Source: a virus. From it: a stretch of DNA of 36,672 nt. A model generated the notes under the pieces. The model did not search any database, was not told the origin of the DNA, and saw nothing but the letters and a program-made list of their open reading frames with translations. Each line of letters starts with the position of its first letter. Positions within the stretch are counted from its first letter, which is position 1. The translations under genes and the position numbers were made by a program. The DNA is taken from positions 1-36,672 of the IMG/VR virus record IMGVR_UViG_3300032116_000634; one strand, given 5' to 3'. Below, in pieces: positions 1-36,672 of the stretch.

Positions 1-84
1 GCACCTGAACGTGGTGTTCGCCCCGTATGCGGACGGGGGCTGAGTGCCCCCGTCCGACTGGGTGGATGGCTTCTTTTTCGCCAT
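1..84 (-). CDS. Zinc-ribbon protein, N-terminal part (crosses circular junction)
   Basis: These 28 codons are the start of a gene that runs off the left edge. The ATG at 84 lies 2 nt after the TAA of the gene at 87-692. The reading begins MAKKKPSTQ and ends TTFRC exactly at base 1. The first 8 bases of the window repeat as its last 8. When that repeat is merged, the frame continues at 36664 as PKCKNKVTVHVPL and stops at 36566, giving 60 residues. The joined product has a CxxC pair (RCPKC), then ACLQH, which looks like a small zinc ribbon. Function is unknown. It sits in the leftward operon. Confidence 0.75.
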   Translation of the reverse strand, partial: MAKKKPSTQSDGGTQPPSAYGANTTFRC

Positions 85-86
85 GG

Positions 87-692
87 TTATTCACCGTCCT
101 TTTCGGTCTGCTCAATCGCATACGCCACACATTTGGTGACCAGCGACACCCAGCGCTCGGGCATGGAATCCAAGGTGCCACTCACGTCGGTCTGCCCACG
201 GAGTTCCGCATACTTTTGCAGGTACTCAAATTCCTCCTGCGTGATTACGCCACCCATCAACCCCAACGACACCGCCGATGCAAGCATCCGTGACACAGCC
301 ACCGATTCCCTGGCGGACTTGTGCATCACATGGACGATGTATTCGTAGAAGTTCATCGGCAGGTCGTGGTTCTCGCCGTCATATTCGTGGGTGTCGGGAT
401 TCGTGCCAGACACAATCACCACATCGCCACGAAGTTCACGTCCAAACAGTGTGGACGCAGTGGCATTGAACGGCAAGTCCAAAATCAGCCCCTCGTCGTG
501 GATGTATCCGACCATCACGAACGACGACATGTCGTCCTCGTTGACGGCTCGCATGGTGACGGCATCAAACACACCGCCAACCTTGGATTGGATTTCGTCC
601 ACAGTGGAAGCGTTGCTTCCACCCAACAGGAACGTATATGGTTCCTGGGCAATATCGGCAGGTAACACTGCCGCCATTGTCATTCCGTACAT
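87..692 (-). CDS. DUF3846-like protein
   Basis: 201 residues. Roughly residues 45-95 resemble the DUF3846 fold common in phage and plasmid early regions: an acidic stretch, GYIHDEGLILDLPFN, then a GDVVIVSG ending. The remaining 100 residues are mostly helical and unassigned. The function of DUF3846 proteins is unknown. The start at 692 follows a strong AGGAGGT site, which is itself folded into a hairpin (696-710) just downstream of a hammerhead ribozyme (722-784). Translation may therefore depend on opening that hairpin or on RNA cleavage. The family assignment rests on pattern recall only. Confidence 0.7.
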   Translation of the reverse strand: MYGMTMAAVLPADIAQEPYTFLLGGSNASTVDEIQSKVGGVFDAVTMRAVNEDDMSSFVMVGYIHDEGLILDLPFNATASTLFGRELRGDVVIVSGTNPDTHEYDGENHDLPMNFYEYIVHVMHKSARESVAVSRMLASAVSLGLMGGVITQEEFEYLQKYAELRGQTDVSGTLDSMPERWVSLVTKCVAYAIEQTEKDGE

Positions 693-695
693 TAC

Positions 696-710
696 ACACC
701 TCCTAGGTGT
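696..710 (-). promoter_or_regulatory. Hairpin trapping the ribosome binding site
   Basis: On the minus strand ACACCT pairs with AGGTGT around an AGG loop, so the AGGAGGT Shine-Dalgarno of the gene starting at 692 is half loop, half stem. The same architecture at 4027-4041 has CAACCT pairing with AGGTTG. The outer pairs differ but stay complementary, which supports a selected RNA hairpin. Confidence 0.7.
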
Positions 711-721
711 AAGTCTGTGCT

Positions 722-784
722 GGACTCGTCAGCACGAGCATTTACTCGTGGACACGGGGAAGCGGATTCCCCCGTGTTTCGTCC
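722..784 (-). ncRNA. Hammerhead ribozyme, type II (copy 1)
   Basis: All core elements are present in order on the minus strand: helix II 5' strand GGAC (784-781), GAAA, helix III CACGGGG/CCCCGTG closed by a loop, the A15.1-U16.1 pair, C17, helix I CACGAG/CTCGTG with loop TAAATG, the core CTGACGA, and helix II 3' strand GTCC (725-722). Helix II is the open helix, which defines type II. Predicted cleavage is 3' of GTC, between bases 751 and 750. The first G of GGAC is the last base of the TAG stop of the gene at 784-1068. The 3' product would begin 58 nt upstream of the start codon at 692. Confidence 0.93.
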
Positions 785-1068
785 TAGAAAGGGACTCGCT
801 CAATGATTTGGGTGTCAATATGGACAACCTCGGACATGAGTTCCGCCCAATCGTCATCCTGCATCCAATCCTCGTACTCGTCCTCCGCCATCTCCAACAG
901 GTACTGTGTACCCGCAGCCGACAGACGCACAGCGCCACCCAAACTCGGGTGACCCTCCTGGACAAGCAACGTGCCATCATCCAGCGATGCAGGAATCACG
1001 ACACGTTTCCGTACGGGGACGTGAACCACCACGTCAATCTCAACTTCGTATTCGTTTACAACATTCAT
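784..1068 (-). CDS. Hypothetical acidic protein
   Basis: 94 residues, unrecognised. It starts with an alternating hydrophobic stretch (YEVEIDVVVHVPVRKRVVIP) that suggests beta strands. A strongly acidic segment around EMAEDEYEDWMQDDDW follows. The ATG at 1068 follows GGAGGT at a normal distance (GGAGGTTAGGTCATG). Its TAG stop is the first element of hammerhead copy 1, so the end of this gene and the ribozyme are fused. A promoter-like TTGACA lies about 50 nt upstream. Confidence 0.75.
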   Translation of the reverse strand: MNVVNEYEVEIDVVVHVPVRKRVVIPASLDDGTLLVQEGHPSLGGAVRLSAAGTQYLLEMAEDEYEDWMQDDDWAELMSEVVHIDTQIIERVPF

Positions 1069-1091
1069 GACCTAACCTCCGTTTCGTTTAC

Positions 1092-1122
1092 AGTATACAA
1101 TCTCGTCATTACCTTTTGTCAA
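1092..1122 (-). promoter_or_regulatory. Promoter-like sequence, leftward
   Basis: Minus strand: TTGACA at 1122-1117, then TGTATACT. The -10 could be TGTATA with a 17-nt spacer or TATACT with a 19-nt spacer. It lies just upstream of the gene starting at 1068 and overlaps the end of the gene at 1109-1285. It could give extra transcription of the ribozyme-linked genes. This is a sequence match only. Confidence 0.5.
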
Positions 1123-1285
1123 CTACGTTGTCTGCCAGCCACACCCCAAAAGGTGCCCAACACACAACAGCACAACCAGCCACAAACAGCCACGCCCAAA
1201 AATGCGTAGGCACACCCATGCTGAACAGCAACAGCGTAGCCAGTAACCCCAGGGCAAACATCAGCGAACCCGTGAACAGTTTCAT
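1109..1285 (-). CDS. Small membrane protein
   Basis: 58 residues (MKLFTGSLMFALGLLATLL...). Two hydrophobic segments (about residues 5-22 and 28-46) suggest two membrane passes with a short charged tail (NVVDKR). The ATG at 1285 was chosen because GGAGG lies 10 nt upstream; a GTG at 1291 is a weaker alternative. The start sits just after the TGA of the preceding gene. Function is unknown, and a holin role cannot be claimed from this. Confidence 0.6.
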   Translation of the reverse strand: MKLFTGSLMFALGLLATLLLFSMGVPTHFWAWLFVAGCAVVCWAPFGVWLADNVVDKR

Positions 1286-1287
1286 AA

Positions 1288-1470
1288 TCACTTCACCTCC
1301 TCATAGTAATCGTCAACCTCAACACGGTAATCATGCGCAAGCACAGGGTCTAGCGCATCATGCACCAACGTCATCGCAATTTCGGCTGACTCCAATACAG
1401 AGCCGTCCATCTCATCCATGTGCATCACCACACTCACTGTGACGACATGCGTTTTCTTTTTCGCATTCAT
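1288..1470 (-). CDS. Hypothetical small protein
   Basis: 60 residues, unrecognised: a basic start (MNAKKKTHVVTVSVV), then an acidic body ending VEVDDYYEEVK. The start at 1470 abuts the TAA of the gene at 1470-1649, with a GGTGAGGTG stretch as the possible ribosome site. It is part of a run of tightly packed small genes downstream of the AAA+/vWA-like pair. Its function is unknown. Confidence 0.6.
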   Translation of the reverse strand: MNAKKKTHVVTVSVVMHMDEMDGSVLESAEIAMTLVHDALDPVLAHDYRVEVDDYYEEVK

Positions 1471-1649
1471 TATTTCACCTCACCTTTCAGTTCGTCTACG
1501 TCCACCCACACACCGCCTTCCTTGTGTGCACCCAACGGACGCACCAAAACACGGTTGTTCGTGAAGTCCAGTGCGGTGACAACCCATGTCGTCGCACCCC
1601 GTAGATTCCGATAAAACATCGCACCAATCTGTATATCCATAATATTCAT
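1470..1649 (-). CDS. Hypothetical small beta-rich protein
   Basis: 59 residues, MNIMDIQIGAMFY..., predicted largely beta (TTWVVTALDFTNNRVLVRPLG), resembling a small SH3- or KOW-like barrel only in general pattern. The ATG at 1649 was chosen over an upstream in-frame start at 1697 because AGGAGGT lies at the right distance (AGGAGGTGGGGAAATG) and the longer form would overlap the preceding gene. It overlaps that gene's end by a few bases. Function is unknown. Confidence 0.65.
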   Translation of the reverse strand: MNIMDIQIGAMFYRNLRGATTWVVTALDFTNNRVLVRPLGAHKEGGVWVDVDELKGEVK

Positions 1650-1840
1650 TTCCCCACCTCCTGTGTGAAGAACTCTCGTAATGTATGTGTAACGCACTCA
1701 CTAGCCATTTCCATGCTGATGTGCAGGTCGCTGTTGATGCGTTGCATACGCACCGACAGCAACTCCTGCCCATGTACCGAAACATGCACCAGCGTGTTTC
1801 GGGATTCCGTCGGTGGAACATCCACCATTATGTGTTTCAT
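1646..1840 (-). CDS. Hypothetical small protein
   Basis: 64 residues beginning MKHIMVDVPPTESRN. The ATG at 1840 lies 2 nt past the stop of the vWA-like gene, so it is probably translationally coupled. An upstream in-frame start would overlap that gene by almost 100 nt and was rejected. The product is a short beta-like N-terminus followed by a helical segment with several Met, Ser and Glu residues. No family was recognised. Confidence 0.55.
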   Translation of the reverse strand: MKHIMVDVPPTESRNTLVHVSVHGQELLSVRMQRINSDLHISMEMASECVTHTLREFFTQEVGK

Positions 1841-1842
1841 AT

Positions 1843-2679
1843 TCACAGCAACCCCAATCCCGTAATCGTTTGACACACCCACTCCACAGGGTCGGACATC
1901 ATCAGCCCAGCACCGTGTTCCGTGCGCTCCATGCACACATCAGGCTGCTGCTGACGAGCGAACCGCATTTTCGTGGACGACCCATAACTGCCACCCGCGA
2001 ATGCGCCGATTGCCTTGTGGCAGTCGGACATTTCACGAACCGCGAACGTCAACCGTCGCAACATGGACGGATGAGCCAGGGTGAACATCAACGCATCCAC
2101 GTCCATCGGGTCACGAGCATCATGCAACTTGACGACCGTCGTATGGATTTTGTCCCGTGAACCCGTCACCGACGTTTCACCGTACACTTCACACGACACA
2201 CCCAATTTCGTGAGTGAGTCAATCAGTGCCAGCAACGCGGAACCGCGCTTCAGGAAATGGTCAACACTGTGTCCAGCATTGGCACCATAATCCACGAAGA
2301 TTCGCACAACCCGACCCATACGTTCGCACGGCTCGGTTGCGAATTCCAGCATGCACTCAGGCTCGCCAGTCATGTAGCGCCCCATGTCCACGATGGAACC
2401 CGAAACGCTGTAGTTCGCAATCTGTGCAAAGTCAATCCGCTCACCGATTTTCTCAGTCAGCGAATTCATCAGCCGTTCCACATTGGGTCGCACATCATGC
2501 CACCCGTGCCGTGCCAACGTCGCTGCTTGTGCGAACGAATCCGTCATCGTGAAGTCCCGCCCGTTCTTATCGGACGAACCGAACTCAGGATTCGTTTCCG
2601 CATAGCGAATCATCTCGCCAAGCGAATCAAACGAATCCATAAAGATTCGTTCAGTGCCCTGTGTGAATTGCGTTTTCAT
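1843..2679 (-). CDS. vWA-like (DUF7192-like) partner of the AAA+ ATPase
   Basis: 278 residues. The middle segment VVRIFVDYGANAGHSVDHFL, followed by a helix and SCEVYGET, has the strand-turn-helix layout of a von Willebrand A domain. The usual metal-binding DxSxS is degenerate (DYGAN). It lies 49 nt after an AAA+ ATPase gene of MoxR/CbbQ type. Such ATPases are known to work with vWA proteins as metal-insertion or complex-remodelling chaperones, so a joint role is inferred. The start at 2679 follows GGAGGT inside a perfect 7-bp hairpin. The vWA assignment is tentative. Confidence 0.65.
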   Translation of the reverse strand: MKTQFTQGTERIFMDSFDSLGEMIRYAETNPEFGSSDKNGRDFTMTDSFAQAATLARHGWHDVRPNVERLMNSLTEKIGERIDFAQIANYSVSGSIVDMGRYMTGEPECMLEFATEPCERMGRVVRIFVDYGANAGHSVDHFLKRGSALLALIDSLTKLGVSCEVYGETSVTGSRDKIHTTVVKLHDARDPMDVDALMFTLAHPSMLRRLTFAVREMSDCHKAIGAFAGGSYGSSTKMRFARQQQPDVCMERTEHGAGLMMSDPVEWVCQTITGLGLL

Positions 2680-2697
2680 TTTGACCTCCAGTCAAAA
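2679..2697 (-). promoter_or_regulatory. Hairpin holding the ribosome binding site
   Basis: Minus strand TTTTGAC pairs with GTCAAAA around the loop TGGAG, placing the Shine-Dalgarno core in the loop and its GGT in the stem. The last paired A is the first base of the ATG at 2679. The hairpin at 4292-4306 has the same loop and inner GAC/GTC pairs with a different outer stem. Confidence 0.65.
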
Positions 2698-2728
2698 TCG
2701 TAGTGAATATGGACGATTCCAGCCAGCA

Positions 2729-4021
2729 TCACAAAGTGATGCCAGCGAGAATCTTCTCACGTTGGTCAGCCGTCGCACCCTTCAGGACGCGCATCTCCAT
2801 GGCATCAGCCATGGACAACCCAGCCAGGATGAGTTTCGCACCACTGACGGTGGCACGGGGTGACACAATCACCCGCAACCCATGTTCAGCGACATTGCGA
2901 CGTGCCCCAAGCACCGCTGTATACCAGCGCTTAGCCGTCGCCTCGTCCAGTCCGACCGAATTCAGCATATGCTGTTCCAGGTCGGTGTCCAAGTCCACTG
3001 GCACCATGGCGAACCTGTCCAGAAACGCCTTGTCAATCGGATTCCGACCAACATATTCGGCAGTGGCACCGTTCCCAAACGTGTTCGCTGCTGCCATCGC
3101 AACGAACCCCTCATGTCGGCGCACCATCCCATCGGGGAATGCCATCACACCGTTCGCCAGTGCCGAATTCAGCACATTCAGAACGTTCGGATTACCGTTG
3201 TCCACCTCATCCAACAGGAACACGCCACCATGCTCAAAAACCTCACGGAACGGAGTGCGCACCGTTTTCCCACTGGCATCCGTGAACCCCACAAGCGACG
3301 CTTCCGACGTTTGTGCAGTGACCGACTTGGATGCGAACGACAAGCCCAAGGCTTGCGCCACATTCTCAGCGATAGTGGATTTTCCAGTGCCAGCAGCACC
3401 GACCATATAGACATGCTCACCGATGCCGACCGCTTTCACGATGTCGTCAAACCGTGCATGCTGCTTCCCGTGCAGTTTCACAGTCGGACGCTGTGCGATG
3501 GTGATATGCCGAACCTGGGGTGCCACGTTGGCAATCATATTCGTCACTTCGTGACGGAACCCCGTGAACGTTTCCGAAACCGAATCGTCAACGATTCGGC
3601 GCACCTTGTCAGCGTCAATCGCCGCCTCATATTCAGACAGTGCAGTGTTCACTGCATCGGTCACGATTCCCGTGACGATGGAATCCAACCCACCAACCGA
3701 CGGTGCCACCTTAGTGGCAACAGGGGCGACGACAGGTCCCGACACCGTAGGTGCAGTCGTTGTCGTTGCAACCTGCGGTTCAGCGGTTGACGTGAACCTG
3801 CAAGCCTGACGAATTGCCTGCAGCAATTCCAGACGGCTGAAATGCATCGGCGGACGACCGACGAATTGCACCTTGGCTCGCTTCGCAAGGGCAATTAGTT
3901 CCACCTTGGTCAGTGCATTCCATCCCACAGGGATGGATTGGATGACCCCGTTCACAGTCAGTATGACCGTTTCATCGTGGGAATTCATAGAGTGAATTCC
4001 CCGTGCTTTTTGTGCGGACAT
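2729..4021 (-). CDS. AAA+ ATPase, MoxR/CbbQ type
   Basis: 430 residues. The N-terminal 180 residues are a variable helical region with a Pro/Val/Thr linker. The AAA+ core follows: Walker A GAAGTGKST (about residue 215), Walker B VFLLDEVD (about 275), sensor-1 region AANTFG (about 315) and arginine-finger region DKAFLDRF (about 335). The family couples ATP hydrolysis to remodelling of protein complexes, usually with a vWA partner, here the next gene. The start at 4021 follows an AGGAGGT site trapped in a hairpin and lies about 60 nt downstream of the cleavage site of hammerhead copy 2. Its role in the phage is unknown. Confidence 0.88.
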   Translation of the reverse strand: MSAQKARGIHSMNSHDETVILTVNGVIQSIPVGWNALTKVELIALAKRAKVQFVGRPPMHFSRLELLQAIRQACRFTSTAEPQVATTTTAPTVSGPVVAPVATKVAPSVGGLDSIVTGIVTDAVNTALSEYEAAIDADKVRRIVDDSVSETFTGFRHEVTNMIANVAPQVRHITIAQRPTVKLHGKQHARFDDIVKAVGIGEHVYMVGAAGTGKSTIAENVAQALGLSFASKSVTAQTSEASLVGFTDASGKTVRTPFREVFEHGGVFLLDEVDNGNPNVLNVLNSALANGVMAFPDGMVRRHEGFVAMAAANTFGNGATAEYVGRNPIDKAFLDRFAMVPVDLDTDLEQHMLNSVGLDEATAKRWYTAVLGARRNVAEHGLRVIVSPRATVSGAKLILAGLSMADAMEMRVLKGATADQREKILAGITL

Positions 4022-4026
4022 AGCAA

Positions 4027-4041
4027 CAACCTCCTAGGTTG
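4027..4041 (-). promoter_or_regulatory. Hairpin trapping the ribosome binding site
   Basis: Minus strand CAACCT pairs with AGGTTG around loop AGG, burying the AGGAGGT site of the ATPase gene. It is the counterpart of 696-710 with compensating base changes. Both hairpins begin 11 nt after the end of a hammerhead ribozyme. Confidence 0.7.
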
Positions 4042-4052
4042 CAAGTCAATCT

Positions 4053-4111
4053 GGACTCATCAGGTACCGTTTCACGGTACGACACGGCACCAACGGTGCC
4101 GTGTTTCGTCC
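4053..4111 (-). ncRNA. Hammerhead ribozyme, type II (copy 2)
   Basis: Minus-strand order: helix II GGAC (4111-4108), GAAA, helix III CACGGCACC/GGTGCCGTG with loop GTT, the A15.1-U16.1 pair, C17, helix I GTACCGT/ACGGTAC with loop GAA, core CTGATGA, and helix II GTCC (4056-4053). Every required core base is present. Predicted cleavage is between 4081 and 4080. As in copy 1, the TAG stop of the upstream gene supplies the first G. Helices I and III differ in sequence from copy 1 but keep pairing. Confidence 0.93.
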
Positions 4112-4290
4112 TACTTTGCTTCGCAAGCAGCCAAAAACTTCTCACGGTCAAACCGTGCATTATCTGCAACGAAAACGTCGCACAAATGCTCAGCCACCCA
4201 ACGAACAGTCTCCTGTTCGTTCACATGCTGGCTCATGCTCATGACCGATGCCAAAGCATCGGCAATTGCCACATAATCTTTCCGCGTCAT
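4111..4290 (-). CDS. Small conserved phage protein (MTRKDY type)
   Basis: 59 residues, MTRKDYVAIADALASVMSMS..., mainly helical. The N-terminal MTRKDY/F pattern recurs in many short phage proteins of unknown function. The ATG at 4290 follows GGAGGT at a normal distance; the site sits in a hairpin (4292-4306). The TAG stop overlaps the first base of hammerhead copy 2. The gene lies directly after the structured RNA region, so its message may carry that RNA as a leader. Confidence 0.8.
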   Translation of the reverse strand: MTRKDYVAIADALASVMSMSQHVNEQETVRWVAEHLCDVFVADNARFDREKFLAACEAK

Positions 4291-4291
4291 A

Positions 4292-4306
4292 ATGACCTCC
4301 AGTCAT
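4292..4306 (-). promoter_or_regulatory. Hairpin holding the ribosome binding site
   Basis: Minus strand ATGAC pairs with GTCAT around loop TGGAG, immediately 5' of the start at 4290. It belongs to the same loop family as 2679-2697. Confidence 0.6.
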
Positions 4307-4311
4307 TCATC

Positions 4312-4333
4312 ATATGTGCCATATCGGATGATA
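4312..4333 (-). other. Nine-bp hairpin without a U tract
   Basis: Minus strand TGCCATATC pairs with GATATGGCA around ATCC. It separates the structured RNA from the small gene at 4111-4290. No T run follows, so it is not a standard terminator. It may be a processing or stability hairpin at the 3' end of the RNA. Confidence 0.55.
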
Positions 4334-4342
4334 TGGCATCGT

Positions 4343-4775
4343 GGTACAGGTGGAGTCGAACCACCCCCAAACGGTATGCGACCACCGTGCAATTTCGCAC
4401 GATGCGACCTCCGTACAATATCGCATCCGAGAACCCGATTCCGTCGTCGTAGACGGCTTACGTTGTACCTGCCATTACCGACGACTAGTCGGTACATCAT
4501 CCGTGCCGTTGTCTTACCCCGAAGGGGCAGACCATACTCCCGACACGGCGGATGTAATCCTACTCAACCGCCGTACCCCTAGGTCGCAGGGCGATTCATG
4601 CCTCGCCGACTGCTGGCAACCGTTGCAACCGTTGCCCACCCCTCATCACCACCCTTGTGGATTGCCTCGGGGCACCGTGACGCTTTCGGGACATCCCGTC
4701 GCCGTGGTCATCGGCGGACTGTATGTGCAGTCCTCACAATTCACCGCCGTTTTGTCTCGGTCGGTGATTCGTTGC
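4343..4775 (-). ncRNA. Candidate large structured noncoding RNA
   Basis: About 430 nt without a convincing gene, downstream of a TTGACA promoter. Minus-strand stems include GGACTG/CAGTCC, GGCGA/TCGCC, ACGGCGG/CCGCCGT, an 8-bp stem 4541-4548 with 4501-4508 enclosing a C(TTCG)G hairpin, ACCGAC/GTCGGT, CCGTC/GACGG, and two near-identical hairpins (4377-4399, 4403-4425). The 3' part has a tRNA-like T arm (GGTGG TTCGACT CCACC, 4349-4365). It is enclosed by a 6-bp stem GGTACA/TGTACC (4464-4469 with 4343-4348). The density of stems and a T-loop recalls the large ornate phage RNAs GOLLD and ROOL, but no consensus could be matched. Ends are approximate. Confidence 0.5.
4377..4425 (-). repeat. Two near-identical hairpins, 26-nt period
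   Basis: Copies at 4377-4399 and 4403-4425 match at 20 of 23 positions. Each has a TGCGA/TCGCA stem enclosing a 13-nt loop of pattern ATTGyACGGwGG on the minus strand. They lie within the candidate structured RNA. Confidence 0.75.
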
Positions 4776-4780
4776 CCCAT

Positions 4781-4810
4781 ACCGTAAAGCACCGACCCAC
4801 CGTTTGTCAA
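4781..4810 (-). promoter_or_regulatory. Leftward promoter before the structured RNA
   Basis: Minus strand: perfect -35 TTGACA (4810-4805), 18-nt spacer, and -10-like TACGGT (4786-4781). A start near 4774 would produce the structured RNA and read on into 4111-4290, both ribozymes and the AAA+/vWA genes. Confidence 0.55.
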
Positions 4811-4970
4811 CCACCAATCACACACCGAATTTTCACCCGTGTTTTGCACGCATAATGCGCACCGAAAATTACGCGCCAATTCCGCATGTTGGCAAAACCC
4901 GCCCCAACCCCATACCCGACCAACCCTCGCCCCACCCGTTCAGGCATGCGGCGCACGCATGGTTCGCGTG

Positions 4971-5040
4971 ATTATAGCCGACCATTTTTTTTTGGGGCAG
5001 GGCATTATGGTTTTCTGTATAATTATTCACGAACATGAAT
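4971..5040. promoter_or_regulatory. Promoter- and operator-like motifs in a gene-free stretch
   Basis: Minus-strand TATAAT at 4976-4971, preceded by nine As and no good -35. Plus-strand TATAAT at 5018-5023, followed at once by the inverted repeat ATTCA-CGAACA-TGAAT (5025-5040). The rest of 4811-5200 holds no convincing gene. It has GC-rich hairpins such as ACCCC-CAG-GGGGT near 5155 and GGGTG-CA-CACCC near 5085. Which strand is transcribed here cannot be decided. Confidence 0.35.
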
Positions 5041-5200
5041 GGTCACGCGCACTGCCACGGGCTGGCATGGGGGTGCCTAGGGGGGTGCACACCCGTCATG
5101 CGTGTATGATTCTTATTGCCAAGGGCGAGGGCACCCAAAATATATTCGGGGATACCCCCAGGGGGTGTTTTGATGGGTCCCTGGCGTTATATATTTTTTA

Positions 5201-5518
5201 TTATGAGCCTTTTATCCAGCGTTGGTTGCGGGGTTGTGCTGTTTTGCTGGGGTCCCATTTTTTGTTGGCTGCCCACCATGCTGCACTGAGTTTGCCGCGG
5301 GCGATGTTTTTGGCGTGTCGTGACTCGAATGCTTTGCGTTGTCCAGCGGTTTGGTTTGTTTTTACGCCTTGCTGTCCGAAGCGGATTGTTTTGATTTGGT
5401 CGCCTACTTTGGCGACTACAATATGTGATTTGGTGGGGTGGTTGGGTGTGCGTTTGGGTTTGTTGTAGCCGCTTACGCCTGCTCGTGTTAGTCGTGGGTC
5501 GCGTTTTGGTGCTGCCAT
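5201..5518 (-). CDS. DUF6321-like basic phage protein
   Basis: 105 residues, very basic. MAAPKRDPRLTRAGVSGYNK, then SHIVVAKVGDQIKTIRFGQQGV, then RKAFESRHAKNIARGKLSAAWWA match my memory of DUF6321, a family widespread in uncultured phage contigs, often next to DUF5872 and DUF6496 genes as here. Function is unknown; nucleic-acid binding is an inference from the charge. It lies 1 nt after the preceding stop, in an operon with 5520-5918. Confidence 0.8.
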   Translation of the reverse strand: MAAPKRDPRLTRAGVSGYNKPKRTPNHPTKSHIVVAKVGDQIKTIRFGQQGVKTNQTAGQRKAFESRHAKNIARGKLSAAWWAANKKWDPSKTAQPRNQRWIKGS

Positions 5519-5519
5519 A

Positions 5520-5918
5520 TTATTTTCCTTTGCGGGCTGTGCGCCCAGCCGTTTTTGCGGCGGGCGTGTTGGCTACGAACTGTTTGCCTTGACGGGATGC
5601 CTTTAGTTTTTTGCGGTTTGTCGCCGCCTTTTGGGCTGGCGACAATTTTCCCCAGGCTTTGTCTGGCAGATAGCGGGTTGTGCCGCTGTCGCGGATGGCG
5701 GGTTTGCGGTCAGACGTACGCCACTTTTCACCAGTCCACTTGCTCAGTGACTTTTGTGCCGACGTTTTGCTGCCGCTGTACCCGCCACCCGCTTTCTCGT
5801 AGCGTTGTGCCGCGATTTGTGCTTTGCGGGCAGACCACTGTCCCGCTTTGCCGCCCTTTGTGCCTGCCTTGACGGCGGCGACAATACGCTTGCGCAGAGC
5901 GGGGTTAGTGTATGCCAT
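5520..5918 (-). CDS. DUF5872-like basic protein
   Basis: 132 residues. The pattern YTNPALRKRIVAAVKAG, QWSARKAQIAAQRYEKAGGGY, KSLSKWTGEKWRTSD and GTTRYLPDKAWGKLSPAQK is what I recall as DUF5872, found in phages and also in large eukaryotic viruses. Its molecular role is not established. The start at 5918 overlaps the stop of the preceding gene by one base. The Lys/Arg-rich C-terminus ends TAGRTARKGK. Confidence 0.82.
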   Translation of the reverse strand: MAYTNPALRKRIVAAVKAGTKGGKAGQWSARKAQIAAQRYEKAGGGYSGSKTSAQKSLSKWTGEKWRTSDRKPAIRDSGTTRYLPDKAWGKLSPAQKAATNRKKLKASRQGKQFVANTPAAKTAGRTARKGK

Positions 5919-6415
5919 TACTTGCGCTTCGCAGGTTTACGTTTGGCAGGCTTACGCTTCTTGGTCGGCTTGGACATTCCAGCCTCGGACATGGCGATGG
6001 CGACAGCCTGTTTGCGGGACTTGACTTTGGCACCCGAAGAACTTTTCAGGGTGCCGCGCTTATATTCGCCCATGACTTTGGCAACTTTGGCTGGTTTCTT
6101 CATTTGGACTTTTCTTTCTACCGTCTTTAGCGGTATGATTTCACGAATCATCCCTAAAGGGATGTGTGTTACTTGTGATACTTCTTGCGGTTTGTTCCGC
6201 CCATGATAGCCTGTCGTAGCCGCCAGGACGATATAACCATCCAAGCCACAATCAGCCCAATAGTAGCCCATAGTGTCAATGATGCACTCAGACTCACTAT
6301 AACTATTAGCATCATGCCAACCAGCGGGCGCATCAAAAGCATCCACCCATTTTACCAAAACCATCTGCCATTTCCGTAAACCCATCAACATCGGATGCTT
6401 CGGAATGTTATTCAT
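5918..6415 (-). CDS. Two-part protein: unknown N-domain fused to DUF6496-like domain
   Basis: 165 residues from the ATG at 6415. The first 105 are an aromatic-rich acidic domain (WVDAFDAPAGWHDANSYSES, DTMGYYWADCGLDGYIVLAA). From about residue 106 the sequence MKKPAKVAKVMGEYKRGTL, SSSGAKVKSRKQAVAIAMSEAG resembles DUF6496, usually a separate short protein. A Lys/Arg/Pro tail (KPAKRKPAKRK) ends it. The ATG at 6103 could be a second start or a former gene boundary. 6415 was chosen because it overlaps the stop of the small membrane gene; 6424 and GTG 6436 are in-frame alternatives. Confidence 0.7.
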   Translation of the reverse strand: MNNIPKHPMLMGLRKWQMVLVKWVDAFDAPAGWHDANSYSESECIIDTMGYYWADCGLDGYIVLAATTGYHGRNKPQEVSQVTHIPLGMIREIIPLKTVERKVQMKKPAKVAKVMGEYKRGTLKSSSGAKVKSRKQAVAIAMSEAGMSKPTKKRKPAKRKPAKRK

Positions 6416-6527
6416 GGTACTCATCTTTCCACGCACTAGCCATCAAGTGCCATAGTGAAACCGCAACCAAAGCCACAGCCCCAACCAACCCCAACACCAA
6501 AGCACCCACAAACCTGACCACACTCAT
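6408..6527 (-). CDS. Small single-pass membrane protein
   Basis: 39 residues, MSVVRFVGALVLGLVGAVAL..., almost entirely one hydrophobic helix followed by a short polar tail (WKDEYHE). AAGGGG lies about 10 nt before the ATG. Its TAA overlaps the ATG of the next gene (ATGAATAA), suggesting coupling. It is the first gene of the leftward unit. The role is unknown; size and topology would fit a membrane-disturbing or host-interaction peptide. Confidence 0.5.
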   Translation of the reverse strand: MSVVRFVGALVLGLVGAVALVAVSLWHLMASAWKDEYHE

Positions 6528-6591
6528 CCCAACTGCCCCTTGTCGTCGCCACCTTCACTATCGTTCGGTGGCTAGCATATCCAATTCTATT

Positions 6592-6619
6592 CCCCCTCCC
6601 CCTATTATCCCCCTCCCCC
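6592..6619 (-). promoter_or_regulatory. G-quadruplex motif in the divergent region
   Basis: Minus strand: G5-A-G5-ATAATA-G5-A-G5, four runs of five G with loops of 1, 6 and 1, an unusually strong quadruplex-forming pattern. It lies between the leftward genes (from 6527) and the rightward late block (from 6716). Confidence 0.8.
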
Positions 6620-6640
6620 GTTCCCTAACGGGGACATCTA

Positions 6641-6673
6641 GTATCACCCTGGTACTACTCTGGTATCACTTAC
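6641..6673 (+). repeat. Three 11-bp iterons
   Basis: GTATCACCCTG, GTACTACTCTG and GTATCACTTAC stand head to tail with exact 11-bp spacing, about one helical turn, 43 nt upstream of the small terminase gene. The spacing suits cooperative protein binding on one DNA face, as an operator or replication or packaging site. No function is shown. Confidence 0.6.
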
Positions 6674-6715
6674 TAAACGGTCATTCAATGCTCGGGAACA
6701 TTCACCCCTAGGGTG

Positions 6716-7150
6716 ATGGAAAATAACTTGTTGGACGACCGCCAGGAAAAATATTTGCAGTGGCTGTGCTTGCCGCAGCAGTTGCGTGAACCTTCCTCCA
6801 AGGAAAAGTACGCTGCCACTAACGGTGTTGATGTCACCACTTTGCGCAGGTGGGAGAAGAAGCCGCACTTTCGTGCGGAATGGGACCGTCGTGTAACAGA
6901 CCTGCAGGGTTCGCCTGAGCGAACCCAACGGCTACTGGATGCGTTGTATGATGCGGCTTTGGGCGGCGACAACAAAGCAGCCCAACTATATCTCCAGGCG
7001 ACCAACAGGTTTGCCCCAACGCAAATTAAGGTTGAGCACACCAAGGCGTTGGCAGAAATCTCGGATGAGGATTTGGACCAGTTGATTCGGGAAACTGTTG
7101 TCCAGGAGAAGCGGGAACGGGACCAGCGGGGGGAACTGCCCCGCCTATAA
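6716..7150 (+). CDS. terS: Terminase small subunit
   Basis: 144 residues. The N-terminal half has a helix-turn-helix layout typical of phage small terminases (KEKYAATNGVDVTTLRRWEKKPHF), followed by a helical oligomerisation segment (RLLDALYDAALGGDNKAAQLY) and a charged C-terminus. The small subunit recognises phage DNA and hands it to the large subunit (10741-12336). The ATG at 6716 is preceded by an in-frame GTG at 6713; both lie at the edge of a CACCC-CTA-GGGTG hairpin and no clear Shine-Dalgarno is visible. It is the first gene of the rightward block. Confidence 0.82.
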   Translation: MENNLLDDRQEKYLQWLCLPQQLREPSSKEKYAATNGVDVTTLRRWEKKPHFRAEWDRRVTDLQGSPERTQRLLDALYDAALGGDNKAAQLYLQATNRFAPTQIKVEHTKALAEISDEDLDQLIRETVVQEKRERDQRGELPRL

Positions 7151-7296
7151 TGAGTAATCTAATAGAGTGCCCTGTCTGCGGATGCGAATATCCGCCTGTG
7201 GCTACTCGTTGGCTTTGCCCAGAATGTAAACATAAAGACACCTGCTGCGAAGGAGAACCTGCTAAATTCAGGGACTACGATGACGACAATCAATGA
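7150..7296 (+). CDS. Small zinc-finger-like protein
   Basis: 48 residues. MSNLIECPVCGCEY, then WLCPECKHKDTCCEGEP: two CxxC pairs about 20 residues apart, which would bind one zinc. The start overlaps the preceding TAA by one base (TAATG) and the end overlaps the next gene by 17 nt, so it is a coupled operon member. Function is unknown; DNA or protein binding near packaging is only a guess. Confidence 0.7.
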   Translation: MSNLIECPVCGCEYPPVATRWLCPECKHKDTCCEGEPAKFRDYDDDNQ

Positions 7297-7567
7297 CGCA
7301 ATGTTCACCGCTCTAAAGGTGCTGCACCCTGAAGCGGGCGCAACACCCACGTTGGGTGACTTGCTGTATTTGGAGAACTTGTCGCCGCGTCTTGGTTCCT
7401 ACGAGTATTATGCAGCGGTTGTCGGCAACATCGGCTCATGGTCCGATGTTGCTTTGGAATATTGGACCGACCCCGACTATGTAGCCACCAACTTGGAGTT
7501 GGAGAATGGGAACGACATGCTCTTAGAGGACGGGGGATTTATTCTTTTGGAGGCTGGTAATGGCTGA
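7280..7567 (+). CDS. Hypothetical virion-associated protein
   Basis: 95 residues. The N-terminal half is helical (MTTINDAMFTALKVLHPEAG, GDLLYLENL). The C-terminus has the repeated LELENGNDMLLEDGGFILLE pattern, which I recognise from short phage tail-fibre-like proteins. The ATG at 7280 lies inside the preceding gene and its end overlaps the next by 8 nt. Given its neighbours, a structural role is likely but not shown. Confidence 0.7.
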   Translation: MTTINDAMFTALKVLHPEAGATPTLGDLLYLENLSPRLGSYEYYAAVVGNIGSWSDVALEYWTDPDYVATNLELENGNDMLLEDGGFILLEAGNG

Positions 7568-7751
7568 TAAGAAAATTACCGAACTGACCGCGTTGACCAC
7601 GTTGGCGAACGAAGATTTGTTTGTTGTCGTTGATGACCCGTCTGGTACGGCTGTGACAAAGAAGATTACGGCTGCTACACTGTTGGCTGCGGTACCCGCA
7701 TCTCCGCCTGACTCAGACCAGGCTATTATCGCGGCATCATTATTCGCATAA
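7560..7751 (+). CDS. Tail-fibre-type N-terminal module
   Basis: 63 residues. The segment KKITELTALTTLANEDLFVVVDDPSGTAVTKKITAATLL is a recurrent module at the N-termini of phage tail-fibre and appendage proteins in environmental phages. Here it stands alone, without the long distal domain usually attached, so it may be an anchor that assembles with the separate glycine-rich proteins downstream. It overlaps the previous gene by 8 nt. Confidence 0.7.
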   Translation: MADKKITELTALTTLANEDLFVVVDDPSGTAVTKKITAATLLAAVPASPPDSDQAIIAASLFA

Positions 7752-7776
7752 GGAACAACCCCCACTAGGAGTAGAT

Positions 7777-8139
7777 ATGGCAACTTTCAGCAAACTCGTT
7801 CTCAGCGGTTCAACCGATGGCAAAGCCGTCAAGGTTGCTGCTACGGCAACCCCTGGCACGACAATCCACACGGGTTCCACCACGGCAACAACCGTTGACG
7901 AAGTATGGTTGTATGCCCAGAACACGGACACGACTGCCCGCAAGTTGACGATTGAGTGGGGTGGCACTTCCAGCCCTGATGACTTGATTGAGGTTACCAT
8001 TCAGCCCGAGGCTGGATTGGTTGCGATTGTTCCTGGTTTCCCGATTAAGGGCAATGCAAGCCCGTTGGTTGTTCGTGCGTTTGCCGCGACGGCTAACGTT
8101 ATTACTATTCACGGGTTCGTTAACCGTATTACGGTGTAA
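7777..8139 (+). CDS. Beta-rich structural protein
   Basis: 120 residues, mostly alternating beta pattern (KLVLSGSTDGKAVKVAATAT, DEVWLYAQNTDTTARKLTIEWG, PEAGLVAIVPGFPIKGNAS, VITIHGFVNRITV). I recall similar small proteins in aquatic phage contigs beside tail genes, with no established function. It is likely a virion component (tail or head decoration). A good site, CTAGGAG, precedes the ATG at 7777. Confidence 0.7.
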   Translation: MATFSKLVLSGSTDGKAVKVAATATPGTTIHTGSTTATTVDEVWLYAQNTDTTARKLTIEWGGTSSPDDLIEVTIQPEAGLVAIVPGFPIKGNASPLVVRAFAATANVITIHGFVNRITV

Positions 8140-8142
8140 CCA

Positions 8143-9015
8143 ATGGCTTCGGCAAGAAGGCAGTTGGGTTACGTTTCATCCCTGATTACACAGGGTGTGC
8201 CATTGATGACTTATGGTACCGCTACGGGTGGTGTTGGTTCGCCTACTGCTGTAACGATTAGCAGCATCGACTATCAGTATCTCACCTTCACGAGCACGGG
8301 AACGCTGACAATCACGAAGGCTGGACTGTTTGACGTTCTGCTTTGTGGCGGTGGCGGTGGCGGTGGCTCCGTTCCGCAGGCGAACAATCGCGGTGGCGGC
8401 GGTGGTGCTGGCGGTATGGTGCGTGAAATCGTCTATCTGGATGCCAACGTCACCGTGACTGTCGGCGGGGGTGGAGCAGCCGTCAGTCTCGGTTCTGGTT
8501 CAACGATTGGAGGAACGTCACCAAGCGCAACTGTGGACAACATCAGCGCACTCGGCGGTGGATGGGGTGGTTATCGCACAGGGGATAACAGCCTCAGACC
8601 GTCTGCTGGTGGTTGTGGCGGTGGCGGTGGCGGCTCGCAGACTGGTACAACAGGTGCGGTGTCTATCGGCGCACAAGGTTTCGGTGGAGCAGACGAAGCA
8701 AGTAGCATCGGTGGTGGCGGTGGTGGTGCTGGTGCCGCTGGTTCTGGTGGCAACGGTGGAGCAGGTATTGACGTTGCAGGATTCATCGGCGGTTCCGCAC
8801 TATTCAAGTGCGGTGGCGGTGGCGGTGGAGCAGTGACGACCCCAGGAACAGGTGGGTCATCCATCGGCGGCAACGGTGGCAACAATGCGAATGGTTCTGC
8901 CGCTAGTGCGAACACGGCTTCTGGTGGTGGCGGTGCGAGCGACAATGCTGGCAACACGGGTCGCGTTGGTGGTGCTGGTGGTTCGGGAATCGTTTACATA
9001 AGGTGGCGCGTATGA
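8143..9015 (+). CDS. Glycine-rich tail/adhesin protein 1
   Basis: 290 residues. N-terminal RQLGYVSSLITQGVPLMTYG is followed by a beta segment (YLTFTSTGTLTITKAGLFDVLLCGG). About 200 residues rich in Gly runs (GGGGGG, GGNGGAG, GGSSIGGNGGN) end with GGSGIVYIRWRV. This matches glycine-rich phage tail proteins in which Gly repeats pack as a polyglycine-II sandwich, as in T4-like gp38 adhesins. A role in host-receptor binding is inferred. It overlaps the next gene by ATGA, and that gene is a diverged paralogue. Confidence 0.78.
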   Translation: MASARRQLGYVSSLITQGVPLMTYGTATGGVGSPTAVTISSIDYQYLTFTSTGTLTITKAGLFDVLLCGGGGGGGSVPQANNRGGGGGAGGMVREIVYLDANVTVTVGGGGAAVSLGSGSTIGGTSPSATVDNISALGGGWGGYRTGDNSLRPSAGGCGGGGGGSQTGTTGAVSIGAQGFGGADEASSIGGGGGGAGAAGSGGNGGAGIDVAGFIGGSALFKCGGGGGGAVTTPGTGGSSIGGNGGNNANGSAASANTASGGGGASDNAGNTGRVGGAGGSGIVYIRWRV

Positions 9016-9824
9016 CACGCAGTTACATGGGGTATGTTTCGTCGCTCACGACGAACACAATCCCAATCGCTACGACACTGAATGTGGGATACTTGCTCGT
9101 CGCAGGTGGTGGCGGTGGTGCTTTCTCAAATGTTTCTGGTGGCGGTGGTGGTGGCGGTGGAATGCTTACCGATACTGGGATAGTCGCTGCTGGGATTACA
9201 TACACAGTCACTGTTGGTGCTGGTGGCTCTAACTCAGCGCAGAATGGGCGCAGTGGTACACCGTCTGCATTTCTTCAGAGCGTAATGGGTGGTGGCGGTG
9301 GTGCTTCGTCGTATGACGGTGCGATGGCTGGTGGAAACGGTGGCTCTGGTGGCGGTGGAACTCGCTCAGGTGGTGGCGGTGATGGTGTTGCTGGACAAGG
9401 CAATGCTGGTGGTTCCTCAAATGCCACTACTAATGCTGGTGGTGGTGGCGGCAAGGGTAGCACTGGCGGTAACGGAAGCGGGACAACTGGCGGTGCGGGT
9501 GGTTCAGCATCCACGAACGACTACACGGGGACTACACGCTCGTTTTCTGGTGGTGGTGGTGGTGGTGGTACTGGTTCTAATGGTGCTGGGGGAACGAATG
9601 CAGGAAGCGCGCCTGCTGGTAGTGCTACTGCCAACTTCGGTGGTGGTGGCGGTGGTGGCAATGGCTCTGCTGGGAATGGTGGGTCTGGTCGTGTCGTCAT
9701 TCGTGCATTGACAGCAGACATCGCTTCGTTTACCATTACTACAACTGGCACTGTATCTACTGGAACGACTGGCAGTTACACATACTGGGATTACACAACA
9801 TCAGGCACATTCGTGGTAGCCTAA
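9012..9824 (+). CDS. Glycine-rich tail/adhesin protein 2
   Basis: 270 residues from the ATG at 9012, which overlaps the previous stop; an in-frame GTG at 9003 is less likely. The start RSYMGYVSSLTTNTIPIATTLN and the closing GGSGRVVIRALTADI parallel those of the gene before, so the pair is a tandem duplication. The core is about 190 residues of Gly-rich sequence. Unlike its partner it has a Thr/Ser-rich C-terminal extension (SFTITTTGTVSTGTTGSYTY). A likely adhesin or tail-tip component. Confidence 0.78.
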   Translation: MTRSYMGYVSSLTTNTIPIATTLNVGYLLVAGGGGGAFSNVSGGGGGGGGMLTDTGIVAAGITYTVTVGAGGSNSAQNGRSGTPSAFLQSVMGGGGGASSYDGAMAGGNGGSGGGGTRSGGGGDGVAGQGNAGGSSNATTNAGGGGGKGSTGGNGSGTTGGAGGSASTNDYTGTTRSFSGGGGGGGTGSNGAGGTNAGSAPAGSATANFGGGGGGGNGSAGNGGSGRVVIRALTADIASFTITTTGTVSTGTTGSYTYWDYTTSGTFVVA

Positions 9825-9834
9825 GGAGAAGAAC

Positions 9835-10095
9835 ATGGCACATTTCGCACAAGTCAATGACAGCAACGTGGTTCAGCAGGTCATCGTCGTATCCAACGAC
9901 GACTGTGGCGGTGGGGACTTCCCCGCCAGTGAGCCTGTCGGTCAGGCGTTTATTGCGTCGTTGGGTTTGACGGGAACGTGGAAGCAGACTTCGTACAACG
10001 GCAACTTCCGTGGACGTTACGCTGGTATCGGTATGACGTATGATGCGGGACTTGATGAGTTCGTCGCACCGCCTGTTCCCGAGGAGACTGAGTGA
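9835..10095 (+). CDS. Conserved aquatic-phage structural-region protein
   Basis: 86 residues. The pattern MAHFAQVNDSNVVQQVIVVS, DDCGGGDFPASEPVGQAFIASLGL, WKQTSYNGNFRGRYAGIGMTYD is a family I recognise in many marine and freshwater phages, usually next to tail-fibre genes, with no proven function. AAGGAG precedes the ATG. It overlaps the next gene by 4 nt. Confidence 0.78.
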   Translation: MAHFAQVNDSNVVQQVIVVSNDDCGGGDFPASEPVGQAFIASLGLTGTWKQTSYNGNFRGRYAGIGMTYDAGLDEFVAPPVPEETE

Positions 10096-10298
10096 AGCGC
10101 ATCCAGCCTCAGCATATTGAAATGCTGAAGTCATATTTGCGTTCGGCGTTGGCGGCTGTCGTCGCCGTCATGGCAACCGTTGACTTTACGTTCCAGGATG
10201 TTCTGAAGGCGTTTGTTGCAGCGTTGATTCCTCCCGTGTTGCGGTGGATTAACCCGAAAGACCCTGCTTTCGGTCGGGGTGCCCAACCTGTAGAATGA
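10092..10298 (+). CDS. Holin-like membrane protein
   Basis: 68 residues from GTG 10092, overlapping the preceding stop. Hydrophobic stretches (residues 15-29 SYLRSALAAVVAVMA and 35-52 VLKAFVAALIPPVLRW) and a charged C-terminus fit a small holin. The lysozyme gene follows within 45 nt, which supports a lysis role: holins form membrane holes that release or activate the endolysin. No motif is diagnostic, so it remains inference. Confidence 0.62.
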   Translation: MKRIQPQHIEMLKSYLRSALAAVVAVMATVDFTFQDVLKAFVAALIPPVLRWINPKDPAFGRGAQPVE

Positions 10299-10301
10299 TG
10301 C

Positions 10302-10318
10302 CAACCCCGCAGGGGTTG
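10302..10318 (+). terminator. GC hairpin before the lysozyme gene
   Basis: CAACCCC pairs with GGGGTTG around GCA. The following ACATTCATTT is only weakly T-rich, so it may be a weak terminator, an attenuator or a stability hairpin between the holin-like and lysozyme genes. Confidence 0.4.
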
Positions 10319-10342
10319 ACATTCATTTCCCTAGGAGGCTAG

Positions 10343-10741
10343 ATGAGTTATATCATTGCGGCTGTGCTTATGGTGTTTGGAATCCCCGCCCCCGAAAACA
10401 AACCCAGGGTTTGTGTGGAGTATCATTTCGCGTTGGACAGACTAGGTTTCTCCAGCGACGACAAGCAGATGGCTCACAGGGTTATGCACCGCGAGTCGCG
10501 CTGCAACCCGCTGGTGACGAATCGCACGGACCCAAACGGCGGGTCACTAGGCTTGTTCCAGATTAATCGTTTCTGGTGTTTGCCGAACCGTTACAGTCCG
10601 CAGGGCTGGTTGCAAGCCCAGGGCATTTTGGATGAGTGTGAGGATTTGTATGACCCGATGGTGAATGTTCGGGCGATGAAGGCTATTTTTGATTATTCGG
10701 TTGAGGCGAATGGTAACGGCTGGCAGCCGTGGGGCATGTGA
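10343..10741 (+). CDS. Lysozyme / lytic transglycosylase (SLT-like)
   Basis: 132 residues. A short hydrophobic N-terminus (MSYIIAAVLMVFGIPAP) could be a signal or anchor. The lysozyme-fold core shows HRESRCNP with the presumed catalytic Glu, then GGSLGLFQINRFW, the usual GxxGLxQ motif of soluble lytic transglycosylases. It would cleave the glycan strands of peptidoglycan, either at lysis or at DNA entry. It follows a holin-like gene, favouring lysis. AGGAGG lies upstream of the ATG. The TGA overlaps the start of the large terminase. Confidence 0.85.
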   Translation: MSYIIAAVLMVFGIPAPENKPRVCVEYHFALDRLGFSSDDKQMAHRVMHRESRCNPLVTNRTDPNGGSLGLFQINRFWCLPNRYSPQGWLQAQGILDECEDLYDPMVNVRAMKAIFDYSVEANGNGWQPWGM

Positions 10742-12336
10742 TGCAACTGGATGAACTTCTCCAGGAGCGCGAGTGGCGTTTGTGCCGCGGCAAGGACGAC
10801 TCATTAGAGGCGCAGTTGGCAGCCTTTCAGCATTTCTGTGCAAACTATTGGTATATCAAGCACCCCTCTAAGGGGCGTATTAGGTTTGAGTTGCGTCCCG
10901 CTCAGGTGGAAACCGTCAAGACGTGGATGGGTGAACGTTATACGGTTGTCTTGAAGGCTCGTCAGATTGGGTTTTCTACGTTGGCTGCGGCGTATGCGTT
11001 TTGGTTGACCTATTTTTTTGCTGACAGGTTTATTATTATGTTGTCGCGCACTGAGCGCGAAGCCATGAAGTTGTTGGCAAAGTCTAAGTACGGTTTCAGG
11101 TTTCTGCCGTTTTGGTTCCGTGAACGCGGACCCAAGCAGGTGACGGACCACCAGTTGAAGATGGTGTTTGATAATGAGTCCGCGATTGAGTCGCTGCCCA
11201 GCGGCTCTGACCCTGCTCGTGGTGAGTCGGTGTATGCGGTGTTTGTGGACGAGTGGGCGTTCTTGCCCAACCCCGAAGAGGCTTGGGCTTCTATTGAGCC
11301 GATTGCGGACGTTGGTGGACGTGTCCACGGCTTGTCCACCGCCAATGGTTCAGGAAACTTTTTTCACCAACTGTGGGTTGGCTCGCAAACTGGTACTAAC
11401 AAGTTCAGGGGAATTTTTTACCCGTGGTCCGCTGACGGTGAGCGTGGCGAAGAGTGGTACGACGACAAAGCCAAGAATATGCAGTCCTGGCAGTTGCATC
11501 AAGAGTACCCGCGCTTTCCTGAGGAAGCGTTTATCAAGTCGGGTAACCCTGTGTTTGATATTGACATGCTGGACAGTATGGATATGGTTGAACCTGACCG
11601 CGGCTATTTGCATGTGTACGCGAATAACGTGTCCGAGTTCCGACCTACCCAGGATGGTGAACTGGCGATTTGGGAGTTCCCCGACCCTGAGGCTGTGTAT
11701 GTGTTAGGTGCTGACGTTGCCGAAGGCTTGCAGCATGGCGACTATAGTTCCGCCCATATTGTGAATGCCTCCAAGGGGTTTGTCGCCGCACATTGGCACG
11801 GGCATATTGAACCTGACCTGTTTGGCGAAATGATGGCACAGTTGGGCTGGTGGTACAACGGTGCCCTGGTCGGTATTGAGAACAACAACCATGGGTTGAC
11901 CGCCCTAAAGGCGGCTCAACGTATTGGCTACAAGAATCTGTATCGTCAGCGACGGCTTGGGCATGTCCGCCCCGAGGCGACGGAGATGTTGGGTTGGCGT
12001 ACCTCAGCCAGTTCCAAGCCTCTAATGATTGACGAACTTGCAGCCGCCCTCAGGACGAATGACTTGGAGGTGTATTGCGACCGTACGATTGCGGAGTTGC
12101 GTACCTTTGTCCGTAAGGCGAACGGGAAGATGGCTGGCAGCCCCCACGACGACAGGACTATTAGTTTGGCGATTGGTAACCAGATGCTGAAGTATGTATG
12201 GCTGCCCGAATATCGGGGCGCTGCCCCGATTCCCCGCAACAGTTTGGCGTGGTGGGAACAGTTTTTGACGGGTAACGACGGAATGGAACGTATCCCGATT
12301 GGTTCTTATAATGTTCGCTCCAGGATGGGTAGGTGA
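10741..12336 (+). CDS. terL: Terminase large subunit
   Basis: 531 residues. ATPase domain: Walker A-like VVLKARQIGFST (about residue 60), Walker B VYAVFVDEWAFL (about 160), and a coupling motif near HGLSTANGSG. Nuclease domain: LGADVAEG (about 320), VGIENNNHG and HDDRTISLAIG (about 470) carry the acidic residues of the RNase H-like fold. It packages DNA into procapsids through the portal (12787-14538). The ATG at 10741 overlaps the preceding TGA. The small subunit gene is unusually distant (about 3.6 kb upstream), with tail-fibre and lysis genes between. Confidence 0.95.
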   Translation: MQLDELLQEREWRLCRGKDDSLEAQLAAFQHFCANYWYIKHPSKGRIRFELRPAQVETVKTWMGERYTVVLKARQIGFSTLAAAYAFWLTYFFADRFIIMLSRTEREAMKLLAKSKYGFRFLPFWFRERGPKQVTDHQLKMVFDNESAIESLPSGSDPARGESVYAVFVDEWAFLPNPEEAWASIEPIADVGGRVHGLSTANGSGNFFHQLWVGSQTGTNKFRGIFYPWSADGERGEEWYDDKAKNMQSWQLHQEYPRFPEEAFIKSGNPVFDIDMLDSMDMVEPDRGYLHVYANNVSEFRPTQDGELAIWEFPDPEAVYVLGADVAEGLQHGDYSSAHIVNASKGFVAAHWHGHIEPDLFGEMMAQLGWWYNGALVGIENNNHGLTALKAAQRIGYKNLYRQRRLGHVRPEATEMLGWRTSASSKPLMIDELAAALRTNDLEVYCDRTIAELRTFVRKANGKMAGSPHDDRTISLAIGNQMLKYVWLPEYRGAAPIPRNSLAWWEQFLTGNDGMERIPIGSYNVRSRMGR

Positions 12337-12339
12337 TTG

Positions 12340-12354
12340 GGAACAATCTTCCCA
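12340..12354 (+). promoter_or_regulatory. Small hairpin with GGGAACA
   Basis: GGGAA-CAATC-TTCCC lies just after the large terminase stop and before the zinc-ribbon gene. It contains GGGAACA, which recurs in other intergenic gaps of the late block. Confidence 0.35.
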
Positions 12355-12361
12355 TATTTGT

Positions 12362-12586
12362 ATGGATTTGACCTGTAACCAGTGTGGGAAAGACTTTTAT
12401 GTGGACGAACTGCCCCGCCGAGGGGCGGTTTGCTTCGGCTGCCACATTAAAAGTGTTCGTTTGGGTTTCACCCAAGGCAAAGAAGAGTTCCACGGTCCGA
12501 CCATTAACGAACGCAAGGAAAAGATTATTTCTGACGCAAAGATTAACGGCTATAACCCTGAGCCTGTTGGGACTCGTTGGGTGTAA
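12362..12586 (+). CDS. Zinc-ribbon phage protein
   Basis: 74 residues. MDLTCNQCGKDFYVDELPRR, then AVCFGCHIKSVRLGFTQGKEEFHG: paired Cys-xx-Cys groups that would bind one zinc, then a helical tail ending YNPEPVGTRWV. I recognise this as a common protein next to terminase and portal genes in aquatic phages, function unknown. The ATG at 12362 has no clear ribosome site; a start at 12311 inside the terminase gene is possible. Confidence 0.72.
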   Translation: MDLTCNQCGKDFYVDELPRRGAVCFGCHIKSVRLGFTQGKEEFHGPTINERKEKIISDAKINGYNPEPVGTRWV

Positions 12587-12589
12587 CGT

Positions 12590-12787
12590 ATGGTGGAGGT
12601 GTGGGTTCCGATTACGGTCGCAATTATTACGGGACCGATTGTCGTGGTTTTGCAGAAACTGCGCAAAGAGAATTCGGAACAGCACGGGGAAGGTCGGGCG
12701 TTAATTCAGCAGGTTGCCGACAAGGTGGACGCTGTGGGTACTAAGTTGGATGAACATATCGGTTGGCATAAAGGTCGGGGTAAATAA
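12590..12787 (+). CDS. Small single-pass membrane protein
   Basis: 65 residues. One hydrophobic segment (VPITVAIITGPIVVVLQKL, residues 6-24) is followed by a charged coiled-coil-like tail (LIQQVADKVDAVGTKLDEHIGWH). Similar proteins sit between terminase and portal in related phages; a holin or spanin role has been suggested for such shapes but is not shown. It overlaps the portal start by one base. Confidence 0.65.
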   Translation: MVEVWVPITVAIITGPIVVVLQKLRKENSEQHGEGRALIQQVADKVDAVGTKLDEHIGWHKGRGK

Positions 12788-14538
12788 TGGCACGAAAGTC
12801 TTTGGCGGACATCCTGGGTGGTTACCGCAAAAAGTTGGACTCATCCAAGCGCTGGCGCAAGGAAGAGGGCTATGACCAAACCTGGAAGCGGTTGAACGAC
12901 CTGTACCGCGGTCGCCACTATGAGACATATTCGGAGAATGACCGTCTGCTGATTAATATGGCGTTTGCCACAATTAACGTGTTGGCTCCTGCCACGTCGG
13001 TTAACTACCCGAAGATTACTGTCAATGCGACCAAGCCTGATGATGCGCCTCAGGCGGTTATCGCTGAGGCGGTGGTGAACTATTGGTGGCGTACCCGTAA
13101 AATTCAGAAAGAGTTTCGCCGTTCCGTCAAGGACATGCTGATTTTTGGGCATGGCTGGATTAAGGTTGGCTACAGGTTTGTTGAAGAGGAAGTCATTGAG
13201 GAAGCGGATGACGCTTCCGACCCTGTTGAGGGTGGAGAGCCAGTGGCGACGACAGTGATTCTGGAGGATGCCCCGTTCGCGGAGCGTGTGTCCCCGTTTG
13301 ATGTGTTCGTGGACCCAGATGCAACAGCGCCCAGCGACATGCGATGGATTGCGCAACGTATCCGCCGCCCCATCGCAGAGGTAAAAGCGGACCGTCGTTA
13401 CAACAAGTCCGCTCGTGAGCAGGTCGGTGTGATGGCGGTCGGTCGCTATAGTGACGACCCGTCTGTGCGCAAGATTCACGACAAGGACGCTGGCTACGCG
13501 GAAATCTGGGAGTTTTACGACATTAGCAAGCGCACAATGTGTGTGTTTGCGGACGGCTCCGACCAGTTCCTGGTGAAGCCAATGCGTATGCCGTATGCGT
13601 TTGGTCAGCCGTTTGTGTTTATTGCCAACTACGAGATTCCTGACTATTTTTATCCGATTGGTGAACTGGAATCCATCGAGCCGCTCCAGAAAGAGTTGAA
13701 CGAGACTCGTACCCAGATGATGAACCACCGCAAGCGGTTTGCCCGCAAGTGGCTGTATAAGGAGTCGGCGTTTGACCAGTTGGGTCGTACCGCGTTGGAG
13801 TCGGACGACGACAACGTAATGGTGCCCGTCATCTCTGACGAGGGTCTAGGGAATGTTGTCGCCCCGATGCCTGCGGTTATTAACCCGCCCGACTTCTACA
13901 ACCAGTCCAGCCTGATTATTTCGGATATTGACCGCGTGTCGGGTGTGTCCGAATTCCAGCGTGGTGCCGTGTCTGAAATCCGTCGCACTGCGACGGAAAT
14001 GGCACTCATCCAGGATGCCTCTAATGCCCGTACCGCGGACAAGTTGGCGACGATTGAGTTGGCTGTGGGTGAGGTTGGTCGCCGTTTGCTGGCGCTTGCC
14101 CAGCAGTTTATGACTGGCGAACAGGTTGCTCGCATTACTAGCAAGAATGGTCAGCCTGTTTGGGTGGAATATGACCGTGACTATATTGCTGGCGACTTTG
14201 ACTTTGAGGTTGTGGGCGGTTCTACCCAGCCTGTGAACGAGTCGTTCCGCCGTCAGCAGGCTCTCCAGATTGTGGACGCTATGGCACCGTTTGCGGGTGC
14301 TGGGGTGGTGGACATGCAAAAGTTGGCTGCTTATGTTCTCCAGGTCGGTTTCGGGGTAAAGAACCCCGAACAGTTTATTACGGCTCCTCCGCCGCCGCCT
14401 GAGGCGGCTGGCGGGGTTCCTGGCGGTTTGCCTGGTGGCATGCCGCAGTCCCCTGGCGGTCCGATGCCGTTGATGCCCGACATGCCTGTTGGCATGGAGG
14501 ACATGCCCCCACTGCCTGAGGGTATGCCACCCCTGTAG
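12787..14538 (+). CDS. Portal protein
   Basis: 583 residues, a length typical of P22/T7-type podovirus portals. Features: N-terminal RLNDLYRGRHYETYSENDRLLINMAFATINVLAP, a segment on acting at membrane-like distance FGHGWIKVGYRFVEEE, clip/stem region QKELNETRTQMMNHRKRF, and ISDIDRVSGVSEFQRGAVSE, a pattern shared by many portals. The C-terminus is Pro/Gly/Met-rich. Twelve copies form the ring through which DNA enters and leaves the capsid. It is followed by scaffold and capsid genes, the usual order. Confidence 0.9.
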   Translation: MARKSLADILGGYRKKLDSSKRWRKEEGYDQTWKRLNDLYRGRHYETYSENDRLLINMAFATINVLAPATSVNYPKITVNATKPDDAPQAVIAEAVVNYWWRTRKIQKEFRRSVKDMLIFGHGWIKVGYRFVEEEVIEEADDASDPVEGGEPVATTVILEDAPFAERVSPFDVFVDPDATAPSDMRWIAQRIRRPIAEVKADRRYNKSAREQVGVMAVGRYSDDPSVRKIHDKDAGYAEIWEFYDISKRTMCVFADGSDQFLVKPMRMPYAFGQPFVFIANYEIPDYFYPIGELESIEPLQKELNETRTQMMNHRKRFARKWLYKESAFDQLGRTALESDDDNVMVPVISDEGLGNVVAPMPAVINPPDFYNQSSLIISDIDRVSGVSEFQRGAVSEIRRTATEMALIQDASNARTADKLATIELAVGEVGRRLLALAQQFMTGEQVARITSKNGQPVWVEYDRDYIAGDFDFEVVGGSTQPVNESFRRQQALQIVDAMAPFAGAGVVDMQKLAAYVLQVGFGVKNPEQFITAPPPPPEAAGGVPGGLPGGMPQSPGGPMPLMPDMPVGMEDMPPLPEGMPPL

Positions 14539-14553
14539 TCCCCTAGGGAACAG

Positions 14554-14593
14554 CCTTCCGTATGGGTAGAGCAACCCCTGTGGACTCGGAAGG
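14554..14593 (+). promoter_or_regulatory. Stem covering the scaffold ribosome site
   Basis: CCTTCCG (14554-14560) can pair with CGGAAGG (14587-14593), which is the GGAAGGA ribosome site of the scaffold gene starting at 14600. It could hold down scaffold translation relative to capsid. Confidence 0.4.
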
Positions 14594-14599
14594 AAAAAT

Positions 14600-15394
14600 A
14601 TGAGCGAGGAAATCGCAACACCGTCTGTCGTGGACACCAATGTTGGTGCAACCAATACGCCCAGTGCGGAGCAATCAGTACCAGAAACACCAGTTCTAGC
14701 GGTTCAGGATTACGCGAATTATGTAGTCCCGATTAAGTTGGATGGTGAGGAACTTCAGGTTCCGCTTTCTGAGGCAATCGCTGGCTACCAGCGTCAAGCG
14801 GACTACACGCGAAAGACGCAAGAATTGTCGGCGCAACGGGAACAAGTCCAGTTTGCGTCAACTCTTCAAGCGGCTTTGGAACGTGACCCCGAAGCAACCA
14901 TTGACCTGTTGATGCGTCATTATGGTGTGAGTCGGGCAGAAGCGCGGGCGATGACGGCTGATGTTGAGGATACCGAGTCTCTTGACCCAGCCGAACGGAA
15001 GTTGCGCGAGATGGAATCTCGCATTGCCCAGTTTGAGGACTACAAGTCTCAGCAGGAAGTGGAACGAGAAATTTCACGGCTACAAGCCAGGTACTCTGAT
15101 TTTAATGTTGCTGATGTAGTGAACACCGCGTTGCGGTTGGGCACGTCCGACCTTGAAGGGACTTACAAGCAAATGGCATATGACCGTATGGTTGCACAGC
15201 AGGCGAAAGTCCAGGCTGACGCTGCCGCAAAACAGCAGGCTGTTGAACAGCAGGTTGTTGAAGCGAAGCGTCAGGCTGCAGTAGTGAGCGGGGGTTCCAA
15301 CCCTGCGGCTTCTACGACGACAGAATCTGTTGAGCCGATTACGAATATCCGTGACGCTTGGAGCGCCGCAAAGCGTCAACTTGGCGCAAACTGA
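14600..15394 (+). CDS. Capsid scaffolding protein
   Basis: 264 residues, acidic and helical. It has a Pro/Thr-rich disordered N-terminus, a QRQADYTRKTQEL segment common in phage scaffolds, long coiled-coil-like stretches (AERKLREMESRIAQFEDYKS; AAAKQQAVEQQVVEAKRQ) and a C-terminal RDAWSAAKRQLGAN, a short basic helix that typically binds the coat protein. Position directly before the major capsid gene supports the call. It would guide procapsid assembly and then exit or be degraded; no protease domain is visible. Confidence 0.85.
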   Translation: MSEEIATPSVVDTNVGATNTPSAEQSVPETPVLAVQDYANYVVPIKLDGEELQVPLSEAIAGYQRQADYTRKTQELSAQREQVQFASTLQAALERDPEATIDLLMRHYGVSRAEARAMTADVEDTESLDPAERKLREMESRIAQFEDYKSQQEVEREISRLQARYSDFNVADVVNTALRLGTSDLEGTYKQMAYDRMVAQQAKVQADAAAKQQAVEQQVVEAKRQAAVVSGGSNPAASTTTESVEPITNIRDAWSAAKRQLGAN

Positions 15395-15427
15395 ATCATT
15401 CACTTTACACACTAGGAGAAAACCACA

Positions 15428-16363
15428 ATGGCTGGTAACCCGAATTTTGATGCGTTGCTTTCAACAACGCTCGCTAACTACCGTGACCAACTCACGGACA
15501 ACGTGTTCACCGCACGTCCGCTCACCTATTTCCTCATGGACAAGGGTCGCATTCGTATGGTCAACGGTGGCACCAAGATTGTTGAGCCGCTCATTTACGG
15601 CAGCAACAGCACGGTCGCCTCGTACAGCGGATACGATTCGCTGTCGCTGACCCCCCAGCAGGGCATCACTGCCGCCGAGTACGAGTGGAAGCAGTACGCT
15701 GCCTCCATCACCATCTCGGGCATTGAGGAAGCGAAGAACAACGGTGAGCAGGAAATCATCAACCTGCTTGAAGCCAAGATTATGCAGGCTGAAGAGTCGC
15801 TGCGTGAAGGCTTCAACCAGATGTTCTTCGGTTCGGGCACTGGCAACAGCGGCAAGGACTGGAACGGTCTGGGCAACATCGTTGAGGCTTCGGGCACGGT
15901 TGGCGGAATTGACCGCTCGACCGAGACCTGGTGGCGCTCGTACGAGGAGAACACCGCAACCGCGCTGACCCTCGCACAGATGGCAACCGCCTACAACACG
16001 GTGTCGGTTGGTAACGACCACCCCGACATGATTCTTACGACTCAGACCCTGTTTGAGAAGTATGAGGCGCTGTTGGTTCCGCAACTCCGTTTCACGGACA
16101 CCCGTACGGCGGATGCTGGCTTCCAGAACCTGCTGTTCAAGGCTGCTCCTGTGGCGTACGACGTTCACGCCCCCGCGGGAACGATGTTCTTCCTGAACAG
16201 CAAGTACCTCACGCTGGTTGGTCACAGCCAGAAGTGGTTCGCACAGACCGCGTTTGTGTCGCCTGAGGACGTTGATGCCAAGTACGCCCTGATTATGTGC
16301 TACGGCAACCTGACCTGCCGTAACGCGAAGAAGCAGGGCAAACTGACGGCAAAGACTGCCTAA
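15428..16363 (+). CDS. Major capsid protein
   Basis: 311 residues, presumed HK97 fold. Landmarks: N-terminal NFDALLSTTLANYRDQLTDN, then GTKIVEPLIYGSN (E-loop region), EYEWKQYAASITISGIEEAKN, a long helix AKIMQAEESLREGFNQMFF, and ATAYNTVSVGNDHPDMILTT of the A domain, all typical of phage capsid proteins in environmental podoviruses. A strong AGGAGAAAA ribosome site precedes the ATG. A very stable GC hairpin (16383-16408) follows the gene, fitting high expression. Confidence 0.88.
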   Translation: MAGNPNFDALLSTTLANYRDQLTDNVFTARPLTYFLMDKGRIRMVNGGTKIVEPLIYGSNSTVASYSGYDSLSLTPQQGITAAEYEWKQYAASITISGIEEAKNNGEQEIINLLEAKIMQAEESLREGFNQMFFGSGTGNSGKDWNGLGNIVEASGTVGGIDRSTETWWRSYEENTATALTLAQMATAYNTVSVGNDHPDMILTTQTLFEKYEALLVPQLRFTDTRTADAGFQNLLFKAAPVAYDVHAPAGTMFFLNSKYLTLVGHSQKWFAQTAFVSPEDVDAKYALIMCYGNLTCRNAKKQGKLTAKTA

Positions 16364-16382
16364 GGTAGTTAACCGTCATAAT

Positions 16383-16408
16383 GCGGTGGGGGCACTAGCC
16401 CCCACCGC
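16383..16408 (+). terminator. Strong hairpin after the capsid gene
   Basis: GCGGTGGGGGC pairs perfectly over 11 bp with GCCCCCACCGC around ACTA. No T tract follows, so mRNA stabilisation or partial termination after the capsid gene is more likely than full termination. Confidence 0.65.
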
Positions 16409-16451
16409 ACCGAATTCCGCAATACAAATTCACACAAACTAGGAGAAAAAA

Positions 16452-16862
16452 ATGCCTTTGGTTCCGAATGACACTGATGGTGCAATTTCACGCAAGCGTA
16501 TCCAGGATTGGGTTGCTGCCCGCGAAAAGACGGTGGTTGTCGCCGCCGCTGACGAAAACACCACGCAGTCGGCTGCAACGCTTGTTGCCAGCAAGGTTGT
16601 CTACACGATGACCCCGACCGCAAACCGTACCCTGACCACGCCGACTGGTGCCCAGTTGGGTGCAGCCGTTGCCGATGAGGCTGTCGGTTTCTCGTTTGAG
16701 TTCACGGTTGTGAACCTGGCGAGTGCGACGCACACGATTACGTTGACGGATGGTGGTGACGGAATTTCGCTGGTTGGCGATGCCGTCGTTGAGGCTGCTA
16801 CGTCGTCCACGTTCGTGGGTGTTGTGACGGCTGCCGATACGGTTGTCGTTTACAAGAAGTAA
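16452..16862 (+). CDS. Capsid decoration-like protein
   Basis: 136 residues, largely beta: VVVAAADENTTQSAATLVAS, VVYTMTPTANRTLTTPTGAQ, FSFEFTVVNLASATHTITLTDG, ending TVVVYKK. Size, beta pattern and position right after the major capsid gene suit a head decoration protein, but no family was identified. AGGAGA lies close upstream. A second stable hairpin follows the gene (16876-16897), as after the capsid gene. Confidence 0.65.
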   Translation: MPLVPNDTDGAISRKRIQDWVAAREKTVVVAAADENTTQSAATLVASKVVYTMTPTANRTLTTPTGAQLGAAVADEAVGFSFEFTVVNLASATHTITLTDGGDGISLVGDAVVEAATSSTFVGVVTAADTVVVYKK

Positions 16863-16875
16863 TTGAATTGTTGGC

Positions 16876-16897
16876 GGCGGGGGCGTTTGCCCCCGCC
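16876..16897 (+). terminator. Strong hairpin after the decoration gene
   Basis: GGCGGGGGC pairs over 9 bp with GCCCCCGCC around GTTT, with no T tract. It parallels the hairpin after the capsid gene, so the decoration gene is bracketed by two stable stems. Confidence 0.65.
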
Positions 16898-16923
16898 ATC
16901 AACTGTCTGATTGGAGAACTGTT

Positions 16924-17052
16924 GTGCCGATGAAGTACCGCCAGTTGGCTTCCCATGCGGATGCTAAAGCCCCCAAGGGTCGTATGGTTTCTAACTACCC
17001 GCCGAAGAAGAAGGCAGCCAAGGCTGTCAAGAAGGCGAAGAAGGGTTACTGA
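16924..17052 (+). CDS. Small basic protein 1
   Basis: 42 residues from GTG 16924 (ATG at 16930 is the alternative), after a good GGAG site. The C-terminal third is a lysine/alanine repeat (KKKAAKAVKKAKKGY) like a histone H1 tail. It is the first of seven consecutive Lys/Arg-rich genes between head and tail genes. DNA condensation in the capsid is a possible role but not shown. Confidence 0.68.
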   Translation: MPMKYRQLASHADAKAPKGRMVSNYPPKKKAAKAVKKAKKGY

Positions 17053-17053
17053 T

Positions 17054-17353
17054 ATGGCGATGGACAACGACAGCGATATTGCGAATATGATTCGCGCCTT
17101 GATGGGCGGTCAACGCGCCAAGGCGAAGATGCGCAAGAAGCCACCCAGTGCGGCACTTTCGACAGAATCAGGTCGTCGTCCTCAGCGTAAGACGAATGTT
17201 CCTGTGCCGATGCCGAAGCGTCGTGGTGAGAAGCCGATGGATGCGGCACAGCGTGGCGTTATGAAGGATGCAAAAAAGGCTGCCGCGAAGCGTCAGCGTG
17301 TTGTGCCCCGTAAAAAGGGCGGTGTTCAGAAACCGAAGATGAAGGGTTACTGA
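17054..17353 (+). CDS. Small basic protein 2
   Basis: 99 residues from the ATG at 17054 (MAMDNDSDIANMIRALMGGQ). A longer in-frame reading would overlap basic protein 1 and is rejected. A short acidic N-terminal helix is followed by a long disordered Lys/Arg/Pro-rich tail ending KKGGVQKPKMKGY, whose last residues echo the KKGY end of the preceding gene. No family was recognised; probably a nucleic-acid-binding virion or assembly factor. Confidence 0.7.
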   Translation: MAMDNDSDIANMIRALMGGQRAKAKMRKKPPSAALSTESGRRPQRKTNVPVPMPKRRGEKPMDAAQRGVMKDAKKAAAKRQRVVPRKKGGVQKPKMKGY

Positions 17354-17355
17354 TT

Positions 17356-17640
17356 ATGGCTAGGAACGGTAGCGACGACAAGCGAAAGTATGGTTCTATG
17401 GCGGCTAGTTATGGTCGCAAGAAGCCAAAGCCGTCTGCTGGTGGTTCGGCTATGACCCCTCGGCGCAAGGGTCCCAATATGGCTGCACCGAAGCCGACGA
17501 ATCAGATTCCTTATGGAGAGCGTCCTATTTCACCGTATGGTGAGCCAAAGCGACGCACCAAGACTCGTCCTTCGTCGCCGTATGGCAAGGCTGCTCGTCG
17601 CACTCGCACTCGTCCCGCTGGTTACGGGAAAGCAAAGTAA
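17356..17640 (+). CDS. Small basic protein 3 with SPYG/IPYG repeats
   Basis: 94 residues, low complexity. It contains repeated PYG units (IPYGERPISPYGEPKRRTK, RPSSPYGKAARRTRTRP, AGYGKAK) about 10-20 residues apart, embedded in Arg/Lys. Such sequences are usually disordered and bind nucleic acid; the spacing of PYG looks like internal duplication. No enzyme motif is seen and the function is unknown. Confidence 0.68.
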   Translation: MARNGSDDKRKYGSMAASYGRKKPKPSAGGSAMTPRRKGPNMAAPKPTNQIPYGERPISPYGEPKRRTKTRPSSPYGKAARRTRTRPAGYGKAK

Positions 17641-17642
17641 TT

Positions 17643-17891
17643 ATGGCTTCTAAGAAGAAACCCGCTATTGGTGGTTTGGCTCGCCCCCAAGGCTGGGATG
17701 ATGTCGTCAAGCCCATCGCCAAAGGCGCAGCCAAGCGCGTCAAGAAACCCGTCAAGAAGGCTGCCGCAAAGTCCAAGGCACGTTACGACATTCCCGACCC
17801 CGCCTTCAAGGGCAAGGTGTATGGTTCTGGTGGAAGTATGACAAAGGCATACAAGGATTATGTGTTGCGGAATATGGACGCTGATTTCTAA
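17643..17891 (+). CDS. Small basic protein 4
   Basis: 82 residues. Residues 24-46 form a histone-H1-like Lys/Ala/Pro tract (KGAAKRVKKPVKKAAAKSKA). The C-terminal part (YDIPDPAFKGKVYGSGG, AYKDYVLRNMDADF) is better ordered. The stop overlaps the next start by one base (TAATG). Part of the basic-protein run; function is unknown. Confidence 0.7.
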   Translation: MASKKKPAIGGLARPQGWDDVVKPIAKGAAKRVKKPVKKAAAKSKARYDIPDPAFKGKVYGSGGSMTKAYKDYVLRNMDADF

Positions 17892-18415
17892 TGGCTAAGG
17901 GTAAAGGTCGCAAGCCTGCTATTGATTTGGGAAATCGTCCAGCCAGTGCTGCTGACGATTTTATTCGGGATGTTATTCGCGCCAGCGTAAAAAAGGCGCG
18001 TACTGAAATCCCCAAAAGGGCAAAATATCGTCGCCGCGATGCCGCAAAGGCAGCGATGAAGTTGCGTGAAAAGGGTAAGGACGCAAGTCGTTACATTAAG
18101 GACACTGCAAGCAAGTCTGCCGAATGGAATCATGTCAATAAGCAGTCTGGGCGCATTGTTAAGGCTGCCGAAAAAACTGGCGACAAGCGTTTGTTGAATT
18201 ATCAACGCAGCCGCCAAACTGTCAACGATTTAAAGGTGGCTGACAGAATGGAGGATTTGGGTGGTCGTGTTCGCTCCAAGTTGGGCGACAAATATGGCGA
18301 CCTTCCAATGCGTGGCGTGAACAAGGCTTATAGTGCTGAGGTTCGTGGTGCACAGCAAAAGTTTGCGACTGCACGGAAAGCCGCGAATCCGCGTAAGGCA
18401 CCAAAGAAGAAGTAA
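17891..18415 (+). CDS. Basic helical protein 5
   Basis: 174 residues. After a short leader, mostly amphipathic helix (DDFIRDVIRASVKKARTEIP, RRRDAAKAAMKLREKGKDAS, EWNHVNKQSGRIVKAAEKTG), ending in Arg/Lys (RKAANPRKAPKKK). No recognised domain. Coupled by one-base overlaps to both neighbours. It could be an internal or DNA-binding virion protein. Confidence 0.7.
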   Translation: MAKGKGRKPAIDLGNRPASAADDFIRDVIRASVKKARTEIPKRAKYRRRDAAKAAMKLREKGKDASRYIKDTASKSAEWNHVNKQSGRIVKAAEKTGDKRLLNYQRSRQTVNDLKVADRMEDLGGRVRSKLGDKYGDLPMRGVNKAYSAEVRGAQQKFATARKAANPRKAPKKK

Positions 18416-18882
18416 TGGCTCGGAAGCCGAAGTCTCGTACTTCTGGGATTGACCTGGAGCCGATTTTTGGGTTGTTGTCGCAACTCGGATTGGGTGGCTC
18501 CATGTCGTCGCCTGCTAATGCCCCTCAGGCTATGGCACGGGATGCCAGCCGCAAGGCTGTCCAAGGCACCACCCAAGGTGCGATGAATACTATTAATACT
18601 ATTTCCGAGTTTGCTTCGCCTGGTTATTCGTTGAATGAGTTGGCGGCTATCCGCCAACGTGGCTTACAGCCGTCCGATGCCGCCATGGCGGCATTGTATG
18701 CGGTGCCGTTTACCAAGCCGTTGAAGCGCACCCGCGATGCTTTTCGTGCTGGTCGCGCAGCCCTGAAAGGTGTTCAGACTCCGAATACGGGGTCGCGTCA
18801 AACTGCTGGCATGGCGCAGGAGCCGTCAGGCGAGTTAGAGTACGCAGGACTAACAGCACTACTGAGACTATTGGAGAGATAA
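18415..18882 (+). CDS. Hypothetical protein 6 of the basic cluster
   Basis: 155 residues, less charged than its neighbours. The N-terminal KPKSRTSGIDLEPIFGLLSQ is followed by a Ser/Ala/Gly-rich helical body (GMAQEP, ELEYAGLTALLRLLER at the end). It contains PFTKPLKRTRDAFRAGRAAL, a basic patch. No family was recognised. One-base overlap with the previous gene; the next gene starts 2 nt after its stop. Confidence 0.68.
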   Translation: MARKPKSRTSGIDLEPIFGLLSQLGLGGSMSSPANAPQAMARDASRKAVQGTTQGAMNTINTISEFASPGYSLNELAAIRQRGLQPSDAAMAALYAVPFTKPLKRTRDAFRAGRAALKGVQTPNTGSRQTAGMAQEPSGELEYAGLTALLRLLER

Positions 18883-18883
18883 T

Positions 18884-19270
18884 ATGGCTGCACGGAAACC
18901 CCGCAATATTGACAAAAGCATTTGGGACAGCATGTCCGATATGCAGAAAGCCAGTTATCTGCGCACTGAGGGCGATAAGGAAACGGCGAAGATGCTGGGT
19001 CGTATGGTGGGACGCGAGTCGTATGCCTCCAAGGCAAAGAGCCGCCAGTCGGAAGCCAAGGGTGTTGCCTCCAAAGCCAAGGGTGTTGCCGAGAAGGCGA
19101 AAGACCCGAAGTTTCGTGCCCAAAAGGGTGGCAAAGCGGTAATTAATTACAACAAGAAGAAGAATACCGCTTACCGTCAGGCTGGTCGCAGGGTGATGCC
19201 TGATGCTTCCAAGAAGGAATTGCGGTCTTTGGCTGAGGATATTGCGCGTATTTTGAAGAAGATGAAGTGA
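18884..19270 (+). CDS. Basic protein 7
   Basis: 128 residues. The N-terminal part is ordered (NIDKSIWDSMSDMQKASYLR). A direct repeat follows: ASKAKG and VAEKAK units repeated from about residue 46 to 68, then the KAVINYNKKKNTAYRQAGRR basic patch. A final helix LRSLAEDIARILKKMK. The repeats suggest an internal duplication in a Lys/Ala tract. Function is unknown. Confidence 0.7.
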   Translation: MAARKPRNIDKSIWDSMSDMQKASYLRTEGDKETAKMLGRMVGRESYASKAKSRQSEAKGVASKAKGVAEKAKDPKFRAQKGGKAVINYNKKKNTAYRQAGRRVMPDASKKELRSLAEDIARILKKMK

Positions 19271-19319
19271 CCGAAACCCCCAATTTATGGGGGTATCGGG
19301 AACAGAACGGCTATTTGTG

Positions 19320-19559
19320 ATGAACACACAGCCGAACGCCGTTCCTGCACATTCGTATTATGGTCAGCCCGTTTCGGGTTACCGTTTGTCGGGCACCGAG
19401 GGTGCCCGTCTTGCTTCCCCTAGTGGTCCTTATACGGGACGTGATGGTAAGTGCCGTTTTGGCGACGACACCTGTGAGGGGTTTGCTGTCAAGAAATCAG
19501 AGTTTTGTGTGGGTCATACGAAGCGTGTAGCGAAGGTTAAGTCTGAGGAGGTTGGCTGA
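19320..19559 (+). CDS. Small zinc-binding-like protein
   Basis: 79 residues from ATG 19320; an in-frame ATG at 19287 and GTG at 19317 are alternatives, and none has a clear ribosome site. Conserved segment GKCRFGDDTCEGFAVKKSEFCVGHTKR has three Cys and one His spaced as a zinc site, a pattern I have seen in phage proteins next to head-tail genes. The N-terminus is Tyr/Gly/Ser-rich. Coupled to the next gene by TGATG. Confidence 0.65.
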   Translation: MNTQPNAVPAHSYYGQPVSGYRLSGTEGARLASPSGPYTGRDGKCRFGDDTCEGFAVKKSEFCVGHTKRVAKVKSEEVG

Positions 19560-20269
19560 TGGCTTATCAGACGATGACGGCAACTGTGTTGCGGCAGACG
19601 GTGCGGGATATTGTTGATTTGGATGCGGATGATTTGCCTGATGGTTTGTTGAATCTTTTTATTCGGGACGGCTATTACCGTATTTTGGATGTTGAGAAGC
19701 GTTGGACGTGGTTGGAAACTTCGTTTACGTTTAATACGGTCCAGGGTCAGCGGGCTTATACGATTGCGAATTTTACTGCTGACCCCATCTCCCAGGTTGC
19801 GTCTATTGTTGATAATTCGGATATTGGTACCCGTTTGGACATGATTGGGTACGATATGGGTGAGGCGACTTGGAATGGGACGACGGACACGAATGGTGAC
19901 CCGTTGTTTTATGCGGTGTGGAATGGTCAGATTCATTTGTTTCCGAAGCCTGATAATGCGCGGACGTTGACGTGTCGTGGTTATCGGGAGCCGATTGATT
20001 GGCAAACGTCGGGTGGTGCCGTGGATGCGGCACCGTCGTTGCATTTCCCGTTGGTGTATTATGCGGTTAGCCGTGTCTATCAGCGTTTGGAGGATGCGCA
20101 GATGGCTGCTATGTATAAGCAGTCGTTTGATGAGGGTGTGGCTTTGGCGCGTAATAACATTATGAAACCCAATAGTCACGGTCAGTTGATTTTGGCGCAT
20201 GGTCAGACTCGGGGTCGTCCGACGTTTGATGGTTGGTTGAACAAGTTGGGCAGGCAGTTGGGTAACTGA
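19559..20269 (+). CDS. Head-to-tail adaptor (P22 gp4-like)
   Basis: 236 residues. The N-terminal helix-turn region TVLRQTVRDIVDLDADDLPDGLLNLFIRDGYYRIL and WTWLETSFTF strand, followed by YTIANF and HLFPKPDN, resembles tail accessory proteins of the P22 gp4 group that bind under the portal and extend the channel. Position between head genes and the stabilisation protein fits. Stop and start overlap with both neighbours (TGATG). Confidence 0.75.
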   Translation: MAYQTMTATVLRQTVRDIVDLDADDLPDGLLNLFIRDGYYRILDVEKRWTWLETSFTFNTVQGQRAYTIANFTADPISQVASIVDNSDIGTRLDMIGYDMGEATWNGTTDTNGDPLFYAVWNGQIHLFPKPDNARTLTCRGYREPIDWQTSGGAVDAAPSLHFPLVYYAVSRVYQRLEDAQMAAMYKQSFDEGVALARNNIMKPNSHGQLILAHGQTRGRPTFDGWLNKLGRQLGN

Positions 20270-21879
20270 TGTCGTCGCTTCAAATTTATCAGCAGGCGGA
20301 TTTTACTGGCGGTTTAAACTTTCGTGCTGACCAGTTTCAGTTGGCTGATAACGAGTCGCCTGACATGTTGAATGTTGAGATTGACCCTCGTGGTGGAATC
20401 TTCAGCCGTGGCGGTTATGAGCGCATTAATGCGACGGCTGTGGGTGGGACGTGGGCACCGCATCAGTTACATTGGTTCAGCGGCGCTACGCCGCGCCTGA
20501 TGTTGTCTAATGGCACCAAGGTGTTGCATTCTACGGGTGGTAATTTCACTACCCTGCAGTCGGCGCTGTCAACTGATGTGGCTATTGCTAGTTCTGAGGG
20601 TGCGTGTTTTGCTAACTGGGGTGATGAACTGTATATTGCTGGCGGCGACACATCGACCACCAGTTACCGTTGGAAAACGACGGATACTTATGCGACTTCT
20701 ATTCCTGTGTTGACGACTTCAACATATAATAACAACTATAATTCGCCTGGTTCTGACAGGTTTCCGTTGGCGAATCATTTGATGGTGCATGCAAACAAGA
20801 TGTTTGCTGCTGATGTTTCCATTAGCGGTACTCATTATCCGAATCGTGTGTATTGGTCGCATGAGAATTCGCCGCGGGATTGGGCTGCCGCGGATTATAT
20901 TGAGATTAACACTGGCGGCACTGGCATCACTAGTATGGCTGTTGTTGCTGGTTCGTTGGTGATTTTCAAGCCGCAGGCAATCTTTTTGCTGTTGGGTTAT
21001 GACTCCGCCAGTTTTCAGTTAGTGCAGTTGTCCAACAAGTTGGGTGCTGTGTCGCATCGCGGCATGGTGTCCGCCGACACTGGCGTATATTTTTATAGCA
21101 ATCCTGAGGGTTTGTTTTTTTATGATGGTTCGGTTATTGGCGACATTTTTGAGCCGTTGCGTCCAGCAACGGATTTGGGTTATTTGAACACTGCTGCTGT
21201 TTCTGCAATCAGTCTTAGTTGGGTGAACAACCGTTTGTGGATGAGTGCCGCTTACGATAGGGCAACAACGGTAACGGACCCGACTGTGAACTTTGTGTAT
21301 GACCCGTCTATTGGTGCGGGTGGTGCTTGGATGGAGTTGCAAACCACTGATGGTTTTGGTTTGATTTCTGGTTGCGATTTTACGGATGCGAATGATGTGA
21401 ATCATCATTACATGATTCATCCTGATTTGCCGCGTGTCGTTGCTGTTGATAAATATAATTTGGATAGCGACAATTTGGATGGAACACCAACCAATTTTAC
21501 CAGTTACTATCGGACGAAGTGGTTTGATGGTGGTTCGTATATGCAGAGGAAAATGTTTCGTCGCCCAGAGTTTGTTGTGAAGGAGCCGACGTTGACATCT
21601 GTGTTGAATGTTAAGGTTTATCATGATTATGATGATGGTTTGAATAACGAGAAACGTAATTATGATTTGACGATTACGCCTCCTGATGCTGGTTTGATTT
21701 GGGGTACCGATTTGTGGGGTGACTCCTGGGGTTCGGGTGCTGCTACTTCGTCCGTGTTGGTGGGCAAGAACCTGGGGTTGGCTAGGTCTGTTCAGATAAG
21801 GATTACTGGTCCTGCTGGTCAGTCTTGGGGTGTTAACAGTATTGGCTACAAGTTTCAGCCGCGAAGAATAAAGGGGTAA
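20269..21879 (+). CDS. Tail stabilisation/hub protein (P22 gp10-like)
   Basis: 536 residues, rich in beta strands. The opening QQADFTGGLNFRADQFQLAD, NESPDMLNVEIDPRGGIFSR, GGYERIN is the signature of podovirus stabilisation proteins that read as a beta-propeller, with repeated strand units after it (GTWAPHQLHWFSG, AGSLVIFKPQAIFLLLGYD, VYFYSNPEGLFFYDGS). In P22 gp10 closes the portal channel and holds the tail needle. This supports a short-tailed virion. Confidence 0.8.
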   Translation: MSSLQIYQQADFTGGLNFRADQFQLADNESPDMLNVEIDPRGGIFSRGGYERINATAVGGTWAPHQLHWFSGATPRLMLSNGTKVLHSTGGNFTTLQSALSTDVAIASSEGACFANWGDELYIAGGDTSTTSYRWKTTDTYATSIPVLTTSTYNNNYNSPGSDRFPLANHLMVHANKMFAADVSISGTHYPNRVYWSHENSPRDWAAADYIEINTGGTGITSMAVVAGSLVIFKPQAIFLLLGYDSASFQLVQLSNKLGAVSHRGMVSADTGVYFYSNPEGLFFYDGSVIGDIFEPLRPATDLGYLNTAAVSAISLSWVNNRLWMSAAYDRATTVTDPTVNFVYDPSIGAGGAWMELQTTDGFGLISGCDFTDANDVNHHYMIHPDLPRVVAVDKYNLDSDNLDGTPTNFTSYYRTKWFDGGSYMQRKMFRRPEFVVKEPTLTSVLNVKVYHDYDDGLNNEKRNYDLTITPPDAGLIWGTDLWGDSWGSGAATSSVLVGKNLGLARSVQIRITGPAGQSWGVNSIGYKFQPRRIKG

Positions 21880-21882
21880 TTT

Positions 21883-22110
21883 ATGGCAACTCTCAGTATT
21901 CCGAACACGTTTATTAACGGCACCGTGGCGGTAGCCACGGAGGTAAACGCTAACTTTACGGCTGTCAAAACGTTCGCTGAAGGAATCTCTAGCGGTGTCA
22001 ATATTGATGATGGGGCTATTACATATTCCAAGTTGGATGCGAACGTCGCATCCCAGTTGGCTGCTGGTGACAGTGCTGCTGTTGTGTTGGGTTCGCAGGT
22101 GTTCGGATGA
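21883..22110 (+). CDS. Short tail-fibre-like protein
   Basis: 75 residues. MATLSIPNTFINGTVAVATE, VNANFTAVKTFAEGIS, IDDGAITYSKLDANV is the repeating pattern of phage tail-fibre N-terminal or linker segments. Only this segment is present, so it may be an anchor or a minor virion part. It overlaps the next gene by ATGA. Confidence 0.7.
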   Translation: MATLSIPNTFINGTVAVATEVNANFTAVKTFAEGISSGVNIDDGAITYSKLDANVASQLAAGDSAAVVLGSQVFG

Positions 22111-22253
22111 AGCAGCAGTTTACTTTGCCGCAGATTAACGCGATTGTGGGCAGCGACAAGGATGTGTTGCAAACCATTTTTCGTGCTGTGCAGTCAGAGA
22201 TTACACGGTTGCGTGAAGAGATTGACAATTTGAAACGGGCTGGTGCAAAATGA
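22107..22253 (+). CDS. Small coiled-coil protein
   Basis: 48 residues, MKQQFTLPQINAIVGSDKDV, then a heptad-like helix VLQTIFRAVQSEITRLREEI. Both ends overlap neighbours by 4 nt (ATGA), a strong sign of a coupled real gene. Likely a small structural or chaperone-like coiled coil for the internal virion proteins that follow. No family was recognised. Confidence 0.7.
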   Translation: MKQQFTLPQINAIVGSDKDVLQTIFRAVQSEITRLREEIDNLKRAGAK

Positions 22254-22687
22254 GTGACGTTTCCGTTCAGTATGGTGATTTCGGTTTGGCTGCGGCGCAA
22301 CAGCGCCGTCAGCGTCTTGCCCAGTCGTTGGCGAACCAGCAGGCTGCGTTTATGGGTCAGACCAGGGGTCGTCGTCGCATGCAGGATATTACTAGGCAGT
22401 ATACGGAGCAGTTTCCCCGCCTTCAGGCGGAGTATGGTGCCCGTGGTTTTGGTGGACCGAACGTCAAGTCTGGTATTCGCACCAAGGGTTTGGAAAAGTT
22501 TTCTGAACAGTTTCAACGCGATATTGGTGACGAAAACCTGGCACTCCAGGAAGAGTTGAACAATATTGCGATGTTGGAGGCTGGCGGTCAGGCTGATGTG
22601 GACAACTATCTGAATCAGTTGCGTTTGGATAAACAGCGTCAAATTATTGAATCGGCTGCCGCTCTTCAGCGGTACTCGGGTTACTGA
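22250..22687 (+). CDS. Internal virion protein candidate A
   Basis: 145 residues, helical, Gln/Arg-rich (AAAQQRRQRLAQSLANQQAA, MQDITRQYTEQFPRLQAEYG), with a short glycine hinge (ARGFGGPNVKSG). The end SAAALQRYSGY is aromatic. Small Gln-rich helical proteins ahead of a very large one are typical of podovirus ejection proteins stored in the capsid. The assignment rests on position and composition only. Confidence 0.62.
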   Translation: MSDVSVQYGDFGLAAAQQRRQRLAQSLANQQAAFMGQTRGRRRMQDITRQYTEQFPRLQAEYGARGFGGPNVKSGIRTKGLEKFSEQFQRDIGDENLALQEELNNIAMLEAGGQADVDNYLNQLRLDKQRQIIESAAALQRYSGY

Positions 22688-22698
22688 TAGGAGAAATT

Positions 22699-23919
22699 AT
22701 GGCACCGCGCAAGAATACCAGAAAGAATACAGACCCAACTGATATTGTTAAGGTTTATGGTCGTCCGCTGTTTCAAGACCCAGATATTCCGCCGTCTGGT
22801 CGTCGCACCAGTCCACAGTTGGATGCTGAGGCACAGCGTCAGTCTGCTCTTGCGCGTGAGGCGCAGCGGCAGGCTGCGAATCGTGCTATTTTGGAACAGC
22901 AGGGTTTGCGTAGCATTATTGGTGGGTCGCCTTCACAGTTGCGGGCGCAGGCTGAGTCCCGTGTTCTTGGCAGCAAGTTGATTACGAATCCTGCTGGTTT
23001 GTCCAACGAGGAGTTGAATAAACTGGATTTAACACCAACTCAAACCAGTGATGGGATTAAGTTCACCATTGGCAAGGGTGGTGGTGGTTTGTCTGCCTCT
23101 GAACTTGCGAAGCAGCAATGGGAGCGCGTCAAGCGCAGTTGGGAATTGGAGGACCGTGCGTTTGATATTTCCGAACGTGAACGCAAAGCGTTGGAAGAGG
23201 CTGCCGCTGGTGCGCGTCAGCGCACTGCTTATGAAGAGATTGCTGACATTTATGGCACCCAGGGTGAAGAAGCGTATGGTGCTGAAATGGGTGACATTGA
23301 GCGTCTTTATGGTGGACAGGCTGGTGAGGCTGAACGCCGCCGCGAGGCAGCGCTTGCGAGTCTTGCTGCCGCCGTTCAAGAATCTGGTGGGCAGATTGAT
23401 GCGGCGACAGCCGAAGCACTTCAGAATCTGGTTTCCACTCAGGCATATTCGCAGGTGCCGTTGGTGGAGTTGTCTCCTATGCAGAACTTGTTCACTCAGG
23501 CGCTTGCTGCTGAAGGTGCGTCTGCGGCTGGTGTAGAGCAGCAACGTGCGCAGGATGCTGCGTTGGCTGCCCAGTTTGCCCAGTTGGCGCGTGGTGCCGC
23601 ACAGCAGTTGAATGTTGGTGAGCAAAACTATTTGGCTGCCCTCAGGAATGCGTTGACGGGTGGTCAGGCTGCTGGACGGTCCGCTGTTGCTTCCAGGGCT
23701 GCGGCTGAGCGTGGCGGCTTGGAGTCGCAATATGCCCAGTTGGTTAACCAGATTGCTGCCTCCAGGGCTGATGCTGAGCGGGAAGCGGAACGTCGCCGCC
23801 AGGAGGCGTTGCTGGCTGCTGCTAAAGCCAGGGCTGAGGCTGAGGCTTTCCCGCGTGGCAGGACCGAAACTGAGGTTATCCCGCCGCCCGCAGGGGATTG
23901 GATGCAGTATTTCCGTTAA
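22699..23919 (+). CDS. Internal virion protein candidate B (coiled coil)
   Basis: 406 residues. A disordered N-terminus (RKNTRKNTDPTDIVKVYGRP) is followed from about residue 130 by long Ala/Glu/Gln/Arg-rich helices (ELEDRAFDISERERKALEEA, EAERRREAALASLAAAVQES, ADAEREAERRRQEALLAAAK). A central hydrophobic patch VPLVELSPMQNLFTQALAAE interrupts them. It resembles long coiled-coil ejection proteins. GATAGGAG lies upstream of the ATG. No enzyme motif is visible. Confidence 0.68.
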   Translation: MAPRKNTRKNTDPTDIVKVYGRPLFQDPDIPPSGRRTSPQLDAEAQRQSALAREAQRQAANRAILEQQGLRSIIGGSPSQLRAQAESRVLGSKLITNPAGLSNEELNKLDLTPTQTSDGIKFTIGKGGGGLSASELAKQQWERVKRSWELEDRAFDISERERKALEEAAAGARQRTAYEEIADIYGTQGEEAYGAEMGDIERLYGGQAGEAERRREAALASLAAAVQESGGQIDAATAEALQNLVSTQAYSQVPLVELSPMQNLFTQALAAEGASAAGVEQQRAQDAALAAQFAQLARGAAQQLNVGEQNYLAALRNALTGGQAAGRSAVASRAAAERGGLESQYAQLVNQIAASRADAEREAERRRQEALLAAAKARAEAEAFPRGRTETEVIPPPAGDWMQYFR

Positions 23920-23946
23920 GTCGGGAACATCTAGGACAATATAGGT

Positions 23947-26900
23947 ATGGCTATTCGGTATGACCCCACCAGCGAATATGACCGTTATATGCGGTCATTG
24001 TATGGTGATGACTGGGTAAGGAAGAAGTCAGCCAAGCGGGTAGGTCCAGTTAACCTCCCGTCTGTCGTCGCCCCACCTGAGGGTCCGAGTACGGTTCAGA
24101 CACCAGAGTTGGATGCGCGTGGTCGTCCCAAGACGACCGCTAGCGCAGAGGAACTGCGTACCGATATTGCAACGAATACGGCGCTTCGCCGTATTCAGTC
24201 TGCACCTGGGTTGGATGCAGCCGAACGTAATCGGCTGGAAAGCGTTATTCGTTCGCGGGCTGCTGGCGTATCCGCGCCTGTTCAGGATACGTTTTGGAAC
24301 AAAATTAGGGACATTGCTTCGTCGCGTGTTCTGTCACCATTTAAGAGCGCATATAAGGCGACTGCACAGAATCCTGCTGTTGGTCCTGTTGTTAACCCTG
24401 TTGGTGCAGCCAAAAGTATTTGGGATTTGACACGCGATGTTTCGCGTGTCGCACAGTCTGGTCTGAAGGAACTTCAGGATGCGTTGACATCCCAGGGGTT
24501 GCAGCCGTTTCGTCCCGCGGCTATTTCGCCGTTGAATGTTGGTGGCACTGCGTTGAATAAAGAAGAAGAAGATTTGTATGCCGAGTTGAAAAAGCAGACG
24601 GGCGACCCTGCTAAGCCGAGTTGGGATGATTTTGTTAACCAGGCGAAAGACCCTGATTGGGCTTGGCGCAAGAGTGTCCACAGCGAATATGTGAAGTCCA
24701 AGAACAAGGTTGCTGGATTTATCGCGGATTTGGGTGTTGAGATTGGTACTGACCCAGTGTCGTATGTGACTGGTATTGGCGAGGTCAAATATATTGGTAA
24801 GGCTGGACGTTATTTGCTGGCTGAGAAAATGTTAACCAAGGAAATGCTGGCTAAGTATCCGCAGTTGGCTGGTAAGGCAAACGATATTTTGCGTATTGGT
24901 GTATGGGCGCTTCCGAAAGAAGTTCGTTTGGCGGAAGGCATTAACACTGGTATTCGTATTGCTGGCAGACCAGCAAAGTTTACGGAGAATTTGGGTGACT
25001 TTGTTGGTCCAGGCATGTCAAATGTTCGCGCCAGAATTGGCGATGTCATTAGTTCTGCTGGAATGCGGGCTGGTTTGAATGGTGGCGTATTCGTACGCGA
25101 ATCCGCCAAAGGTTTGGTTGGTGCTGGCAAGAAGGCTGGCGGAGTTTACAGGATGTCGGACGAGCAGGCGACTGCCGCGATTGCGAACTGGTCTGCACGT
25201 CAATATAGCCGTGGCGAGGTTGCGTCGTCGTACACCAGGTTTATGGATGGGATTCGTGACACAATCCAGCAAGCCAAAGACGAAGGCTTTGACGAGGACT
25301 TGGCGTTGACGCTGGACACAATTAGGAACCGCCCGTGGACGACCATTCCCGACCGTCAACGTATCTTGGCTGAACGGCTTGGTCAATGGCAGGATGGTTT
25401 GTATAACGCCATCCAGGACCGCTACCGACAGTTTGGTGTTGACTTTGACACCGTGATTGACCCGTTTGGTTGGGTGGACAATTATGTGCATCACCGCATT
25501 ACGCGGGATGCGCGTAGTTGGATTCGCCAGAATGATGCTTTTAAGAACAAGATTTTCCGTACGGCGGATTTGAATGCTGATGATTTGCTGAATGTTGGTC
25601 AGCCTTTGCGTTTCCGTAAACTTCGCAAGGGCGAAACCTTTATGGGCGAGACTTTGCAATATGGTGATATTGCTGAAGTCAACGAAATCTTTAAGCGTCA
25701 GACTGGTACCAATATTGATTTCTTTGAAACGTCTGGGTCCGCTGTCGCGGACGCATATGCGTATTCAATGTCAAAGATGTTGGGACGTGAGGCGTGGGCA
25801 CGGCGTTTGATGCAGTACGGTGACACTGCTGCACAGAAGATGATTCGTGAGGAAGTACCGAACAAGGAACTTTCTAGCGGTTTGGCTACGACTTTGCGTA
25901 GCCTGAACCAGGTTCGCCGCGAGATGGTTGGCGATATGCGTTTGAAGATGGGTACTTTGCGCGACGACATAAAGTCAGCCGTATCCGCGGCAGAGCGCGT
26001 CGTCAAGGGCAAGTCCAAGGAGTACCAGTTGGCGGCTGGGCGTATTGCTGGGCTGTCTAACAAGTTGCAGCGTTTGGAGAATGACCTTGCGTCGTTGCGT
26101 TCTCGTGCCCAAAGCATTGATGAAGCAGCCAGGGGTTCGTTTGAAACACAGCATGCTGTGCTGCTGGGTCAGATTAAGAGTTTGCGTACCGCGATTGAGA
26201 ATGCCAATGGCGAAGAGGCGGCATTGCGGATGGTTCTTCAGAACGCCTATCAGAAGATGTATCCGCAGGCGAAGCGTATTCCCGAGGATGTCGAGGTGCT
26301 TGCCGACCGCATTCTTGCCGCTAGGGGCGCACCATCTAGCCGTGAGGTTCGTCGCATTAATCAGCGGCTCACGGATATTCGCCGCCAGTTAGACGAGGGC
26401 GGTGTTGACCCCCAGTTGCTTGCCGAAGAAGGTCGTCTGAAGGATTTGATGAACGGTTACCGTGTCAGCAGCGACTTCCGTTCGGCACAGGATTATGCGC
26501 CCGATAATGGTTTCTTGTATGTGTCGCGTTCTGGCATGGACACCGACCCGTTTGAAAAGCCATTCAATTTACTGGAGTCCAACCCTGCTGCTTTCCCAAC
26601 CCGTGAGGATATTGTTGCGGTTCGGGTAATCCCGAACGACCGCATTTTGGATTCGCGTACCGATATTGGTTTGGAACAGATTTTTGGTTTGGAAACATTT
26701 GGTGACGAATTTGCGCGGCAGTTGGATGCCGCAAACATTGACTCCACCATTTACCGTGAGGGCTACGAGACTGCCAAAAATCTGGGTGTGATTGACCCAG
26801 AAATTGAGGAGCAGTTCCCAGACTTGGCTGACCTGCTGGACAATATGATGCTGAACTCATCCACCCAGGTGATGCCAATGGGTGAGCCGCAGTTAATCAA

Positions 26901-29292
26901 GGACATCTACGACGACATGGTAAACGCCGCAACTGGTGTTGCTGTCCGCGCTGGTGTGCCCAACCCCGAGGTTGTCGGCAAACAGTTGGTGGATTCCACG
27001 ATTGGTTCGCTGGCACGTTCCGCGCAGGATGAGGGTGTGGCTGATGGCATTATGCTGCCTGCTCGTTTGTTCAACGAAGGCGCGGAGTTGGATGATGTAG
27101 TTGTCGTCGTCCCGCCAGAGTTCCGTGTTGCGCCGTCACAGTCGGTGACGGCTGATGTTCAGGATGCCAGTTCGCCGTTAATTAAATCCATTTTGGATTC
27201 TGACTTTACGACTGCTTCCGAGGCTACTGCTGGGCGGCTTGCTGAAATCAGCAGCCGCACTTCTCAGGTGTCCCGCAACCACCAGGCTTTGCGTGAGGAA
27301 CTGAAGAAACTTCGCGCACAGAAGGGCGGCATCGTTGGTGCCCAGGCGCGACGACAGCGAACAGCCGAAGAGGCGAAAGTCGCGTTGGAGCGTTTGCGTA
27401 ACGGCGAAACGACAGTGATGATTGGTGGCAAGAAAGTCAAGTTGACCCGCACCAAGATTGAAAAAGAGTTGGAAAAGTCGCTGCGCCTGGAAAAGCGTTT
27501 GCGTGACAATCTGGAACGCGAGATTCAAGCCAGTCTCCGTGGCTTGCGCACCGCCGAGGGGTTGTCGTTGCCCACGGTTGAGGCGAAGTTGCTGTCTGTT
27601 GGCGAACGCATGTCGGCGCTGTTCAACGAGATTCGTTTGATGGATGCTTGGGATGCGGGCGTTGGTGCCCGCATCAAGTCCGAGTTGCAATATTACGGTC
27701 AGGTTCTGGCGGAAATGCCTGCTGTGGGCGAGGCTGGTATTGCCAGCCGTGAGTGGGTGCGGCGCGTGATGCGCTCGCTGGACACTGCCCAGATTATTCC
27801 CGACCCGCAGATTCGCAAGTCATATGAAATGTTGACTGACCTGCTGCATTATGACGAGATTGCTTTGGCGCAAATTGACGACGTTATCACGCAGACTGTT
27901 GGCGAAAAGGCTTTGGTTGACATTGGTGCCATTGGTCCTGATGTTGCCTACAAGGTTCTTCAGGGCTGGGACCGCATCGCTGGTTTGGGCATCCAGGTTC
28001 CTGAAGAGTTGGTAAAAGTGTGGAAGCCGAATCTGGAAAAGTTGCTGAAACGAGAAGGTTCAGAGTGGCGACGGTTGCGTGAAGCAACCGAATGGATGAA
28101 CAAACTGTTCAAGACGTATGCGATTGGTACCGTCGGCTTTTTTGTGCGCAACGCTTACAGCGCCCTGTTTATGAACACTGTCGCTGGTGTTGAAGGCGCG
28201 AACATGGCGCGAGGTGCCAAGGCTGCGTTCTTCTACCGCAAGTACGGTCCGAACAAGTGGCTGGATGCTTTGGGCATTACCGATTCTGCCGAACGTCAAC
28301 TGTATGAAACGGCGATGAGGGCACGTCAGGCGACTGGTCGCGGCATGTATTCCGACATCGCGGAACCCGTCATCAAGGGCACTCGTGGCGAGAAGATTAT
28401 CAACAACATTTATACGCGGGCGATTCGTCGCACGAACGAATCAGTTGAGGACATGGTTCGTTTCCCGATGGCGTTGGACACTCTGCGCAAGGGCGGCGAT
28501 TATGCCGAGGCGGTTCAGCGAATCAACCGCTACCACTTTGACTACAGCGACCTGAGTGGTTTGGACCAGAGGGCGTTGAATGTTATCCCGTTCTGGATTT
28601 GGACGACCCGCAACATCCCCACTCAAATAGCGAACCAGTTGATGCGTCCGCGAGCGTACGCAGTGTGGGAAAACATCCAGGAAACTTTGCCCGTTGATGG
28701 CGAGTTGGCGTTGCCTGCTTGGATGCAGGCGTATGAGCCGCTTGGAATTGTCGGATTGGGCGGTCCCGCGAACATCATTCTGCGCCCCGACCTGCCGCAT
28801 CAGCGGCTGGACGAGGCGTTGGAGTCTATTGTGAACCCGTTCAAGTTGGCTGGTATGGCTTATCCGCTATACAAGGTGCCGATTGAGATTGCGGCTGGTC
28901 GCCAGTTGGGAATTGACACTGGACCATTTGAGCCGTACCAGGAAGCCAAGGGCATTGATAGGGCGTTGGCGGAGATTTTGGCGCGTACTCCGTTGGCTGG
29001 CGAGACACGTCAGCCTGCAGGTGAGCCACGTCAGATTTCGGGTCGGGCTTCGTATGCCGCTGGGCAGTTCTTGCCGCTTATTGCCACCCTCCAGAGGCTG
29101 TCGGGTGGGCGTTTGGGCGGTAAGGAATCGTACGGTAAGCGCACTCTGGCGGCATGGTTGAACTTCTTTGGTATTCCGCTGGAGACAATCGGTGAACCGC
29201 AGCAGCGGTCGGAACAGTTGCGACGACAGTTTGACATCAAGGATGCCATCAAAGAGATGGTAGACTTGAACATCATTCCCCCAGAGAAATAG
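23947..29292 (+). CDS. Giant internal virion / DNA-ejection protein
   Basis: 1,781 residues, the largest gene. The N-terminus is disordered; from about 150 come amphipathic helical parts (FKSAYKATAQNPAVGPVV; KVAGFIADLGVEIGTDPVSY). The middle has long coiled coils (about 650-740 and 1140-1230). Near 1400 a hydrophobic segment TYAIGTVGFFVRNAYSALFM could enter a membrane. About 1510-1560, FDYSDLSGLDQRALNVIPFW and WTTRNIPTQ match a motif I recall in large phage ejection proteins. No lytic motif was found. It likely leaves the capsid with DNA and helps form the trans-envelope channel. Confidence 0.75.
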   Translation: MAIRYDPTSEYDRYMRSLYGDDWVRKKSAKRVGPVNLPSVVAPPEGPSTVQTPELDARGRPKTTASAEELRTDIATNTALRRIQSAPGLDAAERNRLESVIRSRAAGVSAPVQDTFWNKIRDIASSRVLSPFKSAYKATAQNPAVGPVVNPVGAAKSIWDLTRDVSRVAQSGLKELQDALTSQGLQPFRPAAISPLNVGGTALNKEEEDLYAELKKQTGDPAKPSWDDFVNQAKDPDWAWRKSVHSEYVKSKNKVAGFIADLGVEIGTDPVSYVTGIGEVKYIGKAGRYLLAEKMLTKEMLAKYPQLAGKANDILRIGVWALPKEVRLAEGINTGIRIAGRPAKFTENLGDFVGPGMSNVRARIGDVISSAGMRAGLNGGVFVRESAKGLVGAGKKAGGVYRMSDEQATAAIANWSARQYSRGEVASSYTRFMDGIRDTIQQAKDEGFDEDLALTLDTIRNRPWTTIPDRQRILAERLGQWQDGLYNAIQDRYRQFGVDFDTVIDPFGWVDNYVHHRITRDARSWIRQNDAFKNKIFRTADLNADDLLNVGQPLRFRKLRKGETFMGETLQYGDIAEVNEIFKRQTGTNIDFFETSGSAVADAYAYSMSKMLGREAWARRLMQYGDTAAQKMIREEVPNKELSSGLATTLRSLNQVRREMVGDMRLKMGTLRDDIKSAVSAAERVVKGKSKEYQLAAGRIAGLSNKLQRLENDLASLRSRAQSIDEAARGSFETQHAVLLGQIKSLRTAIENANGEEAALRMVLQNAYQKMYPQAKRIPEDVEVLADRILAARGAPSSREVRRINQRLTDIRRQLDEGGVDPQLLAEEGRLKDLMNGYRVSSDFRSAQDYAPDNGFLYVSRSGMDTDPFEKPFNLLESNPAAFPTREDIVAVRVIPNDRILDSRTDIGLEQIFGLETFGDEFARQLDAANIDSTIYREGYETAKNLGVIDPEIEEQFPDLADLLDNMMLNSSTQVMPMGEPQLIKDIYDDMVNAATGVAVRAGVPNPEVVGKQLVDSTIGSLARSAQDEGVADGIMLPARLFNEGAELDDVVVVVPPEFRVAPSQSVTADVQDASSPLIKSILDSDFTTASEATAGRLAEISSRTSQVSRNHQALREELKKLRAQKGGIVGAQARRQRTAEEAKVALERLRNGETTVMIGGKKVKLTRTKIEKELEKSLRLEKRLRDNLEREIQASLRGLRTAEGLSLPTVEAKLLSVGERMSALFNEIRLMDAWDAGVGARIKSELQYYGQVLAEMPAVGEAGIASREWVRRVMRSLDTAQIIPDPQIRKSYEMLTDLLHYDEIALAQIDDVITQTVGEKALVDIGAIGPDVAYKVLQGWDRIAGLGIQVPEELVKVWKPNLEKLLKREGSEWRRLREATEWMNKLFKTYAIGTVGFFVRNAYSALFMNTVAGVEGANMARGAKAAFFYRKYGPNKWLDALGITDSAERQLYETAMRARQATGRGMYSDIAEPVIKGTRGEKIINNIYTRAIRRTNESVEDMVRFPMALDTLRKGGDYAEAVQRINRYHFDYSDLSGLDQRALNVIPFWIWTTRNIPTQIANQLMRPRAYAVWENIQETLPVDGELALPAWMQAYEPLGIVGLGGPANIILRPDLPHQRLDEALESIVNPFKLAGMAYPLYKVPIEIAAGRQLGIDTGPFEPYQEAKGIDRALAEILARTPLAGETRQPAGEPRQISGRASYAAGQFLPLIATLQRLSGGRLGGKESYGKRTLAAWLNFFGIPLETIGEPQQRSEQLRRQFDIKDAIKEMVDLNIIPPEK

Positions 29293-29299
29293 GACATTT

Positions 29300-29788
29300 A
29301 TGGCTGAGAATATGGATAAGTTTTATAATTGGCAGCATGGCACGGCTGGTGACCGTGTGAAGTTCCGCAAGGCTTCACCGAACCTGGTTGCGATTAACGA
29401 CTATTTGTGTAAGCGTTGGGGTGGCACGAATGTCGGCATTTATGTTGTGCGCAACATCAAGGATGGCAGCATGCCGTCGTCGCATTCGTTTGGTGCCGCG
29501 TTGGACTGGCGCTACGGCGACAGTATCACCGCCCGTAAGAAGGTGATTGAGGAAGTGTTGCCTTGGTTGGTGGACAACTCGTCAGAGTTGGGCATCCAGG
29601 CGATTCATGACTATGTGGGTTGTAATGTGTGGCGTTCGGTGCGTCATGCTCCGCAGAAGCGTGGCTGGTTGAAGCAGCCGAAAGGCTCCCAGGGTGGTGC
29701 GATGGGTCAGTCTTGGGCGCGTTGGTTGCATATTGAAACCACGAAACTTGACTGGAAGAATGGTCGTCGTGTGGACGAGCGTTTCTGA
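29300..29788 (+). CDS. M15-type peptidase (endolysin or virion lysin)
   Basis: 162 residues. SMPSSHSFGAALDWRYG supplies the SxHxxGxAxD zinc-binding motif, and WARWLHIETTKLDW the downstream WxHxE-type motif, both of the LAS/M15 (VanY-like) family that cuts peptide cross-links in peptidoglycan. The final residues are basic. Its place after the giant ejection protein suggests either entry-time wall digestion or a second endolysin beside the lysozyme-like protein at 10343-10741. It lies 7 nt after the previous stop. Confidence 0.82.
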   Translation: MAENMDKFYNWQHGTAGDRVKFRKASPNLVAINDYLCKRWGGTNVGIYVVRNIKDGSMPSSHSFGAALDWRYGDSITARKKVIEEVLPWLVDNSSELGIQAIHDYVGCNVWRSVRHAPQKRGWLKQPKGSQGGAMGQSWARWLHIETTKLDWKNGRRVDERF

Positions 29789-29876
29789 ATGCGGCTGTCT
29801 GCCTGAGTTGTTGGACCCCCGCCGTCAGCGGGGTGTTTATTGTGACCGTTTGGAGGAGGAAGCGGACGACGATTAA
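29769..29876 (+). CDS. Possible small Cys-containing protein at block end
   Basis: About 35 residues from a GTG near 29769: VSECGCLPELLDPRRQRGVY, then CDRLEEEADDD. Three Cys near both ends of a short acidic peptide. It overlaps the peptidase end in another frame and its TAA overlaps the stop of the converging gene. A GC hairpin (29816-29832) lies inside it. Coding status is uncertain. Confidence 0.35.
   Translation: MWTSVSECGCLPELLDPRRQRGVYCDRLEEEADDD
29816..29840 (+). terminator. Terminator-like hairpin at end of the late block
   Basis: CCCCGC pairs with GCGGGG around CGTCA, followed by TGTTTATTG. It is placed where the rightward block meets the leftward genes, so a terminator is expected; the T tract is interrupted. 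It lies inside a possible small reading frame. Confidence 0.5.
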
Positions 29877-30169
29877 AAGCCGTCGTCGTCCTCCATACGC
29901 ATTTCCATATCCCAGTCTGGGTTGGAGTTGCGGATAGCGGCATTCAGATGATACATGATTTTGCCGTACTCGGTTAAACATTTCTGTTGCGCTTCTTCAT
30001 TATCTAGCAGGAATGCGGCGAACCAGTTCATCACCAGCGATTCGGCATCCGCCATGGTAATGGTGAACTCCATAACGAACCCGCCTTCATCGGTTTCGCG
30101 AATGATTTTTTCAAACGTGGCTGACATTTCTTCAATGTCGTCTGGGTGGAAGTCGTCGTCATCAATCAT
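29873..30169 (-). CDS. Hypothetical acidic protein
   Basis: 98 residues, strongly acidic at both ends (MIDDDDFHPDDIEEMSATFE; DWDMEMRMEDDDGF) with a helical middle (LVMNWFAAFLLDNEEAQQKC). Last gene of the leftward operon; its TAA overlaps the TAA of the converging rightward frame. No family was recognised. The acidic nature could suit a DNA-mimic or inhibitor, but nothing specific supports that. Confidence 0.65.
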   Translation of the reverse strand: MIDDDDFHPDDIEEMSATFEKIIRETDEGGFVMEFTITMADAESLVMNWFAAFLLDNEEAQQKCLTEYGKIMYHLNAAIRNSNPDWDMEMRMEDDDGF

Positions 30170-30170
30170 G

Positions 30171-30332
30171 CTATTTCTCGTTTCTTGCTAGACGTAACGC
30201 TTTGACCCCCAGGCGGCATTGCACCAGGTCGGCTAAACGTGCGCGGGGAATGTTCAATTCTTGTGCTTCTTCAATGAGTGCTTCCAGCCGTTCATCAAAT
30301 TTGTTCAAGTCTATTTTTCTGGATTTCGTCAT
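30171..30332 (-). CDS. Small helical protein
   Basis: 53 residues from the ATG at 30332 (MTKSRKIDLNKFDERLEALI, then PRARLADLVQCRLGVKALRL). A longer in-frame start at 30368 would overlap the upstream gene further. Charged helices with a possible helix-turn-helix-like C-terminal half. The start lies inside the end of the upstream gene (30295-30537). Function is unknown. Confidence 0.55.
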   Translation of the reverse strand: MTKSRKIDLNKFDERLEALIEEAQELNIPRARLADLVQCRLGVKALRLARNEK

Positions 30333-30537
30333 AGATGTTTGCCGCCGTGGTGGAAATAATTTGGTCAATGTCTGGGAATACCTGGTTCAGGACTGCAACT
30401 ATAGCAAGCATCGTTGCCAATTGAAAGTCGTCGTCAACCATTAGTTCGGCTTCGCCAATGACGACCCGCGCCCCGAGCGGATTGCTTCCGTACAGAGTCC
30501 CGTTGTCGTCGCCCATGTTTTCGTTAGTGTCACTCAT
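30295..30537 (-). CDS. Hypothetical protein
   Basis: 80 residues. Acidic and polar N-terminus (MSDTNENMGDDNGTLYGSNP), a short strand (ARVVIGEAELMVDDD), then a hydrophobic helix (QLATMLAIVAVLNQVFPDID). It overlaps the upstream gene's end by 8 nt and the downstream start by 38 nt. No domain was recognised. It may be a soluble small regulator; the helix is not long or hydrophobic enough to be sure of a membrane segment. Confidence 0.6.
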   Translation of the reverse strand: MSDTNENMGDDNGTLYGSNPLGARVVIGEAELMVDDDFQLATMLAIVAVLNQVFPDIDQIISTTAANIYDEIQKNRLEQI

Positions 30538-30994
30538 TGCTGTCTCCTAGTTCTAGTTGGAATGTTTCGTCACGCAACATGATACCAATAACCGCATAGC
30601 CAACAATGTCAGCATATGTGTCAATGACGGTTTCGTTTGCGACCGCGTTGTTGTTGTTGCGTTTCTTCAGATTCGCGGCTCGTGCGATTTTGTCGCACAG
30701 CCGCACAGCCACACCAATCATCCCAAAGTTCATAATGTTGCCATGACCATAATCATGCTGCTTGCTGCACAGCAGACTGTGCATCGCATCCGTGTCAAAC
30801 TTGCCTTGCAGGTCCAGCAGCGTGTGCATCGCTAACGCGCCAGCATGCTTCACCAGCAACGTCATCGTCTCTAGGTCGCCGTTAGCGCCGTCACGGACGC
30901 ATGCTGCCAGCCCGTCCGCAACTGCATCATAACCGTTATCGGACGGCACCTTCATCAGTTGCGCGTAACTTTGCAGTTCGCGCAACGCAACCAT
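30530..30994 (-). CDS. DUF1599-like (nucleotide-modification-associated) protein
   Basis: 154 residues from ATG 30994 (in-frame ATGs at 31024 and 31036 are alternatives). The core LLCSKQHDYGHGNIMNFGMI, GVAVRLCDKIARAANL and ETVIDTYADIVGYAVIGIML matches the K.HDYG - DKI.R - DT..D..GYA pattern of DUF1599, also called nucleotide modification associated domain 1, distantly like MazG/dUTPase-type all-alpha NTP enzymes. A role in trimming or modifying nucleotides for phage DNA is inferred from family naming only. Confidence 0.72.
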   Translation of the reverse strand: MVALRELQSYAQLMKVPSDNGYDAVADGLAACVRDGANGDLETMTLLVKHAGALAMHTLLDLQGKFDTDAMHSLLCSKQHDYGHGNIMNFGMIGVAVRLCDKIARAANLKKRNNNNAVANETVIDTYADIVGYAVIGIMLRDETFQLELGDSNE

Positions 30995-31001
30995 GCAGCC
31001 A

Positions 31002-31328
31002 TCATTCCATGTATTTATAACCATACAAATCCACAAACCTTTCGTTCGTAACCAATATTTCTCTCAGATTATCTAACGCTTTGTGCGCTTTCCGCCACGC
31101 ATGCGACTTCGCTTTGATACCAATGTTCTTCGCCGTATCCTCATAGGTACTCCGCAAAAAGAATACCTCATGTAACACCTGGCGGTCCTGGTCGTCCAGC
31201 ATGTCATAGCATTCGGTGACGATATCTACCAGTTCCCAGTCCGTGTCTGCATCCTGTTGGTAGAACGGTTCCGCCATCAGGAACTCAACCAGTGTTTTGC
31301 CTACTTTGGCGCGAGGTTCATACTTCAT
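31002..31328 (-). CDS. Sigma-70 region-4-like DNA-binding protein
   Basis: 108 residues. From about residue 42, MLDDQDRQVLHEVFFLRSTY, EDTAKNIGIKAKSHAWRKAH, KALDNLREIL has the helix-turn-helix order of sigma factor region 4 (the part that reads the -35 box). Region 2 is missing, so it cannot be a full sigma factor. It could act as a late-gene activator or a replacement region 4. It sits among replication genes. The start at 31328 overlaps the upstream stop. Confidence 0.6.
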   Translation of the reverse strand: MKYEPRAKVGKTLVEFLMAEPFYQQDADTDWELVDIVTECYDMLDDQDRQVLHEVFFLRSTYEDTAKNIGIKAKSHAWRKAHKALDNLREILVTNERFVDLYGYKYME

Positions 31329-31761
31329 AATCGTAATCAGGATTCGTGAGGATGTCCATTACTTCAGGTGGCTGCAGCAGGAACCCGCGGGACGGGTTCT
31401 GGGAAGCCTTAGCGAAATCGTGGTATCTGTCTGTGCCCAGATTATTGGCGGCGACATACCGCTTCAGACGTGGCACAGACACCATAACGAACGCACCGTC
31501 CAGCGTGTAAATATACACCCACCATGCAGCCTTGGTGACCTGAAGTCCTGAGGGCTGCCAGATGCCTTTGCGGCGCGGGTTCTGTTCCATTTCTACAACC
31601 ATGCGCCCGTTCCTGTAACGGTCCGTTTTCACCTCAAATGAACCATCGCTCAGGGTGTCCAGGAATTGGGCAATCATGGCTTCGCCACGTTGCCCGTATT
31701 TCAGGTCGGTTTGGAAGTCAAACTTGCGTGGTGGCAGGTCAAAGTCGGAGAACTTGCCCAT
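31318..31761 (-). CDS. PD-(D/E)XK-type nuclease, resolvase-like
   Basis: 147 residues. GQRGEAMIAQFL carries a conserved Glu on the first helix. SFEVKTDRYRNGRMVVEMEQ has the E-x-K strand motif, and QPSGLQVTKAAWWVYIYTLD follows, a layout seen in small Holliday-junction resolvase-like and related phage endonucleases. It may process recombination or replication intermediates, together with the RusA-like gene just upstream. One-base overlap with that gene. Confidence 0.65.
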   Translation of the reverse strand: MGKFSDFDLPPRKFDFQTDLKYGQRGEAMIAQFLDTLSDGSFEVKTDRYRNGRMVVEMEQNPRRKGIWQPSGLQVTKAAWWVYIYTLDGAFVMVSVPRLKRYVAANNLGTDRYHDFAKASQNPSRGFLLQPPEVMDILTNPDYDYEV

Positions 31762-32120
31762 TATGCTTTCTCCGCCTCAATGTAAACCACCTGTTTGTCG
31801 TCGCCCCATGCGACACCGTTCAGTCCGTCCAGGATTGTTTTCGCATAGTTGTCAATGTCACCCTTCAGGCGTGACTCGGTGTCCACATAATCTGCGATGG
31901 TGATTTCGGTGCCGTCAATGGTGAACCGCATCTTGACGGATACGGTGCCCTTAAATTTGCCGCGGCGGCGCGGATACGCTGCCGCCACCAACGCTTCTGC
32001 ATCTAGTGTGCGTTTGGGGGTGAACACTCGCCCGTAGCGGGTCATGCGTGGTCTGCCTTTGGGGACGGGGCGGGAGTCCACCGTGAAGGTGACGGTCTTT
32101 TTCTTTTTACGGTCGGTCAT
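31761..32120 (-). CDS. rusA: RusA-family Holliday junction resolvase
   Basis: 119 residues from the ATG at 32120; the longer in-frame start at 32159 would overlap the upstream membrane gene. Key family patterns: PVPKGRPRMTRYGRVFTPKR near the N-terminus, and the catalytic acidic motif KGDIDNYAKTILDGLNGVAW with GDDKQVVYIEAEK, the D-x-D-N...D...D signature of RusA. RusA cuts four-way junctions as dimers, resolving recombination or branched replicative DNA before packaging. Confidence 0.9.
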   Translation of the reverse strand: MTDRKKKKTVTFTVDSRPVPKGRPRMTRYGRVFTPKRTLDAEALVAAAYPRRRGKFKGTVSVKMRFTIDGTEITIADYVDTESRLKGDIDNYAKTILDGLNGVAWGDDKQVVYIEAEKA

Positions 32121-32340
32121 GTTGGAGTCCCATCTTGCCCCGCCTCCAACGAACGGCATTATATGTGTTTACTGTACCATACACTACTGCACCCAGTATG
32201 AAACCGTACTGGCGGGTCGCTAACGCGAACCCGACCCACAGGCATTCGTTGCAGAATGCCAGCACCCAGCCTTGCCACATGTGTCTGCCCACCATCACCA
32301 GGGCGGTGACACCGATGACACTCAGGATGTACGGCATCAT
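32107..32340 (-). CDS. Small membrane protein
   Basis: 77 residues with two to three hydrophobic segments (PYILSVIGVTALVMVGR; WVLAFCNECLWVGFALA; YGFILGAVVYGTVNTYNAV) and a positively charged C-terminus (WRRGKMG), so likely cytoplasmic C-end. I recall such proteins beside primase genes in related phages; function is unknown. The start overlaps the primase stop (ATGATG). Confidence 0.7.
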   Translation of the reverse strand: MMPYILSVIGVTALVMVGRHMWQGWVLAFCNECLWVGFALATRQYGFILGAVVYGTVNTYNAVRWRRGKMGLQHDRP

Positions 32341-33242
32341 GTGGTGAACACCTTTACCACTAGTTTGTCAATCTCTTGCTCGCCGTTGGCTCGCATATGA
32401 TATTTGCCCCAACGACGGTCAGCGTCCACCAGCACCATTTTGGATTGGCTTGGATTGAGTCCAGACTTTGCACATTCCCAAGCCAGGTGCGCCAGTGTGG
32501 TGGAGCGGTCTTTGCCTTGTAGCGGTCCGTCACGCCAGATGACTTTGCCCAACGGAGTCAGAATCCCTAGCGCTTCACCGATTGGTTCGTCACCGTTCAG
32601 CATCATGGGTGCCATCTTGGGGCGCTCTGGTTCACGCCACATTGCAGCAATCCGCACAATCGTTTCGGGTGCGGTCAGGTTTGCTGTCGCCACATCCAGG
32701 AACTGGTCCAGGGTGATGGGCTGGTCGTCTGCACCTAGCACTCTGCGGTGGGGAGTGCTAATGTCGGCGGCATCCCAATATGGGAGCCGCACATAGTTGC
32801 CGAACTGGCTGCCAACCAGATGCTCCTGTTTCGGGTTGACCTCACGAGCAGGATATTCGGCTACCTGATGGGCACACAGCAGCATGCGTCGCATTGCTGT
32901 AGCGGTGACTGGTTTGGCTGCGAACACCCACACATGGTAGCCCTTGGAGCGTGACCGCTCAATATGGGCGACGACACCTGCTGCTGCCAGCGAGTCGCGG
33001 ATGGACTTTGCTCCTGGCAGGTCGTCAATGTCAATGTCGCTGCAACCCCACACAACATAGTGGTCGCCCTGATAGGGGACCATCGGGTACACACCGATTG
33101 CGGCAACACCGTCCAGGTGTCCACGGATTATTTCCGCTGTCAGTGGTTCCTTGACGCAACGTCCTTCTTCGTGTCCGTATGCGTCTTTGCGTCCACGAAA
33201 TAGTTTCGTGAACGTCTCTAGTTGTGTGTCTGTTGTTGTCAT
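32337..33242 (-). CDS. Archaeo-eukaryotic-type primase (prim-pol)
   Basis: 301 residues. LFRGRKDAYG is followed by CSDIDIDDLPG with the metal-binding D-x-D, then RSRSKGYHVWVF (the S-K-G-x-H-V-W nucleotide-binding motif) and GNYVRLPYWD, together typical of the AEP superfamily as in the TOTE and plasmid prim-pols. It would make primers and perhaps extend DNA. The C-terminal third (DRSTTLAHLAWECAKSGL) resembles the PriCT region. It is adjacent to the DnaB-like helicase; no separate DNA polymerase gene is seen in the window. Confidence 0.85.
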   Translation of the reverse strand: MTTTDTQLETFTKLFRGRKDAYGHEEGRCVKEPLTAEIIRGHLDGVAAIGVYPMVPYQGDHYVVWGCSDIDIDDLPGAKSIRDSLAAAGVVAHIERSRSKGYHVWVFAAKPVTATAMRRMLLCAHQVAEYPAREVNPKQEHLVGSQFGNYVRLPYWDAADISTPHRRVLGADDQPITLDQFLDVATANLTAPETIVRIAAMWREPERPKMAPMMLNGDEPIGEALGILTPLGKVIWRDGPLQGKDRSTTLAHLAWECAKSGLNPSQSKMVLVDADRRWGKYHMRANGEQEIDKLVVKVFTT

Positions 33243-33245
33243 GGC

Positions 33246-34346
33246 TTACCAATCCTCCAGATTTGCCATTTCCAATTGTGATGCGACGACAATAGGTCCA
33301 GTGTTATCTGAACGTTTGTCGTTGCCTGCTGCCATGCTCATGCTATACGGGAGCATTACCAGCGGTGTCAGCCGTCCTGTGCCCTGCTCAATTTCATAAT
33401 CAATGTCATCCAGCAGGTTGGACGATGGACGTTTACATTTCACCAGGTTGACGGTGAGCGTGTGTGTATGGATGCGTAACTCGTACCGTAGTTCATCCAG
33501 TTTCTGCAATAGCCGTTCTGTGTTGCTTGCGCGGTCCAGCCGTTCCTCAATCTCACGGATTTGAGACTCAATCTCAAACCGCTTTCGGCGTACACCAATG
33601 ACGTGTGTTGCTTGCTGTTCACCACCGTATGCTCCTGATGAGATTGTCATTTTGCGTCCGTCCGCTCCAGCGGAGCGTGACGACTGGTGCAAAATCAGCA
33701 ACGGTATATTGTGCCGTTTGCCGAACGCCTTGATTGTGTTCGCCTTGGATGGCACATCTTCTCCGCCACCGTTCAGCAGTTCCAGATAGTCAAACACCAT
33801 CAAGGATGGTTGTCCCCACATGTCGTTGACCTCACCCAACGCACGTTCCATATCCCCCAGGTTCATCATCTGGTCAAACACAGCCAGGTTCGGGAAGTCC
33901 TCTGTGGCTGTTTGCCTGAGTAGGGCGATGGCTTCACGGTCACCGTCACCAACCTGCTGTTCCAATATGGATGCGTCAATGCCATGCCGTAGACATGCCA
34001 ACTTAATCAGCGTCAACTGGCGTGGTTCATCGGGACAGAAATACACAACCGTCTTGTCACGGTTCGCATTCAGAATCTGCAACAGGAACAGCGTTTTGCC
34101 CGAGTGACTGTAACCGTTAATGAGACACATCTCCGAGGGTGCGATGCCTCTCATCTCACGGTCAATGGCATCAAAGCCCAAATAGACACGTTCGGACGGG
34201 TTCTGTGCCCAATGCACAAAGTCGTCTGCCGCATTCACTAGCGGCTGATAATAGGAGTGGACGGACACTAGCCCCTTAGACGCATCAGGAGCGGGGATTT
34301 CTCCCCGCTCCAGTGCCTGCCAGCGTCCCGCAAAGTCGGGAGCCAT
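33246..34346 (-). CDS. DnaB-like replicative helicase (RecA fold)
   Basis: 366 residues. The RecA-like core begins GFDAIDREMRGIAPSEMCLI and has Walker A GYSHSGKTLF (about residue 80), TVVYFCPDEP, Walker B LMVFDYLELL (about 180), and LLILHQSSRS with the switch residue (about 215). The N-terminal DnaB primase-binding domain is very short (about 60 residues). The insertion RFEIESQIREIEERLDRASN is coiled-coil-like. It would unwind DNA at the phage fork beside the primase. Its start lies close to the upstream gene's stop. Confidence 0.85.
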   Translation of the reverse strand: MAPDFAGRWQALERGEIPAPDASKGLVSVHSYYQPLVNAADDFVHWAQNPSERVYLGFDAIDREMRGIAPSEMCLINGYSHSGKTLFLLQILNANRDKTVVYFCPDEPRQLTLIKLACLRHGIDASILEQQVGDGDREAIALLRQTATEDFPNLAVFDQMMNLGDMERALGEVNDMWGQPSLMVFDYLELLNGGGEDVPSKANTIKAFGKRHNIPLLILHQSSRSAGADGRKMTISSGAYGGEQQATHVIGVRRKRFEIESQIREIEERLDRASNTERLLQKLDELRYELRIHTHTLTVNLVKCKRPSSNLLDDIDYEIEQGTGRLTPLVMLPYSMSMAAGNDKRSDNTGPIVVASQLEMANLEDW

Positions 34347-34349
34347 GCG

Positions 34350-34793
34350 TTACTTACCTCGTGGTGCCCAGAAAGCGTCGTTTCCGTTGACAGCCTTAAA
34401 CCAGGGGCGCTTCGGGTTTTCCGACAACTTGTCACGGTTGTCCCACACTTCGCTGATGCCCTTCTTGGCGCACTCAGTATGGAGCCACTCGGGGAGCGGT
34501 CCGTGCTGCTTGCCCTTGACACGCACCTGGAATCCACCTGACGATGACACAACCTCAGCGGACGGGAACACCGCCTGAACGGTCTGCACGAACTGTGCTT
34601 CCTGCGCCTCGGTCGGCATGCTAGCGCCTGCGGTCATGCCGTGGGCACCCAGCAGAGCATCTGTCGTTGCCTCAAACGCAATCAGGAAATCCGCAATGTT
34701 GCGGTTCACATCTTCCGTTTTCGGTGTCAAGTCGGCAGCAATTTTTGCTGCCACCTGTGTGATGATGGATTGGTCTTTACTGATGGTATTCAC
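34350..34793 (-). CDS. Possible ssDNA-binding or recombination accessory protein
   Basis: 147 residues from GTG 34793, preceded by AAAGGAG; the ATG 54 nt upstream has no ribosome site. N-terminal helices (IITQVAAKIAADLTPKTEDV) precede a linker and a C-terminal segment FQVRVKGKQHGPLPEWLHTE and WDNRDKLSENPKRPWFKAVN, which I recall as a phage-specific module. Placement between the Cas4-like nuclease and the helicase suggests a DNA-binding partner in recombination. An OB fold cannot be seen. Confidence 0.6.
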   Translation of the reverse strand: MNTISKDQSIITQVAAKIAADLTPKTEDVNRNIADFLIAFEATTDALLGAHGMTAGASMPTEAQEAQFVQTVQAVFPSAEVVSSSGGFQVRVKGKQHGPLPEWLHTECAKKGISEVWDNRDKLSENPKRPWFKAVNGNDAFWAPRGK

Positions 34794-34823
34794 CTTATTC
34801 TCCTTTGTTGTTGGTATTACATG

Positions 34824-34875
34824 TTCGGCAGCCAGAAGGGAGGTCACCCGTGAGGGGCATCTGGCTGCCTTGCGT
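34824..34875 (-). promoter_or_regulatory. Long-stem hairpin before the gene at 34793
   Basis: Minus strand GGCAGCCAGA pairs over 10 bp with TCTGGCTGCC; the interior includes GGGTGACC and related repeats. It lies in the 96-nt gap between the nuclease and the GTG at 34793, downstream of a promoter. Possibly an attenuator or a protein-binding leader. Confidence 0.6.
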
Positions 34876-34886
34876 TCCCTTGTAGT

Positions 34887-34915
34887 GTATCATGCCACTG
34901 TCTGTTTCATGTCAA
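34887..34915 (-). promoter_or_regulatory. Leftward promoter for the replication genes
   Basis: Minus strand TTGACA (34915-34910), 17-nt spacer, TGATAC (34892-34887). It lies at the end of the nuclease gene and just upstream of the gene at 34350-34793, so helicase, primase and resolvase genes may be transcribed from here as well as from upstream. Confidence 0.6.
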
Positions 34916-35756
34916 TAGGCGACGACATGGAATGTGAAGATACACAAGCACCTTTACACACCGACCAGAAGTCGCACCATTTCTCTGAACACAGATTGCC
35001 TTGGTCGTTGCGAATCCATGGCAATTCCGTACCAAGTTTGTGTGACATGGTGACGACTGACTGTACCTGATTGCGTAACCAGGCGAAATGTTCGCGGTTC
35101 CTGTGAACCGCGACAACCTGTGCCTTCGGGGACTTCTGACGAATCATCACACCATATTTGAATATGACTTCCGACGGGTCATCAACCCATGCCAGGTTGC
35201 CTGCAGCGAACGCATACACGGTCGCTTGGATGGCATGCTGCTGTTTGTCTCTGGCATTATAGGTTCGTCCAGCGGTTTTCCAGTCCCAGATGACACCATC
35301 GGGTGCCACATAGTCCATGGTGCCCTGGAGTCGCACCTCGTAGCCGTCCAACACGAACCCCAACGGCACATCAAATTGTGCTTCCACCTTGCCACCCAAT
35401 GCTACCTCGGTACGAATGTCGTCATACCAGGCTGCGACCATCGCATCAATGCAGTCACGCACATCGGGCAACCCAGTGTTGCGGTGCGGTTCCAGAATCA
35501 GTCGCTCATATTCTGTCACCGCTTCGTGTTGCATCGCTTCCACGATGTGAACATGGTCGTCACCCAAATCGGCATAGTGACCGTTCAGGTACCGCTCAAT
35601 CGCATAGTGGACAGCGGTGCCAATCATTGTGGCATCCGACCCCATACGGAACTCGGGCAACGTCAACCCCAAACGTGAACGCTCAGGGCAAATCATCACA
35701 TCGTTCAGCCACGACTGCCGCACATAGATGCGGCGGTTTGGAATATCATATTTCAT
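34890..35756 (-). CDS. Cas4/RecB-like exonuclease with Fe-S cysteines
   Basis: 288 residues. WLNDVMICPERSRLGL supplies a first Cys, MIGTAVHYAIERYL the conserved His helix, GTMDYVAPDGVIWDWKTAGR the D...D-x-K catalytic triad, and QQHAIQATVYAFA the downstream Q motif. The C-terminus NLCSEKWCDFWSVCKGAC gives clustered cysteines that with the first could hold a 4Fe-4S cluster, as in Cas4/AddB. It would resect DNA ends for recombination. The start at 35756 has AGGAGGT upstream. Confidence 0.88.
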   Translation of the reverse strand: MKYDIPNRRIYVRQSWLNDVMICPERSRLGLTLPEFRMGSDATMIGTAVHYAIERYLNGHYADLGDDHVHIVEAMQHEAVTEYERLILEPHRNTGLPDVRDCIDAMVAAWYDDIRTEVALGGKVEAQFDVPLGFVLDGYEVRLQGTMDYVAPDGVIWDWKTAGRTYNARDKQQHAIQATVYAFAAGNLAWVDDPSEVIFKYGVMIRQKSPKAQVVAVHRNREHFAWLRNQVQSVVTMSHKLGTELPWIRNDQGNLCSEKWCDFWSVCKGACVSSHSMSSPIDMKQTVA

Positions 35757-35786
35757 AACTACCTCCTGGTTGGTGAAACCATCATA

Positions 35787-36566
35787 TCAGATGGGTGTAC
35801 GCTTCTTGTTTCTTTTGCGAAGATTCGTGACATACGAAATGGAAAACGAAATCCCCGTTTCCTGCTGCACGGTCGCAATAATCTCGCTCGGTGGCGTAGT
35901 CGTGTCCAACGACAGGCGCTTTATCATGTCCGACGCAGACCGCTGAACGTCCTCGGGAAGTGTGTCCCCGTGTAGTTGTCGTCGCCGTTTGGCGAAGATG
36001 TCTCGCATCGTTTCCATAATGTGGGTTGTCATCTGAACACGTTCAGCCAACTGTTTCATGTGTGGCAACGTGAACTCGGTGAACTGGTTCTCAATCACCG
36101 CCAGTTTTTGTTCGGTCATTTGGTGTGGCGTGTTGACACGCCCACCGATACAGGACACGAACCATTGGTGTGGCGTAATGCCCACTTGCCTCAGGATTGT
36201 GTTCATGTCGTATCCGTAATGGTTGTAAGCACTGTTCACAAAGTCACGAACCGCCCACCATTTACCGAAATCCTTACTGGTAGCAATCTCCTCAGGCAAC
36301 GACAACTCCCCCAGGCTTTCAGGGAACTCGTACCCGCCCGCTTCCAGACGTGACCATTCGTCATAGAAACGGCACAGGTCTTGGAAGTAGTCCACCATGC
36401 TGTTGCGTGTCCATGACCGCGAGTAGCCCCTGAGGTCGCATATCTTTTTACCCATCCACATTTCATGCACCCCATCGGACACGCTGATGCGCACCTGCAG
36501 GGGTTTCACGTCACATAGACAGGTTTCGGGATGGTCAACTATCCCGCAGCCGATTGGTGCTTTCAT
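35787..36566 (-). CDS. Hypothetical protein with possible C-terminal DNA-binding region
   Basis: 259 residues from ATG 36566, chosen because GGAGGT lies 7 nt upstream; an in-frame start at 36668 would overlap the zinc-ribbon gene. The N-terminal IGCGIVDHPETCLCDVKPLQ has three Cys. The body is helical (MVDYFQDLCRFYDEWSRLEA; KLAVIENQFTEFTLPHMKQL). The C-terminal PSEIIATVQQETGISFSISYVTNLRKRNKK may be helix-turn-helix. Function is unknown. Confidence 0.65.
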   Translation of the reverse strand: MKAPIGCGIVDHPETCLCDVKPLQVRISVSDGVHEMWMGKKICDLRGYSRSWTRNSMVDYFQDLCRFYDEWSRLEAGGYEFPESLGELSLPEEIATSKDFGKWWAVRDFVNSAYNHYGYDMNTILRQVGITPHQWFVSCIGGRVNTPHQMTEQKLAVIENQFTEFTLPHMKQLAERVQMTTHIMETMRDIFAKRRRQLHGDTLPEDVQRSASDMIKRLSLDTTTPPSEIIATVQQETGISFSISYVTNLRKRNKKRTPI

Positions 36567-36672
36567 TATGCGACCTCCATCACAGTTATTTTGTTGGCAT
36601 GCTGCAAGCATGCTGGCGCATACACCAACGGCACATGCACCGTCACCTTGTTCTTGCATTTCGGGCACCTGA
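36566..36672 (-). CDS. Zinc-ribbon protein, C-terminal part (crosses circular junction)
   Basis: Continuation of the gene starting at 84 on the other side of the window ends. After merging the 8-base repeat GCACCTGA it reads PKCKNKVTVHVPLVYAPACL, then QHANKITVMEVA, and ends with TAA overlapping the next ATG (TAATG, 36566). CPKC plus the ACLQH segment gives a Cys/His zinc site. Without merging, the frame breaks after a few codons. Confidence 0.75.
   Translation of the reverse strand, partial: RCPKCKNKVTVHVPLVYAPACLQHANKITVMEVA

Follow-up and report, generated by a model that had tools for sequence, protein, structure and literature searches.

Processing of phage transcripts by hammerhead ribozymes has been a known kind of arrangement since 2011, when Perreault et al. 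proposed that clustered type II hammerheads in prophages process long phage transcripts (PMC3088659). According to the accessible text of that report, type II hammerheads are self-cleaving in vitro, and a triple set from A. tumefaciens cleaves in E. coli. The same text describes HHphage of the haloviruses HF1 and HF2, which precedes a phage helicase gene, 13 nt from its start, and has a mapped transcript end near the ribozyme's cleavage site. Theta ribozymes of gut phages are also self-cleaving phage RNAs, but in the accessible part of their description they have an HDV-like fold and are tied to tRNAs (PMC10879173). Why, biologically, ribozymes occur in association with phage genes was still described as unknown in a 2023 paper (PMC10085705).

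The window analysed here, 36,672 bases from an uncultured phage, comprises a complete IMG/VR record. Its plus strand carries P22-like portal, terminase and major head genes, its minus strand two type II hammerheads (Table 1). As far as the accessible text of PMC3088659 describes the earlier hammerheads, those found here share with them the core, the open stem II and the occurrence of several copies flanking single phage genes, but differ in the exact spacing of stop codon, ribozyme and ribosome site (SD). The 2011 consensus in that text also has loop I paired with the tail in a pseudoknot, whereas our set, nearly all with a 4-bp stem II, has no excess of such pairing (49 matches against 53.6 in shuffled sequences). 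HHphage, as described there, likewise stands ahead of a phage gene but differs by its variant core and archaeal host. The Rfam model RF02276 (Hammerhead_II) represents the same ribozyme class and matches some copies in two of the phage loci (L088 and L103); its stem II is 2 bp, in contrast to 4 bp in the window copies.

Two type II hammerheads in the window

The initial annotation had recognized a complete hammerhead ahead of the ATPase gene, and its coordinates proved right. On the minus strand, stem II of copy 2 is formed by GGAC (4111-4108) and GTCC (4056-4053), which pair over 4 bp and enclose GAA (4107-4105), helix III (4104-4082, 10 bp), H17 (C4081), helix I (4080-4064, 7 bp) and CTGATGA (4063-4057). 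All core nucleotides are present (C3 U4 G5 A6 N7 G8 A9, G12 A13 A14, A15.1-U16.1 and H17) together with three helices, of which I and III are closed by loops and stem II is open, the type II permutation. By its sequence 4111-4053 is a complete type II hammerhead, and the RNA very probably cuts itself, with cleavage predicted between 4081 and 4080. Copy 1 has the same anatomy, as the annotation had also proposed, with predicted cleavage after C751, and both copies share the stem II GGAC/GTCC and the cleavage site GUC.

Each copy begins on the last base of the preceding ORF's TAG (786-784 for copy 1), so that, as first noted from the sequence, the G of the stop ahead of copy 2 is also the first base of stem II. 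Copy 2 sits precisely at a gene junction: a 59-aa ORF ends with its TAG on one side, and the ribosome site on the other side belongs to the ATPase gene, whose ATG is at 4021-4019 on the minus strand; the distance from ribozyme end to the next ATG is 31 nt for copy 2 and 29 nt for copy 1. An annotated spacing of 11 nt has to be corrected: in copy 2, GTCC and the ACCT hairpin are 13 nt apart. Among the neighbouring genes, the 94-aa ORF had no family match and the DUF3846-like protein had no match in isolated phages. Elsewhere on the minus strand, an element of ~130 nt (4470-4343) has tRNA-like ends, GGTACAA ... GGTGG-TTCGACT-CCACC-TGTACCA, with acceptor-like pairing and a T arm; ARAGORN calls neither tRNA nor tmRNA there, and folding of the element gave a z-score of just -1.4.

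Table 1. Features around the two hammerheads of the window
Feature	Position	Strand	Details
Type II hammerhead, copy 2	4053..4111	minus	covariance model E 7.6e-16
Type II hammerhead, copy 1	722..784	minus	covariance model E 4.3e-15
Predicted alternative hairpin, copy 2	4043..4058	minus	GAGTC 4058-4054 with tail GACTT 4047-4043
Predicted alternative hairpin, copy 1	711..727	minus	GAGTC 727-723 with GACTT 715-711
Ribosome-site hairpin, copy 2	4026..4042	minus	GCAACCT-AGG-AGGTTGT; holds SD AGGAGG 4035-4030
Ribosome-site hairpin, copy 1	694..710	minus	ACACCT-AGG-AGGTGT
59-aa ORF (MTRKDYVAIADALA...)	4111..4290	minus	cistron upstream of copy 2; TAG 4113-4111
AAA+ ATPase, MoxR/CbbQ-like, AAA_5, phrog_249	2729..4021	minus	cistron downstream of copy 2
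94-aa ORF	784..1068	minus	upstream of copy 1
DUF3846-like gene, phrog_3777	87..692	minus	cistron after copy 1; Pfam E 3.8e-4, below the Pfam cut-off

An Rfam search of the window, at the gathering cut-off and with E up to 5, reported neither copy, and both fall short of the RF02276 gathering cut-off of 37 bits. A covariance model was made from 46 hammerheads of other loci with the window excluded. Its matches in the window were exactly copies 2 and 1, at 58.0 and 55.6 bits, and the reversed pattern had no match in the window. The 4-bp stem II subclass looks mainly viral, because the pattern GGACGAAA-N25-55-CTGANGAGTCC occurred in at least 120 IMG/VR stretches and a near-identical one in only 52 stretches of 84,980 bacterial and archaeal genomes.

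Helices I and III were both pairable in 257 of 298 distinct pattern matches, which had not been selected for pairing, against 1.15 (maximum 3) when the interiors were shuffled. Both-sided change was found in 14 of the 17 pairs of the model alignment, and 99.3% of cells were paired against 64.5% after shuffling; as pairing had been a criterion for including hammerheads in this set, the 298 unselected matches are the cleaner test. The hammerhead helices thus show compensatory change, and these statistics demonstrate the ribozyme fold at the level of sequence. The evidence that the 5' flank lengthens stem II was weak (36 against 23.6 permuted at 5 bp, maximum 38).

Placement at gene junctions and at orthologous sites

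Placement was examined for 318 nonredundant phage hammerheads with enough flanking DNA. An ORF stop lay within 60 nt upstream of 286 of them, at a median of 3 nt from stem II, and 311 stood ahead of an ORF start, at a median of 24 nt after the ribozyme. Both a stop before and a start after were present for 281 of the 318 (88%), compared with 10% of random positions, and in 63 of these hammerheads the last base of the stop is a stem II base. Several copies at gene junctions, as in clustered phage hammerheads flanking genes, were also found, with at least two hammerheads in 102 of 361 loci. These counts establish the junction placement statistically and agree with the earlier suggestion of a widespread phage pattern indicative of transcript processing.

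Streptomyces phage Yara (L579), which was isolated and annotated by others, carries eight hammerheads in 6 kb (6919-12754), seven of them in annotated gene gaps and none annotated as a ribozyme. The annotated start of Yara CDS 88 (6887) is probably wrong, because it runs through a hammerhead. Unannotated copies were also seen in Streptomyces phage Wentworth, and one phage stretch (L161) holds eleven nonredundant hammerheads.

A hammerhead lies directly 5' of the ATPase gene in five phages (the window, L123, L124, L280 and L076), whose ATPases are 42-56% identical, and upstream of the DUF3846-like gene in seven other phages at 37-45% identity. At these orthologous sites the helix sequences have changed yet remain paired, which demonstrates retention of the ribozyme and supports the proposal that the helices are under selection; the association with the DUF3846-like gene likewise held in diverged phages. 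L123 and L124 have an extra hammerhead copy with the stem II GAAC/GTTC. The link with the ATPase gene stood as far as these five phages go but not as a specific one, because the genes downstream of hammerheads are very diverse between phages. Most other ATPase relatives found have no hammerhead directly in front of the gene, and the ribozyme is therefore dispensable for it. The stretches examined of two further phages with a relative of the ATPase or the DUF7192 gene, Gordonia phage Kudefre and Mycobacterium phage Faith1, contained no hammerhead.

By inspection, some ribozyme-free ATPase leaders hold other hairpins and -10-like sequences, and for this reason the ATPase message of some of these relatives may have a start of its own in place of the ribozyme. 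In L125, L127, L128 and L131, a conserved two-hairpin leader, TTGAATACGATGGTGGACGAGC...GCTCGTCATTAGATGTCCGTGAACGGACAGCC, with compensatory differences lies upstream of the ATPase start (4001) and occupies the spot that the hammerhead has in other relatives. L132 and L134-L139 carry before the ATPase gene a conserved hairpin of variable length followed by a TGACCATAA(T)CGCCC-like stretch. Neither leader matched Rfam when the first was searched in L125, L127 and L131 and the second in L132, L135 and L139.

A tail complementary to the catalytic strand

The first cue to an additional element was that tails after stem II often read ATCAG where the core reads CTGAT, and GTCAG where it reads CTGAC. 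The complement of CTGAN was present in 55 of 351 nonredundant tails, against 3.5 in shuffled tails, and the reversed word in none. This prediction was written down before we analysed the tails of a further 214 nonredundant copies, most of which have other stems, and 18 of the 214 carried the complement against 0.9 shuffled. Over 546 copies, N7 and its partner were T/A in 48, C/G in 24, T/G in 4, C/A in 2 and other combinations in 10, with only 6 swapped combinations (Fisher p=7e-14). Since such sequence counts are non-independent events, we also took one copy per locus (p=3e-11) and counted within phages, where L010, L016, L103, L375, L438 and L441 each have a T/A copy as well as a C/G copy. 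N7 is N in the type II consensus and of no matter for catalysis (PMC3088659), therefore its covariation with the tail points to pairing. In addition, AG follows the stem, completing TCAG, in 99 of 145 stems ending in TC compared with 64 of 353 ending in CC (p=2e-26), and in 52/52 copies with the stem GGTC and N7=C.

In a second form of the tail, GAG and the first stem II strand bases are the pairing partner. The complement of GAGTC was found in 30 of 173 copies with GTCC stems (5.5 shuffled) and that of GAGAC in 5 of 105 with GACC stems (0.7 shuffled), whereas the mismatched controls were not enriched (GAGTC in GACC stems, 2 against 2.6; GAGAC in GTCC stems, 0 against 1.6). Both window copies show this second form. 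The tails of the ATPase orthologues pair in differing registers: the window and L076 have GACTT, L280 has ATCAG, and L123 and L124 have CATCGG, which pairs with CTGATG and includes one G-U. Either form occurs in 197 of the 546 hammerheads, about a third and some of them by chance, and about two thirds have no detectable core-complementary tail. These statistics demonstrate a covarying complementarity of tail and core sequences.

The tail helix cannot coexist with the active fold, because it uses core and/or stem II bases; in copy 2, GAGTC belongs partly to the core and partly to stem II, and its pairing with the tail excludes both. The alternative hairpins of the window are weak, at -2.9 and -2.5 kcal/mol compared with -6.7 for the stem II duplex. 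No tail complementary to the catalytic strand is described in the accessible text of PMC3088659, and our literature search, a weak one with subscription papers mostly outside it, found no core-complementary hammerhead tail. The exact junction geometry and the covarying tail appear to be new, as do the missing loop I-tail pseudoknot of the abundant 4-bp stem II subclass and the near-complete lack of Rfam matches to it in the loci tested.

Proposed mechanism and alternatives

The best explanation of these comparisons, and in our judgement a probable one, is that the junction hammerhead cuts the transcript once and the tail then refolds the catalytic strand. Copy 2 would cut the leftward polycistronic transcript between the upstream stop and the next ribosome site. 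Helix III, closed as a hairpin and bearing a 2',3'-cyclic phosphate, would then form the 3' end of the upstream mRNA. The downstream mRNA would carry a 5'-hydroxyl on its helix I hairpin, so that the ATPase message would have its own defined and structured beginning roughly 60 nt ahead of the ATG. After the cut, the 4-bp stem II would be the sole link between the two RNAs, and capture of the core/stem II strand by the tail (GAGUC with GACUU) would free the upstream RNA, block re-ligation and leave a hairpin beside the ribosome site. Because the window hairpins are weak relative to stem II, it may take dissociation, or a ribosome passing through, to bring this displacement about. We infer that cleavage takes place in the cell, that it affects the stability and translation of both messages, and that cutting, refolding and release follow in this order. 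More tentative, and just short of what we would call likely, is the wider proposal that a large subclass of phage hammerheads forms a three-step one-way mRNA splitter, which would cut, refold through the covarying tail and release without re-ligation.

The tail might instead be a switch that regulates cleavage: acting before the cut, it would pair with the catalytic strand and keep the ribozyme inactive unless translation, a protein or some condition opens it, a reading that we consider rather unlikely. The same covariation and the mutual exclusion of tail helix and active core would fit it equally, the minimum-energy fold of uncut copy 2 contains the GAGUC/GACUU hairpin alongside helices I and III, and a terminating ribosome would cover stem II, which the stop overlaps. 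However, the ribozyme, being transcribed ahead of the tail, could be the first to fold, we saw no site for a ligand or protein, and several phages mix tailed and tail-less copies. The sequence data fit either order of events, and refolding after the cut is preferred because the ribozyme is transcribed before the tail.

A hammerhead that simply rides along at gene junctions, passively or selfishly and without benefit to the phage, is improbable. The diversity of downstream genes, the many relatives without the ribozyme and the multiple copies per phage would suit a passenger, but the helices, the junction placement and the tail complementarity have been kept by compensatory change over large divergence, orthologous sites included.

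The initial annotation had joined ribozyme and ribosome-site hairpin into one cassette. The ACCT-AGG-AGGT hairpin is indeed present at both copies; similar hairpins, and longer ones, enclose the SD at ribozyme-free genes of the window (start 2679, ATTTTGACT-GGA-GGTCAAAAT; start 4290, AATGACT-GGA-GGTCATT), and the ribozyme-free relatives still have one before the ATPase gene. SD hairpins were found at 7 of 17 leftward starts of the window (2.4 expected), at 49 of 166 starts in its relatives (23.1 expected) and at 18 of 168 starts in unrelated hammerhead phages (14.6 expected). We also observed SDs within hairpins at minus-strand starts 1649 and 36566 and in L007, L024, L104 and L220; such hairpins, frequent in the window's phage group, reach up to 10 bp and extend to the start codon. 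Since the SD hairpin also precedes ribozyme-free genes and the ATPase gene of ribozyme-free relatives, it is, from these comparisons, a separate trait of the window's phage group and not part of the ribozyme. That the two form a single device tuning downstream translation, as their adjacency at both window copies had suggested, is very doubtful and the cassette was rejected, each element occurring without the other, including ribozymes with no clear hairpin in L123 and L124 and in the unrelated phages.

The role of hammerheads in phages has been an open question since 2011. Their placement at gene junctions in hundreds of phages and an element that contradicts the active fold turn this question into testable steps, and the isolated Streptomyces phages Yara and Wentworth offer unannotated copies for such tests, while the Rfam model misses the 4-bp stem II subclass. 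If the proposed mechanism is true, a reversible ribozyme would become a one-way splitter of phage mRNA.
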